A stretch of DNA of 46,956 nucleotides. Origin: a virus. Position numbers and translations under genes: made by a program. Positions 1 through 46,956 of this stretch are shown one piece after another. Each line of letters starts with the position of its first letter. The stretch's first letter is position 1. The stretch lies in the IMG/VR virus record IMGVR_UViG_3300044568_002419, positions 1-46,956 of that record; one strand, 5' to 3'. The notes beneath the pieces were generated by a model. That model was not told where the DNA came from and made no database searches. It was given only the letters and a program-made list of their open reading frames with translations.

Positions 1-265
1 GTTTACCTGCCACATGCTGATAGTTGGTGTGCCCAACATCAGGATTTTGCTCTACGTCGATAAGATCCACAATGGCTCGTAAAGTGATGCCATCAATTTC
101 TTTGGTGGTAATACCATCGTAAAAATGTAATTGTGTGCGTATCTCTATCATGCTTTGACTTACGTCTGCTATGCCTGCACATACTTTGGCAATTTGAGTT
201 TGCCACTTTTCCAATGCTAATGGCTCACGCTGTCCACTGCGCTTGACAACTGTTATATTTTTCAT
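1..265 (-). CDS. nrdA: Ribonucleoside-diphosphate reductase alpha subunit, N-terminal part (partial)
   Basis: The gene runs off the left edge, so only the first 88 residues are visible. It starts MKNITVVKRSGQREPL and continues with a segment rich in landmarks of the N-terminal ATP-cone of class Ia ribonucleotide reductase alpha chains: VVKR-x-G-x-REPL, then an IEIRTQLHFYDGITTKEID segment, then a DLID region before a Y-Q-H-V-A-G-K segment. The family reduces ribonucleoside diphosphates to deoxyribonucleotides in the cytoplasm, and T4-like phages carry it to supply dNTPs. The ATP-cone is the allosteric activity site. The ATG at 265 follows the stop of the upstream gene by 6 nt, so it is probably co-transcribed with it. 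I cannot see the catalytic barrel, so class Ia rests on the N-terminus alone. Confidence 0.85.
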   Translation of the reverse strand, partial: MKNITVVKRSGQREPLALEKWQTQIAKVCAGIADVSQSMIEIRTQLHFYDGITTKEIDGITLRAIVDLIDVEQNPDVGHTNYQHVAGK

Positions 266-271
266 TTTTCG

Positions 272-697
272 CTACTTTATCTGTGTTTTTATTTGTTCTT
301 GACTGAGCCGGTGCCGTGGATTAAACGGTGTTAGATTGATATTTAACAATTGATCTCTGTCCCAATTCAGTATATATTTCTTTTGTTCCACTAGGACTAA
401 ATTGTCGCTACCTGTGTCTATTAATTCAGCATCTTGTATGTCTACACGATCCAGCAGAGCTATAGTATACAACATTCCCAGCCCTCTTGCAAGTCCACAG
501 AACAAATTGTCGTCTAATAGTTGCCAAGGATTGGGCCATGTGAGTTGATCATCCCAATGCAAATGGTAAGCACGCCAAGGAGTATCAAACCACCAGGCGT
601 TTATGGAATGTAGACATTGGTCAACAGGCATGGTGGTAACTGCCACACGCAGTTGATTCCAACTGGCCAATCTGGCATCAAAGGTGCGGGCCCACAT
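272..697 (-). CDS. Conserved T4-like phage protein of unknown function
   Basis: I do not recognise a function. The 141-residue protein starts MWARTFDARLASWNQLR and is rich in tryptophan (for example WWFDTPW and HWDDQLTWPNPW), with a central helical stretch LARGLGMLYTIALLDR. It is a predicted soluble globular protein with no signal peptide. An in-frame ATG at 763 would add 22 residues, but the ATG at 697 forms a TAATG junction with the stop of the tailspike gene, typical of coupled translation here, so I chose 697. It lies between the tailspike and nrdA, which says little about its role. Similar Trp-rich proteins occur in marine T4-like phages as far as I recall. Confidence 0.7.
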   Translation of the reverse strand: MWARTFDARLASWNQLRVAVTTMPVDQCLHSINAWWFDTPWRAYHLHWDDQLTWPNPWQLLDDNLFCGLARGLGMLYTIALLDRVDIQDAELIDTGSDNLVLVEQKKYILNWDRDQLLNINLTPFNPRHRLSQEQIKTQIK

Positions 698-2439
698 TAG
701 GCTAGGTAGGTGACTGAATAGCTTAAGGTACCGGTGACTGTATTGGTTGTGGTATATTTCCAAGCCACAGTGTTGCTGCTTTCTGTAACAGAGAATGTCA
801 CACCTGGAGGTATGTTTTCTACTCCAGTATCATTGCTGTTAAGATTGGTGCTGCCGCCGTCAGTGCTGCGTACAATGGTATATGTACCAGTTCTAACAGC
901 AGTATCACGAACTATAGTGTAATTGATTTGCACCGCGGCAACTGTAACAGCATTAAATGTTAATATCTGTGCTGCCACGGCCACATTGTTTACCAAAGTA
1001 AACGAAACACCTGACTCACGTTTGTATGTGCCTTGTTGCAGTCGATAGCCATTCTCCATGGCAATACTGGCTGTGTTGTTCAACTTAATTCTAGGATAGG
1101 TAGCCGATTGTGCTGTGGTTCTTTCAAACATGTCACCCAAGCATACATTGTTGGCAGTGTCAATATCAATGATTGCGCTTGCAGCCAACTCAGCACCATT
1201 AAAGTGATTGCCTACATCATAGAACACATTGTTGGTGGTGGTGTTTAAACTCACGCCATCAATTACAATACCTTCTACATAGATGTTGTCAAATGTGTTA
1301 GCAATCAATCGCACTCCCGACGGACCACCATTAACTGGTGTTGCACCACCTAAGTACACCCCTTGATACAAGGTATCAAATTCGCAATTGGAAAATACGA
1401 TTCCTTCAATCTGTTGAGCAGTGTTGGTACCATATGTAAAACCACTGAAAACGCAATTTTCAAAATTAACATGATTATCAACCAATGTAGTTGTGCTGGC
1501 CCATCGAACAGCCGCAATGTTATCTGTAGACACTGTGAGTGTGCTGGTGGTCAACGGACCTTGAATCCCAACATTGGTGAATGAACAATCATGAGCACGT
1601 TCAATCAACAACCCATCCATGATTTGATTGGTGACCATATTCATGTTGGACACTAAAATATTTTGTGGCTCGGCCGGGCTCACAATGTTAACACCTGTTT
1701 GCTGTGTTCTGCTGGCTGTTTGCATGATGTAGCTGGGCAAACTGTCGGCCGCACCAGTAGATATATTGCCCCAATAGTATTGGCCGAGCGTGGTACTAGT
1801 TAACGCAGTTCCAACAGGCACTGCGAAATTTGATCTATAATACAGACCGCCAGACTTTACCAGCACGCCAGCAGCATAGGCCACTGTGCTAGTCCATGCA
1901 GTCACAAAGAAATTCAAAATACTACTTTGTGGACCTTCACCATAAAGCATAGCATATGGAGGTACTAGGATGGTGTTAGTAATCAGATAACTGCCAGCAG
2001 GGAAAAACAAACTTCTGCGAATTTGTGGATTTGCTTCGCGGCAATACAATTGATATAATGCACGATTGATTGCCGCAGTATCATCAGTAACACCATCACC
2101 AGTAGCACCAAAATCGGTAACCACACAATAACTGTCCAGTCTACTTTGTAAACTTTGGCTTACAGGCGACCCTGGGCTAGCTCCAGTTTGTACAGTATAG
2201 CCAGTAGCAGTAAACCCTGTGTAAGTGTAGGCTGTTTGTGTGGCTAGAATGTCCGAATATTCTGTAAGAATCTCTACGTTATTATGCTCGTCGGGCGATC
2301 CTTCAGCCAGTGTGCCCGGACCAATATACAATTGGCGGGTGTCTACTGCCCACCCAAGTTCGGCTGGTGCTAGAGGTTGCGGAAGATCTTCTTCGAGACC
2401 TTTGCGGTTGGTTATTCTTGAGATTTGTACAATTGCCAC
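697..2439 (-). CDS. Tailspike/tail fibre protein with pectate-lyase-like beta-helix
   Basis: Predicted receptor-binding or polysaccharide-degrading virion protein of 580 residues. Residues 1-60 resemble the N-terminal virion-attachment segment of phage fibres (AELGWAVDTRQLYIGPGT). Around residues 109-128 is DFGATGDGVTDDTAAINRAL, the classic opening of the pectate_lyase_3/tailspike right-handed beta-helix. Repeated N/S/T/V-rich beta-strand rungs follow up to about residue 440, and a beta-rich C-terminus of about 100 residues may trimerise. The start is GTG at 2439, supported by an AAGGA ribosome site 8 nt upstream and a CTAAATA late-type motif at 2464-2470. The family usually binds or cleaves host surface glycan outside the cell. 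Catalytic residues cannot be assigned by eye, so enzymatic activity is unproven. Confidence 0.85.
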   Translation of the reverse strand: MAIVQISRITNRKGLEEDLPQPLAPAELGWAVDTRQLYIGPGTLAEGSPDEHNNVEILTEYSDILATQTAYTYTGFTATGYTVQTGASPGSPVSQSLQSRLDSYCVVTDFGATGDGVTDDTAAINRALYQLYCREANPQIRRSLFFPAGSYLITNTILVPPYAMLYGEGPQSSILNFFVTAWTSTVAYAAGVLVKSGGLYYRSNFAVPVGTALTSTTLGQYYWGNISTGAADSLPSYIMQTASRTQQTGVNIVSPAEPQNILVSNMNMVTNQIMDGLLIERAHDCSFTNVGIQGPLTTSTLTVSTDNIAAVRWASTTTLVDNHVNFENCVFSGFTYGTNTAQQIEGIVFSNCEFDTLYQGVYLGGATPVNGGPSGVRLIANTFDNIYVEGIVIDGVSLNTTTNNVFYDVGNHFNGAELAASAIIDIDTANNVCLGDMFERTTAQSATYPRIKLNNTASIAMENGYRLQQGTYKRESGVSFTLVNNVAVAAQILTFNAVTVAAVQINYTIVRDTAVRTGTYTIVRSTDGGSTNLNSNDTGVENIPPGVTFSVTESSNTVAWKYTTTNTVTGTLSYSVTYLA

Positions 2440-2458
2440 AGTGTGATTCCTTGAGGTA

Positions 2459-3175
2459 TCACATATTTAGCACGTAGTACTGTTCGACCTTTTTCCACCA
2501 CATGGTGCGATATTTTTCAAATTCCCCGCCTTCCAGCACAAATTCCTGGTATTTGGGCTGTCCTACGATGTTGTGTTGCGCATCTAGATCAGGCTTGACA
2601 CACATCAAAATTACACCTTTTTTAATCCGTGTGCCATGCAGTTCATTATGTGCTTCGGCGTAGGCACACAACTGAACAAAGTAATCATCAATCCATTCAC
2701 GCTTTTTGGGCTTGTTGGTTTGCTTGTAATCCAATATGCTTTCTTCATTTAAATGTATGCCAGCACCGTCTGTTGTACCTGCATACACACCCGGAAAGTA
2801 CAAAGGTACTTCGATACCCCAGAATTCACTTACATTTTTCAATCCCTTGTTAACTACTTCTTCTGCCATGATATGACTGGGCCATGAAAACGGATTAGAT
2901 CCACGAGCAGGTATAGCACCTTCACGAATGTACTTTTCAAGATAGGTGTGCATTCTAGTGCCGCGATTGGCAGCTTCTGTAGTAATAGCTTGTGCTCGTT
3001 CTGCACCTACTGCGCGGCGCCAATTGTGCAAGGCAGCCTTGCTTTCTTCACTTTTTGTTCGGTCCAGGATAGTGGTCACACTGGGTAACTTGTTGCCATC
3101 TGGAGTGGCGTAGAATCTTTTACCGTCTATTGTGACCCTGGGTATGGGTGTGTAATCAAATTTTGGATTATACAT
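2459..3175 (-). CDS. PD-(D/E)XK family exonuclease (RecB/Cas4-like)
   Basis: Predicted DNA nuclease of 238 residues. The PD-(D/E)XK core is visible: RGTRMH with His about 76, GTTDGAG at about 133-139 (Asp 136), ILDYKQ at about 147-152 (Asp 149, Lys 151), and a QLCAYA segment matching the QxxxY motif of RecB/Cas4-type nucleases. Such enzymes degrade or process DNA ends using Mg2+, and phages use them in recombination or host DNA degradation. A TTG at 3187 could extend it by four residues, but the ATG at 3175 sits just downstream of a near-perfect sigma70 promoter (3187-3215), so I chose the ATG. There is no Shine-Dalgarno sequence; the predicted 5' leader is only about 5 nt. The promoter abuts the iscA stop codon. 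Confidence 0.85.
   Translation of the reverse strand: MYNPKFDYTPIPRVTIDGKRFYATPDGNKLPSVTTILDRTKSEESKAALHNWRRAVGAERAQAITTEAANRGTRMHTYLEKYIREGAIPARGSNPFSWPSHIMAEEVVNKGLKNVSEFWGIEVPLYFPGVYAGTTDGAGIHLNEESILDYKQTNKPKKREWIDDYFVQLCAYAEAHNELHGTRIKKGVILMCVKPDLDAQHNIVGQPKYQEFVLEGGEFEKYRTMWWKKVEQYYVLNM
2464..2470 (-). promoter_or_regulatory. Late-type promoter motif CTAAATA before the tailspike
   Basis: CTAAATA on the minus strand, 24 nt before the GTG start at 2439. Same motif and setting as the others listed here. Confidence 0.55.
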
Positions 3176-3186
3176 AATTATAGTCA

Positions 3187-3215
3187 ATTATAGACAATTA
3201 TAGTCCAGTTGTCAA
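3187..3215 (-). promoter_or_regulatory. sigma70-type promoter for the PD-(D/E)XK nuclease
   Basis: On the minus strand, TTGACA (3210-3215) and TATAAT (3187-3192) are separated by exactly 17 bp: a full consensus match. TATAAT also occurs at 3197-3202 and 3177-3182, so the hexamer repeats every 10 bp, but only the middle copy has a correctly spaced -35 box. The expected start site is about 5 nt before the ATG at 3175. Confidence 0.85.
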
Positions 3216-3539
3216 CTATATTCGAAAACTACTTCCACATCCACAACGGTCACGTTCATTGGGATTTTGAAATTCAAAGCCTTCATTGAGGCCTTGACGC
3301 ACATAGTCTACTGTGATACCTTTGAGATATACATCATTTTTCTTATCAACCAAGACCACAAAGTCTTGTTGGGCATAGTTGATGTCAGATTCCGAAGGTG
3401 TGTATTCTTGTACATATTCTAACACATACGCTAGGCCAGAACAACCTGTAGTTTTTACCCCAAGTCGAATGCCAGCATAGTTTTTGGCTTGCAGTAGTCG
3501 CTTTACTTTGGTGTACGCATGATCAGTTAGAGAGATCAT
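3216..3539 (-). CDS. iscA: A-type iron-sulfur cluster carrier (IscA/ErpA family)
   Basis: A 107-residue HesB/IscA-family protein. The three conserved cysteines are present: Cys33 in TTGCSG and Cys99/Cys101 in DRCGCGSSF at the C-terminus. The family binds Fe-S clusters or iron and delivers them to apo-proteins. Length matches bacterial IscA (about 107). It overlaps the end of iscU by 17 nt, so the two are translationally coupled and probably read from the promoter at 4372-4400. No hscA, hscB, iscS or ferredoxin is seen next to it, so it would have to work with host ISC components. The several radical SAM proteins in this window are possible clients (inference). Confidence 0.93.
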   Translation of the reverse strand: MISLTDHAYTKVKRLLQAKNYAGIRLGVKTTGCSGLAYVLEYVQEYTPSESDINYAQQDFVVLVDKKNDVYLKGITVDYVRQGLNEGFEFQNPNERDRCGCGSSFRI

Positions 3540-3909
3540 GCTTCTTTCTGTAGTCTTCTACAGCGGCTTTGATGGCGTCTTCAGCAAGGATGCTACAATG
3601 GATTTTGACAGGTGGCAACGAGAGTTCTTGAGCAATTTCTGAATTTTTAATAGTTGCCGCTTGGTCAAGCGTCCGACCTTTAACCCACTCGGTAATGAGA
3701 GAACTGGAGGCAATTGCACTGCCGCATCCGTATGTTTTGAATCTTGCATCCGTGATGATACCATCTTGCACCTTGATTTGTAGTTTCATTACGTCGCCAC
3801 AGGCAGGTGCGCCAACCATGCCAGTACCAATATCACTATCAGTCTTATCAAAAGATCCGACGTTCCTGGGATTCTCATAATGATCAATAACCTGCTGACT
3901 GTAAGCCAT
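3523..3909 (-). CDS. iscU: Fe-S cluster assembly scaffold IscU
   Basis: A 128-residue IscU, the scaffold on which [2Fe-2S] clusters are built from cysteine-derived sulfur and iron. It starts MAYSQQVIDHYENPRNVGSF, a typical IscU N-terminus. Ligand residues are in place: Cys37 and Asp39 in PACGD, Cys62 in YGCGS, His104-Cys105 in KIHCS. The LPPVK motif recognised by the HscA chaperone is intact at about 98-102, although no HscA/HscB is visible here, which suggests it is meant to use the host chaperone. The upstream 62-residue gene overlaps its start by 26 nt. Fe-S biogenesis genes are known as auxiliary genes in environmental phages. An intact active site argues for a working protein. Confidence 0.95.
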   Translation of the reverse strand: MAYSQQVIDHYENPRNVGSFDKTDSDIGTGMVGAPACGDVMKLQIKVQDGIITDARFKTYGCGSAIASSSLITEWVKGRTLDQAATIKNSEIAQELSLPPVKIHCSILAEDAIKAAVEDYRKKHDLSN

Positions 3910-4072
3910 ATAATTTTGTTTCCTGTATCCAACCTATTAGACAGTCTGGACCATACTTGTCTTTAAACTTGTTTATGGCTTCAAACTGATTTTCTGCTGC
4001 CACTGTGGCAACATACTGTTTTAATACACCGATATTATCAGTGTATTTGATGTAGGCTTTCCAATGTTTCAT
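3884..4072 (-). CDS. Small protein of unknown function in the Fe-S cassette
   Basis: A 62-residue protein starting MKHWKAYIKYTDNIGVLKQYVATV, with a helix around AENQFEAINKFKDKYG and ending GLQSAGY. I do not recognise it. The ATG at 4072 overlaps the stop of the His-rich gene (ATGA); a TTG at 4078 would add only two residues. Its 3' end overlaps iscU by 26 nt in another frame. Position between the His-rich secreted protein and iscU suggests co-expression. The alternating beta-strand and helix pattern could be a small alpha/beta fold, but no function can be inferred. Confidence 0.65.
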   Translation of the reverse strand: MKHWKAYIKYTDNIGVLKQYVATVAAENQFEAINKFKDKYGPDCLIGWIQETKLYGLQSAGY

Positions 4073-4353
4073 TGGCAAGTTCTTGTTCTAGTGACCGTGC
4101 CATCTGCATACTGTATTTCGGTCCAAGGTGTGCAGACAGAACGCAAGGGCTGTTGCACAACCACTACAGGTGGTGGAACATATCCGTAATTGTAAACAGG
4201 CTCGTTGTGGTTGCGTGTCAATGCATAACCAATTACCCCACCAACAATTACTGGTGCTATCCAGTTTCCGCCACCATGTCTGTGATGGTGGTGATGTTGT
4301 GCTTGAGCTAACACAGATAAAGTTAATAATGCGAGAGCAATGAGTTTTTTCAT
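4069..4353 (-). CDS. His-rich secreted or membrane-anchored small protein
   Basis: A 94-residue protein with a clear signal peptide (MKKLIALALLTLSVLAQAQ; likely cleavage after AQA) followed by a histidine run HHHHHRH, a glycine/valine hydrophobic stretch (IAPVIVGGVIGYAL, about residues 32-45), a proline-valine segment and a C-terminal CTPWTEIQYADGTVTRTRTC with two cysteines that could form a disulfide in the periplasm. The His cluster suggests divalent metal binding (inference). It is the first gene after a strong sigma70 promoter and an AGGAGG ribosome site, and heads the cassette running into iscU and iscA. Similar small exported proteins occur in proteobacteria, so host origin is plausible. 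Confidence 0.8.
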   Translation of the reverse strand: MKKLIALALLTLSVLAQAQHHHHHRHGGGNWIAPVIVGGVIGYALTRNHNEPVYNYGYVPPPVVVVQQPLRSVCTPWTEIQYADGTVTRTRTCQ

Positions 4354-4371
4354 ACGGGCCTCCTACAGCAT

Positions 4372-4400
4372 AGTATACTATATTTAACGCCTTGCGTCAA
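4372..4400 (-). promoter_or_regulatory. sigma70-type promoter for the His-rich/IscU/IscA cassette
   Basis: Minus strand TTGACG (4395-4400), a 17-bp spacer, then TATACT (4372-4377). The spacer contains a TTAAATA string that resembles the late motif. AGGAGG follows just before the ATG at 4353. The position implies an early or middle transcript covering 4353 down to 3216. Confidence 0.8.
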
Positions 4401-4416
4401 CAGTTAGTTGACTATA

Positions 4417-4764
4417 TTACATTGGTCGTTTCATGGCCGATTTGGCCATTTTGTTTACCACTTGTTGACTTTGTTGTACTGACAGTTTTTCTGGTCCAAT
4501 GTCAGCGCCTTTGAATGTGACCATTCCAGAATTTGGATCTAAAGGTTCTAACACACCACTCAGTGGAGGTTGACTCACAATGTCGCCAAGGTTTTGACTG
4601 GTAATAGCAATACCTAGGCTTTGAGCAGCTGATATAAAAGCATTCTGACTGATTTGTTTTTGAGCATTGGTGTCGTCTGCTCGGCCTGCAAGAAAGTTAA
4701 CCAACCCTACCAATTTGTTAGGGTCGGCTCCGGCATCTGTGGATTCAACTTCGTCAATTCGCAT
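4417..4764 (-). CDS. Probable virion-associated protein with N-terminal IDE tag
   Basis: A 115-residue protein that I cannot assign to a named family. It begins MRIDEVESTDAGADPNKL; residues 3-5 (I-D-E) match the (L/I)-x-E consensus cut by T4 prohead protease gp21. The remainder looks like a small helical protein with a Gly/Pro-containing middle (PPLSGVLEPLDPNSGMVTF) and a basic C-terminus (KMAKSAMKRPM). The ATG at 4764 overlaps the upstream stop as TAATG. The neighbours also have late-type promoters and the same N-terminal pattern, so a capsid-internal or scaffold role is possible but only inferred. Confidence 0.65.
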   Translation of the reverse strand: MRIDEVESTDAGADPNKLVGLVNFLAGRADDTNAQKQISQNAFISAAQSLGIAITSQNLGDIVSQPPLSGVLEPLDPNSGMVTFKGADIGPEKLSVQQSQQVVNKMAKSAMKRPM

Positions 4765-5663
4765 TATCTCTTGGCGCGACCAAGTGCGGCAGGGGGAACT
4801 GCGGCCGGGTCTTCAGGAGGAGGAGCCATTTCATCACCGGCCATGCCAGCAGCAGCGTCTAAGTCATCCATTCCAGCTGCCGCCATTTCATCACCGGGCA
4901 TTGGTACGCCGCCCATGGCTGCCATACCAGCGTCAGGTGGAGGTGTTGCACCAGTTACTACGCCAAGTGCAGAGTCTAGTTGTTGTTTGGCACCTTGTAA
5001 GTTTTGTACCAAGCCTGTGAGTGCAGCAGTGGCATCTGTGTTAAATTGAGCAGCTTGATCAATGCCTACTTGATTCTTGATTGAATCAACTAAAGCAGGC
5101 AATTCTTTAAATTGCATTTCGCTGGCATCTTCCAACATTGATTGCATTTTGTCAACCATGTCTTGTGCAGCTAATACCACTTGAGCTTGTTGCACTTCAG
5201 ATTCTTTCAGCATGCGGTATGCATTGCGTAAACGATTTTCGGCTTTCATCATTGCAGCGCCAGACACAAGTTTTTGCTCTTCAGGATTTAATGTTTGGCC
5301 AGCAGTTGATTTCTTGAGGGCTGCTGCTAATTTAGGATCTTTAACTTGCACACCTGCTGCGGCAGGAGCAGCAGGAGCGCCAGGCGCTGCTGGAGCAGCA
5401 GGAATTGGAACCATGTCTTCTTTGATTCTAGCAGTTAGCGCCTGTTCCATCATCAACAGCTTAAGGTAAGCTGGATTGCGTTCGCTCTGATGGAACGAAG
5501 GTTGACGACGAGTTTCGCCTAGTACGCCACGCACACGTGTCAACATTTTCTGAGCTTGCTTGCCAGTAATTTGGTCAAACTTCATGCGTGAGCCAAAATA
5601 GCTTTCGAATACACGGGCTATTTGTTTGGTTGGCTTAATTGCCGCTAGTTCTTGCAGTTTCAT
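4764..5663 (-). CDS. Conserved T4-like virion or prohead-core protein candidate
   Basis: A 299-residue protein. It starts MKLQELAAIKPTKQIARVFESYFG, with an L-Q-E at residues 3-5 matching the prohead-protease consensus. The middle is long and helical (Gln/Leu/Lys-rich), interrupted by an Ala/Pro-rich linker (PAAPAAPGAPAAPAAAG), and the last 60 residues are a low-complexity Gly/Met/Ala/Asp/Pro tail. A CTAAATA late-type motif at 5687-5693 and a GAGGA ribosome site precede the ATG at 5663. I recall similar proteins in marine T4-like genomes as structural or hypothetical. Scaffold, internal capsid protein or neck component are all possible. Confidence 0.7.
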   Translation of the reverse strand: MKLQELAAIKPTKQIARVFESYFGSRMKFDQITGKQAQKMLTRVRGVLGETRRQPSFHQSERNPAYLKLLMMEQALTARIKEDMVPIPAAPAAPGAPAAPAAAGVQVKDPKLAAALKKSTAGQTLNPEEQKLVSGAAMMKAENRLRNAYRMLKESEVQQAQVVLAAQDMVDKMQSMLEDASEMQFKELPALVDSIKNQVGIDQAAQFNTDATAALTGLVQNLQGAKQQLDSALGVVTGATPPPDAGMAAMGGVPMPGDEMAAAGMDDLDAAAGMAGDEMAPPPEDPAAVPPAALGRAKR

Positions 5664-6114
5664 TTTGGAATCCTCTAAGTTGTATATATTTAGCCGAATT
5701 TAAACATTTTTCAAGTTCCTGGTCCACCAAGGCATGTTGTTGAACCTTGGGTTGTAACTTGGTCAATACCACTTCGCTAAATCCATTGTCTCGACTACGC
5801 TCTGCTACTTGCCGTCTACAGTATATATCTGCTGACAACGTTTGTTTTTTGGTGTCTAAAGTCTTGATACTTTGTGCTAGTCTGAGTTGATTGTGATTGT
5901 CAGCCACACACCAACTAATTGCTGTGCGCTTGTTGCTGAATGTGCCTATTAAATTATCGCCCGATGTGTACACTTCAAAAGACTGATGTGCTGGACGCAG
6001 ATTGTATCGACCAAATGCCACATATCCATCTGATTCATCATTCACAATCATAGTGTGTATATTACGGCGAACTTCACGTTCGGCCCAGCGTTCTAATTTT
6101 TGTTCTCGAGTCAT
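5635..6114 (-). CDS. Conserved phage protein, unknown function
   Basis: A 159-residue protein starting MTREQKLERWAEREVRR, with a central beta-rich portion (SDGYVAFGRYNLRPAHQSFEVYTSGDNLIGTFSNKRTAISWCV split by turns) and a helical C-terminal half. No catalytic motif is evident. A longer reading from 6183 exists, but the ATG at 6114 forms an ATGA overlap with the upstream gene and gives a more natural N-terminus. The 3' end overlaps the start of the next gene by 29 nt, so the ribosome site and late-type motif of that gene lie inside this one. It sits within the run of putative structural genes. Confidence 0.65.
   Translation of the reverse strand: MTREQKLERWAEREVRRNIHTMIVNDESDGYVAFGRYNLRPAHQSFEVYTSGDNLIGTFSNKRTAISWCVADNHNQLRLAQSIKTLDTKKQTLSADIYCRRQVAERSRDNGFSEVVLTKLQPKVQQHALVDQELEKCLNSAKYIQLRGFQNETARTSGN
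5687..5693 (-). promoter_or_regulatory. Late-type promoter motif CTAAATA
   Basis: CTAAATA followed by TATA on the minus strand, about 24 nt before the ATG at 5663. Confidence 0.55.
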
Positions 6115-6374
6115 AGTTTGATCAAATGCGCTGCTGCCCAACCTAATGCGCCCACAAGGGTAGCAATTATGCCCACACCCCAACTGAGTAGTCTATCGTT
6201 GTTTTTGGTGGTAGTGGCTTGTAGCATGCCACGCAGTTCGGCAATCACACCAAAAAGAGTAGTGATCTTTTCATCCATTGATTCTAACTTTACTTCCAGC
6301 AGGCGATACCGCTCAGCACACAATTCCACGTGTGCTTCTAGACTTTTCTTTTCAATGTCGGTTGTATCAGCCAT
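6111..6374 (-). CDS. Coiled-coil plus C-terminal transmembrane protein (holin/XhlA-like)
   Basis: An 87-residue protein with a heptad-like helix over residues 5-55 (AHVELCAERYRLLEVKLESM) and one hydrophobic segment near the C-terminus (LLSWGVGIIATLVGALGWAAAHLI). This topology resembles hemolysin XhlA-like or holin-associated proteins that insert in the inner membrane. A lysis role is an inference. It is preceded by an ATAAATA motif (6395-6401) and a GGAG ribosome site, consistent with late expression. No endolysin or spanin is recognisable beside it. Confidence 0.65.
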   Translation of the reverse strand: MADTTDIEKKSLEAHVELCAERYRLLEVKLESMDEKITTLFGVIAELRGMLQATTTKNNDRLLSWGVGIIATLVGALGWAAAHLIKL

Positions 6375-6389
6375 TATTTTTACTCCACA

Positions 6390-6812
6390 TCATTTATTTA
6401 TGGTTTCGAACCATAAGTTTTGTTTGGATCCATCGATGATCAAACTAGGCTCTAACTGCACGATTTCGTTTAGATTGGTTATCATGGGTATACCTGCACA
6501 CTCATTTAGTAGGCCAGTTAAATTATCAGCTTCGCCTGTGACCGAATACACACCAGCAGCTTCTACTTCAAATTCAAACACCCAATGATTGTCATGCAAT
6601 TGAGGCAATTGTACAACGTTAGGCTGTGCTCGCAAGCTGATCATTTGTTGCAATGTTTCCCAGTTGCGTTGTTGGTTCCTGGCACGATTCCAGTCTTCGA
6701 TATTGCGTATGACTTGTCCTACACGATCTTCAAAGGGTATTTGACTTGATCTAAAATGCCCAGTAATACCAGTGGGACTGCAATCAAATAGTGTTCGGCC
6801 TTGTATCTTCAT
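6390..6812 (-). CDS. Conserved T4-like protein, unknown function
   Basis: A 140-residue protein starting MKIQGRTLFDCSPTGITGHF. Recognisable as a recurrent protein of marine T4-like phages by its opening and by DRVGQVIRNIEDWNRARNQQ followed by NWETLQQMISLR, but with no known function. Predicted mixed alpha/beta, no signal peptide. A TTG at 6833 would add seven residues; the ATG at 6812 is preferred. A TTAAATA string lies only about 8 nt before the ATG (6821-6827), and the transcription terminator of the next gene upstream lies just outside at about 6832-6867. Confidence 0.7.
   Translation of the reverse strand: MKIQGRTLFDCSPTGITGHFRSSQIPFEDRVGQVIRNIEDWNRARNQQRNWETLQQMISLRAQPNVVQLPQLHDNHWVFEFEVEAAGVYSVTGEADNLTGLLNECAGIPMITNLNEIVQLEPSLIIDGSKQNLWFETINK
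6395..6401 (-). promoter_or_regulatory. Late-type promoter motif ATAAATA
   Basis: ATAAATA on the minus strand, 20 nt before the ATG at 6374 of the coiled-coil/TM protein. Confidence 0.5.
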
Positions 6813-6831
6813 TCTGTGAGTATTTAACGCC

Positions 6832-6867
6832 AAACAAAAACCCCGGAGTTTTTAGTTCCGGGGTTGA
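6832..6867 (-). terminator. Rho-independent terminator after the 133-residue protein
   Basis: Minus strand hairpin with a perfect 9-bp stem AACCCCGGA/TCCGGGGTT (6857-6865 with 6839-6847), a 9-nt loop, followed by TTTTTG. It lies just downstream of the stop at 6885 and isolates that transcript from the genes to the left. Confidence 0.88.
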
Positions 6868-6884
6868 TCGAATCAAATGATTGA

Positions 6885-7286
6885 TTAGGTTGTTAGCTTG
6901 AAGCCAACGCTTGTGCAACTGTCTAACTGGAAACCAGTGTAGGTAATATTGGCAGCAGCCAACATTACAGCAGCAGAAGTATTGGTGCTGGCGTTAGCAA
7001 AAGCGCCTGTCGGGTATGTAGCAACTGAAATTGCAACGCCGTCAACTTGGTACATGGCCACAGTTGAAGTTTGTTGAATTGCTTGCAACACGTTAGCAAC
7101 GTATTCTGTTACGCCGCCTTCGCCGTTTACGCTGGTATTAGCGACCAAGCGGAAGAAGTCCAGTTTTGGACCTTGTGGTTGTACAGGTTGACCAGCCAAT
7201 GAAGTGCTAGGAGCAACTGGACCGTTACGTGTGTCTAATGCGAATACTGGTTGTGAATCGCCATTTACGGGTGCGAAATATGCCAT
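6885..7286 (-). CDS. Putative highly expressed structural protein
   Basis: A 133-residue protein starting MAYFAPVNGDSQPVFALD, rich in Ala, Thr, Val, Ser and Asn and almost free of Lys, with alternating beta-strand character throughout. It has its own late-type CTAAATA (7329-7335), an AAAGGA ribosome site and a strong terminator (6832-6867), so it forms a single-gene transcription unit. Together with composition this suggests an abundant virion component such as a capsid decoration or tail protein. I do not recognise the family, and it is not the T4 major head protein (too short). Confidence 0.75.
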   Translation of the reverse strand: MAYFAPVNGDSQPVFALDTRNGPVAPSTSLAGQPVQPQGPKLDFFRLVANTSVNGEGGVTEYVANVLQAIQQTSTVAMYQVDGVAISVATYPTGAFANASTNTSAAVMLAAANITYTGFQLDSCTSVGFKLTT

Positions 7287-7328
7287 GATAAAATCCTTTA
7301 AAGTTAATGGTCTCGGTGGACCTGCTTT

Positions 7329-7335
7329 TATTTAG
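7329..7335 (-). promoter_or_regulatory. Late-type promoter motif CTAAATA
   Basis: CTAAATA on the minus strand, about 43 nt before the ATG at 7286. T4 late promoters are TATAAATA with no -35 box; marine T4-like phages use CTAAATA-like variants. The leader has a short GGTC/GACC hairpin (7309-7322). Confidence 0.6.
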
Positions 7336-7349
7336 TCTTTTGGCAAAAA

Positions 7350-9302
7350 TTACGCCTGTTGAGGATTGTTTCGTGCGGCATTTCTAGCAGTAAAATCAAA
7401 GCGATTTACTGCTTTTCCGTAGCCTGCAGGCGTGGCCATTACCCATCCTTCGTGGCCGGGGTCTTTCAAATCTAAGTTGCGCAAGATGTCCAGCTTTAAA
7501 TCATGTAATAACAAAAATAAAGTAAATGCAGCGGCCAAGCCTTCTGTGTTTGATGCAGGACTTTTTAAATATTCTACAATGTTGTTGAACTTTTTAGAAG
7601 TTACTGTACTCTGTAGAAACTGGCCAAAATCACTTATCAAGTTAGAAAAGTCTCCAGTATACCCTGCATAGTCTGGATTGATACGTTTGTTGATGTAGTC
7701 CACACACAGTTTGGCCAAGTCTGTAATCTGCATGGCTCGCAGTTCAGCAGGATTGAACAAGGTATCAATGGCAGCACCTTTGCTATTGCGTATTTGTTTG
7801 ATTTGCTTGATCAGTGCAGCTTGTCCTTTGGCCTGTGCAGGGTCTTGAGGCGCAATACCTTTGCCGTAAATGGGTTCAATCAACAGCAATCCAGGTACTT
7901 CATTAAATGATACTCTGCTGAGTGGTTGTTTGGGTTCGCCTTGATCAGCATACATGGTGTGCATGGCAATGCCTGTGGTGCTGTTGCGAATTCGTTGGCC
8001 CAGCGCACTCTTGGCAGGTATACGATATTCTACTGTGTTGGGCTTGAACACAAGATTACCAGCCTGTTCTTCCCAAGGCTGTTCGGGATAGTACAACAGG
8101 TCGCCTTTGACATAGCCACGGAAGTTTGTGGGCACAGCCGCTTCTAACTGTGGCCAAAGATCAGCATATAATTGAACCAATTCACCACGCTCACCTTTTC
8201 GTGTGCTTTGAATCTGTGCCATCATTTTGGGGCTAGTAGCAAGGCCATCGTAGCCTTTGGCGTCAAATCCTGATCCGTCTGTAAGCACAAACTCGCCTGT
8301 GGCAGGTTTGCGACCAAATATCACAGCAGGCTTGCCGTCCCACTTCACACTAGTGGTCTTTTGTGGTGCTTCTGCGGCATGTTGGATAATGGCCAATGCT
8401 TCATCCACCCCACGAGAGCCTTTGCGGAACACAAGATCTTCTAGGTGTTCAATACCTTTGGCTCTGCCGCCTACATTGCCTTCATCGGCTTCGTAGATTT
8501 GATAGGGATTGGTTGCTTCTGTTTCAATCAGTGGCACCATGCCTTGATTTACAATTCTATCACGTAGCTTGGCCAAGAAATGTACTTCTGTATTCTCATT
8601 CACAGCACCAGGTTCTTGCAGGCCTTCTCTACCCAAGTATTCACGAAAGTCTGCCAGTTTAGCATCGCGGGCTTTGTCTTTGGCTAGCGTAGCATAAATG
8701 CTTTCTACATTCTTGAGATTTTCTCTAGTGGCACGTGGACCTAGTAGTGTTTTGGCCACATAGTCAGGATCCATACCGCCATCTACCAATTGATTGGTTG
8801 TGCGACTGAACATGCCATTGGCGCCCACTTTGAGTCCCAGTTGCTTGGCAATTGAACTCATTAACACATTACGGTTCATGCCTTTGTAAACAGAATCTTC
8901 TGACCCACCATAGTAGAACTGCCCCCAATCCAAGTTGGGAAAGAACATGAAGTCTGTTTGCACATAACCATTGTTGGGGTTGCCGTTGATGGGTGTGCGT
9001 AAGTGTACTTCGCCACCTTTCTTAACCCAGGCTTTGGGATCTTCACCATGGCTCACTGCCCATTGTGTGAGCTTTGCTGCCAGTTGTTCTTTGCTTATTT
9101 CACTGGCATCCACTGCCATGTCCATATCGCCCGATGTAGGCTTGCGGCCAGTTGATCCCAGCCAACGTTCACGTGGAAATTGTAGACCTGTCAATGCTTC
9201 CAACCACTGTACTGTGGCTGCTACATCGCTTTGATTGATGCGGCCAGTCAATGGGTTGCCGTCGGCATCTTTAAATACGTTACCACCTTCTAGTAGTTTC
9301 AT
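7350..9302 (-). CDS. Phage protein with pol-beta-type nucleotidyltransferase signature and ligase-like KxDG motif
   Basis: A 650-residue protein starting MKLLEGGNVFKDADGNPL. Residues 49-61 read G-S-T-G-R-K-P-T-S-G-D-M-D, the G-S-x(n)-D-x-D signature of the pol-beta/MNT nucleotidyltransferase fold; a third acid (Asp117 in QTDFMFF) is suitably placed. Around residue 320 is VKWDGKPAVIFGR, like motif I (KxDG) of ATP-dependent nucleic-acid ligases and capping enzymes, followed by GYVKGDLLYYP and a VEYRIP strand that could be later nucleotidyltransferase motifs. I recall a widespread cyanophage family of unknown function with the same KWDG segment. The ATG overlaps the upstream stop (ATGA), and the N-terminal L-L-E fits the prohead-protease consensus. 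Activity is unproven. Confidence 0.75.
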   Translation of the reverse strand: MKLLEGGNVFKDADGNPLTGRINQSDVAATVQWLEALTGLQFPRERWLGSTGRKPTSGDMDMAVDASEISKEQLAAKLTQWAVSHGEDPKAWVKKGGEVHLRTPINGNPNNGYVQTDFMFFPNLDWGQFYYGGSEDSVYKGMNRNVLMSSIAKQLGLKVGANGMFSRTTNQLVDGGMDPDYVAKTLLGPRATRENLKNVESIYATLAKDKARDAKLADFREYLGREGLQEPGAVNENTEVHFLAKLRDRIVNQGMVPLIETEATNPYQIYEADEGNVGGRAKGIEHLEDLVFRKGSRGVDEALAIIQHAAEAPQKTTSVKWDGKPAVIFGRKPATGEFVLTDGSGFDAKGYDGLATSPKMMAQIQSTRKGERGELVQLYADLWPQLEAAVPTNFRGYVKGDLLYYPEQPWEEQAGNLVFKPNTVEYRIPAKSALGQRIRNSTTGIAMHTMYADQGEPKQPLSRVSFNEVPGLLLIEPIYGKGIAPQDPAQAKGQAALIKQIKQIRNSKGAAIDTLFNPAELRAMQITDLAKLCVDYINKRINPDYAGYTGDFSNLISDFGQFLQSTVTSKKFNNIVEYLKSPASNTEGLAAAFTLFLLLHDLKLDILRNLDLKDPGHEGWVMATPAGYGKAVNRFDFTARNAARNNPQQA

Positions 9303-10102
9303 GGTGTGTTAAATCCTAATGCTTTTAGATAGGCTTGGGTACGCGGATCTTGTGTTTCTGCGTCGGGCAACTTGCCAACAATATTCTGAACCTGTTGCAA
9401 TTGAGGTTGTGTTATGCCCGATTGTTGAACAATTTGTTGTGCAGCTTGACTAACTGCGGGGCTTATTGCTGGAGCAGGAGTGCCTGGAGCAGTAGGTGTT
9501 TTTCTAGCACCTGACGTACCCGAGTCGCTATTAAACTGCATGAGACTCATGGCATCGTATGTGGCCTGACTTAACGTTTGCCATTCAGCCATAGCTTGTT
9601 GTGCAGTTTTTGGAGTATTAAAATCTATAATTGATTGCGTGGCAGCATCAATGCGTTGTACTATATCATTTGCCTGTTGCTGTGCAGCAGGTTCGACCCA
9701 TCGAGGCAATTGCTTATAATCAGTCCCCACTTTGCCTTGCAGGAAATTTTTATGAATTTGATTCATCAAACTTTTTTCTAGGCCGTCCTTGGTCCTAGGA
9801 TCAAATTGTGCCGGGCTTTGAACATTGTTTTGTTCTTGAGTTTTGGCAATAGCAGTATTCCAGAGCTTTTGTTGTTGTTCGGCTTGTGATTTAATCACCG
9901 GAACCGCAGCGGCAGCAGCGGCTTTTTGCTGATCGCCGTAGGGATTGTTTGGTCCGAGCTTGCTAAAGTCAGTTCCAGTTTTCTTGGTGGCCCAATCGTT
10001 TGCTTTGGCCGCAATTTGTGATCCAACTGCTTTGGCTGCTCCAGCGATACCGCTTAATACGCCTTCGTTTGTTCTGCGGCGTGTGATTTCATGTATCTGC
10101 AT
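9299..10102 (-). CDS. Gln/Ala-rich probable virion-associated protein
   Basis: A 267-residue protein of low sequence complexity, starting MQIHEITRRRTNEGVLSG; residues 3-5 (I-H-E) match the (L/I)-x-E consensus. A Gly/Ala-rich amphipathic region (GVLSGIAGAAKAVGSQIAAK) follows, then long helices rich in Gln and Ala, a Pro/Thr/Ala linker (about 200-215), and a Q-rich helix near the end. No enzyme motif is visible. It overlaps both neighbours (14 nt upstream, ATGA downstream). The composition and operon partners suggest an internal capsid or injected protein, but this is inference only. Confidence 0.65.
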   Translation of the reverse strand: MQIHEITRRRTNEGVLSGIAGAAKAVGSQIAAKANDWATKKTGTDFSKLGPNNPYGDQQKAAAAAAVPVIKSQAEQQQKLWNTAIAKTQEQNNVQSPAQFDPRTKDGLEKSLMNQIHKNFLQGKVGTDYKQLPRWVEPAAQQQANDIVQRIDAATQSIIDFNTPKTAQQAMAEWQTLSQATYDAMSLMQFNSDSGTSGARKTPTAPGTPAPAISPAVSQAAQQIVQQSGITQPQLQQVQNIVGKLPDAETQDPRTQAYLKALGFNTP

Positions 10103-10337
10103 TTGTTCTTCTCACTGATCTAGCAAACTTTCCCGAGTCTCTGGTGCGGATGGCATTTAACAATTTGCGTTGCAAGTTTTCTGCTTGATCAGCAGGAAAT
10201 TCTGTGTCAATTTGTTCTAGCAATCTAATAGCACTTGCAATAAGAGTAGCCGCACGGTTTTCAATCAACAGGCGGCGATCACGCTCGATATACAAATCGT
10301 CTAATTCTTCTAATAAACTGCGAGTGCGTTTTTGCAT
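10089..10337 (-). CDS. Small helical protein of unknown function
   Basis: An 82-residue, strongly charged, all-helical protein starting MQKRTRSLLEELDDLYIERDRR and ending in a basic segment (KFARSVRRTNADT). No known domain. A GGAG ribosome site precedes the ATG at 10337 and a late-type ATAAATA lies at 10358-10364. It is the first gene of a late-type operon and overlaps the next gene by 14 nt. A coiled-coil or DNA-binding role is possible. Confidence 0.65.
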   Translation of the reverse strand: MQKRTRSLLEELDDLYIERDRRLLIENRAATLIASAIRLLEQIDTEFPADQAENLQRKLLNAIRTRDSGKFARSVRRTNADT

Positions 10338-10357
10338 CTACTCCGGGACCTTTGGAT

Positions 10358-10364
10358 TATTTAT
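10358..10364 (-). promoter_or_regulatory. Late-type promoter motif ATAAATA
   Basis: ATAAATA on the minus strand, 20 nt before the ATG at 10337. It would drive the 82-residue protein, the Gln-rich protein and the 650-residue protein as one late operon. Confidence 0.55.
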
Positions 10365-10401
10365 TAATATTTACACATACAAGTTGGTAATTAAATACCC
10401 T

Positions 10402-11454
10402 ATGAACAACTACTTTTGCGTTTTGCCATTTTATGGTGTTGAAATAGGGCACAATATTCCTAAAAATATCCACTGTTGTGAACTTCCTACAGGCACAGAT
10501 ATTAAAAAAGTCCAGGAATCTATTGTTGTTCAACAAAGATCACCGTCCTGTTATAGATGCTGGCAACTGGAAGACCAAGGGCTCACGAGTTCGCGTAAAT
10601 TGCACAATCAATCATTTGATTTTTATCTCAATCGAGACTTAGAAAAAATTGAACAAGATGCAATAAATCATCTCAATCAACCACAAATTGTAAAAATACA
10701 CACCAGTAATCTTTGCAACGGAACTTGTGTTACTTGCAACAGTATTTTAAGTTCTGCGTGGGCTTCATTGGAAAACAAACAAATCAACTATAATAAAATT
10801 TCTACCAGTTTGATTGAAAGCATGAACTGGGCAGACATCAAGCAGTTGTCCTTTGTTGGCGGCGAACCCTTGTTAGAAAAACTCAACTTTGAAATTTTAA
10901 ATTGTTTGATCAATTCAAACAACACCAGTTGTTTCATATCTATCATAACCAATGGAAGTTGTGCATTAACACACGGCCAATTTAAAATACTAAGCCAATT
11001 TAAAAATTTAAATATCTGTCTTAGCATTGATGGCGTTGGTCCAAGATTTGAGTACATTAGGTATCCATTGAGTTGGAATTTGTTGTGTGAAAATTTAGAA
11101 AAGTTTAGAAAGATCACTAGCAATATCAGCGTAAATGCTACCATTTCAAATCTCAATATATTTTACTACAGTGAATTGATAGAATTTTTTAACGCCCATC
11201 AGTTGAACTACATGTGCAGACACGTTGAATTTCCGTTGCATTTTTCACCAGGCAACCTGCCAGATGCGTTCAAGCAACAAGTATTAGAAAACAATTCTCA
11301 GTATCATACCCAGGTAAAAAGTTTTCTTGGCACAGGACATTACAACGCCAACTTGTTTGCAAAATTTTGTCAAGAAATTCAACGGCAAGATCACTTGAAG
11401 AGGATTTCAATTTCAGACTATCTACCACTGGATTTTTATCAAAATTTATCATGA
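10402..11454 (+). CDS. Radical SAM protein with N-terminal cysteine region (copy 1)
   Basis: A 350-residue protein and the only plus-strand gene in its neighbourhood. The radical SAM [4Fe-4S] motif is C-x3-C-x2-C at Cys105, Cys109, Cys112 (SNLCNGTCVTC), followed by a GGEPLLEK motif that contacts SAM. The N-terminal 100 residues carry extra cysteines: Cys6, Cys25-Cys26, Cys50-x2-Cys53 followed by E-x2-G-x2-S-S-R, suggesting an auxiliary Fe-S site as in twitch/SPASM enzymes. The family does radical chemistry on peptides or sugars after SAM cleavage; the substrate is unknown. I chose the ATG at 10402; an in-frame extension to 10204 would run antisense through the 82-residue gene. A TTAAATA string (10391-10397) precedes it. 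It ends 3 nt from a convergent radical SAM gene. Confidence 0.85.
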   Translation: MNNYFCVLPFYGVEIGHNIPKNIHCCELPTGTDIKKVQESIVVQQRSPSCYRCWQLEDQGLTSSRKLHNQSFDFYLNRDLEKIEQDAINHLNQPQIVKIHTSNLCNGTCVTCNSILSSAWASLENKQINYNKISTSLIESMNWADIKQLSFVGGEPLLEKLNFEILNCLINSNNTSCFISIITNGSCALTHGQFKILSQFKNLNICLSIDGVGPRFEYIRYPLSWNLLCENLEKFRKITSNISVNATISNLNIFYYSELIEFFNAHQLNYMCRHVEFPLHFSPGNLPDAFKQQVLENNSQYHTQVKSFLGTGHYNANLFAKFCQEIQRQDHLKRISISDYLPLDFYQNLS

Positions 11455-11457
11455 CGC

Positions 11458-12594
11458 CTAAAGATATCGTTTATAAAACTCTGCTACTTCAGGAAAAGTT
11501 TTTTTCCAATCTTGATTTCGAATAATATCAAACCTGGTAGTTTCTTGCACAAACTGTTTTATTGCCGCAGGGTTTTCTTGCCAATACTTCCCGATCACAT
11601 TGCTCGATGGAGTATGTGCGATTGCATCAGCATATTCTTGTGTGATATTTTTAGGATACAAGTACGAATGCATGGCCAATTGAGTGCTGTGGCCAATTGC
11701 ATCGCCCTCTTTGTTGCTGTTGAAATTTTGTTTTACCCAATCACTAACTTCGTTAAAATAATACAAGTTCAAACAACTGGTACATTCTTGCACAAAAAAC
11801 ATCACATTGCTTGGCAAATTTTCTCTTAAAGTTAAAATGTTATCAACAGTTTGATTCCAACTGGCTGGCCATCTTAAGTATTCGAATTTATCACCAATGC
11901 CGTCAATGCTGACTATCAGTTTAACCAACTTAAATTTTTCAATCACATCATACCATTGTGGATCAATGGGTTGTGTTCCATTGGTTTGAAATGCCAATTC
12001 CAATTTGGTTTTTGCAGTTGGCACATGTTCTGCAAGCCATTGTGCAGTTTTCCAATAGGTGTTGCCTAATAATGTTTCTCCACCGCAAAATTGCACCATC
12101 TCAAGATTGTCAAGATTTAAACTTTCTAAGATATTTGTTACACGACTGGCATTGTCTGCTGGTATAATTTCAAAAACAGGTAAATTGTTTTCTTTAAGGT
12201 GTTTGGCCCATAAAGTACTAGATCTTGGACCGCAAGTTCTGCAAGCCAAATTGCAACTGCGATCAAATAACAAATCAATCCGTTGAGGTCCATTTAAATT
12301 TTTATGAACTCCAAATTTTTCTATCATTGATTTTCTAAAACTTTTAACTCCAACTTTTTCCAATGTTAAACATTGGTAGCAACCAGACAACCATTGGTTG
12401 TTATCATTGGACCAGCGATTCTTTGTAAAATCATTGCCGTTCCAATTTATGCTGTCTTTTTTTACAAATGTCAATGGAGTATTGCTGAGACAACACTGAT
12501 TGTATCCAAGTTCGTTAGTTTGATTTAATTCACTATTGAGTTTTAAATCAATGTTAAGCCCACCATGAATCATTGGACAAAAAGTGTCGTTCAT
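11458..12594 (-). CDS. Radical SAM protein with N-terminal cysteine region (copy 2)
   Basis: A 378-residue protein. Radical SAM motif Cys114-x3-Cys118-x2-Cys121 (SCNLACRTCGPRSS), GGETLLGN as the SAM-contact motif, and FQTNGT plus SIDGIGDKFEYLRW as typical barrel strands. The N-terminal region repeats the layout of the other copies: Cys6, Cys34-Cys35, Cys72-x2-Cys75, then E-x2-G-x2-S-x-R. The SIDG-x(n)-FEY-x-R segment is shared with copy 1. The ATG at 12594 overlaps the gp41 stop (ATGA), so it probably belongs to the replication operon gp61-gp41. The C-terminal half is divergent and lacks a cysteine-rich SPASM domain, in line with a twitch-type protein. Substrate unknown. Confidence 0.85.
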   Translation of the reverse strand: MNDTFCPMIHGGLNIDLKLNSELNQTNELGYNQCCLSNTPLTFVKKDSINWNGNDFTKNRWSNDNNQWLSGCYQCLTLEKVGVKSFRKSMIEKFGVHKNLNGPQRIDLLFDRSCNLACRTCGPRSSTLWAKHLKENNLPVFEIIPADNASRVTNILESLNLDNLEMVQFCGGETLLGNTYWKTAQWLAEHVPTAKTKLELAFQTNGTQPIDPQWYDVIEKFKLVKLIVSIDGIGDKFEYLRWPASWNQTVDNILTLRENLPSNVMFFVQECTSCLNLYYFNEVSDWVKQNFNSNKEGDAIGHSTQLAMHSYLYPKNITQEYADAIAHTPSSNVIGKYWQENPAAIKQFVQETTRFDIIRNQDWKKTFPEVAEFYKRYL

Positions 12595-14036
12595 GATGTC
12601 TTGATTTTGCCTAACAACTGCTTAAGCTTGGCACTTTGGACGTCTGCTGTTACCTTGGGTGCTTCTAACTCAAAACCTTCTTTGGCTTGTGGTCGTTCCC
12701 AAGGTACAGACTTGGAATCTTCTGCGGCAGCACTAACCTGGCTTTTTGCTTTGATCGAGTCCATGATACTTGTATTGGGCTTTTTGCTGAACCCGTTTTC
12801 GTTATCATCCCCGCCTTCATCAGTAATGCGCATGGTTTCAATGTTGTACTCCAAATCAATCTTTTGACCAACGCCGGTCGAGCTTCGAGACTTCATACAC
12901 TGGATCTGATACTTGCCGCGCTCTTTCATTGCACGACTTGTAAAGATACCAAACACATTATCTGCTGTATTAATTTTAGAAATACCACCCGATATGTGTG
13001 AGTGGTCAAATTCAATTTCTTCCACAGCTGATCGATTCAACTGACTCGCAGTTACCATCAAGATGCCTAGTTCTTTGGCCAAGTTGCGCAGTTCTTCTGA
13101 CACATACTTGTCTTTCACAAACAAATCATTGGGCGAAACTTTGGCGCTAACAGGCATCAGCAAGTCCAAGTAGTCAATCATCACAAAGTCCACTTTCTTA
13201 CCAGTTTGAATTTGATACTCTTTCAAATAAGCACGAATGTCATTGATGTTTGATTGTGCTGGTAAGCCTTTGACCTGATAGTTGCCGGACTTCCTGGCCA
13301 CGAGTTTAACCTTGAGCTCTGTGGTGTCTATGTCTTTGCGAATGTCTTTGGTGCTCATGTTTGTTAGCATGGCGTCGGTTCGCAAACTTGTTAGTTCTTC
13401 TGAAAGTTCTAGTGTGATGTACACTCCACTGAGTCCTTGTTGTATCCAGTTTAGTGCAATGTTCATCATGACCAAGCTCTTGCCTGATCCTGATCCGCCT
13501 GCAAAGATGTTTAGTTCGCCTCTGCTGAATCCACCATACAACAATCTGTCCAATTGTGACCAACCTGTGCTTACTTGTCCACCCGAGTTGAAGTATTTCT
13601 CAATGCGACCTTTAGGATCAGCAAAGTAGTCTGTGCCCATGTCCTTGGTAAGTGATATTTGTACTGCATCCTTGATCAGCTTTTCGACAGGATCATATTC
13701 ACCTTTTTCCAACAAGTCTGCGGCTTTTAGGATAGCTCGCTCTAGTTCTTGTCGTCGAGTAAATGCTTCAAACTCGCCCATGAACCAGTCAAAGTGTCCT
13801 TCGTTCAAGTCTGGCACAGCCGCCAATTTAACACCAGTGGTAGCAGAAATCTGCATGCGGTCCGGCAAGGTCTTGTGTTTGTCAGAGTGTTCTTTGATAA
13901 ACTCAGCCGCAGGTCTCAAACTCTTGTCAAAGTTTTGGGGGTTGTAGATGTTCTGAACACGCACATAGCTTTGTGCGTCCTCCAACATCATTTCTAGAAA
14001 TAAACGTTGGACGTCAAGTCCGTATTCTTTTAACAA
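12591..14036 (-). CDS. gp41: Replicative DNA helicase, T4 gp41-like (DnaB family)
   Basis: A 481-residue hexameric 5'-3' helicase of the DnaB/gp41 type, which unwinds DNA at the fork together with the gp61 primase. Visible features: an N-terminal helical domain, Walker A GGSGSGKS at about 180-187, VYITLELSEELTSLR (helicase H1a-type segment), a Walker B strand VDFVMIDYLDLL, and the VTASQLNRSA motif (H3). The C-terminal tail of 60 residues is acidic then Lys/Ser/Ala-rich and probably disordered. Length is close to T4 gp41 (475). The ATG at 14036 overlaps gp61 by 23 nt. Confidence 0.96.
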   Translation of the reverse strand: MLKEYGLDVQRLFLEMMLEDAQSYVRVQNIYNPQNFDKSLRPAAEFIKEHSDKHKTLPDRMQISATTGVKLAAVPDLNEGHFDWFMGEFEAFTRRQELERAILKAADLLEKGEYDPVEKLIKDAVQISLTKDMGTDYFADPKGRIEKYFNSGGQVSTGWSQLDRLLYGGFSRGELNIFAGGSGSGKSLVMMNIALNWIQQGLSGVYITLELSEELTSLRTDAMLTNMSTKDIRKDIDTTELKVKLVARKSGNYQVKGLPAQSNINDIRAYLKEYQIQTGKKVDFVMIDYLDLLMPVSAKVSPNDLFVKDKYVSEELRNLAKELGILMVTASQLNRSAVEEIEFDHSHISGGISKINTADNVFGIFTSRAMKERGKYQIQCMKSRSSTGVGQKIDLEYNIETMRITDEGGDDNENGFSKKPNTSIMDSIKAKSQVSAAAEDSKSVPWERPQAKEGFELEAPKVTADVQSAKLKQLLGKIKTS

Positions 14037-15000
14037 GTTGTTTCTTCCTTAGTTCTATTTTGATCTTACTGGTTTCTCTGGCTGCCATAATAGTTAGCAA
14101 GGCTCCCACACGCCCTAGCACAATCACAGCATCATTGACATCTTTGCAATCTTCTGGCCACTCGGGTATACTTACTGCCCATCCAAGTTCTACAGCACGA
14201 TCAATCAGTTCCATGCCAGCTAGGTCTTGGTCGGGCACCACAGTTATTTCTCGTCCCAAGTTGCGTATCAATCGAGCCTGTGCGTCACTTATGGTATTGT
14301 GCATCACAGCCACACCACCAATACTCAATGCATCAAAGATGCCTTCTGTCACTATCACATTGGTCCAGTTGTTGTGCTGTAAGTCTGTTCCAAACACATA
14401 ACCTGGCTGGCTGTCTGAAATAAACTTGGGTTGACGGTTGTCTAAAAATCTGCAGGTGAATCCTACAATTTTGTTTTCGTATGTGAATGGGATCACCACA
14501 TGCGGGCGTGTCCAATGAACACCATCATTTTGTGTCTGCACCATGACAGGAAAGTCTTCAGGCACACGTCTGCCACGTGCATAGTCCCAATGCATTTGGT
14601 GTTCGGGTGTTAGCAATTCAGCAAAAGGTGGTAAGTCGCGTTCTTCAAATGTGATACCAGCCAGTTGGTTCCAAGCCTGTTGTCGATCTTCCAGGATGCC
14701 ATGTATGCTACGATGCCGCAGGCTTTCGAGATTGAGCATTTCAATTTCGTTATCTGGCACACCCATCCATCCCAGCAATCTACGAGCTTTGACACTTAGG
14801 GTACGTCCCATGATAAAACTGGCTGTGTAGGTACAATTGAAACAATGATAACTCCACCCCTGCTCGGTGGCTTTGAGTCCAGCACGACCTCTTGTGTCTC
14901 GTGTACTACCATTATGCTGACAGCAAACCGCATTGAAACTCAACCAACCTGATGGTGTGGATTTTCTTTTTGCAGGCAGATACGCAAGGATGTCGAGCAT
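14014..15000 (-). CDS. gp61: DNA primase, T4 gp61-like
   Basis: A 328-residue primase that makes RNA primers on the lagging strand in complex with gp41. An N-terminal zinc-binding region is visible (Cys26-Cys27 and His29, with Cys53-x2-Cys56 in YHCFNC), followed by a TOPRIM-type catalytic region with NVIVTEGIFDALSIGG and later EITVVPDQDLAGMELI. Length agrees with T4 gp61 (342). The ATG at 15000 has no Shine-Dalgarno site; a sigma70-type promoter has its -10 box only 6 nt upstream (15007-15012), so the message should be leaderless. Confidence 0.95.
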   Translation of the reverse strand: MLDILAYLPAKRKSTPSGWLSFNAVCCQHNGSTRDTRGRAGLKATEQGWSYHCFNCTYTASFIMGRTLSVKARRLLGWMGVPDNEIEMLNLESLRHRSIHGILEDRQQAWNQLAGITFEERDLPPFAELLTPEHQMHWDYARGRRVPEDFPVMVQTQNDGVHWTRPHVVIPFTYENKIVGFTCRFLDNRQPKFISDSQPGYVFGTDLQHNNWTNVIVTEGIFDALSIGGVAVMHNTISDAQARLIRNLGREITVVPDQDLAGMELIDRAVELGWAVSIPEWPEDCKDVNDAVIVLGRVGALLTIMAARETSKIKIELRKKQLVKRIRT

Positions 15001-15006
15001 CTATAC

Positions 15007-15035
15007 AGTATAGCAGATCAGCTGTAGTAAATCAA
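15007..15035 (-). promoter_or_regulatory. sigma70-type promoter for primase, predicted leaderless
   Basis: TTGATT (15030-15035), 17-bp spacer, TATACT (15007-15012), then 6 nt to the ATG at 15000. Transcription would start at or beside the A of the start codon. Confidence 0.75.
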
Positions 15036-16102
15036 CGATATTGGAGGTTAGTAATGTAACCAGTTGTGATCAACACTTGGGCACAAATAGTACCTTGATA
15101 TTGCAAAGGCAAGTATCCTGATCCGCCATTTGTGACTTCAATTGCACCAATCTGACCATTGCCCACCGAAGTCACAATAGCTTCGGCACCTGCACCGTCA
15201 CCTAATATTTGCACTTTGGGCGGCGCCACATAACCCTGCCCGCCATTGGTCACATTGATAGCAGTAACTACTCCGTTGGTTACCACTGCTGTGGCCTGAG
15301 CTTGTGATCCTTGACTGTTGTTGAAGGCAGCACGAATTAATGGATAGAATCCTATTACATTAAAATACTGAACAGAAGTTTCATTATTAAATTGCTGACT
15401 ACTGGTAACGTCATAAAATACAGATTCGTATGTATCTGCTGCTTGGAATTTAACTGTGCCAGTAAAGTGATCCAAGTCCATTTTGACTGTGGTTAGACTT
15501 TGACCATTTGTGGGAATATGACTTGAAAAGAATTCTGTAAGTTGTGTGGTATTAACTGGCTGTGGGTACAGTGCCCAGTCTGGCCAGTTTGTGGGTCCAG
15601 GAACTAATTGTTGTGCTTTGCCGTAGATTGTGGGGATGGTCAACATTTCACTGGGCACAAATGCAGGTAAAACTGAATTCACAATGTTGCAGTCTGCTCT
15701 AGCACCCGAATTGGCATCCACATATGCTGCCTGCACATAGTCTCCTGCTGTGCGTTGTATACTATAACTGCCAGGTTGGGCTGTGATATTGATGGTATCT
15801 TCGTTGTCCAACACCACTTTGACTCTGCCCAGGGTGGCGCTGAGTGTGACCATTGGCTTTTCGACCAACAGTTGATCGCCAGTTTGATTCATCAATCTAA
15901 ACATAAAAGTGCTGCCTGTGATGTTTACAGGCTTTTCCTCTTGATTGATAAATTCAAACAGTAGAACATTGTCTACGCCTTTGTTAACGGTTAATTGTTT
16001 TGCATACACTGGGTCGTACCTCGCTGTGAAATATCCACCACTTGTGTCAACTAACAAGACTTTGGTAATTTGCTGGTATAAGTAAACGGTGGTTGAATAC
16101 AT
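15032..16102 (-). CDS. Structural protein with glycine-rich NGGxGY repeats (baseplate/fibre type)
   Basis: A 356-residue beta-rich protein starting MYSTTVYLYQQITKVLLVD. The N-terminal 110 residues look like an immunoglobulin-like strand set (LLFEFINQEEKPVNITGSTF). The C-terminal part has two repeats, VTNGGQGYVAPPKVQILGD and a later VTNGGSGYLPL, separated by AIVTSVGNGQIGAIE; such NGGxGY repeats are frequent in baseplate-wedge and fibre proteins of marine T4-like phages. The ATG at 16102 is preferred to a TTG at 16117 because it follows GAGGAT and an ATAAATA late-type motif (16118-16124). Exact virion position is unknown. Confidence 0.75.
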   Translation of the reverse strand: MYSTTVYLYQQITKVLLVDTSGGYFTARYDPVYAKQLTVNKGVDNVLLFEFINQEEKPVNITGSTFMFRLMNQTGDQLLVEKPMVTLSATLGRVKVVLDNEDTINITAQPGSYSIQRTAGDYVQAAYVDANSGARADCNIVNSVLPAFVPSEMLTIPTIYGKAQQLVPGPTNWPDWALYPQPVNTTQLTEFFSSHIPTNGQSLTTVKMDLDHFTGTVKFQAADTYESVFYDVTSSQQFNNETSVQYFNVIGFYPLIRAAFNNSQGSQAQATAVVTNGVVTAINVTNGGQGYVAPPKVQILGDGAGAEAIVTSVGNGQIGAIEVTNGGSGYLPLQYQGTICAQVLITTGYITNLQYR

Positions 16103-16117
16103 AGGATCCTCAAACAA

Positions 16118-16124
16118 TATTTAT
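16118..16124 (-). promoter_or_regulatory. Late-type promoter motif ATAAATA
   Basis: ATAAATA on the minus strand, 15 nt before the ATG at 16102. It overlaps the start codon of the plus-strand gene at 16123. Confidence 0.5.
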
Positions 16125-16500
16125 GGGTAATGATATCTTTCAAAAATTGGCGGTGAAATATCCGTTTATAACGCTGTGCGTTTACGCCAATGAAGAATAT
16201 GTGGGTGTAGTACAAAACAAAGACGATGCTGTCACAACCATCTATGATTTTGGTGCTGTGCTAACACAAGATGCCAAGTTAGAATACCTGGAATTGGCAG
16301 CCACCTGGTGGTGGGAGAGCAATCGTAGCATACCCATAAACATATTCCTGCGCGGTGAGTGGGACAAGTTTCGTCCTACATTGCGCACATTCTCCAACAA
16401 AGATCTTGAAATTTTACACGGCCCGGCTTGCAGTTTGATGGACATTGCTCGCAAAAAAACCAAGCGAAAATCAATCACACTTGTGCGGCGTCTTGATTGA
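16123..16500 (+). CDS. Conserved phage protein, unknown function
   Basis: A 125-residue protein on the plus strand, starting MGNDIFQKLAVKYPFITLCVY, with alpha/beta character (YANEEYVGVVQNKDDAVTTIY), a Trp-rich segment (ATWWWESN) and a basic C-terminus (ARKKTKRKSITLVRR). It is isolated between minus-strand genes: its start overlaps a late-type motif of the divergent gene and its last 26 nt overlap antisense with the following gene. No strong Shine-Dalgarno sequence. I do not recognise a family; coding character looks genuine, with no stop on this strand. Confidence 0.6.
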   Translation: MGNDIFQKLAVKYPFITLCVYANEEYVGVVQNKDDAVTTIYDFGAVLTQDAKLEYLELAATWWWESNRSIPINIFLRGEWDKFRPTLRTFSNKDLEILHGPACSLMDIARKKTKRKSITLVRRLD

Positions 16501-17581
16501 ACTGTGGATGTGTGCGCTCTAACTGCCGTATTGCAGTTTCAAATATTTTGAATTCTTGATCAAACAATGGACCCAAGTTCATAAAACGAGCACGATTATG
16601 CAGTCCAATTTGCTCTAGTTCTGCCCGATGTTTGTACCAATCAAACTGACCTAGACTTTGGACCAGATCAAATACTTTTCGCAGTCTTTGTTTATTGAAA
16701 GTCTTTAAATCATAACTTTCGTCCCACAGGCTGCTATAGGTTTTAAATCCCATGTCTCTGAGTCGTGACAAGTGTCCATGTGCTGATGCCAACACAAATG
16801 GCATGCCTAACATCAATGGTCGAATAACTTTTTCTGTAGTATAGTGAGTGGCAAAATCAAAATCGCTTTCCAATACCAGATTAAAGTAGGCCTGATCTAA
16901 CATGCGATTGGGCATACGTCCCACAATATGCAGATGTGGGTTTGGAATGTGTTGTGCAGAAGAGTCAAACCATTGTGCAAGATCTGGACCTGTATGAGCA
17001 AAATCTATCACGTCAAGATGATTGGCAGGTTGCCCTAAATCTTGTTGATTCAATCTAAATATAAAATTTTGATAAGACAATTCGGGTAACCAAGCAGCAA
17101 ACTGCTGACGATGCTGTCTTGGCACTGCATTAAAAGTCACAAACTGCATGGGCTTGGGATAGTCAAAGTGATACCTGCGATCTGTATAAAAAAATGCATT
17201 TTTGGTGCTACAGTGTAAATCTAGCATGTCTCCCAAGATAGACTCATAACAAATTAATGTATGATCAAGTGCAATGTTGATTAACCTATTAGGGTACGAT
17301 CCGCTAAAAATAATGTAGTGTTTGTTTTTTGGCAAGTTATTTAATGCCCCTACCTCTATCTCTTTGAGACCTTCTCTTAGATCAATGCCCACTACAGGTA
17401 AAGGATCATTGTCAATAAGGTCACTATCTTGTCGTGCGTAAATTTTAATAGCATTGTCATCCATTCCAGACACCATTGCTGCTGGCACATGTGTGCCAGA
17501 CAGATTTTGAAACTGTACCCATGATTGATAACGTTGGAAAAAATTTCCAACATGAAAACCTAGACGACAAAACTTTATCAT
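16475..17581 (-). CDS. Glycosyltransferase-like phage protein (family A, copy 1)
   Basis: A 368-residue protein. The C-terminal part shows the same set of motifs as the plus-strand gene at 35050-36042: FNLVLESDFDFATHYTTEK, then RPLMLGMPFVLASAHGHLS, then DMGFKTYSSLWDESYD. In glycosyltransferase families of this layout (fucosyltransferase/GT-B like), the EK-x-x-x-P-x-x-x-x-x-PF segment binds the nucleotide sugar. Probable cytoplasmic transfer of a sugar to an unknown acceptor (inference). Sits upstream of nothing obviously glycan-related, away from the main island. Stop overlaps the convergent gene by 26 nt; its ATG overlaps the stop of the next gene by 4 nt (ATGA). Confidence 0.7.
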   Translation of the reverse strand: MIKFCRLGFHVGNFFQRYQSWVQFQNLSGTHVPAAMVSGMDDNAIKIYARQDSDLIDNDPLPVVGIDLREGLKEIEVGALNNLPKNKHYIIFSGSYPNRLINIALDHTLICYESILGDMLDLHCSTKNAFFYTDRRYHFDYPKPMQFVTFNAVPRQHRQQFAAWLPELSYQNFIFRLNQQDLGQPANHLDVIDFAHTGPDLAQWFDSSAQHIPNPHLHIVGRMPNRMLDQAYFNLVLESDFDFATHYTTEKVIRPLMLGMPFVLASAHGHLSRLRDMGFKTYSSLWDESYDLKTFNKQRLRKVFDLVQSLGQFDWYKHRAELEQIGLHNRARFMNLGPLFDQEFKIFETAIRQLERTHPQFNQDAAQV

Positions 17582-18141
17582 TGATTTAGAAGATTCATAT
17601 GTAATGCTACTAGGGCTGCGTAGGAAATTGCGTGGCTTTTCTTAAATGTATATCCGCGGCTGTCGTCTCCATTCCACACTTCGGCAAACACTTCTGTCCA
17701 AGATCGATTCTGCAAGTGTGCTTTGCCCGGTCGAATAACTGAAATAAACGCTGCCATTCTGGGTATTGAATCTGGCTGCATTGACAGCATTAGGTCTGTA
17801 TAATTGCCCACATGCACCAACTGCTTGGTCCAGTCAGTGTCTGTCCATAGTCGCTGCCAAGGCGGTGTTGCTGCCAACATAGCCGTATAGTGTGCAGGGT
17901 CACGGATCAACTGATACACACTCATGTTCAGTAAGTCTATCTTGAAGTATCCACGCTGTTCCGCTGACTCATAGTCTATGGCTGCACAGCCATTGGGTAT
18001 GTCTTTAGGAATGTCTGTGACATAGATACCCGAATTGTGCTTACGCACTTGACCTTGATGCAGTTGCCGTGCGGCAGTGTGCTGGATCAATTTCAACACA
18101 GCCGTTCTGTCCGGCACATCAATGTCAATGTCTGCACTCAT
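17578..18141 (-). CDS. Miniature DNA polymerase III alpha (DnaE/C-family)-like protein
   Basis: A 187-residue protein carrying, in the right order, short blocks of bacterial DnaE: ADIDIDVPDR (residues 3-12; like the P-D-I-D-I-D-F catalytic strand with two of the three metal-binding aspartates), KHNSGIYVTD (34-43; like the HAsGVV block), DYESAEQRGYFKIDLLNM (about 56-73; like the block with the third catalytic aspartate, K67/D69 here), SIPRMAAFISVIRPGK (about 125-140; like ALYRPG), and TFKKSHAISYAALVAL (about 165-180; like FNKSHAAAYAL). DnaE is about 1160 residues, so PHP, thumb, and tail domains are absent. It could be an active compact polymerase, a DNA-binding accessory or an inhibitor. T4-like phages otherwise use a family-B polymerase. 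It overlaps both neighbours by 4 nt. Confidence 0.7.
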   Translation of the reverse strand: MSADIDIDVPDRTAVLKLIQHTAARQLHQGQVRKHNSGIYVTDIPKDIPNGCAAIDYESAEQRGYFKIDLLNMSVYQLIRDPAHYTAMLAATPPWQRLWTDTDWTKQLVHVGNYTDLMLSMQPDSIPRMAAFISVIRPGKAHLQNRSWTEVFAEVWNGDDSRGYTFKKSHAISYAALVALHMNLLNQ

Positions 18142-18497
18142 TTTGAGTCAGTGTCACAAAGTGCAGTCACAACTTGCAGTTTCTCTCGGGCCAGTTGAAC
18201 TACTGCCAAGGCATCTGCTACTGCGGGATGCTTGTCTGCCATGGCAGCAATGCGCCATTCTTCATCACGCTTGACTCGTGCCCAATCCAACAGGGTTTCG
18301 GCGTCTGATGAGAGTGAAATCATAGGATGTGCTGAGTGAATCTGCTGCCACGAATTGCCATCGTTTACTTCCAAACAGTTCATGCTGGGGTTCCATCGCA
18401 CCATGCCTGCACCGCTAGCACCTGGACTGATGTATGGATTGGTGTTCATGCCACCAGACACTTGAATGTATTTGCTGCCGCTAATATTTCTAATCAT
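18138..18497 (-). CDS. Conserved phage protein, possible virion component
   Basis: A 119-residue protein starting MIRNISGSKYIQVSGG, with a Gly/Pro/Asn-rich beta N-terminal half (PYISPGASGAGMVRWNPSM followed by CLEVNDGNSW) and a helical C-terminal half ending KLQVVTALCDTDSK. The N-terminus resembles a small fibre-tip or trimerisation fold common among phage structural proteins, but I cannot assign a family. The ATG overlap with the DnaE-like gene (ATGA at 18138-18141) suggests coupled expression. Not a known enzyme. Confidence 0.6.
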   Translation of the reverse strand: MIRNISGSKYIQVSGGMNTNPYISPGASGAGMVRWNPSMNCLEVNDGNSWQQIHSAHPMISLSSDAETLLDWARVKRDEEWRIAAMADKHPAVADALAVVQLAREKLQVVTALCDTDSK

Positions 18498-18498
18498 G

Positions 18499-19170
18499 CT
18501 ACCATCCTGCCTTGTTCAATATATCCTTTGCATACTCCTGATCGGCAGGATAGTTGTGAAACTTCTTTTGCCACACATCTGAGTCAATGTAAGGCCATAC
18601 CATGCTGATCTGATCAGGCGTGAGTTCACTCAAGAACTGTTGTCCGGACTCCGAATTGTAAATCACCCAAGGTGATATTCTACCAGTTGTGACTGCATAG
18701 CACATGGCTGGAGTGCTGCCATATCTCAAGCAGTCCTGTGGCTGTGCTGAATTCTTTTCTGCCCAGTCCATGCCAAACTCCACTGCTCGTGCCAGTGCAT
18801 CATTCACATTCTCCACGGGCAAATGCTGTATGAGATATTCTGTGTACAGTTGATCACTTGCCCAACGATCAATCTTTTTGTTGTTTTTCAACAGCCACTC
18901 AAGAAACTGCTTGGGATTGATGGTTCGTGTGCTCACACAATAGCGTCCAAACTTCACAAACCCGCGATAGTAAGGTGAGTCAGCAAAGTCATCAAACGTT
19001 TTGAGTTTAGCCGACCCTTGGCTCATTTCATAAAAGCGTATGTAGGCTTGAAAACCCAGTTCCACTCCACGCTCTGCTCGTTCTTGTCTGCGCCTTTTGG
19101 GCTCGCACACATGCACTGCCAAAGAAGTTTCTTTGATAAAGTCTTTCTTGCAGTATTGGCATTGTGTCAT
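18499..19170 (-). CDS. Zinc-finger protein of unknown function
   Basis: A 223-residue protein. Residues 4-22 form a C-x2-C-x(n)-H-x-C zinc-binding finger (CQYCKKDF then HVCE), suggesting nucleic-acid or protein binding. It is followed by a basic RRRQERAERGVELG helix and a long helical region. The rest (for example GFVKFGRYCVSTRTINPKQF and YGSTPAMCYAV) matches nothing I can name. It overlaps the gp62-like gene by 4 nt, so it lies in the replication-linked operon. A transcription or replication accessory role is possible but unsupported. Confidence 0.65.
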   Translation of the reverse strand: MTQCQYCKKDFIKETSLAVHVCEPKRRRQERAERGVELGFQAYIRFYEMSQGSAKLKTFDDFADSPYYRGFVKFGRYCVSTRTINPKQFLEWLLKNNKKIDRWASDQLYTEYLIQHLPVENVNDALARAVEFGMDWAEKNSAQPQDCLRYGSTPAMCYAVTTGRISPWVIYNSESGQQFLSELTPDQISMVWPYIDSDVWQKKFHNYPADQEYAKDILNKAGW

Positions 19171-19637
19171 TTGGAATCGTCGCCGGAGTCTTTTGAGTAT
19201 TGTTTGATTTCTTTGTCTGATACAATCTGCATCATCACTTCTATCTCGTCGTCTTTGTAGTGTGGATACATTGCTACCAATGCCTTACGTTTAGCACTAG
19301 CCCCTGGTTGTTTTTTCTTGGGTGCAATCCAAGGATGTCTAAGTGTGCCTAGATCTGGGCTGACTGAAGTGGCCATGAGCCATTGCAGTTTTGGATGTTT
19401 TGACACGTTAAAAAAATGCTTGTTCAGTCGTTCGTTGGTGGCAATTACATAGAACTCCTGCAATTCTCTTGAACCTTCAACTGCTGATCCCCAACGTATC
19501 ATGAGATAGTTTGAAAACTTTTTGCGTTCTTCAGGAGTGAGATCGTCGTAAAATGATCTAACTTTACAGTCAAACATCTTCATCTCATTGGCAATGGTCA
19601 GTTTATCCAATTTGTAATGTCTCTTTGTATACATCAT
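19167..19637 (-). CDS. gp62: Sliding-clamp loader small subunit, T4 gp62-like
   Basis: A 156-residue basic protein with features I associate with marine T4-like gp62 (clamp-loader subunit that with gp44 loads the gp45 clamp): FYDDLTPEERKKFSNYLMIR, then SRELQEFYVIATNERLNKHF, and SKHPKLQWLMATSVSPDLG with a following HPWIAPKKK. The C-terminus is long and charged. Possible starts are TTG 19658 and ATGs at 19637/19634; I chose 19637. Its first 35 nt overlap the end of the radical SAM gene. No gp44 or gp45 is recognised in the window, so the assignment rests on sequence recall. Confidence 0.65.
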   Translation of the reverse strand: MMYTKRHYKLDKLTIANEMKMFDCKVRSFYDDLTPEERKKFSNYLMIRWGSAVEGSRELQEFYVIATNERLNKHFFNVSKHPKLQWLMATSVSPDLGTLRHPWIAPKKKQPGASAKRKALVAMYPHYKDDEIEVMMQIVSDKEIKQYSKDSGDDSK

Positions 19638-20661
19638 GTTTGACGGGTAAACTGTCAAACCAGTTTTCGTTTCGGTAGTTGTCTTGAATCATTTGTCGAG
19701 CCAAGAAGCGATACCAGTTAGTTGCATTATAACGCTGATTGCGCAAAGCGTCAACTGCTCCTTGCATGTTGATATGTTTGGCAAATTTGGATTGCTCTAG
19801 CATTTTGATCAATGAAGGGCGAAATTGTTCTGGAATGCTTCCTAGTCCAATAACAGAATCCACATTGGCCAACACTGGTTCAAATTGATCTGGGGTCAAC
19901 CAGACAAAGTATTCTAATAGCTCGGGTAACCACCAAATATTGATAGCACTGATTACAGTAGCAATTCTAATATTGCAGTTTGGTTGTGTAAGAACCCATT
20001 TTAAATTACGTTCTACCGTGTTCCATTCACTGCCACTGCGCACTATGCCAGCATACTTGCCCACAGCATCTATGCTTGCATGAACATTAATGCGGCTGAA
20101 TGAAGGCCACAAATCTTTAACATGTTTTGATTTGGCACCTAACACAGTCATGTTGGTGCTGTACATTATAGCAGGGTCGGCGCCTTGCGCAATTAGTTTT
20201 TCAAGCACTTGATAATGTTGCGGATTCAACAATGGTTCGCCACCTGCAAAATAAATTTGTTTGCACTCACTTAGGTCCATGTCTGCAACATCAATTGGAT
20301 TGTACAAACTTATGTCATCTACTCCGGCTTCGCTCGACCAACTGGTACTGAATCCTGGCCCACAACTACGGCATTTTAAATTGCAAAGATTGTTGTTGCG
20401 AAAATCTAAAAAATGTATCTTGTGTGTTTTGTAGTCTGTTTTATACTCGCTATACATTCCGCGCCACCCTAACTCACCCGGAGGACAAGGATTGGCGCAT
20501 TCTTTTGGAACCTCACCGCGTAAGAATGCTCCACCAACTGTCTCGGTCATTTCTTCGCGACTGTTGAATTTGGCACCGCCCCATGCACAGCAAGGAGTAT
20601 ATTTGCCGCCCGGCATGTAACTTACGCTAGTCCAAGGTGCTTTGCAATAAATTTTATTCAT
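19603..20661 (-). CDS. Radical SAM protein with N-terminal cysteine region (copy 3)
   Basis: A 352-residue protein. N-terminus MNKIYCKAPWTSVSYMPGG (Cys6 and a PW) then YTPCCAWGG (Cys24-Cys25), C55 and C59 (ECANPCPPGELGWRG), then the radical SAM core motif Cys93-x3-Cys97-x2-Cys100 (LCNLKCRSC) and a GGEPLL SAM-contact motif. The N-terminal C-PW-G-CC layout is the best match in this window to the twitch/SPASM-associated family. YSTNMTVLG and VHASIDAVGKYAG are barrel strands. The substrate is unknown. The ATG overlaps the next upstream stop (ATGA, 20658-20661), and its end overlaps the gp62-like gene by 35 nt. Confidence 0.87.
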   Translation of the reverse strand: MNKIYCKAPWTSVSYMPGGKYTPCCAWGGAKFNSREEMTETVGGAFLRGEVPKECANPCPPGELGWRGMYSEYKTDYKTHKIHFLDFRNNNLCNLKCRSCGPGFSTSWSSEAGVDDISLYNPIDVADMDLSECKQIYFAGGEPLLNPQHYQVLEKLIAQGADPAIMYSTNMTVLGAKSKHVKDLWPSFSRINVHASIDAVGKYAGIVRSGSEWNTVERNLKWVLTQPNCNIRIATVISAINIWWLPELLEYFVWLTPDQFEPVLANVDSVIGLGSIPEQFRPSLIKMLEQSKFAKHINMQGAVDALRNQRYNATNWYRFLARQMIQDNYRNENWFDSLPVKHDVYKETLQIG

Positions 20662-20954
20662 TGTGTTTTAGTCAGTTTATAGATCATTATAGCACGTTCT
20701 AGTGCATCTTGTAAAGTGGGATTGGTACGAGCTTCTCGCCGAATTTTGCCCCACAGATTATCTTCCATCATGTGATCGTGCAATGGTCGGCCGTCGCTGG
20801 TTCGTTTATCGTATTTGATTTGGTGACCAGTTATGGGATCATATGCATGGCCTATTAACTTACGATCAGCAGGGTCAGCACCAAACTCTCGGGCATACAC
20901 TTCATTACCGTTGCGTTCGTAGATGTATGTGGCACCTGGTTTAAGGGTTCCCAT
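20658..20954 (-). CDS. Conserved phage protein, unknown function
   Basis: A 98-residue protein starting MGTLKPGATYIYERNGNEVYAREFG, with two beta hairpins then a helical C-terminal half (LWGKIRREARTNPTLQDALERAIM). Similar short proteins of this opening occur in marine T4-like phages as far as I recall. No function. It overlaps the gene on each side (4 nt with the radical SAM gene, 14 nt with the 47-residue gene), so it is probably co-translated. Confidence 0.65.
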   Translation of the reverse strand: MGTLKPGATYIYERNGNEVYAREFGADPADRKLIGHAYDPITGHQIKYDKRTSDGRPLHDHMMEDNLWGKIRREARTNPTLQDALERAIMIYKLTKTQ

Positions 20955-21084
20955 ACTGGTAGCCGTATTGCAAATGCGCCCATCGCAGGAATCGCTCTAG
21001 TCCTTCACGATCGTCCGGATAACTTTCCAGATATACTCTGGCCAAGCGATTGATAATTTCAAATATTTCTGGTTCGGTATACAT
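20941..21084 (-). CDS. Small helical protein (47 residues)
   Basis: A 47-residue protein MYTEPEIFEIINRLAR... with two amphipathic helices and an aromatic tail (HLQYGYQYGNP). The ATG at 21084 is preferred over a longer in-frame reading from 21153 because CAGGAT lies just upstream and the longer form would overlap the methyltransferase. Function unknown. It overlaps the following gene by 14 nt. Confidence 0.55.
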   Translation of the reverse strand: MYTEPEIFEIINRLARVYLESYPDDREGLERFLRWAHLQYGYQYGNP

Positions 21085-21103
21085 TATAAAATCCTGCACT
21101 GTT

Positions 21104-21700
21104 TTAATTATTAACTGTGAAATGAAAAATTGGCGCACCTGGTCCTCGGGCATTATTAGGATATTGGGACTGCGTAATTAGTCTATACCCTAAATTATAA
21201 AAAGTTGTAATCATTATTTCATTATCAATATTGATAACTATGTTACAAGTTTTCATGTCATTAGTTGTATATCTCATACCAGGAACATTTGATGGTTCAT
21301 TGCGCCATTCAAATGCAGGACTTAGATTATCAATTACAACGTCGTTGGGCCTACAGTGATTTACTAGTTCTTCTATAACTAGCAGTGGCGCCGGACTATG
21401 GTATATCACGCCTAACATTAACGCCACATCCACAGCACCAACTTTGTCAAAATCTTTATGCATGTCTCCGTGGATTACTTGTGCTTGAGGAAATTTCTCT
21501 CTTATTAAATCCAATGAAAAACTATTAGACTCCAATAGAGTTAATTTTTTTGGATTGTGTTGAACTACCAGTTCAGTAATCCAGCCATCAAAGCAACCCA
21601 CTTCTAACACATCTTTGTTGCCGCATATGACTGACAAAAAGTTATCATTTAGAAATTTACACTTGTTAAAATGTTGGTCTTCTGCCGAATGAATTATCAT
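21104..21700 (-). CDS. Class I SAM-dependent methyltransferase
   Basis: A 198-residue protein with a Rossmann methyltransferase signature DVLEVGCFDGW (motif I, glycine loop), KLTLLESNSFSLDLI (motif II), a predicted DVALMLGVIYHSP post-motif IV segment, and a later RPNDVVIDNLS strand. It starts MIIHSAEDQHFNKCKFLND at 21700, where ATG and the upstream stop overlap as TAATG. The catalytic target (small molecule, sugar, nucleic acid) cannot be told. Methyltransferases of this type are frequent in the glycan island too, so a glycan or peptide role is possible. Confidence 0.8.
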   Translation of the reverse strand: MIIHSAEDQHFNKCKFLNDNFLSVICGNKDVLEVGCFDGWITELVVQHNPKKLTLLESNSFSLDLIREKFPQAQVIHGDMHKDFDKVGAVDVALMLGVIYHSPAPLLVIEELVNHCRPNDVVIDNLSPAFEWRNEPSNVPGMRYTTNDMKTCNIVINIDNEIMITTFYNLGYRLITQSQYPNNARGPGAPIFHFTVNN

Positions 21701-22200
21701 TACCAAGCCTTGTTGTAGTCCACAATCTCGCAATTGCGGCTTACGTCTTTGACAAAATACACACAGTCAGGGTCTGCACCGTCACTTACAGGCACAGCCA
21801 GCAGTTGACCATTCTTGAGTTTGGGTGCATACCATGACACTTCGTGATACACATCTAAGATTTCAATGTCAGGAAAGCTGGGACGGAAACTGGTCAGTGG
21901 ATTGAATTGGAATACTTTAAATCCACGATCGTTGATTGATGTGAGTGGCAACACTTCTAAGTCACCTACATCAGGTTCACCAATTAGTATCTGCCAATCC
22001 ATAGGCATCTTTATAGTGTGCTCCCCTATACGTAGCACAAGAGCAGGAGCATTGAAGCTCTCCAAAAAGATTAAGGGTATAAAATGATAGTCTGGGTCTG
22101 CTGGATTTGAATTGTCTAATATAGCAAAACGCATGTCATCTATTTCTTCAGGCAGGTGATCTAAATCGTAAGTGGCATTGTCTAGTGTAAGTATTCTCAT
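21700..22200 (-). CDS. Conserved T4-like protein with its own leaderless promoter
   Basis: A 166-residue protein rich in beta strands, starting MRILTLDNATYDLDHLPEE. Typical segments are KMPMDWQILIGEPDVGDLEV, LTSINDRGFKVFQFNPLTSF and PKLKNGQLLAVPVSDG. I recall relatives of this family in marine T4-like phages but no function. A TTGACT-N17-TACACT promoter sits upstream (22207-22235) with the -10 box 6 nt from the ATG and no ribosome site. Transcribed with the downstream methyltransferase. Confidence 0.7.
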   Translation of the reverse strand: MRILTLDNATYDLDHLPEEIDDMRFAILDNSNPADPDYHFIPLIFLESFNAPALVLRIGEHTIKMPMDWQILIGEPDVGDLEVLPLTSINDRGFKVFQFNPLTSFRPSFPDIEILDVYHEVSWYAPKLKNGQLLAVPVSDGADPDCVYFVKDVSRNCEIVDYNKAW

Positions 22201-22206
22201 AATTGT

Positions 22207-22235
22207 AGTGTATAGGGTTTTGTCATAAAAGTCAA
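22207..22235 (-). promoter_or_regulatory. sigma70-type promoter, predicted leaderless
   Basis: TTGACT (22230-22235 as AGTCAA on the plus strand), 17-bp spacer, TACACT (22207-22212), 6 nt to the ATG at 22200. Confidence 0.7.
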
Positions 22236-22945
22236 GTCCAATCTAATGTAAGATCAAATAATATTTGACAAAACTCTTCGTGTGCCCAAGCAGGATTGTG
22301 TGTTGCAGTATAACGAATTGGTGTTTCCCAATTTGATGGGCCGTACGGCATGGCATAAGGGGTTTGGGCTGTTAATGGCCATACGCGATCAACCCAGTTC
22401 CACTCATGTTGTGACATCCATCCAGGAATCAATACAAAAGGAATGTTGGATTTTTTTAGTTGTTCCAAGCCATTACAAATCATGTAGTAATCTTTCTGTG
22501 ATTGTAAAGCAGGATTATGCAGGCAAGAAATATAATGTTTAAGTGCGGTAAGTGTTGACTCGCTTAGTAAATCAGTGTGCTGTTTTTCAATTAAATTGTT
22601 AAACGTGTCTGAAATTACTTTTACATCATTGGAGGTTACATGTTGTTCGGCAGCACATTTATAGTTGCGATAATCAATGTTATCTAATTGATATAATTGG
22701 TGCTGGACGCCTAATGAAATATCAAAGCGATCTGAACTGGTAAGTCCTACTACAATATAGTCAGCTTGTTCATTTATGGCACGATCTATTTGTAGACGAA
22801 TACAAAAATTGGTAGCGCCCGGTCTAGCCAAACTAACATGAGTGAAGTTTCTACGTCGGGCGTACAGTTCACTGAAACTGATAATGCTGTCATCCGGAAA
22901 GTCAGTGGTCATAAAACTGTCACCCAAACTAAAAAACTTTTTCAT
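22232..22945 (-). CDS. SGNH/GDSL-type hydrolase-like protein
   Basis: A 237-residue protein starting MKKFFSLGDSFMTTD. G8-D9-S10 matches block I of SGNH esterases (nucleophile Ser10). A block-III-like segment follows in NEQADYIVVGLTSSDRF (GLTSSD in place of GxND), and near the C-terminus is THNPAWAHEEF, where His could be the catalytic base. SGNH enzymes remove acyl groups from sugars or lipids; in phages such proteins often act on O-acetylated glycans. It overlaps uvsW by 4 nt (ATGA), an unusual neighbour for a hydrolase. The GxND block is degenerate, so activity is uncertain. Confidence 0.65.
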   Translation of the reverse strand: MKKFFSLGDSFMTTDFPDDSIISFSELYARRRNFTHVSLARPGATNFCIRLQIDRAINEQADYIVVGLTSSDRFDISLGVQHQLYQLDNIDYRNYKCAAEQHVTSNDVKVISDTFNNLIEKQHTDLLSESTLTALKHYISCLHNPALQSQKDYYMICNGLEQLKKSNIPFVLIPGWMSQHEWNWVDRVWPLTAQTPYAMPYGPSNWETPIRYTATHNPAWAHEEFCQILFDLTLDWT

Positions 22946-24411
22946 TTTATCTTCATCCATTCTAGTTTTTCTTGGGTAAAAGGATAGTTGGCTTCTTTGT
23001 AGAATTGTTTGCGTTTGGTCAAGTGGCGCTTGGCAAATTTACAGGTTGAAGTTATGTCCCAGATTTGAACATGGTCTTTGTCTTCGGCTTTTCTTATGCC
23101 GCGTCCAATGCTTTGGATAACGCGGACAAAACTTTTCCCGGGTTCCACAAGAACCAAATTAAAAATCCTAGGGATATTAATACCCACAGCGGCAACACCA
23201 TAGGTAGCCACAATAATCTTATCAACGCTGTCCGCCACTTCGTCATACTCGTCTTGTCTATCTTTTGCTTTGGTTGCGCCTGACACAAACACTGCACGTT
23301 CGCCCAGTCTCTCTACTAACTGTCGACCACACTCAGTTCTGTCTACTAATACTAGTGTGTTGCCTGTTTCATTTACATGGCGTATGAGTTCACTCATAGC
23401 ATCCAGTCTGCCCGACTCTTCCAACAAGTATTTAAGCTCGCTTTGGTAGTTGGAGTATTCAACATGATCCTGTAACTGCACAATGTTCACATGGCACTGC
23501 GCCAACACACCTTGTTGTTGCAGTTCATTGGCGCTGAGCTTGCTGATCACTGGGCCTAGGCTCACTAGCAATGCCTGGCTTTCAAACTTCTCTTTGGGCA
23601 CTGTGCCAGTCAATCCCCAACGAATTGGCACTCTAGCCATCACGCTGGTCAGTAGAGTTTTGAGTGCATCTGCTTTGGCCATGTGTACTTCGTCCACCAT
23701 CACACACACCACATCCTCAATAAAGTCCTGGATGGTTGCGATACCCACACCTGCCTTGGTATTCTTTAGCAGTACATTCAAACTCTGCCAAGTGCAGATG
23801 GTATGTGTACGTCCGTGTTCTTTTCTGTCGCCAAAGTAAACACCCACATCCAGGCCAAGATTCACATAGTCTTTTTCAGTTTGTGTAACTAGACTCTTGT
23901 TGGGCACAATCACAATTGATCGTCCATATGGCTCTATACTGGCACTCAAGGCTGCTGTCATTATAGTCTTGCCTGCACCTGTGGCCACTTCCTGTATGCA
24001 TTGTGGGTTGGTCAAGAAGTTGTTTACAATTTCTACCTGGTAGTCACGCAATGTGATGGGTTGTCCTTCTGCAGGATGTCCTTTAGGCCAAGTCTTGTGT
24101 GCAAACGTTTGTTCTGTAATTTGAGCAAACTCAAATGTAGTAGAGTATTCTCTTTGATCATCCAGTTCGATATCGTAGTTGTAGCGTTCCAGGATGGGCA
24201 TGATCTCTGGCAAAAGATTGGTATACGTTGAACCGCCCAATTGGAAGTAACTGACTTTGCCATCCCACCGTCCCAGCCTCACTGCTGGTAGATATCTTGC
24301 ATAAGGTACATCATACTTAAACGCATTGACCAGGGCCTTGCGCACATCCAGATCGATACCCTCTAGTTTGATGTTTACTTCATCTCGAATTTGTATGGTG
24401 CATCGTTTCAT
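22942..24411 (-). CDS. uvsW: DNA/RNA helicase UvsW
   Basis: A 489-residue superfamily 2 helicase of the UvsW type, which unwinds branched DNA and R-loops in late T4 replication. Features: an N-terminal beta domain (PYARYLPAVRLGRWDGKVSY), LRDYQVEIVN with the Q-type motif, Walker A ATGAGKT at about 143-149, DEVH (motif II) at about 237-240, GLTGT (motif III), then AATYGVAAVGINI and SIGRGIRK motifs V and VI in the second RecA domain. Length fits T4 UvsW (502). The ATG at 24411 is 6 nt from a -10 box and lacks a Shine-Dalgarno. Confidence 0.95.
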   Translation of the reverse strand: MKRCTIQIRDEVNIKLEGIDLDVRKALVNAFKYDVPYARYLPAVRLGRWDGKVSYFQLGGSTYTNLLPEIMPILERYNYDIELDDQREYSTTFEFAQITEQTFAHKTWPKGHPAEGQPITLRDYQVEIVNNFLTNPQCIQEVATGAGKTIMTAALSASIEPYGRSIVIVPNKSLVTQTEKDYVNLGLDVGVYFGDRKEHGRTHTICTWQSLNVLLKNTKAGVGIATIQDFIEDVVCVMVDEVHMAKADALKTLLTSVMARVPIRWGLTGTVPKEKFESQALLVSLGPVISKLSANELQQQGVLAQCHVNIVQLQDHVEYSNYQSELKYLLEESGRLDAMSELIRHVNETGNTLVLVDRTECGRQLVERLGERAVFVSGATKAKDRQDEYDEVADSVDKIIVATYGVAAVGINIPRIFNLVLVEPGKSFVRVIQSIGRGIRKAEDKDHVQIWDITSTCKFAKRHLTKRKQFYKEANYPFTQEKLEWMKIK

Positions 24412-24417
24412 TGTAGC

Positions 24418-24446
24418 AGTATATACTTATTGCTACAAAAAGTCAA
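24418..24446 (-). promoter_or_regulatory. sigma70-type promoter for uvsW, predicted leaderless
   Basis: TTGACT (24441-24446), 17-bp spacer, TATACT (24418-24423), then GCTACA and the ATG at 24411. Same geometry as at 15007 and 22207. Confidence 0.8.
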
Positions 24447-24468
24447 AATTATTTCAACCGTTCAAACG

Positions 24469-25269
24469 TTAAAGTTTAACCTTGATTGGATATTGATTAT
24501 TTTTAAGTTGTTGGGCAATAGTCTGGTATTCTGGCACTCGCCCAATTACTATAGCAGAAAAAATATCAGTAGTAGTCCAGGTGGTCATTCCATAATGCTT
24601 GCACCAAGGTGCCCGATGTTGATCCCACCAATGTTCAAAGTCAGACACATGAATATGTTTTAACTTGTCAACATCTTCCATTGCAATCTTCAAAGCAGGT
24701 TTGAGTTTTAGCCAAGGTTTGATCAATTCACACATGCGAGTGATATCAGTTGACTCATTGTTGTGCCAATAGTAATAGGGATTTTTTCCCAATTCTGCCC
24801 ACTCTACAAACACATCTCCTGCACTGATTTTGGTAGTTGCAAGATTCAACCAATCATGAACAAATGGTTTTTCCAACATGCCAGCTTTTTCTCTGTAATC
24901 AATTTGTAGAATTTTTTGTTTTGGTTCATGAAATTTTTCACACATATGAATGTGTTCATGAAAATCTAGCCACACTGGGTTGCCATTATACTGTCGTTCA
25001 TAAATTTCATGAATGTAATTGAAATAATTTTGGTCCCGCAACAAGCATTGAGATCTGTCAATGTCGATGTTGATCTTTTTGGCAATAAAAAACAATTGAT
25101 CAATCAATCCTTCATATCCAATTCTAACCAAATACCAAGGAGAATCCCATTCACGAAAAGGAATAGAAACATGTTGCAGATGTTTGTACGTTTTTTGATA
25201 ATATTCAGCAAGGGGAGTTGAATGTAGCATCATCTCTACTGAGGTATTGTCTGAAAACACTATTTGCAT
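24469..25269 (-). CDS. Phage protein with H-rich helical motif (family B, copy 1)
   Basis: A 266-residue protein starting MQIVFSDNTSVEMMLHSTPLAEYY. The middle part has NYFNYIHEIYERQ and VWLDFHEHIHMCEKFHE, a cluster of His and Glu on helices that could bind metal (inference), and a C-terminal IVIGRVPEYQTIAQ. A second protein of similar layout, with HELY and IHRLEHSFNHLE segments, lies at 45063-45965. Neither is recognisable. An ATAAATA motif at 25274-25280 precedes it, suggesting late-type expression. Confidence 0.65.
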   Translation of the reverse strand: MQIVFSDNTSVEMMLHSTPLAEYYQKTYKHLQHVSIPFREWDSPWYLVRIGYEGLIDQLFFIAKKINIDIDRSQCLLRDQNYFNYIHEIYERQYNGNPVWLDFHEHIHMCEKFHEPKQKILQIDYREKAGMLEKPFVHDWLNLATTKISAGDVFVEWAELGKNPYYYWHNNESTDITRMCELIKPWLKLKPALKIAMEDVDKLKHIHVSDFEHWWDQHRAPWCKHYGMTTWTTTDIFSAIVIGRVPEYQTIAQQLKNNQYPIKVKL

Positions 25270-25273
25270 GCCT

Positions 25274-25280
25274 TATTTAT
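25274..25280 (-). promoter_or_regulatory. Late-type promoter motif ATAAATA
   Basis: ATAAATA on the minus strand, 4 nt before the ATG at 25269. The close spacing resembles that of the leaderless sites but the motif is late-type. Confidence 0.4.
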
Positions 25281-25286
25281 TCTTCA

Positions 25287-25316
25287 AAAAGACAGGTACC
25301 GTTTTACGGGTACCTG
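25287..25316 (-). terminator. Rho-independent terminator of the 25-28 kb early-type unit
   Basis: Minus strand perfect 8-bp stem CAGGTACC/GGTACCTG (25309-25316 with 25293-25300), 8-nt loop, then TCTTTTTG. It lies after the membrane-protein stop at 25353. A second hairpin, CCCGGGC/GCCCGGG (25346-25352 with 25324-25330), sits between the stop and this terminator. Confidence 0.82.
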
Positions 25317-25352
25317 CCACAAAGCCCGGGCCGGAGCCAACCAATGCCCGGG

Positions 25353-25568
25353 TTAATCTTTTGATTTGACTGTTGTCTTAAACAAGAAGCCGCACAGGAC
25401 AGTGATACCCCAGGCTTGCAACCACGTGACTTCTTTTAAAGAAGTCACTGCATCAACCAAACACCCATTCCACAGCATGTATACCGGCCAGCTCAGTAAG
25501 AAACTCAGTAACAGAACTCCCACAATGGCAATCACAATTGCACCAACAAACACTGCAAATTTTTCCAT
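25353..25568 (-). CDS. Small integral membrane protein
   Basis: A 71-residue protein with a hydrophobic helix at about 5-25 (FVGAIVIAIVGVLLLSFLLS), a second likely one at about 50-65 (QAWGITVLCGFLF), and a Lys-rich cytoplasmic tail (KTTVKSKD). I recall similar two-TM proteins in T4-like genomes without a function. Its ATG at 25568 is 1 nt after the stop of the 38-residue gene. Followed by two hairpins. Early-type unit by promoter context. Confidence 0.75.
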   Translation of the reverse strand: MEKFAVFVGAIVIAIVGVLLLSFLLSWPVYMLWNGCLVDAVTSLKEVTWLQAWGITVLCGFLFKTTVKSKD

Positions 25569-25569
25569 G

Positions 25570-25686
25570 TTACGCTCCGTAATACTCTAAACATTTAACT
25601 GTAAAGCCGGCCTCACGCTGTTCGTCTGCTTCGTACTCAGTATCCACCGAGTACAGATACAAATCACCATCCCAAATTTCATACAT
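25570..25686 (-). CDS. Short conserved-looking protein (38 residues)
   Basis: A 38-residue gene: it starts MYEIWDGDLYLYSVDTEYEA and ends CLEYYGA. An AGGAG ribosome site lies about 10 nt upstream, inside the end of the AAA ATPase gene, and its stop is 1 nt from the next ATG, a strong sign of a real translated gene. Acidic/aromatic composition. Function unknown. Encoded between the AAA ATPase and the membrane protein. Confidence 0.7.
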   Translation of the reverse strand: MYEIWDGDLYLYSVDTEYEADEQREAGFTVKCLEYYGA

Positions 25687-25687
25687 G

Positions 25688-26716
25688 TTAGGCTCCTGCG
25701 GGTTTCATAACAGTGGTCTCTGCCAGGCGCTTCCAGTTTAACACTGACATCTTGCGCAAGTCTGCAATCTTCAGCGCCATACGCAGGCTCATCTCACGCA
25801 GACGAGTTTGATTCTCGTCCATGAAGTTGATAATGTCGTCATGCACACACTCGTCAAAGTCGTAGTCTGCAAACAACACACCGTCCTTGGCAATCTGCTT
25901 GATGCGCAGGACCTTGTCACGCATGGTGTCCAGTGTCAAGTCCAAGTAGTGGCATCGGCTTTGCAATGCATCTAGGTGGTCACGCAATTTCTGCGAACGC
26001 ATGGTATCAAACTTCAAGTTGGTAATAAAAATTACCGAACCCTTGAACTCAAAACTGTCTGGAATGCCTTCGGAGCTCAACACACGGCTCTCGCTCAACC
26101 AGGAAATCTTACGCTTCTTGCCGGAGTCCAAGGCACCCTTCAGCAAGTTAAGAGCAACGTCATCCAACAGGATTGAGTCACAGTCATCAAACACCAACAC
26201 ACAATTGGAATCTGAGTATTTGTACAGAGTTTTGTACAGGCCAATAGGGCTGGCTGAGCCTTTGACAACTTCTGCCTTAAGGCGTTTGCTGGCCAGTTTG
26301 TCAAACAAACAGGCTTTGTCAATCTCTTGCTCCACACCGTAGCTCTTGCCCACGCCAGGAGGGCCACTCACAATCATAGCACGGATGTCGCCACTCACGC
26401 AGGCCTTTGTCATCTCATGCAGGATGTCAAAACGCTCACGGATGCGATCCATGGCTTGCTCATCAGTCTCTGCCACCACAGTGGGCTTGAACTTTACAGT
26501 GTTTTCTTGCACGGTTTCTCCTGAAATGTATTCAATGTCTGAAATGTTTTCTACCTTGACGCGGATGCTGTCGGGGCAGTTGGGAAAGGTGCCATCATTT
26601 TGCACGGTGACATAGCCACCTTTGGCACCAGTTTGAAACCCGCTCACCAAGTTGAACACTTGATTTTGAACGGCCTTGTTGCGGTAAACGCCGCGAACGA
26701 TACGAATTGCACTCAT
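25688..26716 (-). CDS. AAA-family ATPase
   Basis: A 342-residue protein starting MSAIRIVRGVYRNKAV. Residues 118-125 are Walker A GPPGVGKS; a Walker B strand VLVFDDCDSIL is at about 173-183, and a sensor-type VIFITNLKFD follows. The N-terminal 100 residues are a beta-rich substrate or oligomerisation region. The family uses ATP hydrolysis to remodel proteins or DNA. In this class the closest visible relatives are phage AAA proteins of unknown target. An AAGGAG ribosome site fixes the ATG at 26716. It is driven by a near-consensus promoter at 26762-26790. Confidence 0.85.
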   Translation of the reverse strand: MSAIRIVRGVYRNKAVQNQVFNLVSGFQTGAKGGYVTVQNDGTFPNCPDSIRVKVENISDIEYISGETVQENTVKFKPTVVAETDEQAMDRIRERFDILHEMTKACVSGDIRAMIVSGPPGVGKSYGVEQEIDKACLFDKLASKRLKAEVVKGSASPIGLYKTLYKYSDSNCVLVFDDCDSILLDDVALNLLKGALDSGKKRKISWLSESRVLSSEGIPDSFEFKGSVIFITNLKFDTMRSQKLRDHLDALQSRCHYLDLTLDTMRDKVLRIKQIAKDGVLFADYDFDECVHDDIINFMDENQTRLREMSLRMALKIADLRKMSVLNWKRLAETTVMKPAGA

Positions 26717-26761
26717 GGTTGGCTCCTTAGTGTGCTGTTGAACTTTGCTGTCTATGTGTGT

Positions 26762-26790
26762 ATTATAGCAAATTGGCATTTATTCGTCAA
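26762..26790 (-). promoter_or_regulatory. sigma70-type promoter for the AAA ATPase
   Basis: TTGACG (26785-26790), 17-bp spacer, TATAAT (26762-26767); leader of about 40 nt with AAGGAG. The 30-nt region differs from the promoter at 26958-26986 at only about four positions. Confidence 0.85.
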
Positions 26791-26792
26791 CC

Positions 26793-26927
26793 TTATTGTT
26801 CCATCGGATCACCAAGTGTATAACTGGTAATATATTCTATTACAAAAGTTTTACCTTGATTTTCTTGCAGGAATTTGTCAAGTGCTTGGATGTTGCGAAA
26901 AACCAACAAATTGTCTACTCTATACAT
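26793..26927 (-). CDS. Short protein (44 residues)
   Basis: A 44-residue gene, MYRVDNLLVFRNIQALDKFL..., ending GDPMEQ. AAGGAA is 7 nt upstream of the ATG and a TTGACC-N17-TACAAT promoter lies just beyond (26958-26986), so this is a monocistronic early-type gene. Its stop sits immediately next to the promoter of the AAA ATPase. Function unknown. Confidence 0.75.
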   Translation of the reverse strand: MYRVDNLLVFRNIQALDKFLQENQGKTFVIEYITSYTLGDPMEQ

Positions 26928-26957
26928 TTATAATTCCTTTTTGCTTTGTATGCCACT

Positions 26958-26986
26958 ATTGTAGCAGATTGCCATTTATTGGTCAA
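26958..26986 (-). promoter_or_regulatory. sigma70-type promoter for the 44-residue gene
   Basis: TTGACC (26981-26986), 17-bp spacer, TACAAT (26958-26963); predicted 20-25 nt leader with AAGGAA. Confidence 0.8.
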
Positions 26987-27005
26987 GTCCCGATCAATTG
27001 GCGGG

Positions 27006-27419
27006 TTATGTAATACTATCGTATACAGAGTTAAACACTTGTTCTGTAGGCACGCCATGTTGCTCGTAACCCTGCACCACCATGTCAAAATAGCTCTGGT
27101 TGGGCAGGCTGGTTTCGTTGCCAGGTTGCATGAAGTAACACTCTGCAACAACCACTCCGTCACGGTGCTCCACTGCAAATTGCCCACGATTGTAGTACCA
27201 CGGAAAGCCTTCCAAGCGGTCCAGGCTGTGCAAGTGCCACTGATCAATGCGCCACAGCACACCGTCCACGTAAGAACCCTTGCATGGCACCACATCAGCG
27301 TGAACAGCAAAGCGGAAAGCATGATCAATCAGGCGTGCATGTCCCAAGCTCAGTGCGCCCGGACAGCGTTGAGCCATACCCTCACGGTTGGTGTTCATAC
27401 CATAAGCAAAGTATAACAA
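27006..27419 (-). CDS. Gamma-glutamylcyclotransferase-like protein (AIG2/GGCT fold)
   Basis: A 137-residue protein starting MLYFAYGMNTNREGM; FAYGMN is the YGxN substrate-binding loop of the GGCT family, and VDGVLWRIDQWHLHSLDRLEG contains the conserved catalytic-type glutamate at about residue 70 before GFPWYYNRG. The family cleaves gamma-glutamyl bonds or makes 5-oxoproline from gamma-glutamyl amino acids. Phage copies are common but their targets are unknown. No Shine-Dalgarno of note, and the start is 5 nt after the upstream stop, so it is read from the promoter at 27658-27686. Confidence 0.85.
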   Translation of the reverse strand: MLYFAYGMNTNREGMAQRCPGALSLGHARLIDHAFRFAVHADVVPCKGSYVDGVLWRIDQWHLHSLDRLEGFPWYYNRGQFAVEHRDGVVVAECYFMQPGNETSLPNQSYFDMVVQGYEQHGVPTEQVFNSVYDSIT

Positions 27420-27424
27420 AAGTA

Positions 27425-27631
27425 TTACCTTTTTAAGATTTTGTAAAATTGTTGGTTGAGCGCATCCATTTCTTCTTGCTCTACATAGAAGTCGCTCGAT
27501 GGGCAGTAATACTTGCCTTCTTTGGGGTCATAATACAACACTCTGCCGGAGAAGTTGAACGGGCCTTCCAGTCCAGGACGGGCACCGTATTTTTCACGCA
27601 TGGCATCAACTTCAATAACCTTGTAACCCAT
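27425..27631 (-). CDS. Small conserved protein of unknown function
   Basis: A 68-residue protein, MGYKVIEVDAMREKYGARPG..., with a beta-rich middle (FNFSGRVLYYDPKEGKYYCP) and a helical C-terminus. An AAGGAG ribosome site precedes the ATG at 27631. It heads a two-gene unit with the GGCT protein. No motif is recognised. Confidence 0.75.
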   Translation of the reverse strand: MGYKVIEVDAMREKYGARPGLEGPFNFSGRVLYYDPKEGKYYCPSSDFYVEQEEMDALNQQFYKILKR

Positions 27632-27657
27632 GGCAGACTCCTTGTTGCTAAGTCCTA

Positions 27658-27686
27658 ATTATAGCAAAACGAGAATTATTGGTCAA
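27658..27686 (-). promoter_or_regulatory. sigma70-type promoter for the 68-residue/GGCT unit
   Basis: TTGACC (27681-27686), 17-bp spacer, TATAAT (27658-27663). Leader of about 20 nt with AAGGAG. Confidence 0.85.
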
Positions 27687-27714
27687 GTACTACGTTAGTG
27701 TTGGCTTTTACTTA

Positions 27715-27738
27715 CAAAAAAGCCACCAATTTGGTGGC
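27715..27738 (-). terminator. Rho-independent terminator after the 222-residue protein
   Basis: Minus strand palindromic stem GCCACCAA/TTGGTGGC (27722-27738) followed by TTTTTT. It ends transcription arriving from 28430 before the promoter at 27658-27686. Confidence 0.85.
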
Positions 27739-27761
27739 CGCACTTATTTGTCTATTAGATG

Positions 27762-28430
27762 TCATTCATATCCAGCAAGCAGGTTAAGATCACATGTGAT
27801 AGAGCCTGCCGTTTCTGCGTCAAACATTACCATCCATCCCCAAGTGCCTACCGGCTCTACATTACGAGAAACAGCAACTCCATTGATAACAACATTTGAT
27901 CTCTGATCACTGCTGTTATTAGGTATCCGCCACCCATCGGGTCCAGAGCTAATGTACACCATCAAATTGTGTGCAATTATGATATCTTGTTGAATTGGAT
28001 TTGAAAAATCATCTCCTTCATTTAAAATTGCAATTTCCCCTTGTGTCAATGGGGGCACCGCACATTCTATCATTATTTCAACTTTATCTGATTTGACAAG
28101 TCCGTACTTTAAAATTTCAACTTGAGCAGGTGAGTATACTGAATTAACAATAGCCATATAATTTGAGTATATTTGTTCAAAAAACACACTTACACCCACT
28201 GGATGATCAAGATAAATCGCCATTGGATAAGTTCCGGCAAGATTCATCGGTATTTCGCAGGTGAACAGTAGTACTTGATCTTCGGGCACTCTTGAAGGGT
28301 CAGTAGTGTAGTCTGTTGGAATTGTGCCAGAATACACAACGCTATTGTTTATATTAGCAGTTATTGAAATTGGCTCAGTTCCGCCAATGGCGGATCCGCC
28401 ACCCCAAAATTGCAGAGTTCTGTTTGTCAT
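27762..28430 (-). CDS. Putative beta-rich virion protein (late)
   Basis: A 222-residue protein starting MTNRTLQFWGGGSAIGGTEPISIT, with a regular pattern of short beta strands separated by Gly, Pro and Asn turns; few charged residues in the N-terminal half. It has an ATAAATA motif (28448-28454), an AGGAG ribosome site and a strong terminator, so it is an independent late-type unit, as for the 133-residue protein at 6885. Fibre, head decoration or baseplate protein are all possible; I recognise no family. It separates the early-type genes from the glycan island. Confidence 0.7.
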   Translation of the reverse strand: MTNRTLQFWGGGSAIGGTEPISITANINNSVVYSGTIPTDYTTDPSRVPEDQVLLFTCEIPMNLAGTYPMAIYLDHPVGVSVFFEQIYSNYMAIVNSVYSPAQVEILKYGLVKSDKVEIMIECAVPPLTQGEIAILNEGDDFSNPIQQDIIIAHNLMVYISSGPDGWRIPNNSSDQRSNVVINGVAVSRNVEPVGTWGWMVMFDAETAGSITCDLNLLAGYE

Positions 28431-28447
28431 GTTACTCTCCTATATTA

Positions 28448-28454
28448 TATTTAT
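28448..28454 (-). promoter_or_regulatory. Late-type promoter motif ATAAATA
   Basis: ATAAATA followed by TAATATA on the minus strand, 17 nt before the ATG at 28430, which also has AGGAG. Confidence 0.55.
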
Positions 28455-29194
28455 CATTTCCAAAGTTCTTTAATTTTTGGATCAGTTACTTCCGCAGGCT
28501 TGGGCTGGCCGTGAAACACTATCACACAAGTGTCAGAATCAATTATGGCGCCGGCACCCGGACTACGCGTCACTCGCATGGGAAACGCAATTCCGCCATC
28601 TGCAATTTGCCAACGATAACTTTTGATTTTTTTTACGTCAAAATACCGTCGAGTGTTGTAGTCAATTGTGGCATTGAGATAGTCTTGATCGCCGGGATAC
28701 TGCCGTACAACTTTGGTCACGTCCTCTGCTTTAAATTTTTCCCATACATGCTGATAGCGTTCTACATTCCACCACATGATACTGCTGTTAATTCCAGAAA
28801 ATGTTTCTTTTTGCAGATACCTAAAATCTTTAATACACCAGAACTTTTCTGTGTCAAGATGTGTGATCCATGTTATGTCTCCATTGATCACAACATCCAA
28901 ATCAAAATACAGCAGATCTCCTGAATAGTGTTCGGGATTGAACAACTGCATTTTGTACCACCAAGATTTTTTAGGGCCACTGATGCCTATCCAATCTTCC
29001 AAACAATGTTTGATCATGTGCGGTGGTACTGACCGGTCATGCTCTGTGTATACATGCATTCTGCAACCACCGCTCAGGCGTCGATTCAACATGTTATACA
29101 GTCTTTCAACATATATCCAGTCATAACCAGTCCCGTGAATAACACATGCACAGTCAATCATTTGGTCAGTTCGGGTTTGATTCTTCTTTGACAT
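28454..29194 (-). CDS. Glycosyltransferase, GT-A type with DxD
   Basis: A 246-residue protein with a GT-A nucleotide-sugar fold: an N-terminal DCACVIHGTGYDWIYVERL strand-turn-helix, a DxD metal-binding motif in LLYFDLDVVI (Asp98-x-Asp100), and a C-terminal CVIVFHGQPKP motif typical of phage GT-A proteins. It would transfer a sugar from UDP- or GDP-sugar in the cytoplasm. Acceptor unknown. The ATG at 29194 directly abuts the stop of the upstream methyltransferase (TAAATG). First gene of the minus-strand part of the glycan island. Confidence 0.83.
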   Translation of the reverse strand: MSKKNQTRTDQMIDCACVIHGTGYDWIYVERLYNMLNRRLSGGCRMHVYTEHDRSVPPHMIKHCLEDWIGISGPKKSWWYKMQLFNPEHYSGDLLYFDLDVVINGDITWITHLDTEKFWCIKDFRYLQKETFSGINSSIMWWNVERYQHVWEKFKAEDVTKVVRQYPGDQDYLNATIDYNTRRYFDVKKIKSYRWQIADGGIAFPMRVTRSPGAGAIIDSDTCVIVFHGQPKPAEVTDPKIKELWK

Positions 29195-29827
29195 TTAAAA
29201 CTGCCAGATAATTTGGTACTCGTCGTAGATTGGCAAATGATTTTTGCTTTCAAGGTATTCTAACACTGCACGACCTTTGCCCGTGCGTTTATAACTGTGG
29301 CACCAACGACTGTTGTCATCTACCACTACCACTGCACCTGATTTTAAATGTGGTTCAATTGTAAGAAATTCTTTTAGGTGATGTTGGGCACTGGCAGTGT
29401 CATCAGCCCAGTCTACATCCCAAGAATCTAAATAAAACAAATCTACTGACTCAAGGTCTGTTTGTTGTGTTAGCCAACTCACGCTGTCTGCACATGCCAC
29501 TGAAAATTGCTCGACAGGCAAGGCAGTGGATGCATTTTTACAGGCGTTTGGATCAATATCTACGGATCGAACAGTTCCGCCATAGTGCATCACAAACTCA
29601 GTAAACAACCAAGCACTTTGTCCATCTTTCCATTGCCCAGGATTTCTTAGGGTACCAGTCTCAATGATAGAAAAATTTTGTTGACGTTGATTGAGCAACA
29701 GTCTAAATGCTATATCAAATCCAACATCTCGTTTGTACATGCCAGTTTGCAAAATTCCAGTATTTTCTAATGGGTCGGGATTTAGCAAAGGATAATAAGT
29801 TTTACGGTAGTGTTCAAGCCAGGTCAT
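29195..29827 (-). CDS. Class I SAM-dependent methyltransferase (Methyltransf_24-like)
   Basis: A 210-residue protein starting MTWLEHYRKTYYPLLNPDP at 29827 (ATGA overlap). Features: FSIIETGTLRNPGQW as a divergent glycine loop, GGTVRSVDIDPNACK as the acidic loop binding SAM, FSVACADSV, then SVDLFYLDSWDVDWADD and a GAVVVVDDN strand, as seen in Methyltransf_24/caffeoyl-CoA-type proteins. A longer version from 29866 would overlap the previous gene by 43 nt. In a glycan island such enzymes usually O-methylate sugars; target unknown. Confidence 0.8.
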   Translation of the reverse strand: MTWLEHYRKTYYPLLNPDPLENTGILQTGMYKRDVGFDIAFRLLLNQRQQNFSIIETGTLRNPGQWKDGQSAWLFTEFVMHYGGTVRSVDIDPNACKNASTALPVEQFSVACADSVSWLTQQTDLESVDLFYLDSWDVDWADDTASAQHHLKEFLTIEPHLKSGAVVVVDDNSRWCHSYKRTGKGRAVLEYLESKNHLPIYDEYQIIWQF

Positions 29828-30678
29828 GTTGAGCCTTCTAATGCAGGGGCAATTCTTTTTAGCCATGTACCTCTTTGTAGTTCTTCTACAGTGTATTCAG
29901 TATGACAAATTTGTCTAAGCCAAAGATCTCTATCTGTTTTATAAAGTTGCTCAATGTCACTAAATCCAACCCCTACAGGATATGCCAAGCTGGTCATATC
30001 CACAACTGGACGCACTCCTGCAATGACTGCTTGTATGCCTGGACCAGAATTGTAGTTTACCACAGCATGACAATCAAAGTGCATGTCATAACTGTCGTAT
30101 GTGTTGGCTAGTTTTTTTGGAGGCTCAACACTCACACCTGATGGTAAGTTGCCTAACATCAATCTACAGCGTGGATGCGGGCGTATGGTAATGGGTCGAT
30201 CTGTGTTGTTTCTAAGAATACCAATTGTGTTGTTGATCCAATCAGTCATGTTGATGCCGGCAATTTGAAGACTGCGATCATGTTGTGCAGCAATGATAAT
30301 GTTGGGTTTGGAACCAATTTGGGTGGCCAAACTGATTTTTAGTTTGGCTGGTCTGTCCCAATCTAAATTTTCCAAATGGCCATAGTAGCCTTGTGAGGTA
30401 ATGTTGTTTACTGCTATCTTCCAAGTATTGCCACGATACAGCGCACCTATTTCGATTATTACAATTGGCTTGTTTTGTGATCTATAATGCTCGTATACTG
30501 CTTGATTTGGTGCCATACGTCCTGCCCACAGCACTGACCAGATCACAGCCGCATCAGACGTCATGGAGTTTTCTTGTGTTTGTATGCCCCGTGATTGCAA
30601 GAGATCCAGTACCGCACTCATTATGGGTCTGCTGTTTTGAGCACACTGAGAAGGAAAATAGGCTATGTTATTGATCAT
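29824..30678 (-). CDS. Capsule-synthesis-like glycosyltransferase-fold protein (family C, copy 1)
   Basis: A 284-residue protein starting MINNIAYFPSQCAQNSRPIM. The second half carries RPITIRPHPRCRLML, an RPHPR/RxH-type sugar-phosphate site, then YNSGPGIQAVIAGVRPVVD and a downstream TWLKRIAPAL. The same series, (I/V)xRxxP, N-S-x(n)-A-x(n)-G-x-P, and a C-terminal helix, occurs in the genes at 31517, 36641 and 37533 (C-terminal domain). It resembles KpsS/KpsC-like capsule enzymes or GT-B folds (inference). Divergent from the next gene, with only 11 nt between starts. Confidence 0.65.
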   Translation of the reverse strand: MINNIAYFPSQCAQNSRPIMSAVLDLLQSRGIQTQENSMTSDAAVIWSVLWAGRMAPNQAVYEHYRSQNKPIVIIEIGALYRGNTWKIAVNNITSQGYYGHLENLDWDRPAKLKISLATQIGSKPNIIIAAQHDRSLQIAGINMTDWINNTIGILRNNTDRPITIRPHPRCRLMLGNLPSGVSVEPPKKLANTYDSYDMHFDCHAVVNYNSGPGIQAVIAGVRPVVDMTSLAYPVGVGFSDIEQLYKTDRDLWLRQICHTEYTVEELQRGTWLKRIAPALEGST

Positions 30679-30689
30679 AAGTACGTGAG

Positions 30690-31520
30690 ATGAAATACAC
30701 TGTAATTACCACTTTCAACGCGGATGGTTATGCAAAGTACGGCCAACGCATGATCCAGACATTTTTGCAAAATTGGCCGCAAGAGGTTGAGTTGATTGTG
30801 TATACTGAAAATTGCACTGTAAATGAATCTGCGGTTAATATTGTAGTACGTGACATCTCCGTTGTGTCTAGTCTCACTGAGTTCAAACAACGATGGCAAC
30901 ATGTGCCCAAAGCAACCGGTGATATCTTGGATGACCCTATTCGCAGTCAGAGAAAAGATTCTACTAAAGGATTCAAATGGAATGCTATTAGATTTGCCCA
31001 CAAAACATACAGCATTTTTCATTGTGCTCAAAATGTTAGCACAGATGTGCTGATATGGATGGATGCTGATACTGTGTGTCACAGCAAGATTACTACGGAA
31101 GACTTAGATAGACTGTGTGAACCACAGTATGAGTTGTGTTTTCTAGGCCGCCGCAAAAAATTCAGTGAGTGCGGACTTTACTCAATGAAACTGGGTACCA
31201 AAGGAATAACACGATTTCTTCGGGAATTTCAACGCATGTATGATGACGCAGACAACGGTATCTTTTTGTTGGATGAGTGGCATGACAGTTTTGTGTTTGA
31301 TGCAGTAAGAAAAAACATTCCTGGATTAATTGAATTTGACTGGGCAGCAAAGTTAGGTGATCTTAGACCCAGCAAATTTAACAGTCCCGGCGAAGGGCAT
31401 CCCTTGATCAATTCGGATTGGGGTGCATATTTGGATCATCTCAAAGGCAAGCGCAAAACCACAGGGCGCAGTCCTGCTACAGACCTAAAAGTTCAACGCA
31501 AAGAAGCATATTGGCAATGA
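30690..31520 (+). CDS. Glycosyltransferase, GT-A type with DxD
   Basis: A 276-residue protein starting MKYTVITTFNADGYAKYGQRM. WMDADTV (Asp125-x-Asp127) is the DxD metal site, preceded by GFKWNAIRFAHKTYSI and followed by LCFLGRRKKFSECGLYS, and DWAAKLGDLRPSKF near the C-terminus. Typical of GT8/GT-A phage transferases. It opens the nine-gene plus-strand operon. A GTGAG ribosome-like site is 3 nt from the ATG and no classical promoter is evident. Confidence 0.82.
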   Translation: MKYTVITTFNADGYAKYGQRMIQTFLQNWPQEVELIVYTENCTVNESAVNIVVRDISVVSSLTEFKQRWQHVPKATGDILDDPIRSQRKDSTKGFKWNAIRFAHKTYSIFHCAQNVSTDVLIWMDADTVCHSKITTEDLDRLCEPQYELCFLGRRKKFSECGLYSMKLGTKGITRFLREFQRMYDDADNGIFLLDEWHDSFVFDAVRKNIPGLIEFDWAAKLGDLRPSKFNSPGEGHPLINSDWGAYLDHLKGKRKTTGRSPATDLKVQRKEAYWQ

Positions 31521-32317
31521 ACTGGATATTTCTAAACAAGAAAAACTCTGACGAGTACATAGAAATGTTTGCTCGCGGATCAGGTTCTGTGCCAACAGAA
31601 TTGGAAACATGGCACTACGAAGATAGTGACGCTCCACTGGTGATCCGTGGCATCATGAAACACAAGATTATCAAAAAATGCTGGTCAGATCAAAGACCTT
31701 TTTGGTACATGGATTCAGGATATGTTGGCAATAGGCCAAATCTTCAAAATCCACATGGATGGAAACAATGGCATAGAGTTGTGCGGAACAATTTACAACA
31801 CAGTGAGGTAATACCAAGGCCTGCTGATCGTTGGCAACGCCATGGTATCGCCATGCCTGTACGCCAATATGGCAGTAAAATATTACTGGCAGTACCGGAT
31901 GAAAAGCCCTGTGTGTTTTACAACATCAATCGCACAGAATGGATTGATCAAACTATTGCCACAATCAAGCAACACACTGATCGAGAAATTGTCATGCGTG
32001 AACGCAATCCCAATCGCCAAGCACGAGTGGCCAGCGACTTGCAATCAGCACTGACTGATGTGCATGCCGTGGTAACTTTTAATTCAATAGCAGCAACAGA
32101 AAGTATACTGGCCGGTGTGCCAGCGTTTGTATTGGCACCATCAAATGCTGCTATTCCGGTCAGTAACACTGACTTATCTAATATTAACAATCCGTGGTAT
32201 CCTGAACAAGATCAAATCTATGCTTGGGCATGTCACTTGGCCTATGGACAGTTTCACAATTCAGAACTGCTAGATGGTACTGCACTAAGAATATTACAGG
32301 AGACAAACAATGCGTGA
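31517..32317 (+). CDS. Capsule-synthesis-like protein (family C, copy 2)
   Basis: A 266-residue protein starting MNWIFLNKKNSDEYIEMFA. It is the single-domain counterpart of the C-terminal half of the gene at 37533: shared segments include RPFWYMDSGYVGN, a RERNPNRQARVASDLQ region, TFNSIAATESILAGVPAFVL, and YAWACHLAYGQFHNSELLDG. The family looks like a glycan polymer or capsule transferase with a GT-B-like second lobe. The ATG at 31517 overlaps the preceding stop (ATGA), so the long 5' reading frame further upstream is not used. Third-gene coupling to 32310 is by 8 nt overlap. Confidence 0.7.
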   Translation: MNWIFLNKKNSDEYIEMFARGSGSVPTELETWHYEDSDAPLVIRGIMKHKIIKKCWSDQRPFWYMDSGYVGNRPNLQNPHGWKQWHRVVRNNLQHSEVIPRPADRWQRHGIAMPVRQYGSKILLAVPDEKPCVFYNINRTEWIDQTIATIKQHTDREIVMRERNPNRQARVASDLQSALTDVHAVVTFNSIAATESILAGVPAFVLAPSNAAIPVSNTDLSNINNPWYPEQDQIYAWACHLAYGQFHNSELLDGTALRILQETNNA

Positions 32318-32960
32318 ACATTATGGATGGCAATTCCCCGACTTTGACACACACTTCCCCAAGATGCTAAAGAAAAGCGTTGACCGAGGACTTGCACCGG
32401 AATACCAAATTGCAGTGCGACATCGCAGTATTGCACTGTGTTCCAGACGCAGAACTGCACTAGACATTGGCGCTAATGTGGGGTTATGGAGTCGTGACTT
32501 GGTAGATAATTTTGCCAAGGTTGTTGCGTTCGAACCAGTTGCTGTGTTTAGAGAGTGCCTGGAAAAAAACGTAGTAGGCGATAACTTTTTTATCAGTCCA
32601 CTAGCATTAGGCGATCACGACACTCTTGCCACAATGATCATCACAGAAGGCAATACAGGACACAGTCACTTGGATCCAAACACACTGGGCACTGGCAATG
32701 TGCAAGTGGTAAAACTTGATAACCTAAACATGGAAGATGTAGACTACATAAAGATAGACTGTGAAGGATACGAATACCGTGTGTTGCAAGGTGCAGAACA
32801 AACTGTAAAACGTTGGAGGCCTATTATGGTTGTAGAACAAAAACCACATGACGCTTACAGCAAGGACTATGGACAATTTGCTGCCATAGCATTGTTGGAA
32901 TCATGGGGTATGATTAAGTTAGATCAAATTAGAGATGATTGGATTATGGGATGGCCATGA
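32310..32960 (+). CDS. FkbM-family SAM methyltransferase
   Basis: A 216-residue protein. LDIGANVGLWSRDL (glycine loop, D52), VVAFEPVAVFRECL (acidic loop) and VDYIKIDCEGYEYRVLQGA (FkbM signature with the DCEG-type motif at about 143-160) identify the FkbM/Methyltransf_21 family. Family members O-methylate sugars, polyketides or lipids, and in phages often accompany glycosyltransferases. The 8-nt overlap with the previous gene and the ATGA with the next show operon coupling. Confidence 0.9.
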   Translation: MREHYGWQFPDFDTHFPKMLKKSVDRGLAPEYQIAVRHRSIALCSRRRTALDIGANVGLWSRDLVDNFAKVVAFEPVAVFRECLEKNVVGDNFFISPLALGDHDTLATMIITEGNTGHSHLDPNTLGTGNVQVVKLDNLNMEDVDYIKIDCEGYEYRVLQGAEQTVKRWRPIMVVEQKPHDAYSKDYGQFAAIALLESWGMIKLDQIRDDWIMGWP

Positions 32961-33919
32961 AAATAAGATTCTTTAGCGATGCTTACAAAATTAAACGAGC
33001 CAGTCACAGACTGCGTGGTGACGTTACCTGTGCTGCCTTGGCTGCTCAAGGTTACGATGCAAAAATACTCACTGACTGGTCTGAGGTAGATGCAGACACC
33101 TTGATAATATTTCTCAAAGGCTCACAAGTACACACAATAGAACAGGCCCGGGCACTTGGCGCTCAAACAGTGTATGATCTTTGCGACAACAAATTTGATG
33201 AAAAACAAGAATACGCACCTTGTTGTTTGGCTGCCAATTTGGTATCAGTCAACAGTGTTCAGATGGGAGTAAGTGTAAAAACACACACTGGGAGAGATAG
33301 TATTGTAATGCCGGACCCGTTTGAGCGTCCCAAATTACCTCCTACTTTTTCTCCTGGCACTGATATCAACTTGTTATGGTTTGGTTCTCAAAGCAGTTTT
33401 AAGTTTTTACCTATATTAGAAATATGGCAACGACTAGAAAAAGAAGTATGCAATTATTTTTATACCATGGTCAGTGCAAAGACTGATAGGGTTCTTAGTA
33501 AATTTCAGTTAAGGCAACGAAAAGGATCAGTAACTGGTATAAATTTTGAGCGTGTAAACATGAAAGAGTGGACATGGGAATTACAAGGACAATTGTTAGA
33601 ACAGTGCAACATTGTGCTGATGCCTGTGCAAACAGATAATCCAAGAACTGACACCAAAAGCGCAAATCGTGTGATTGACAGTTTGATCTCGGGCAGATTT
33701 GTGATTACCACCCCCTTGGCCAGTTACGAAGAGTTTGCTCCATACACATGGCAGGGTGACTACATCGAAGGTATCAAATGGGCTAGAGCAAACCCTGACC
33801 AAGTAATTGATAAGATTACAAAAGGACAACAATACGTGGAACAAAACTATTCAGCCCGGGTGTTGAGCAAACAGTTAATTGATGAAGTTGAAAAACAACT
33901 AAATTCAAAGGGAATATGA
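32957..33919 (+). CDS. Glycosyltransferase, GT-B (GT1/GT4-like)
   Basis: A 320-residue protein starting MKIRFFSDAYKIKRASHRLRG. Segments typical of GT4: an N-terminal ALAAQGYDAKILTDW lobe, then NLLWFGSQSSFKFLPILE, and the C-terminal sugar-nucleotide lobe TKSANRVIDSLISGRFVITT followed by YEEFAPY. The ATG at 32957 is in ATGA overlap with the previous stop. Expected to transfer a sugar from a nucleotide donor to an unknown acceptor in the cytoplasm. Confidence 0.8.
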   Translation: MKIRFFSDAYKIKRASHRLRGDVTCAALAAQGYDAKILTDWSEVDADTLIIFLKGSQVHTIEQARALGAQTVYDLCDNKFDEKQEYAPCCLAANLVSVNSVQMGVSVKTHTGRDSIVMPDPFERPKLPPTFSPGTDINLLWFGSQSSFKFLPILEIWQRLEKEVCNYFYTMVSAKTDRVLSKFQLRQRKGSVTGINFERVNMKEWTWELQGQLLEQCNIVLMPVQTDNPRTDTKSANRVIDSLISGRFVITTPLASYEEFAPYTWQGDYIEGIKWARANPDQVIDKITKGQQYVEQNYSARVLSKQLIDEVEKQLNSKGI

Positions 33920-34491
33920 TGGCACACTTGTTGCAAATGGAATATGTGAGTACAATTAAACATAACTATCTTAATTATTTTAAAAATACAAAAGTGTTGG
34001 AAGTTGGTAGTTTAGATATCAATGGCAGTGTGAGAACATTTTTTGAAGATTGTGATTATACAGGAATTGATGTTGGTGAAGGTAACGGTGTCGATGTCGT
34101 CTGCGAAGGACAAAATTTTCCCGGCGAGCCAGATTGTTACGATGTTGTGATTTCTTGCGAGTGCTTTGAACATAACCCTTATTGGGTAGAAACTTTTGAA
34201 AACATGTATAGAATGTGCAAACCCACAGGACTTATAGTGATGACTTGTGCTACCACGGGAAGAAAAGAGCACGGAACATCCAGGACCTCACCTAATAAAA
34301 GCCCGTTAACTGTGGCCAACGGTTGGGATTATTATAAAAATTTGACCGAAGAAGATTTTAGAAACAACATAAATTTTGATGAAACATTTTCTAAATACGA
34401 ATTTTCTGAGAATAAAATATCTTCTGACCTTTACTTTTTTGGAATTGCCGCAAACCCTAAACTTTTGTTAAAGGAAAAAACTCATGCTTGA
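33916..34491 (+). CDS. Class I SAM-dependent methyltransferase
   Basis: A 191-residue protein with KVLEVGSLDINGSVR as motif I, YTGIDVGEGNGVDVV as motif II, and ISCECFEHNPYWVETFENM then LIVMTCATTGRKEHG. The DINGSVR loop and ECFEH motif resemble sugar N/O-methyltransferases. The ATG is in a 4-nt overlap with the preceding gene, and the end overlaps the next by 8 nt. The reading frame has an alternative start one codon later. Substrate unknown; context suggests a glycan. Confidence 0.8.
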   Translation: MMAHLLQMEYVSTIKHNYLNYFKNTKVLEVGSLDINGSVRTFFEDCDYTGIDVGEGNGVDVVCEGQNFPGEPDCYDVVISCECFEHNPYWVETFENMYRMCKPTGLIVMTCATTGRKEHGTSRTSPNKSPLTVANGWDYYKNLTEEDFRNNINFDETFSKYEFSENKISSDLYFFGIAANPKLLLKEKTHA

Positions 34492-35041
34492 ACAAAAAAT
34501 ACATGAACTACTGCAACAACAACTTCCGATCAAGTTGCACTTAGGATGTGGGCCAAATCTTTACGATGGGTGGACCAATGTTGATGGAGATTACTGTGCG
34601 GGACAACCTGGTGTGACCATACACAATATCACTGATCTGTATCCTATTCCAGATAATTCAGTGGATGAAATACTAACAGTTCATGTTATCGAACACATAC
34701 CACCAGGTGAGGTTCCAGCAATGATCCAAGAATGGCATAGAATTTTGAAACCCGATGGCTTTGTATCAACTGAGTGGCCAGACTTGTTAAAAATGTGCGA
34801 ATTTATTGTAGCGGATCCTAGTAGAATTTATTCAACTAATAAAAAAATTCAGAAAAGAGCCACCACGGGCATATACGGAAATATGAGAAGATACAAAGAT
34901 ATAGCCATGTTACACAAGTGGGGATACAGTGCTGAAAGCATGTGTTTGCTGTACCAAGAAAATGGATACAGCAAAACAATTGTTGAAGATCCCAAATATA
35001 GAAAAACATTGTCAGACAGTAGAGTTGTTGCATATAAATAA
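34484..35041 (+). CDS. Class I SAM-dependent methyltransferase
   Basis: A 185-residue protein with LHLGCGPNLYDGWTNVD (motif I and acidic loop), NSVDEILTVHVIEHIPPGEV (motif IV-like) and WHRILKPDGFVSTEWPD, a standard methyltransferase_11 layout. It is one of a pair with the preceding methyltransferase, overlapping by 8 nt. Probably acts on a saccharide or a small molecule of the same pathway. Alternating with GT genes it fits the plus-strand glycan operon. Confidence 0.85.
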   Translation: MLEQKIHELLQQQLPIKLHLGCGPNLYDGWTNVDGDYCAGQPGVTIHNITDLYPIPDNSVDEILTVHVIEHIPPGEVPAMIQEWHRILKPDGFVSTEWPDLLKMCEFIVADPSRIYSTNKKIQKRATTGIYGNMRRYKDIAMLHKWGYSAESMCLLYQENGYSKTIVEDPKYRKTLSDSRVVAYK

Positions 35042-35049
35042 AGCAGTAA

Positions 35050-36042
35050 ATGAACACCAAAGAAAAATTAGTCATATATCATTCACCATATCAGTCGGAA
35101 TCTTTCTTTCATTCCCAGTGGTTCCAACAAATAGTTGATGATAATTTTGTTATCGAACACTATGCTGACGATAAAACTTACGATAAAGATACTGTATTTG
35201 TGATGGGCGCAAGACAGTATCTATTAGAAGAGCATAGAGAAAAATTTGTGGATAAACGGTTGATTGTGGATGTCACGTGGGAAAGTTACAGTGGCAAGTA
35301 CGGAAAATTACATGCTAAATTAAAAAATCCAAATCACTTTTATCTCTATGGAAGTTATCATGCAGAACCAGTGGAAGGAATTGCTTTTGTTCCTAATTTT
35401 TTATGGTACAATGAAAGTCTCCATTGGCAGCAATACAAGTTTTATGAATATGTGCCTACCCGAACTTACGACAAAAAATTCCTTTGCCTGGTTGGACATG
35501 CAAGATCTTGGCGACTTGATTTTTTAGAAGCCGCAGCCCCTTGGTTAGAATCTGATGCTTTGTATAGTTGTACTCAAAAGGGTATTGTATTGCCGCATGA
35601 CAACCCTATTCCAGGACTGATATGGCATCGACAATCAAATCCTGATTGGTATGATACTACTTGTTTTTCTGTAGTGCTTGAAAGTGCAAGATCATGGGAA
35701 TGGGCGTCTGTGTTGTTAAGTGAAAAAATTTACAAACCCATTGGATTCCGGCATCCTTTTATGGTGCTAGGCAAGACAGGAATATTAACTTATCTTAAGT
35801 CGCAAGGATTTGTTACATATGACAACTTGTTTGATGAAAGTTATGATGACGAATCTGATCTTCAAAAGAAAATTTCACTCATACTTGATAACGTATCCAA
35901 CTACGAAAAGTGTCCATACGACACGGAAACTTTGAATCGTATTGAGCATAATCATTTGCTGTTTTACAATAAGCAAAGAATCTATGACGGACTAAAAACG
36001 GAACTAATTGATCCAATCAAGAATTTTATAGCAACTCAATGA
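35050..36042 (+). CDS. Glycosyltransferase-like phage protein (family A, copy 2)
   Basis: A 330-residue protein starting MNTKEKLVIYHSPYQSES. The C-terminal third contains FSVVLESARSWEWASVLLSEK, PIGFRHPFMVLGKTGILTYL and SQGFVTYDNLFDESYDDESD, the same chain of motifs as the gene at 16475-17581. This is the EK/PF/GF-T/DESYD signature of the family. Probable nucleotide-sugar-dependent transferase; acceptor unknown. Stop TGA overlaps the next ATG (36039-36042). Confidence 0.72.
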   Translation: MNTKEKLVIYHSPYQSESFFHSQWFQQIVDDNFVIEHYADDKTYDKDTVFVMGARQYLLEEHREKFVDKRLIVDVTWESYSGKYGKLHAKLKNPNHFYLYGSYHAEPVEGIAFVPNFLWYNESLHWQQYKFYEYVPTRTYDKKFLCLVGHARSWRLDFLEAAAPWLESDALYSCTQKGIVLPHDNPIPGLIWHRQSNPDWYDTTCFSVVLESARSWEWASVLLSEKIYKPIGFRHPFMVLGKTGILTYLKSQGFVTYDNLFDESYDDESDLQKKISLILDNVSNYEKCPYDTETLNRIEHNHLLFYNKQRIYDGLKTELIDPIKNFIATQ

Positions 36043-36185
36043 ATCAACTCAGCAAATATTATGCCACCAGCGTAGAATTAGGCCAGAGATTTCAGCAGAA
36101 CAATCCCAAAAACTGGACTGGGCCCGATTTATATTGGTGGTTTAGATATAGCAATACCACGTGCAATGATTGGTACAAAATATGA
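36039..36185 (+). CDS. Short protein (48 residues)
   Basis: A 48-residue protein, MNQLSKYYATSVELGQRFQQ..., with a C-terminal aromatic stretch (PDLYWWFRYSNTTCNDWYKI). Its ATG overlaps the previous stop (ATGA) and its own stop overlaps the next ATG (ATGA at 36182-36185), so it is placed exactly between two coupled genes. Function unknown. Confidence 0.7.
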   Translation: MNQLSKYYATSVELGQRFQQNNPKNWTGPDLYWWFRYSNTTCNDWYKI

Positions 36186-36658
36186 AAATAGGATTTAACT
36201 GTAGTAGTTTTGATTTGTTACATGCTGGTCATGTCACAATGTTAAAAATGGAAAAACAACTGTGCGACTATTTGATTGTGGCACTGCAAACAGACCCTAC
36301 TCTTGATCGGCCAGGCATCAAAAACAAACCAGTACAAAGCACATACGAACGTTATGTACAGTTACAAGCCTGTCGATATGTGGATGAAATTTTGGTGTAC
36401 GATACAGAATTTGATTTAATGCAGATGTTGCAAACCCAAACCATACACGTTAGATTCCTCAGTGATGAATATATTGACAGGGATTTTACAGGCAAACAAT
36501 GGTGCATGGACAACAGCATAGAATTACACTATCACAAAAGATCACATGTGTACAGTTCAAGTGAGTTACGTGCAAGAACCGCCAGTCTTGAAAACACCAA
36601 AGACAATGTTAATGCATTGCCACAGCACAGCCCAGACCTACTAAACAAGGTAAGGTAA
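36182..36658 (+). CDS. Cytidylyltransferase-like protein (TagD/RfaE fold)
   Basis: A 158-residue nucleotidyltransferase of the HxGH type: KIGFNCSSFDLLHAGHVTML contains H14-x-G-H17, and a Y-E-R-Y-V-Q-L segment follows as in glycerol-3-phosphate cytidylyltransferase; RSHVYSSSELR near 120 resembles the RTxGISTTD-like end motif. The family activates sugars or polyols as CDP derivatives. The last 18 nt overlap the convergent gene at 36641. Substrate unknown. It closes the plus-strand operon. Confidence 0.85.
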   Translation: MKIGFNCSSFDLLHAGHVTMLKMEKQLCDYLIVALQTDPTLDRPGIKNKPVQSTYERYVQLQACRYVDEILVYDTEFDLMQMLQTQTIHVRFLSDEYIDRDFTGKQWCMDNSIELHYHKRSHVYSSSELRARTASLENTKDNVNALPQHSPDLLNKVR

Positions 36659-37540
36659 GAATTTTTTGTAAATTAAGCCTTGCCGACTTTCCGCGTCGGT
36701 CCAGTGACAAGCACTTAGATCATTCAACCATTGTGTGCGATCAAGCATTGCAGGGTTGTGGATTGTGTTGGCATTGGTGTTGGCTACCTGCCAACACACA
36801 CTGCTAGAATCATCTACCCACAACGGAACTCCGTGCAATATTGCAGCAACTCCGCTGCTACTGTTAAACACAAAAGCGCCAGCGGCATGTTTCAAATCTT
36901 TAAGTAAAGAGCGGTGGATTGAATTACTCACTGTGACACCTGGTCGTACCAATGGGGTGGGATCAGACACTTTTCCCGGGTGAGGACGTAACACAATAGG
37001 CATGTCAGTCAGTTGCTGTATGAGTTTTATTTTTTGTTCGGCCCAGGCCAGTGGATGTAACCCCTTCATGGTAAAACCACCATCTCGTTGCATGAGTAAT
37101 AGTATGTAATTTCCAGTTGAGCGCCAGGCATGTACACCTACTGCGAGATCTGTTGACAGTTGATTCCATCTGTATGAATCTGAATTTTCATTGGCATAGT
37201 TACCGGTGTCGTAAAAAGGACTGCCTATGCTGTAGCGTAGATACAAACTGTCGCTATCTGCAAATTTAAAACAATTTGCATCTATACACATGGTATGATT
37301 GCCCAACTGCTGTTGTTGTTGTATTATGTGTGCTCGTAGTTTTATGTTGGGTGAGTGTTGTTCGGGACTAGCCCATCCCAATATCACTGCCAATTTTGAC
37401 GGTATGTATTTGTTTTGTGTTTCCACATGCACTTTGGCACCTTGCGATCGTGCGCCATCGGCAAATGCTATCAGGGTATCAACTTTTCTACCCGGGCTTT
37501 GTTTTTGCAATGAACTTAGATAAACAACAACGTCATACAT
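36641..37540 (-). CDS. Capsule-synthesis-like protein (family C, copy 3)
   Basis: A 299-residue protein, MYDVVVYLSSLQKQSPGRKV.... The C-terminal half has MPIVLRPHPGKVSDPTPLVR, AAGAFVFNSSSGVAAILHGV and PLWVDDSSSVCWQVA, then SRQGLIYKKFLPYLV; the R-P-H-P and N-S-S-S-G-V-A motifs match copy 1 at 29824. The N-terminal half is a beta/alpha lobe without known motif. The stop overlaps the plus-strand nucleotidyltransferase by 18 nt, and the start overlaps the next gene by 8 nt. Confidence 0.65.
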   Translation of the reverse strand: MYDVVVYLSSLQKQSPGRKVDTLIAFADGARSQGAKVHVETQNKYIPSKLAVILGWASPEQHSPNIKLRAHIIQQQQQLGNHTMCIDANCFKFADSDSLYLRYSIGSPFYDTGNYANENSDSYRWNQLSTDLAVGVHAWRSTGNYILLLMQRDGGFTMKGLHPLAWAEQKIKLIQQLTDMPIVLRPHPGKVSDPTPLVRPGVTVSNSIHRSLLKDLKHAAGAFVFNSSSGVAAILHGVPLWVDDSSSVCWQVANTNANTIHNPAMLDRTQWLNDLSACHWTDAESRQGLIYKKFLPYLV

Positions 37541-39164
37541 GGTCGTTTAGTATTGCCCAAGCAGTTCCGTCACGCATTTCTGCTTCGGTAAATTGGCAAT
37601 AAGCAATGTGTCTTGCCCAGGCAGCAACTTCATCCAGCGTGGGTATTTTTGGATTTTCTATTTCGCTCAATGATTGACTGCATAATGCTGCGGCAGCATT
37701 GGGCCCTAGTGTGATAGCTGGTTTGCCTAACAACAATGCTTCGCCTGCTGCAATACTGGAAAACGTCACAAGGCAATGCACATCCCGATCTAAAGCCATC
37801 TCCATAGTATCGTCATTGACTCTAGTACTACGACCTTGTTTGAGTCTGGTCACGACAGGGCGGTCTGTGTGTTTTTTAATTTCATCTTGTGTTTGTGCTA
37901 ACCATTCTTCAAGATTGATGTCGTAGAGATTCAATAGTTTTTGACTAGGGGGTGCCAGTAATATATTAGTACCTCCCCTAAATTTTCTTAATTGTACGTT
38001 AGTGGTTTCAAGTCTATTGCCTGGTCTATCAATTATGGGGCCAAAATTTTGTACATCATTCTTTGTAATTCTATGGTAGATTTTTTTACGCCCATTCCCA
38101 AAATAACCGGTATCGATATAATAAAAATCTCTTTGTTGTTGGCAACAGATAAGCATTTCTTTGCGTTTAGTTATGCCTCTAAACACAGCCGGTATCGTGC
38201 TGGTGCTGTGTTTTTCCCAGTTAGAAATTTGTCCACCCGATCCTAATATAAAACTTTGTAAAAATGGATCATACATCTTGCCTTTCCTTTCAAATTTTGT
38301 ATCTTTTTCTTCTGTACCGATTGCCACTGCTGCGCTGTTGTCCAACTGTTTTACCTGATCGACTACGTTTTCTAGTGTTATGCCATAATATGTTCCAGCA
38401 GGGTCAACTCGATATTTGAGAATGTCATCAAATAATGTTTTAACACTTGGCGGTATCATGTCAAACACATGAGATAGCGGTAGCGGAGTCGGCGTTAGTT
38501 CGTTGTACGCTTGAATCCAATTACCCCCATATTCAGTTTTAACGTAATTTGGAAACCACGGACCGCCTTCTGTGTAATGTATAGCCTTTGGCTTGCCATC
38601 CTGTGGCTCATGATACCAATTTACCAACCAATTCCAAGTCTTGTCGAGACTTCCAATTGCATAACCAGTCCATGCAAATCTATGTAAAAATTCACCAGTC
38701 TGCGAACTAACAATTTCAGGAGTCAGTGTCTGGCAATCAGGATGCGCACAGTTAAACAACATCAAACTCGACCAATTTTTTCTTGGGTATTGATATTGTG
38801 TTTTGCCATCCATTTTTATAGTGTTGGTCGGTTGATAATCGTGTTGTACTACAGAAACTGCTGCATTATCATTTGCACATTCAAATAATTCTCTGATGTC
38901 ATGTTCAAACAAAAAATCACAATCAACAAATACGGCATTTCCTTGATAGCCACAAAGATAAGGAACCAAAAATCTAGTGAATGTAAATTCTGTAGAACTT
39001 TGAGGATCTATCTCTCTAGTGTAAATCTCTTGAGCACGTAGTTCTTCTTGTTTAAGAAAATGAATTTTCACTGGTACTGTAGCGTGTTTTAAAATGCTAT
39101 ACTCACAGACCTCCGCAGCCTCAGGTTCTCTGCTGTCCCATCCAATAAAAATTTTTAGTGTCAT
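37533..39164 (-). CDS. Two-domain glycosyltransferase: GT-A domain fused to a family C domain
   Basis: A 543-residue protein. Residues 1-270: GT-A fold, MTLKIFIGWDSREPEAAEVC at the N-terminus, NAVFVDCDFLFE with the DxD (Asp81-x-Asp83), and NWSSLMLFNCAHPDC, GPWFPNY. Residues about 290-543 repeat the plus-strand gene at 31517 (for example MYDPFLQSFILGSG, YYIDTGYFGNG, TFSSIAAGEALLLGKPAITL, AAWARHIAYCQFTEAE). The fusion suggests that the two activities act in succession on the same acceptor. The ATG at 39164 overlaps the cupin gene by 4 nt. Confidence 0.82.
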   Translation of the reverse strand: MTLKIFIGWDSREPEAAEVCEYSILKHATVPVKIHFLKQEELRAQEIYTREIDPQSSTEFTFTRFLVPYLCGYQGNAVFVDCDFLFEHDIRELFECANDNAAVSVVQHDYQPTNTIKMDGKTQYQYPRKNWSSLMLFNCAHPDCQTLTPEIVSSQTGEFLHRFAWTGYAIGSLDKTWNWLVNWYHEPQDGKPKAIHYTEGGPWFPNYVKTEYGGNWIQAYNELTPTPLPLSHVFDMIPPSVKTLFDDILKYRVDPAGTYYGITLENVVDQVKQLDNSAAVAIGTEEKDTKFERKGKMYDPFLQSFILGSGGQISNWEKHSTSTIPAVFRGITKRKEMLICCQQQRDFYYIDTGYFGNGRKKIYHRITKNDVQNFGPIIDRPGNRLETTNVQLRKFRGGTNILLAPPSQKLLNLYDINLEEWLAQTQDEIKKHTDRPVVTRLKQGRSTRVNDDTMEMALDRDVHCLVTFSSIAAGEALLLGKPAITLGPNAAAALCSQSLSEIENPKIPTLDEVAAWARHIAYCQFTEAEMRDGTAWAILNDHV

Positions 39165-39514
39165 CGTTTTGATTTAACTGTGCCAACAGTTTCTCGTTCA
39201 ATATCACTATGATCAAATTCTGCCCAATACAGTTCAAATGCTATGGTATCTTGCACTGCTTCAAATTGATGATATTCACCGGGTGCAACTTTAGTGTACT
39301 GTCCTGCTGTGAGCACAGTTTCGTCTACTAGGTCGTATCCATTTTTCCAAACACGGATAATCAATTCACCAGACTCAACAAAAAATCCATTCCATTTGAA
39401 CTTGTGTTTATGCTTGGAACAGACGCCGCCTGCTTGAGCTTCTATCCTGTGAAATTCTAACACCCCGTTGGCTTCTAGCAGTTCGGTTTGCCCCCATATT
39501 TTTCCAGCTTTCAT
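39161..39514 (-). CDS. Cupin-domain protein
   Basis: A 117-residue protein with a single cupin beta-barrel: FHRIEAQAGGVCSKHKHKFKWNGFF carries the H-x-H metal-binding pair, and GQYTKVAPGEYHQFEAVQDT supplies the second motif. Similar small cupins are sugar-nucleotide epimerases, isomerases or sensors. Its ATG at 39514 overlaps the next gene by 4 nt. It is placed between an RfaE-like/cupin fusion and a two-domain glycosyltransferase, so a nucleotide-sugar role is likely. Confidence 0.8.
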   Translation of the reverse strand: MKAGKIWGQTELLEANGVLEFHRIEAQAGGVCSKHKHKFKWNGFFVESGELIIRVWKNGYDLVDETVLTAGQYTKVAPGEYHQFEAVQDTIAFELYWAEFDHSDIERETVGTVKSKR

Positions 39515-40272
39515 TTTCTTTCAATGTCCTCTTCTACGCAATCTTCGCCAAATTGTATTTCAATTAATTTGAGTGGGCGATCAGTTTCGTTACACAGTTG
39601 GTGCCACTCGTTGCGGTTGATCCAGCATGATTCATGTATGGTCATATGATCTTTAAGATCTCTGTCTGTGCTGGAATCTAGTGTGTACACTGTGGCTTCG
39701 CCCTCGGCCACGAACCAAAACTCTGCTCGCTTGTCATGCCGTTGCATGCTCAAACAAGTTTTGGGTGTGACAGTGAGTTCTTTGAGTTTGGTGTTGGCAC
39801 CAACTTCGTGCAACACACGATAGTATCCCCAGGCTCGTGTGGTCTTGGGTTTTTTCCAGTCTTCAAGAATCCACGAACTGGAATTCTTTTTATCCTCGCC
39901 GCCTACGCCAAACACAAATTCTAAATTGGCATCTACCACATCCATTTCGGGAATATTTTTGTCAGTGCGATCGCCTCCGTTGGCAAATACCAAGGTCGCA
40001 TCAGGATAGTGTGCTCGTACCTGGCGGATAAATTCTTTGGCTGAGCCATCCGCATCATCAAATGTGTACACTTCGTCTACCATGGCAAGATTGTTTATCA
40101 CACACAATCGTTCCGTCCATGGCATAAACGGTCGACCTTTTTTGCGTGTGAGCCAGTCGTCAGAATTGAGCCCTACAATTAACATGTCGCCCAGTGTGCG
40201 GGCTGCTTTAAAATAAGCAATATGTCCAGAGTGTAGCGGATCAAAGCCGCCTGTTACAAGTACGATTTTCAT
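39511..40272 (-). CDS. RfaE-like nucleotidyltransferase fused to cupin (PMI type II-like) domain
   Basis: A 253-residue fusion. Residues 1-140: VTGGFDPLHSGHIAYFKAAR with H14-x-G-H17, and GLNSDDWLTRKKGRPFMPWTERL, the HldE/RfaE C-terminal type nucleotidyltransferase that makes ADP- or CDP-sugars. Residues about 147-253: WGYYRVLHE, ELTVTPKTCLSMQRHDKRAEFWFV and IHESCWINRNEWHQLCNE, the mannose-6-phosphate isomerase type II-like cupin. The combination couples activation and isomerisation of a sugar. ATG at 40272; no clear promoter. Expected in the cytoplasm. Confidence 0.85.
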   Translation of the reverse strand: MKIVLVTGGFDPLHSGHIAYFKAARTLGDMLIVGLNSDDWLTRKKGRPFMPWTERLCVINNLAMVDEVYTFDDADGSAKEFIRQVRAHYPDATLVFANGGDRTDKNIPEMDVVDANLEFVFGVGGEDKKNSSSWILEDWKKPKTTRAWGYYRVLHEVGANTKLKELTVTPKTCLSMQRHDKRAEFWFVAEGEATVYTLDSSTDRDLKDHMTIHESCWINRNEWHQLCNETDRPLKLIEIQFGEDCVEEDIERK

Positions 40273-40285
40273 GCAGATACTTATA

Positions 40286-40441
40286 CTAACAAATCATCAT
40301 CGACTTCATTTTCTTGTTAGAACAATTTGATCTTGCTAATATTTTTCCATTGGCGCATCCCCAATTTACCGGGCGCTGGGGCCGGTACTTGGCCACAAAA
40401 TCATGCGCTAAATTGCACTTGGATAAAAGTTCTTTGTACAT
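40286..40441 (-). CDS. Possible short Cys/Lys-rich protein (51 residues)
   Basis: A possible 51-residue gene MYKELLSKCNLAHDFVAKYR... with four cysteines and a lysine/methionine-rich end. A TATAAC box abuts the ATG, and no Shine-Dalgarno or good -35 box is visible. It fills the 190-nt space between the RfaE-like gene and kdsA. The codon content looks ordinary, but I have no homologue in mind, so this could equally be a non-coding leader. Confidence 0.35.
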   Translation of the reverse strand: MYKELLSKCNLAHDFVAKYRPQRPVNWGCANGKILARSNCSNKKMKSMMIC

Positions 40442-40462
40442 GTTATAGTTGCATGTAATGAT

Positions 40463-41215
40463 TTATGCAGATTGCAAGGACAATACGTTTTGCAAAATTT
40501 GTCTTAAATCGCACACTGGAATTTGTGTGGGACCGTCACTCAAGGCTTGGTCTGGATTGTTGTGTGTCTCCATGAACAGACCATCTACTCCTACTGCACA
40601 CGCGGCTCTGGCCAGGGGTAATATGAATTCACGCTGACCGCCTGAACTGCTGCCACGGCCACCGGGCTGCTGAACAGAATGTGTGGCATCAAAGATCACA
40701 GGCCGGCCCCAAGTTCGCATGGTTACCAGGCCACGATAATCTACTACCAGAGTATTATAGCCAAAACTGCTGCCACGTTCAGTTATCCATACATCGTTGT
40801 CTGGCAGTTTGTCAATAACATTTTTCATGTCCCAGGGCGCCAAGAACTGTCCTTTTTTGATGTTTACAGAGTGTACCGCTGCACCGGCTGCCAACAACAG
40901 ATCAGTCTGTCTGCATAAAAACGCAGGTATCTGTAACACATCCACTGAGTGTTTTAACTGCTCGCATTGCCAAGTCTCATGCACATCAGTTAATGTTTTG
41001 ACACCAAACCGTTCTCTCACTTCTTGCAAAATGTCCGCGCCTTGGCTCAGACCCACTCCACGTGAGCCAGCAATGCTGGTGCGATTAGCTTTGTCAAAAC
41101 TGCTTTTGTAGTAAAAGCTCACATCAAAGCCTTGTATAGCATTGAGAATGTGCTCGCACATCATCATTGCATGCTCTCTGCTTTCGATCGCACAGGGTCC
41201 TAGTATTAGTTTCAT
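40463..41215 (-). CDS. kdsA: 3-deoxy-D-manno-octulosonate 8-phosphate (KDO-8-P) synthase
   Basis: A 250-residue TIM-barrel enzyme that condenses arabinose-5-phosphate and phosphoenolpyruvate to KDO-8-phosphate, the committed precursor of the LPS inner core. Diagnostic motifs: LILGPCAIES at the N-terminus, FYYKSSFDKANRTS, IPAFLCRQTDLLLAA, NIKKGQFLAPWDMKNV, ITERGSSFGYN and FDATHSVQQPGGRGSSSGGQ, then FMETHNNPDQALSDGPTQIP. It is a little shorter than bacterial KdsA (about 280) but complete in motifs. A phage copy implies KDO supply for a glycan. It starts next to the uvsY-like stop. Confidence 0.95.
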   Translation of the reverse strand: MKLILGPCAIESREHAMMMCEHILNAIQGFDVSFYYKSSFDKANRTSIAGSRGVGLSQGADILQEVRERFGVKTLTDVHETWQCEQLKHSVDVLQIPAFLCRQTDLLLAAGAAVHSVNIKKGQFLAPWDMKNVIDKLPDNDVWITERGSSFGYNTLVVDYRGLVTMRTWGRPVIFDATHSVQQPGGRGSSSGGQREFILPLARAACAVGVDGLFMETHNNPDQALSDGPTQIPVCDLRQILQNVLSLQSA

Positions 41216-41216
41216 G

Positions 41217-41669
41217 TTATACTGTAATATCTTCCATGCCTGCAGTTCTTAGACGCACAATATGCCCCATTTGCCACTGTTTGGTATCTAGCCCCTTCAT
41301 GATTCCCAGCCAACGATTGCGCAGGTATGCTACTTCGTTGATTATGGTTTCGTAATCAATCACTTCATCTTCGCCATCCACATACTTTTCTGCATCGCGA
41401 CTGGTGAGCGCACGGGCATAGCCTTCAAGATACTTTTGGAAATGTTTTCTACGTATTTTGCGCAATTGGATATTGAGATAGTTCAACACAGCTTCAATCT
41501 CTTGTAGCTGGTTGTATCTAAACTCAGTAATGCCCGGAAGTGCTGTTATGTTTTTTTCAACAATTCCAGCAATGCGACAGTCTTTTTTAGCGTCAGTTAT
41601 TTCACGCTCGTAGTGGACTATAAAGTCTGGGATAGCATCTAAACTAGCAACAACGCGACTATACCACAT
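41217..41669 (-). CDS. uvsY: Recombination mediator UvsY-like protein (candidate)
   Basis: A 150-residue protein, mostly helical. The C-terminal half (NYLNIQLRKIRRKHFQKYLE, SRDAEKYVDGEDEVIDYETI, YLRNRWLGIMKGLDTKQWQM) recalls T4-like UvsY, which loads UvsX on gp32-covered DNA. Location between kdsA and the split radical SAM system, and near uvsX, agrees. T4 UvsY is 137 residues. A longer acidic/basic N-terminus (MWYSRVVASLDAIPDF) is unusual. Motif-level evidence only, so the assignment is tentative. Start overlaps the SPASM gene by 11 nt. Confidence 0.55.
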   Translation of the reverse strand: MWYSRVVASLDAIPDFIVHYEREITDAKKDCRIAGIVEKNITALPGITEFRYNQLQEIEAVLNYLNIQLRKIRRKHFQKYLEGYARALTSRDAEKYVDGEDEVIDYETIINEVAYLRNRWLGIMKGLDTKQWQMGHIVRLRTAGMEDITV

Positions 41670-41967
41670 TTTGTTTTTCTATAATTAAATCGTCTGTACA
41701 ACCTGTACAGGTAATTTGCTGACACACAGTTGGTTGCGTAAACAACTGCCAATCTTGATCAATGTGTCCCAGCAAGTCATTTTGGCATTCACCACTGTAT
41801 ACGTTGCCAGTAGGACTGATATGAATCCTGTCAAGGCCAGCATGACATTGCCAATTTTGCCATTGATCCAAATTGTTATTGTGCAACCAATTGGCATCCA
41901 TTAAAAAACTTTGATCATTGTCTAAATGCACATAACAATTATAATACTGATGATTAGTTAATTCCAA
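41659..41967 (-). CDS. SPASM-like cysteine-rich C-terminal domain of a split radical SAM protein
   Basis: A 102-residue frame with Cys-His-A-G-L-D-R-I-H-I-S-P-T-G-N-V-Y-S-G-E-C, then VCQQITCTGC near the C-terminus: the CxxG...G-x-V-x-C...C-x-x-x-x-C-x-x-C pattern of SPASM auxiliary Fe-S clusters. It lies directly downstream of, and overlapping by 14 nt, the radical SAM core ending at 41954, and has no ATG at the overlap (TTG at 41967; first ATG at 41901). Joining the two frames by +1 would give a 300-residue radical SAM/SPASM enzyme. Could be an independently started subunit, a programmed frameshift, or a broken gene. Confidence 0.7.
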   Translation of the reverse strand: MELTNHQYYNCYVHLDNDQSFLMDANWLHNNNLDQWQNWQCHAGLDRIHISPTGNVYSGECQNDLLGHIDQDWQLFTQPTVCQQITCTGCTDDLIIEKQNVV

Positions 41968-42577
41968 GATTTAGTTTACCTTTCATGATTGGATACGACC
42001 GTGTTTGTGCCGAGTAGTTGATGGTATTGATAGAATGACTGATTGCATGTTTGTTCAACAGCGTTACGTATTTTTCAATTTGGGCTTGATTCCAAAATTC
42101 GTTCATGATGTTAACATGCAAGTGTTTGCCTGATTCTAAATGTTGATGTAATTTTATAATTTTATTAAAAAATATTTGTTCATTTACGTGTTCACTGTGC
42201 AAACTAAAAGATACATTGTCTACACAGGCAAATATTTTTTTGTAGTACTGAAAACTAGCACTGCCATTGGTAGTTAATAGAATTTGATCAATGTAAGTGT
42301 TGTATTGTGTTCTCAACCATTCAACCAGTGGTAAAAATTGCTTGTTGGCAGTGACCTCGCCACCAGTGAAACTGATTTTGTATTTTAATTTTCGCTGATG
42401 AGTTTTTTCATAGATAGATTGCCATCTTTGTTGCAATACTGCCAACGATGAGTTTTCAGAATAGTTATCGTGCAACGATGTTGGACAATACATACAATCA
42501 TAGTTGCACCTAGTGCCAATGTTCCAGGTTATACTGAACACTGGGGCAACTGGTTGTATTTTAATTATTTTGGGCAT
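41954..42577 (-). CDS. Radical SAM core (copy 5), split from its SPASM domain
   Basis: A 207-residue radical SAM protein. Motif C-x3-C-x2-C at Cys24, Cys28, Cys31 (TRCNYDCMYCP), GGE in FTGGEVTANK, LTTNGS as strand beta-4 and FSLHSEHVNE. It lacks the N-terminal cysteine region of copies 1-4 and looks like the core of a SPASM enzyme (as in peptide-modifying maturases). It ends GKLNLGIN, then the frame moves into the SPASM domain of the overlapping gene 41659-41967. It overlaps the start of copy 4 by 17 nt. Confidence 0.8.
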   Translation of the reverse strand: MPKIIKIQPVAPVFSITWNIGTRCNYDCMYCPTSLHDNYSENSSLAVLQQRWQSIYEKTHQRKLKYKISFTGGEVTANKQFLPLVEWLRTQYNTYIDQILLTTNGSASFQYYKKIFACVDNVSFSLHSEHVNEQIFFNKIIKLHQHLESGKHLHVNIMNEFWNQAQIEKYVTLLNKHAISHSINTINYSAQTRSYPIMKGKLNLGIN

Positions 42578-43736
42578 GGGTTACCCATTGCACAAAGGTA
42601 CTTGGATAAATGTCAAGATTTAACTTACGACGACGAGCAAACTCATTGAGATATGAAGACAATTGTTCTCTATTTTGTTCTGTAGTGGTAGCAGTGATTG
42701 AACTAATCAACGTATCTTTGAATTCAATATTGCTATTGTTTAACATGTCAATCACAAGATCTTTACTTGCAGCATCAAGTACATTGACATTTAGAAAATC
42801 TGGATCACTACAAAATTCATATTTAATATAGCGACCTTCAAACTGTTTTGCAAATTCAACAAATCCAAATATGGTCAAATTACTAATCACAGATGAAAAA
42901 TACCAATCAAACTTTTGATTTTCAATTTCAGCAAGATTAGTATTGAAATTTTGCCAGGTGTTACCAAACCGATTAAACTCGTAGAGATCGTTGCAGTTTT
43001 CTGCGCTCACAATTAATGTTATTCGATCACGATTGATCAGTTTTGACAACTGCGATTTAAATCTAGTTGGGTTGACTCCCATGCCTGTAAAAATTTTAAC
43101 TCTGTTGTTCGCACTAATCCTATTAACAAACTCTGCAAAATTGTTGTAAAGGAAAGTTTCTCCTCCGGTCAAATACACACAATCAGTAGTGTGAAGACTT
43201 TCAATTTCTTCAATCAGAGAAAGATAGCCAACACTGGTCTGATGTTCAGTCTGACTAATTTTAGTTAAAATTTTGTCTATTGGAAAAATTCGAAATCTAT
43301 CTTGATCAGTGTATGGTCCATTCTCTTGGAGATCTCGTGTCCAAGCAGAACTGTATTGTTTACAACAATATGAACAGGTCATATTGCAAGTTGATCCTAA
43401 CATGATATGCAAATTTTCAGGAGCCGATACTTGTGCCGAATTGAACAATTTTTCTTGGGTTGAATACAACATTCTACGACTGGTTATATTTTGGCTTTCT
43501 GGTTGCCAGCACGGGCCTTGACAACTAGCCACTGGTTGTCCGGCTAACATAGTTTGACGTTCGTCAATCAAATGCGGTGTGTTAAACAATTGCCCTGGAT
43601 TGTTTTTTACCCAATCCAAATTAATTGCATGTGGCTTTACTGCACAACAGGAATAAGATTGACGTTTCTCAAGATCAACAGACAACCAAGTAAACTTTTC
43701 ACTACAATAAAAACCTTGCAGTGTAGAGTTGGCCAT
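42561..43736 (-). CDS. Radical SAM protein with N-terminal cysteine region (copy 4)
   Basis: A 391-residue protein. N-terminal cysteines: Cys11, Cys30-Cys31, Cys72 and Cys76 then E-x-(N)-x-S-R-R, the same layout as copies 1-3. Radical SAM motif Cys117-x3-Cys121-x2-Cys124 (STCNMTCSYCC), GGETFLY SAM-contact motif. YIKYEFCSDPDFLNV and NSNIEFKDTLISSI form the C-terminal part. ATG overlaps the stop of the small acidic gene (TAATG). It sits in the operon uvsX - acidic gene - copy 4 - copy 5. Substrate unknown. Confidence 0.85.
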   Translation of the reverse strand: MANSTLQGFYCSEKFTWLSVDLEKRQSYSCCAVKPHAINLDWVKNNPGQLFNTPHLIDERQTMLAGQPVASCQGPCWQPESQNITSRRMLYSTQEKLFNSAQVSAPENLHIMLGSTCNMTCSYCCKQYSSAWTRDLQENGPYTDQDRFRIFPIDKILTKISQTEHQTSVGYLSLIEEIESLHTTDCVYLTGGETFLYNNFAEFVNRISANNRVKIFTGMGVNPTRFKSQLSKLINRDRITLIVSAENCNDLYEFNRFGNTWQNFNTNLAEIENQKFDWYFSSVISNLTIFGFVEFAKQFEGRYIKYEFCSDPDFLNVNVLDAASKDLVIDMLNNSNIEFKDTLISSITATTTEQNREQLSSYLNEFARRRKLNLDIYPSTFVQWVTHAQNN

Positions 43737-43999
43737 TAGTTTTCCCAGTCGTCTTCATTGGGATCCTCTTCTTCAGGATCTTCTTCTTCGTCTTCTGTGT
43801 AGTCTTTGTCGTTGTCAAGATACGCTGTAAGTGCTCGTTTGATATCAGTATCGCCTTTGAATGCATTACGAATATCCTCAACGTCACTATCATTGTCCAT
43901 TAAAACTTGTACCACCGTCTCTGCTGCTTCGTTGCGATCAACTGTGTTTACAAATCGTTTGAGTTCGCCCCAAATTTCTGCTGCTATTGCTTCGCTCAT
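43736..43999 (-). CDS. Small acidic protein next to UvsX
   Basis: An 87-residue protein starting MSEAIAAEIWGELKRFVNTV, helical in the first 60 residues (EAAETVVQVLMDNDSDVEDIRNAF), ending in a strongly acidic tail (EDEEEDPEEEDPNEDDW). Similar small acidic proteins next to uvsX are known to me from marine T4-like phages. An acidic tail could bind gp32-type basic surfaces or mimic DNA (inference). ATGA overlap with uvsX at 43996-43999. Confidence 0.75.
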   Translation of the reverse strand: MSEAIAAEIWGELKRFVNTVDRNEAAETVVQVLMDNDSDVEDIRNAFKGDTDIKRALTAYLDNDKDYTEDEEEDPEEEDPNEDDWEN

Positions 44000-45051
44000 T
44001 CTGCTTCCTCCTCGCCGGTACTTACCTCTTCCTTGATGTTTCCAAAGTCTTTCATCACAGTGTCAAGACAGGTGTCATCATTGCGTTCCCATCCTTTGCG
44101 GAACTTCTTGATAATTTCACCATGGCTTGTGGTGAATACCAGGCTGTTGCCTTCTTTCTTGAGCAAGCCTTTTTTCTCAATTAAGTCAGTCAATCCTGAG
44201 TAAGGACTCATACCTGTTGTGTAAGGAATCTTAACTTGTACGCCTTCAAAAGGTTTGGCATAGCGTGTTTTCATTACTTTGCAACCGGCACGGATGCCCA
44301 TGACATCAGTAATCTTGTTGCCGTCCTCGTCCTCTTTCAGCTTCATCTTCTTCATGGCCACAACAATTGATGAGGCGTAAATGAAACCTTGACCGCCGCT
44401 AATTTTATCATCTGGGTCAAACATATCCTGACTGGCGTATGTGTGGTTGGTACAAACCAAGCCTACATTGTATGAACCAAACATGTTCACACAGTTACGC
44501 ACAAGTGCTGTGAGTGCTTTGGGCTTACGGCCTAGGTCACCCTTCATGTCACCTGCATCAAATTGGTTGACGTCTGTGGGAGTTAACAACATGCCTAGAG
44601 AGTCAATCACAAACATGACCTTGGGCCGCTCGCCATCGGGCAAGGCCTTGTAGTCGCTCATGAATGTAGAAATTGTTTTAGCAACGTCATCAATCATGGC
44701 CATACTCAACTTGAGCAATTTGCTATCACTTGTGTCAACACCAAGTGCTTTGAGCCAGTCTTCATCCAGTGCATTTTCACTGTCAATCAGCACCACAAAG
44801 ATACCTTGCTCTTGTGCGTTTTTCACAATGTTGCCTGAGCAGATATAACTTTTACCTGCACCAGAATCTCCAGCAAACACAGTTACCTTGCCCAGTGGAA
44901 TACCACGATTGAAGTCTCCTGAGATCAGATAGTTTAGTGCATAATTGCCTGTTGAGATCCAGTCTGTTGGATCATTAAAACCAATCGACAGGCCGTCGAT
45001 TGATTTGGTGATTTCCTTGCGGAACTTGCTTACGTCAAATGGTTTTGCCAT
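43996..45051 (-). CDS. uvsX: RecA-like recombinase UvsX
   Basis: A 351-residue RecA/UvsX recombinase that forms filaments on ssDNA and does strand exchange. Visible: Walker A GDSGAGKS at about 61-68, a Walker B strand VMFVIDSLGMLL, QGFIYASSIVVAM, and a C-terminal acidic tail (EEVSTGEEEAE). Length agrees with T4 UvsX (391), slightly shorter. AAGG ribosome site 8 nt before the ATG at 45051. It heads the unit with the acidic protein and copies 4-5 of the radical SAM set. Confidence 0.95.
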   Translation of the reverse strand: MAKPFDVSKFRKEITKSIDGLSIGFNDPTDWISTGNYALNYLISGDFNRGIPLGKVTVFAGDSGAGKSYICSGNIVKNAQEQGIFVVLIDSENALDEDWLKALGVDTSDSKLLKLSMAMIDDVAKTISTFMSDYKALPDGERPKVMFVIDSLGMLLTPTDVNQFDAGDMKGDLGRKPKALTALVRNCVNMFGSYNVGLVCTNHTYASQDMFDPDDKISGGQGFIYASSIVVAMKKMKLKEDEDGNKITDVMGIRAGCKVMKTRYAKPFEGVQVKIPYTTGMSPYSGLTDLIEKKGLLKKEGNSLVFTTSHGEIIKKFRKGWERNDDTCLDTVMKDFGNIKEEVSTGEEEAE

Positions 45052-45062
45052 AATATGCCTTT

Positions 45063-45965
45063 TTAATGTTTAACAATTTTTACTCGATTGTTATCTCGAG
45101 AATTACGATATAAAATTTTTCTATAATCAAACAACTTGTGTTCCAAGTCAACTACATTTGCAATTGGAATCTGCTCTGCCACTAATTTGATTCCCATCTT
45201 CTCTGCCCACTGAGTGGCCTCGGTACTGAAAGGAACAGTTTCTGGCATTGATAAATTTAGCTGGAATGCAAATTCTAAGTTTTCATAATTGTAATGATCT
45301 GGACATTTTAATTCTGTATCAAAAAATCTAAACTTATTATAGTATTGCCGACCCACGTATGTGTACCCAAAAGAAAAATTTACTATGTCATTGTTAGTGA
45401 CCATAGTATCTTGACAAGGATTTTTAAACACATCCCATTTTTCATCAGCTTTGAATTCTAAGTGATTAAAGCTATGCTCCAATCGATGTATGCCCATGTT
45501 TACTTCTCTAAAAGCATACAAGTATCCTAATTTTTCCAATGCTGGGGCAGTTTTAATAACTCTAATTTCATCAGGATATAATTCATGCAACTTGCTACCA
45601 ATTTTAGATTGACGCATGTTACTACTGAATCTCAGTGTATCAATGTCAATGTCATGATCATGAGAAAACACCCAATCCGAATGTTCTTTGTTAAGAAACT
45701 CCTGATCTAGATAATTTTCTAAATTGGTATGTTGATTGAATGATTGTCCTGTCAGATCATACAACGTCTCATTTGTCTTTGATATTGCCCAATGCAAGTG
45801 TGTTAACTTTGAATCTACATTTTTGTAAAGTTCTTGATCGTTGGAAAACGCATTTTGTGATTTTTCATTTGTTTGATCTATAAAAAATTCAAACAATTCA
45901 TGATTATACTTGACCTTGAAAGGCAGAGTATCGCCGGAGTTATCAAATACTAAAGAAAAATTCAT
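45063..45965 (-). CDS. Phage protein with H-rich helical motif (family B, copy 2)
   Basis: A 300-residue protein starting MNFSLVFDNSGDTLPFKVKY. The centre has SKLHELYPDEIRVIKTAP, AFREVNMGIHRLEHSFNHLE and NKFRFFDTELKCPDHYN. The gene at 24469 shows a similar combination of IHEIYE and DFHEHIHMCEKFHE with similar length and start, so I group them as one family; no function. It lies between gp32 and uvsX. A GNRA-capped hairpin (45977-46000) is in its leader. Confidence 0.6.
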   Translation of the reverse strand: MNFSLVFDNSGDTLPFKVKYNHELFEFFIDQTNEKSQNAFSNDQELYKNVDSKLTHLHWAISKTNETLYDLTGQSFNQHTNLENYLDQEFLNKEHSDWVFSHDHDIDIDTLRFSSNMRQSKIGSKLHELYPDEIRVIKTAPALEKLGYLYAFREVNMGIHRLEHSFNHLEFKADEKWDVFKNPCQDTMVTNNDIVNFSFGYTYVGRQYYNKFRFFDTELKCPDHYNYENLEFAFQLNLSMPETVPFSTEATQWAEKMGIKLVAEQIPIANVVDLEHKLFDYRKILYRNSRDNNRVKIVKH

Positions 45966-45976
45966 GTGTATTGTTT

Positions 45977-46000
45977 AGCCCAGGTGTTGCCACCCAGGCT
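45977..46000 (-). other. RNA hairpin with GCAA tetraloop between gp32 and the next gene
   Basis: On the minus strand, a 10-bp stem (AGCCTGGGTG with CACCTGGGCT) closes a GCAA tetraloop. Two of the pairs are G-U wobbles that only exist in the minus-strand RNA. It is not followed by a U-tract, so it is more likely a processing or stability element of the gp32 message than a terminator. Confidence 0.55.
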
Positions 46001-46009
46001 AATTTTCAA

Positions 46010-46956
46010 TTACTGCTTGTTTTGACGAGCGCGGATCATGGCCAAGATGTCTTGGGCATTACCACTTGGCTTGGCTGCTGACACAGGTGCGGCAGCAGGT
46101 GCTGGTTCTTCATCAAATGCATCTTCAGCAACAGGTGCTGCCGGAGCGGCAACCTTCAGTGCTGGTTTGGCAGCAGGTGCTGGTGTGTCTTCAGCATCAC
46201 CGGTAGCGGCACCACCAGGTGCAGCCACGCCAGCTGGGCGGAAGTATTGACCCCAACGTTCAGTGTCGTATGGCTGTCCATCTACTGATGCTTCAAACAT
46301 CTCTTTGATCACCTTCAGCTCAACATCACCAGGACGCTTGGGCAGGAATGTGCTCAAGTCATACAAGCCGTGGGTTTCAATTGCAGCCTGTTCAGCTTCT
46401 GTGAGTGCCGACTCTTTTCTAGCCCACTTGGAACTGTTGTAGTCAGCAAAGCCACCCTTTTGTGTCTTGGTGATACGGAAGTCCAAGCCACGCATCAAGT
46501 CAGTTGGCAATTCTTCCAACTCGGGATCCATCAATGCACCCTTGATTAGAGTAAACAACTGAGGTCCAATAATGAACTTGCGGATGGGATTGTCCGGAGT
46601 TTTGTCTTCGGAGATGGGATTCTCACGCACAAAACCTTGGAACAGGTATGAACGCTTCTTCCAGTACTTACGACCCATGTCTTCAAGGCTCTTGTCCTTG
46701 AACCAAGTACGAACTTCTGCCAGTACCGGGCAAGCGTCTCCCCACATTTCCACGCAGGGCACTTGTACGAATACTTGTTTTGATTCCATCTCTCCTTTGA
46801 CGCCGTTGAATGGCAGTCGGATCATTGCACGTTCGACCCAGAAAAATGTGTTTTTTGTGTTACCGTCAGGTAGGAAGCGTAGTGTGGCCGATTGACCTTC
46901 TTCCATGTTCCAGTGTGGATAAATTGCTCGATCGCCTCCACCTTGGTTTGAGTTGC
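46010..46956 (-). CDS. gp32: ssDNA-binding protein gp32 (partial, N-terminus outside the window)
   Basis: The frame stays open through the right edge, so the first residues are missing; the visible part (about 315 residues) includes AIYPHWNMEEGQSATLRFLPDG, typical of the gp32 core, and WVERAMIRLPFNGV, CVEMWGDACPVL and RKYWKKRSYLFQGF, which contain DNA-binding aromatic and basic residues. The C-terminal 70 residues are Ala/Pro-rich with acidic patches ending NAQDILAMIRARQNKQ, as in marine T4-like gp32. It coats single-stranded DNA and organises UvsX, UvsY and the replisome. Confidence 0.93.
   Translation of the reverse strand, partial: NSNQGGGDRAIYPHWNMEEGQSATLRFLPDGNTKNTFFWVERAMIRLPFNGVKGEMESKQVFVQVPCVEMWGDACPVLAEVRTWFKDKSLEDMGRKYWKKRSYLFQGFVRENPISEDKTPDNPIRKFIIGPQLFTLIKGALMDPELEELPTDLMRGLDFRITKTQKGGFADYNSSKWARKESALTEAEQAAIETHGLYDLSTFLPKRPGDVELKVIKEMFEASVDGQPYDTERWGQYFRPAGVAAPGGAATGDAEDTPAPAAKPALKVAAPAAPVAEDAFDEEPAPAAAPVSAAKPSGNAQDILAMIRARQNKQ

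Follow-up and report, generated by a model that had tools for sequence, protein, structure and literature searches.

The C-terminal half of a split DNA polymerase III alpha-like protein encoded in a jumbo phage-related virus record

Bacterial chromosomes are replicated by family-C polymerases, which are known as large single chains. In 2021, Iyer et al. described a split minimal Pol III alpha that occurs together with a family-B polymerase in the 'group 2.2' jumbo phages, proposed that the split enzyme is reconstituted from two units, and further proposed that such minimal forms resemble ancestral Pol III (PMC7824862). No biochemical test of DNA synthesis by a split phage Pol III alpha was found in the open-access literature. 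The gene analysed here lies in a 46,956-base virus record (the window), which is probably a fragment. It is the C-terminal unit of the split system of Iyer et al., and thus a new member of a kind already published. The original prediction regarded a C-family-like protein in a T4-like phage as unexpected. The spirit of this was right, but jumbo phages that combine a family-B polymerase with a split minimal Pol III alpha had already been reported (PMC7824862).

The gene and its homology to DnaE

An intact open reading frame of 187 amino acid (aa) residues, hereafter the C-half, spans exactly 17578-18141 on the minus strand, and is tied to its upstream and downstream genes by 4-bp ATGA overlaps. 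These ends and this length agree with the original prediction, which had given no strand; the plus-strand reading was rejected because its translation is full of stops. Residues 3-186 match positions 7-192 (of 197) of the PHROG 11778 'DNA polymerase' profile (5.2e-52), and a match to the DnaE-like PHROG 405 was also obtained (6e-6). Searches of the single sequence against Pfam and NCBIfam, and with phmmer against the PDB, gave no significant match. Since the DnaE matches of C-half profiles against the PDB were weak (E 0.013-0.14), with the unrelated 8fhc_A scoring similarly, we relied on PHROGs, on HHalign with shuffled profiles and on fold comparison.

HHalign of a 53-sequence C-half profile against a six-sequence DnaE set gave a score of 63.3, compared to 17.0 +/- 2.5 for 100 column-shuffled C-half profiles, none of which reached this value (z = 18), and to 15.7 for the reversed C-half profile used as a control. 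The C-half aligns collinearly with residues 399-781 of E. coli DnaE, with large deletions within, and all five short blocks previously picked out by eye are present in DnaE order, at a score well above chance. The AlphaFold2 model of the protein was confident (pLDDT 93.7, pTM 0.85), and in a Foldseek search against the PDB all of ranks 1-15 were Pol III alpha or PolC, lower ranks being noise, with a probability of 1.00 for the best match and TM-scores of up to 0.54 on the query length. The named top matches in a viral structure library were phage DnaE-type polymerases. Because the Foldseek E-values were modest (best 0.005), the conclusion rests on agreement between the methods: the Pol III palm fold is present in the 187-aa protein, and its resemblance to DNA polymerase III alpha is homology, not chance. 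The C-family assignment, which had been staked on a palm-like fold and a significant DnaE profile match, is therefore borne out by both.

Active-site residues and missing domains

The metal ligands of E. coli Pol III alpha are D401, D403 and D555 (PMC3919608), the first of which begins its D-F-D-V-D motif. In the HHalign alignment, D401 and D403 pair with D4 and D6 of the D4-I-D-I-D8 block (18118-18132, minus strand) and D555 pairs with D69 (codon 17935-17937, minus strand), so D4, D6 and D69 are assigned as the ligands of the 187-aa protein, D8 corresponding to E. coli D405. Three acidic residues are thus in place, as predicted, and D6 and D69 were correctly named as catalytic, but the suggested D6/D8 pairing gives way to D4/D6. 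The F166-K-K-S-H170 block (17632-17646, minus strand) is equivalent to E. coli residues 756-760, of which H760 is a modelled steric gate (PMC8485763); by alignment, H170 is its equivalent. D4 and D6 are Asp in every homologue covering the column (180 of 182 distinct sequences), while H35, G38, K67, D69, R137, P138, K140 and H170 do not vary among the 182 distinct C-half homologues.

The spacing from DIDID to H-x-x-G is 26 residues in the C-half versus about 105 in E. coli DnaE, a shortening that takes out the thumb, whose limits in the 2006 E. coli structure are about 433-510. Similarly, about 26 residues separate RPG from FxKxH, versus about 114 in E. coli DnaE, and much of the fingers is lost with them. 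The protein holds only part of the palm and fingers, without the PHP, thumb and C-terminal regions, and does not unite PHP, palm, thumb and fingers in one chain as C-family polymerases do. The original prediction that all other DnaE domains are gone is consistent with these observations, the fingers being cut down as well. Its description of compressed catalytic blocks holds for the blocks themselves but not for a whole active site, since the palm GRGS motif is absent from the C-half and is found in a second protein.

The N-terminal half, gene neighbourhood and selection

The 187-aa protein is the C-terminal half of a split polymerase, not a miniature polymerase on its own. The N-half family, PHROG 11127, includes gp316 of phage Atu_ph07, an annotated DNA polymerase whose sequence contains GVGRGS and stops immediately ahead of the D401-equivalent position. 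When aligned to the DnaE set, the N-half and C-half families occupy columns 317-491 and 492-872, with no gap and no overlap, and both match PHROG 405 collinearly (N-half at 361-435, C-half at 578-680). The GxGRGS motif is invariant in 89 distinct N-halves. The earlier idea of a 'minimal polymerase' is therefore sound as to family C, but the gene supplies only one of two complementary proteins that tile DnaE exactly. When the N-half was modelled alone, confidence was too low for conclusions on its fold (pLDDT 71.8) and was poor in the GRGS loop and at the C-terminus, as expected if those parts need a partner; a shallow alignment may equally be a sufficient reason.

The N-half gene was not found in the 47-kb window, which is probably a fragment. 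In its closest large relative among the matches listed, a 364-kb contig (G001) whose C-half is 94% identical, the N-half gene lies at 83.8 kb, about 97 kb from the C-half gene at about 181.4-182.0 kb. Nine large contigs contain both halves (G001, G002, G004, G010 and G012-G016), of which G001 and G002 have identical coordinates and may be one phage; some contigs, such as G003 (220 kb) and G018 (320 kb), which may be incomplete, have one half only. In G018, a stop interrupts the N-half frame (L111 4001-4525) and no C-half was found in the contig, which may reflect an assembly error, an incomplete contig or a real loss. Among annotated phages, the C-half is present in 90 records and N-half matches were obtained in 93, with almost equal counts per genus, totals being compared rather than individual records. 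No fused or adjacent halves were found at 242 C-half loci, for which short flanks were fetched. Both halves and a family-B polymerase were also found in the 141-kb Alishewanella phage Slickus01, so genomes above 200 kb are not the only ones with the split pair. The halves of Slickus01 are unannotated hypothetical proteins (L342 4231-4743; OQ508957.1 68370-68840 and 79811-80038). In NC_025447.1, MH494197.1 and other records the halves are often labelled 'hypothetical', 'membrane' or 'structural', so that the pair readily escapes notice.

The window and the jumbo phages compared share one gene order, consisting of a UvsW-like DNA helicase (PHROG 16; 22942-24411, minus strand), the families PHROG 11279, PHROG 11758 and PHROG 11058 (PHROG 11058 being the upstream neighbour at 18499-19170, minus strand), the C-half, PHROG 11637 on the opposite strand (16123-16500, plus strand), a DNA primase (PHROG 47; 14014-15000, minus strand) and a DnaB-like replicative helicase (PHROG 19; 12591-14036, minus strand), although some genes were not found in some of the phages and the window has extra genes inserted. 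This order is kept among phages with 34-41% identity in the C-half. In each of seven jumbo phages, the PHROG 11637 gene and the C-half gene converge, and the N-terminus of the PHROG 11058 protein resembles a zinc finger by eye (CQYCKKDF...LAVHVC). Two radical SAM proteins (PHROG 14086; 11458-12594 and 19603-20661, minus strand) lie on either side of the replication genes, a methyltransferase was recognised by Pfam at 21104-21733, and several further ORFs at about 28-44 kb, as judged by eye, are putative radical SAM proteins, methyltransferases or glycosyltransferase-like or nucleotidyltransferase-like proteins. The N-half gene is close to an annotated clamp loader in Atu_ph07, and an RFC-like gene, recognised by sequence only, lies near it in G001 and G004.

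A family-B polymerase is present in G001 and in all 11 other records tested, and was not found in the window fragment or in the fragmentary records G003-G009. A family-A profile matched none of 12 records, and family-C searches in G001 and G004 found the N-half only and no full-length DnaE. With replication already carried out by a family-B polymerase, the thumb and most DNA-binding parts missing and the C-half gene only two genes from the primase, the two halves might form an active nucleotidyltransferase that does not elongate DNA on a template but, for instance, makes primers, adds nucleotides without a template or modifies nucleotides. We consider this unlikely, as the invariance of H170 and of the helix in the fingers with which the incoming dNTP makes contact points to dNTP incorporation.

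The C-half was detected by tblastn in 90 phage records, with 34-41% identity among the matches listed, and scans of IMG/VR gave at least 589 relatives, indicating that it is frequent among environmental virus contigs. In a scan of 84,980 species genomes there were 13 matches, all in metagenome-assembled or uncultured genomes; these were taken, without checking each singly, as mis-binned phage contigs, and a cellular origin was rejected. Compared to close relatives, the C-half has a dN/dS of about 0.05-0.09, suggesting strong purifying selection. A decaying remnant of a full-length DnaE, as the many missing domains might suggest, is extremely improbable and is contradicted by this selection, by the similar ORF length across about 240 loci and by the gene order conserved among phages whose C-halves are only 34-41% identical. 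The small size and missing domains would also suit a non-catalytic regulator or scaffold, in which the pair mimics the Pol III palm and binds replisome parts or interferes with the host polymerase. This is quite unlikely, given that all metal ligands, like the two sides of the active site, are unchanged over deep divergence. A decoy would have no need of catalytic aspartates, and host-directed proteins usually diverge quickly, yet the dN/dS is low and, among the 182 distinct homologues, the catalytic residues are the same in every sequence that covers the column; the earlier suggestion of a decoy for the host polymerase thus found no support.

Proposed function and comparison with known systems

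It is likely that the C-half and the N-half (PHROG 11127) constitute a two-protein, thumbless C-family nucleotidyltransferase with a single non-covalent active site, serving auxiliary DNA synthesis. The C-half would contribute its three metal-binding aspartates, together with a short stretch of fingers that ends in the steric-gate helix, while the N-half would supply the palm GVGRGS loop, and the two would join non-covalently to form one Pol III-type active site. This reading is supported by DnaE homology in profile and fold, by the exact tiling of both families on DnaE, by the invariance of D4, D6, D69, K67, R137 and H170 and of GxGRGS in the N-half, by the co-occurrence of both halves, by purifying selection, by the family-B polymerase in 11 of 11 relatives and by the published reconstitution proposal. 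Against it stand the missing thumb, which leaves the grip on DNA hard to account for, the absence of the partner gene from the window and the modest Foldseek E-values. With thumb, PHP and clamp-binding parts gone, processive replication is less plausible, and short, distributive synthesis is probable, such as primer extension, gap filling or repair beside the family-B replicase. What would fit best is a role in repair, or in auxiliary synthesis next to the primase-helicase and the family-B polymerase. More tentatively, the C-half beside primase-helicase genes and the N-half near a clamp loader hint at a dedicated two-subunit second polymerase of a T4-type replisome, lacking thumb, PHP and clamp contacts, whose assembly would couple primer extension to the family-B replicase; we regard this as a doubtful possibility. 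If true, it would parallel the division of labour among eukaryotic polymerases without being homologous to it.

A conserved split palm and fingers stub beside a family-B replicase asks how small a working Pol III active site can be, and a phage keeping two unrelated polymerases raises the question of why it does so. The split palm also bears on the proposed resemblance to ancestral Pol III (PMC7824862). Given the exact junction and the residue assignments, the question can be tested on two proteins, each shorter than 200 residues.

Compared to bacterial DnaE (1160 aa), the 187-aa C-half has the same fold and collinear D401/D403/D405/D555, K553, H511, RPG and FxKxH blocks, but lacks the PHP, thumb, clamp-binding and OB parts, with the palm split over two proteins. 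The D405 equivalent is kept, as in all DnaE groups, whereas PolC has Asn there. The palm is also homologous to that of the full-length phage DnaE-like polymerases (PHROG 405; for example in Enterococcus phage 9183 and Streptomyces phage Lika), each of which consists of one chain of about 980-1,280 aa. With the split Pol III alpha of group 2.2, the window gene shares the C-terminal Mg2+/template-binding unit (PHROG 11778), and its relatives likewise have a distant, separate N-terminal unit (PHROG 11127) and a family-B polymerase. From the named group 2.2 jumbo phages the window lineage differs only in degree, with 34-41% identity among the matches listed.
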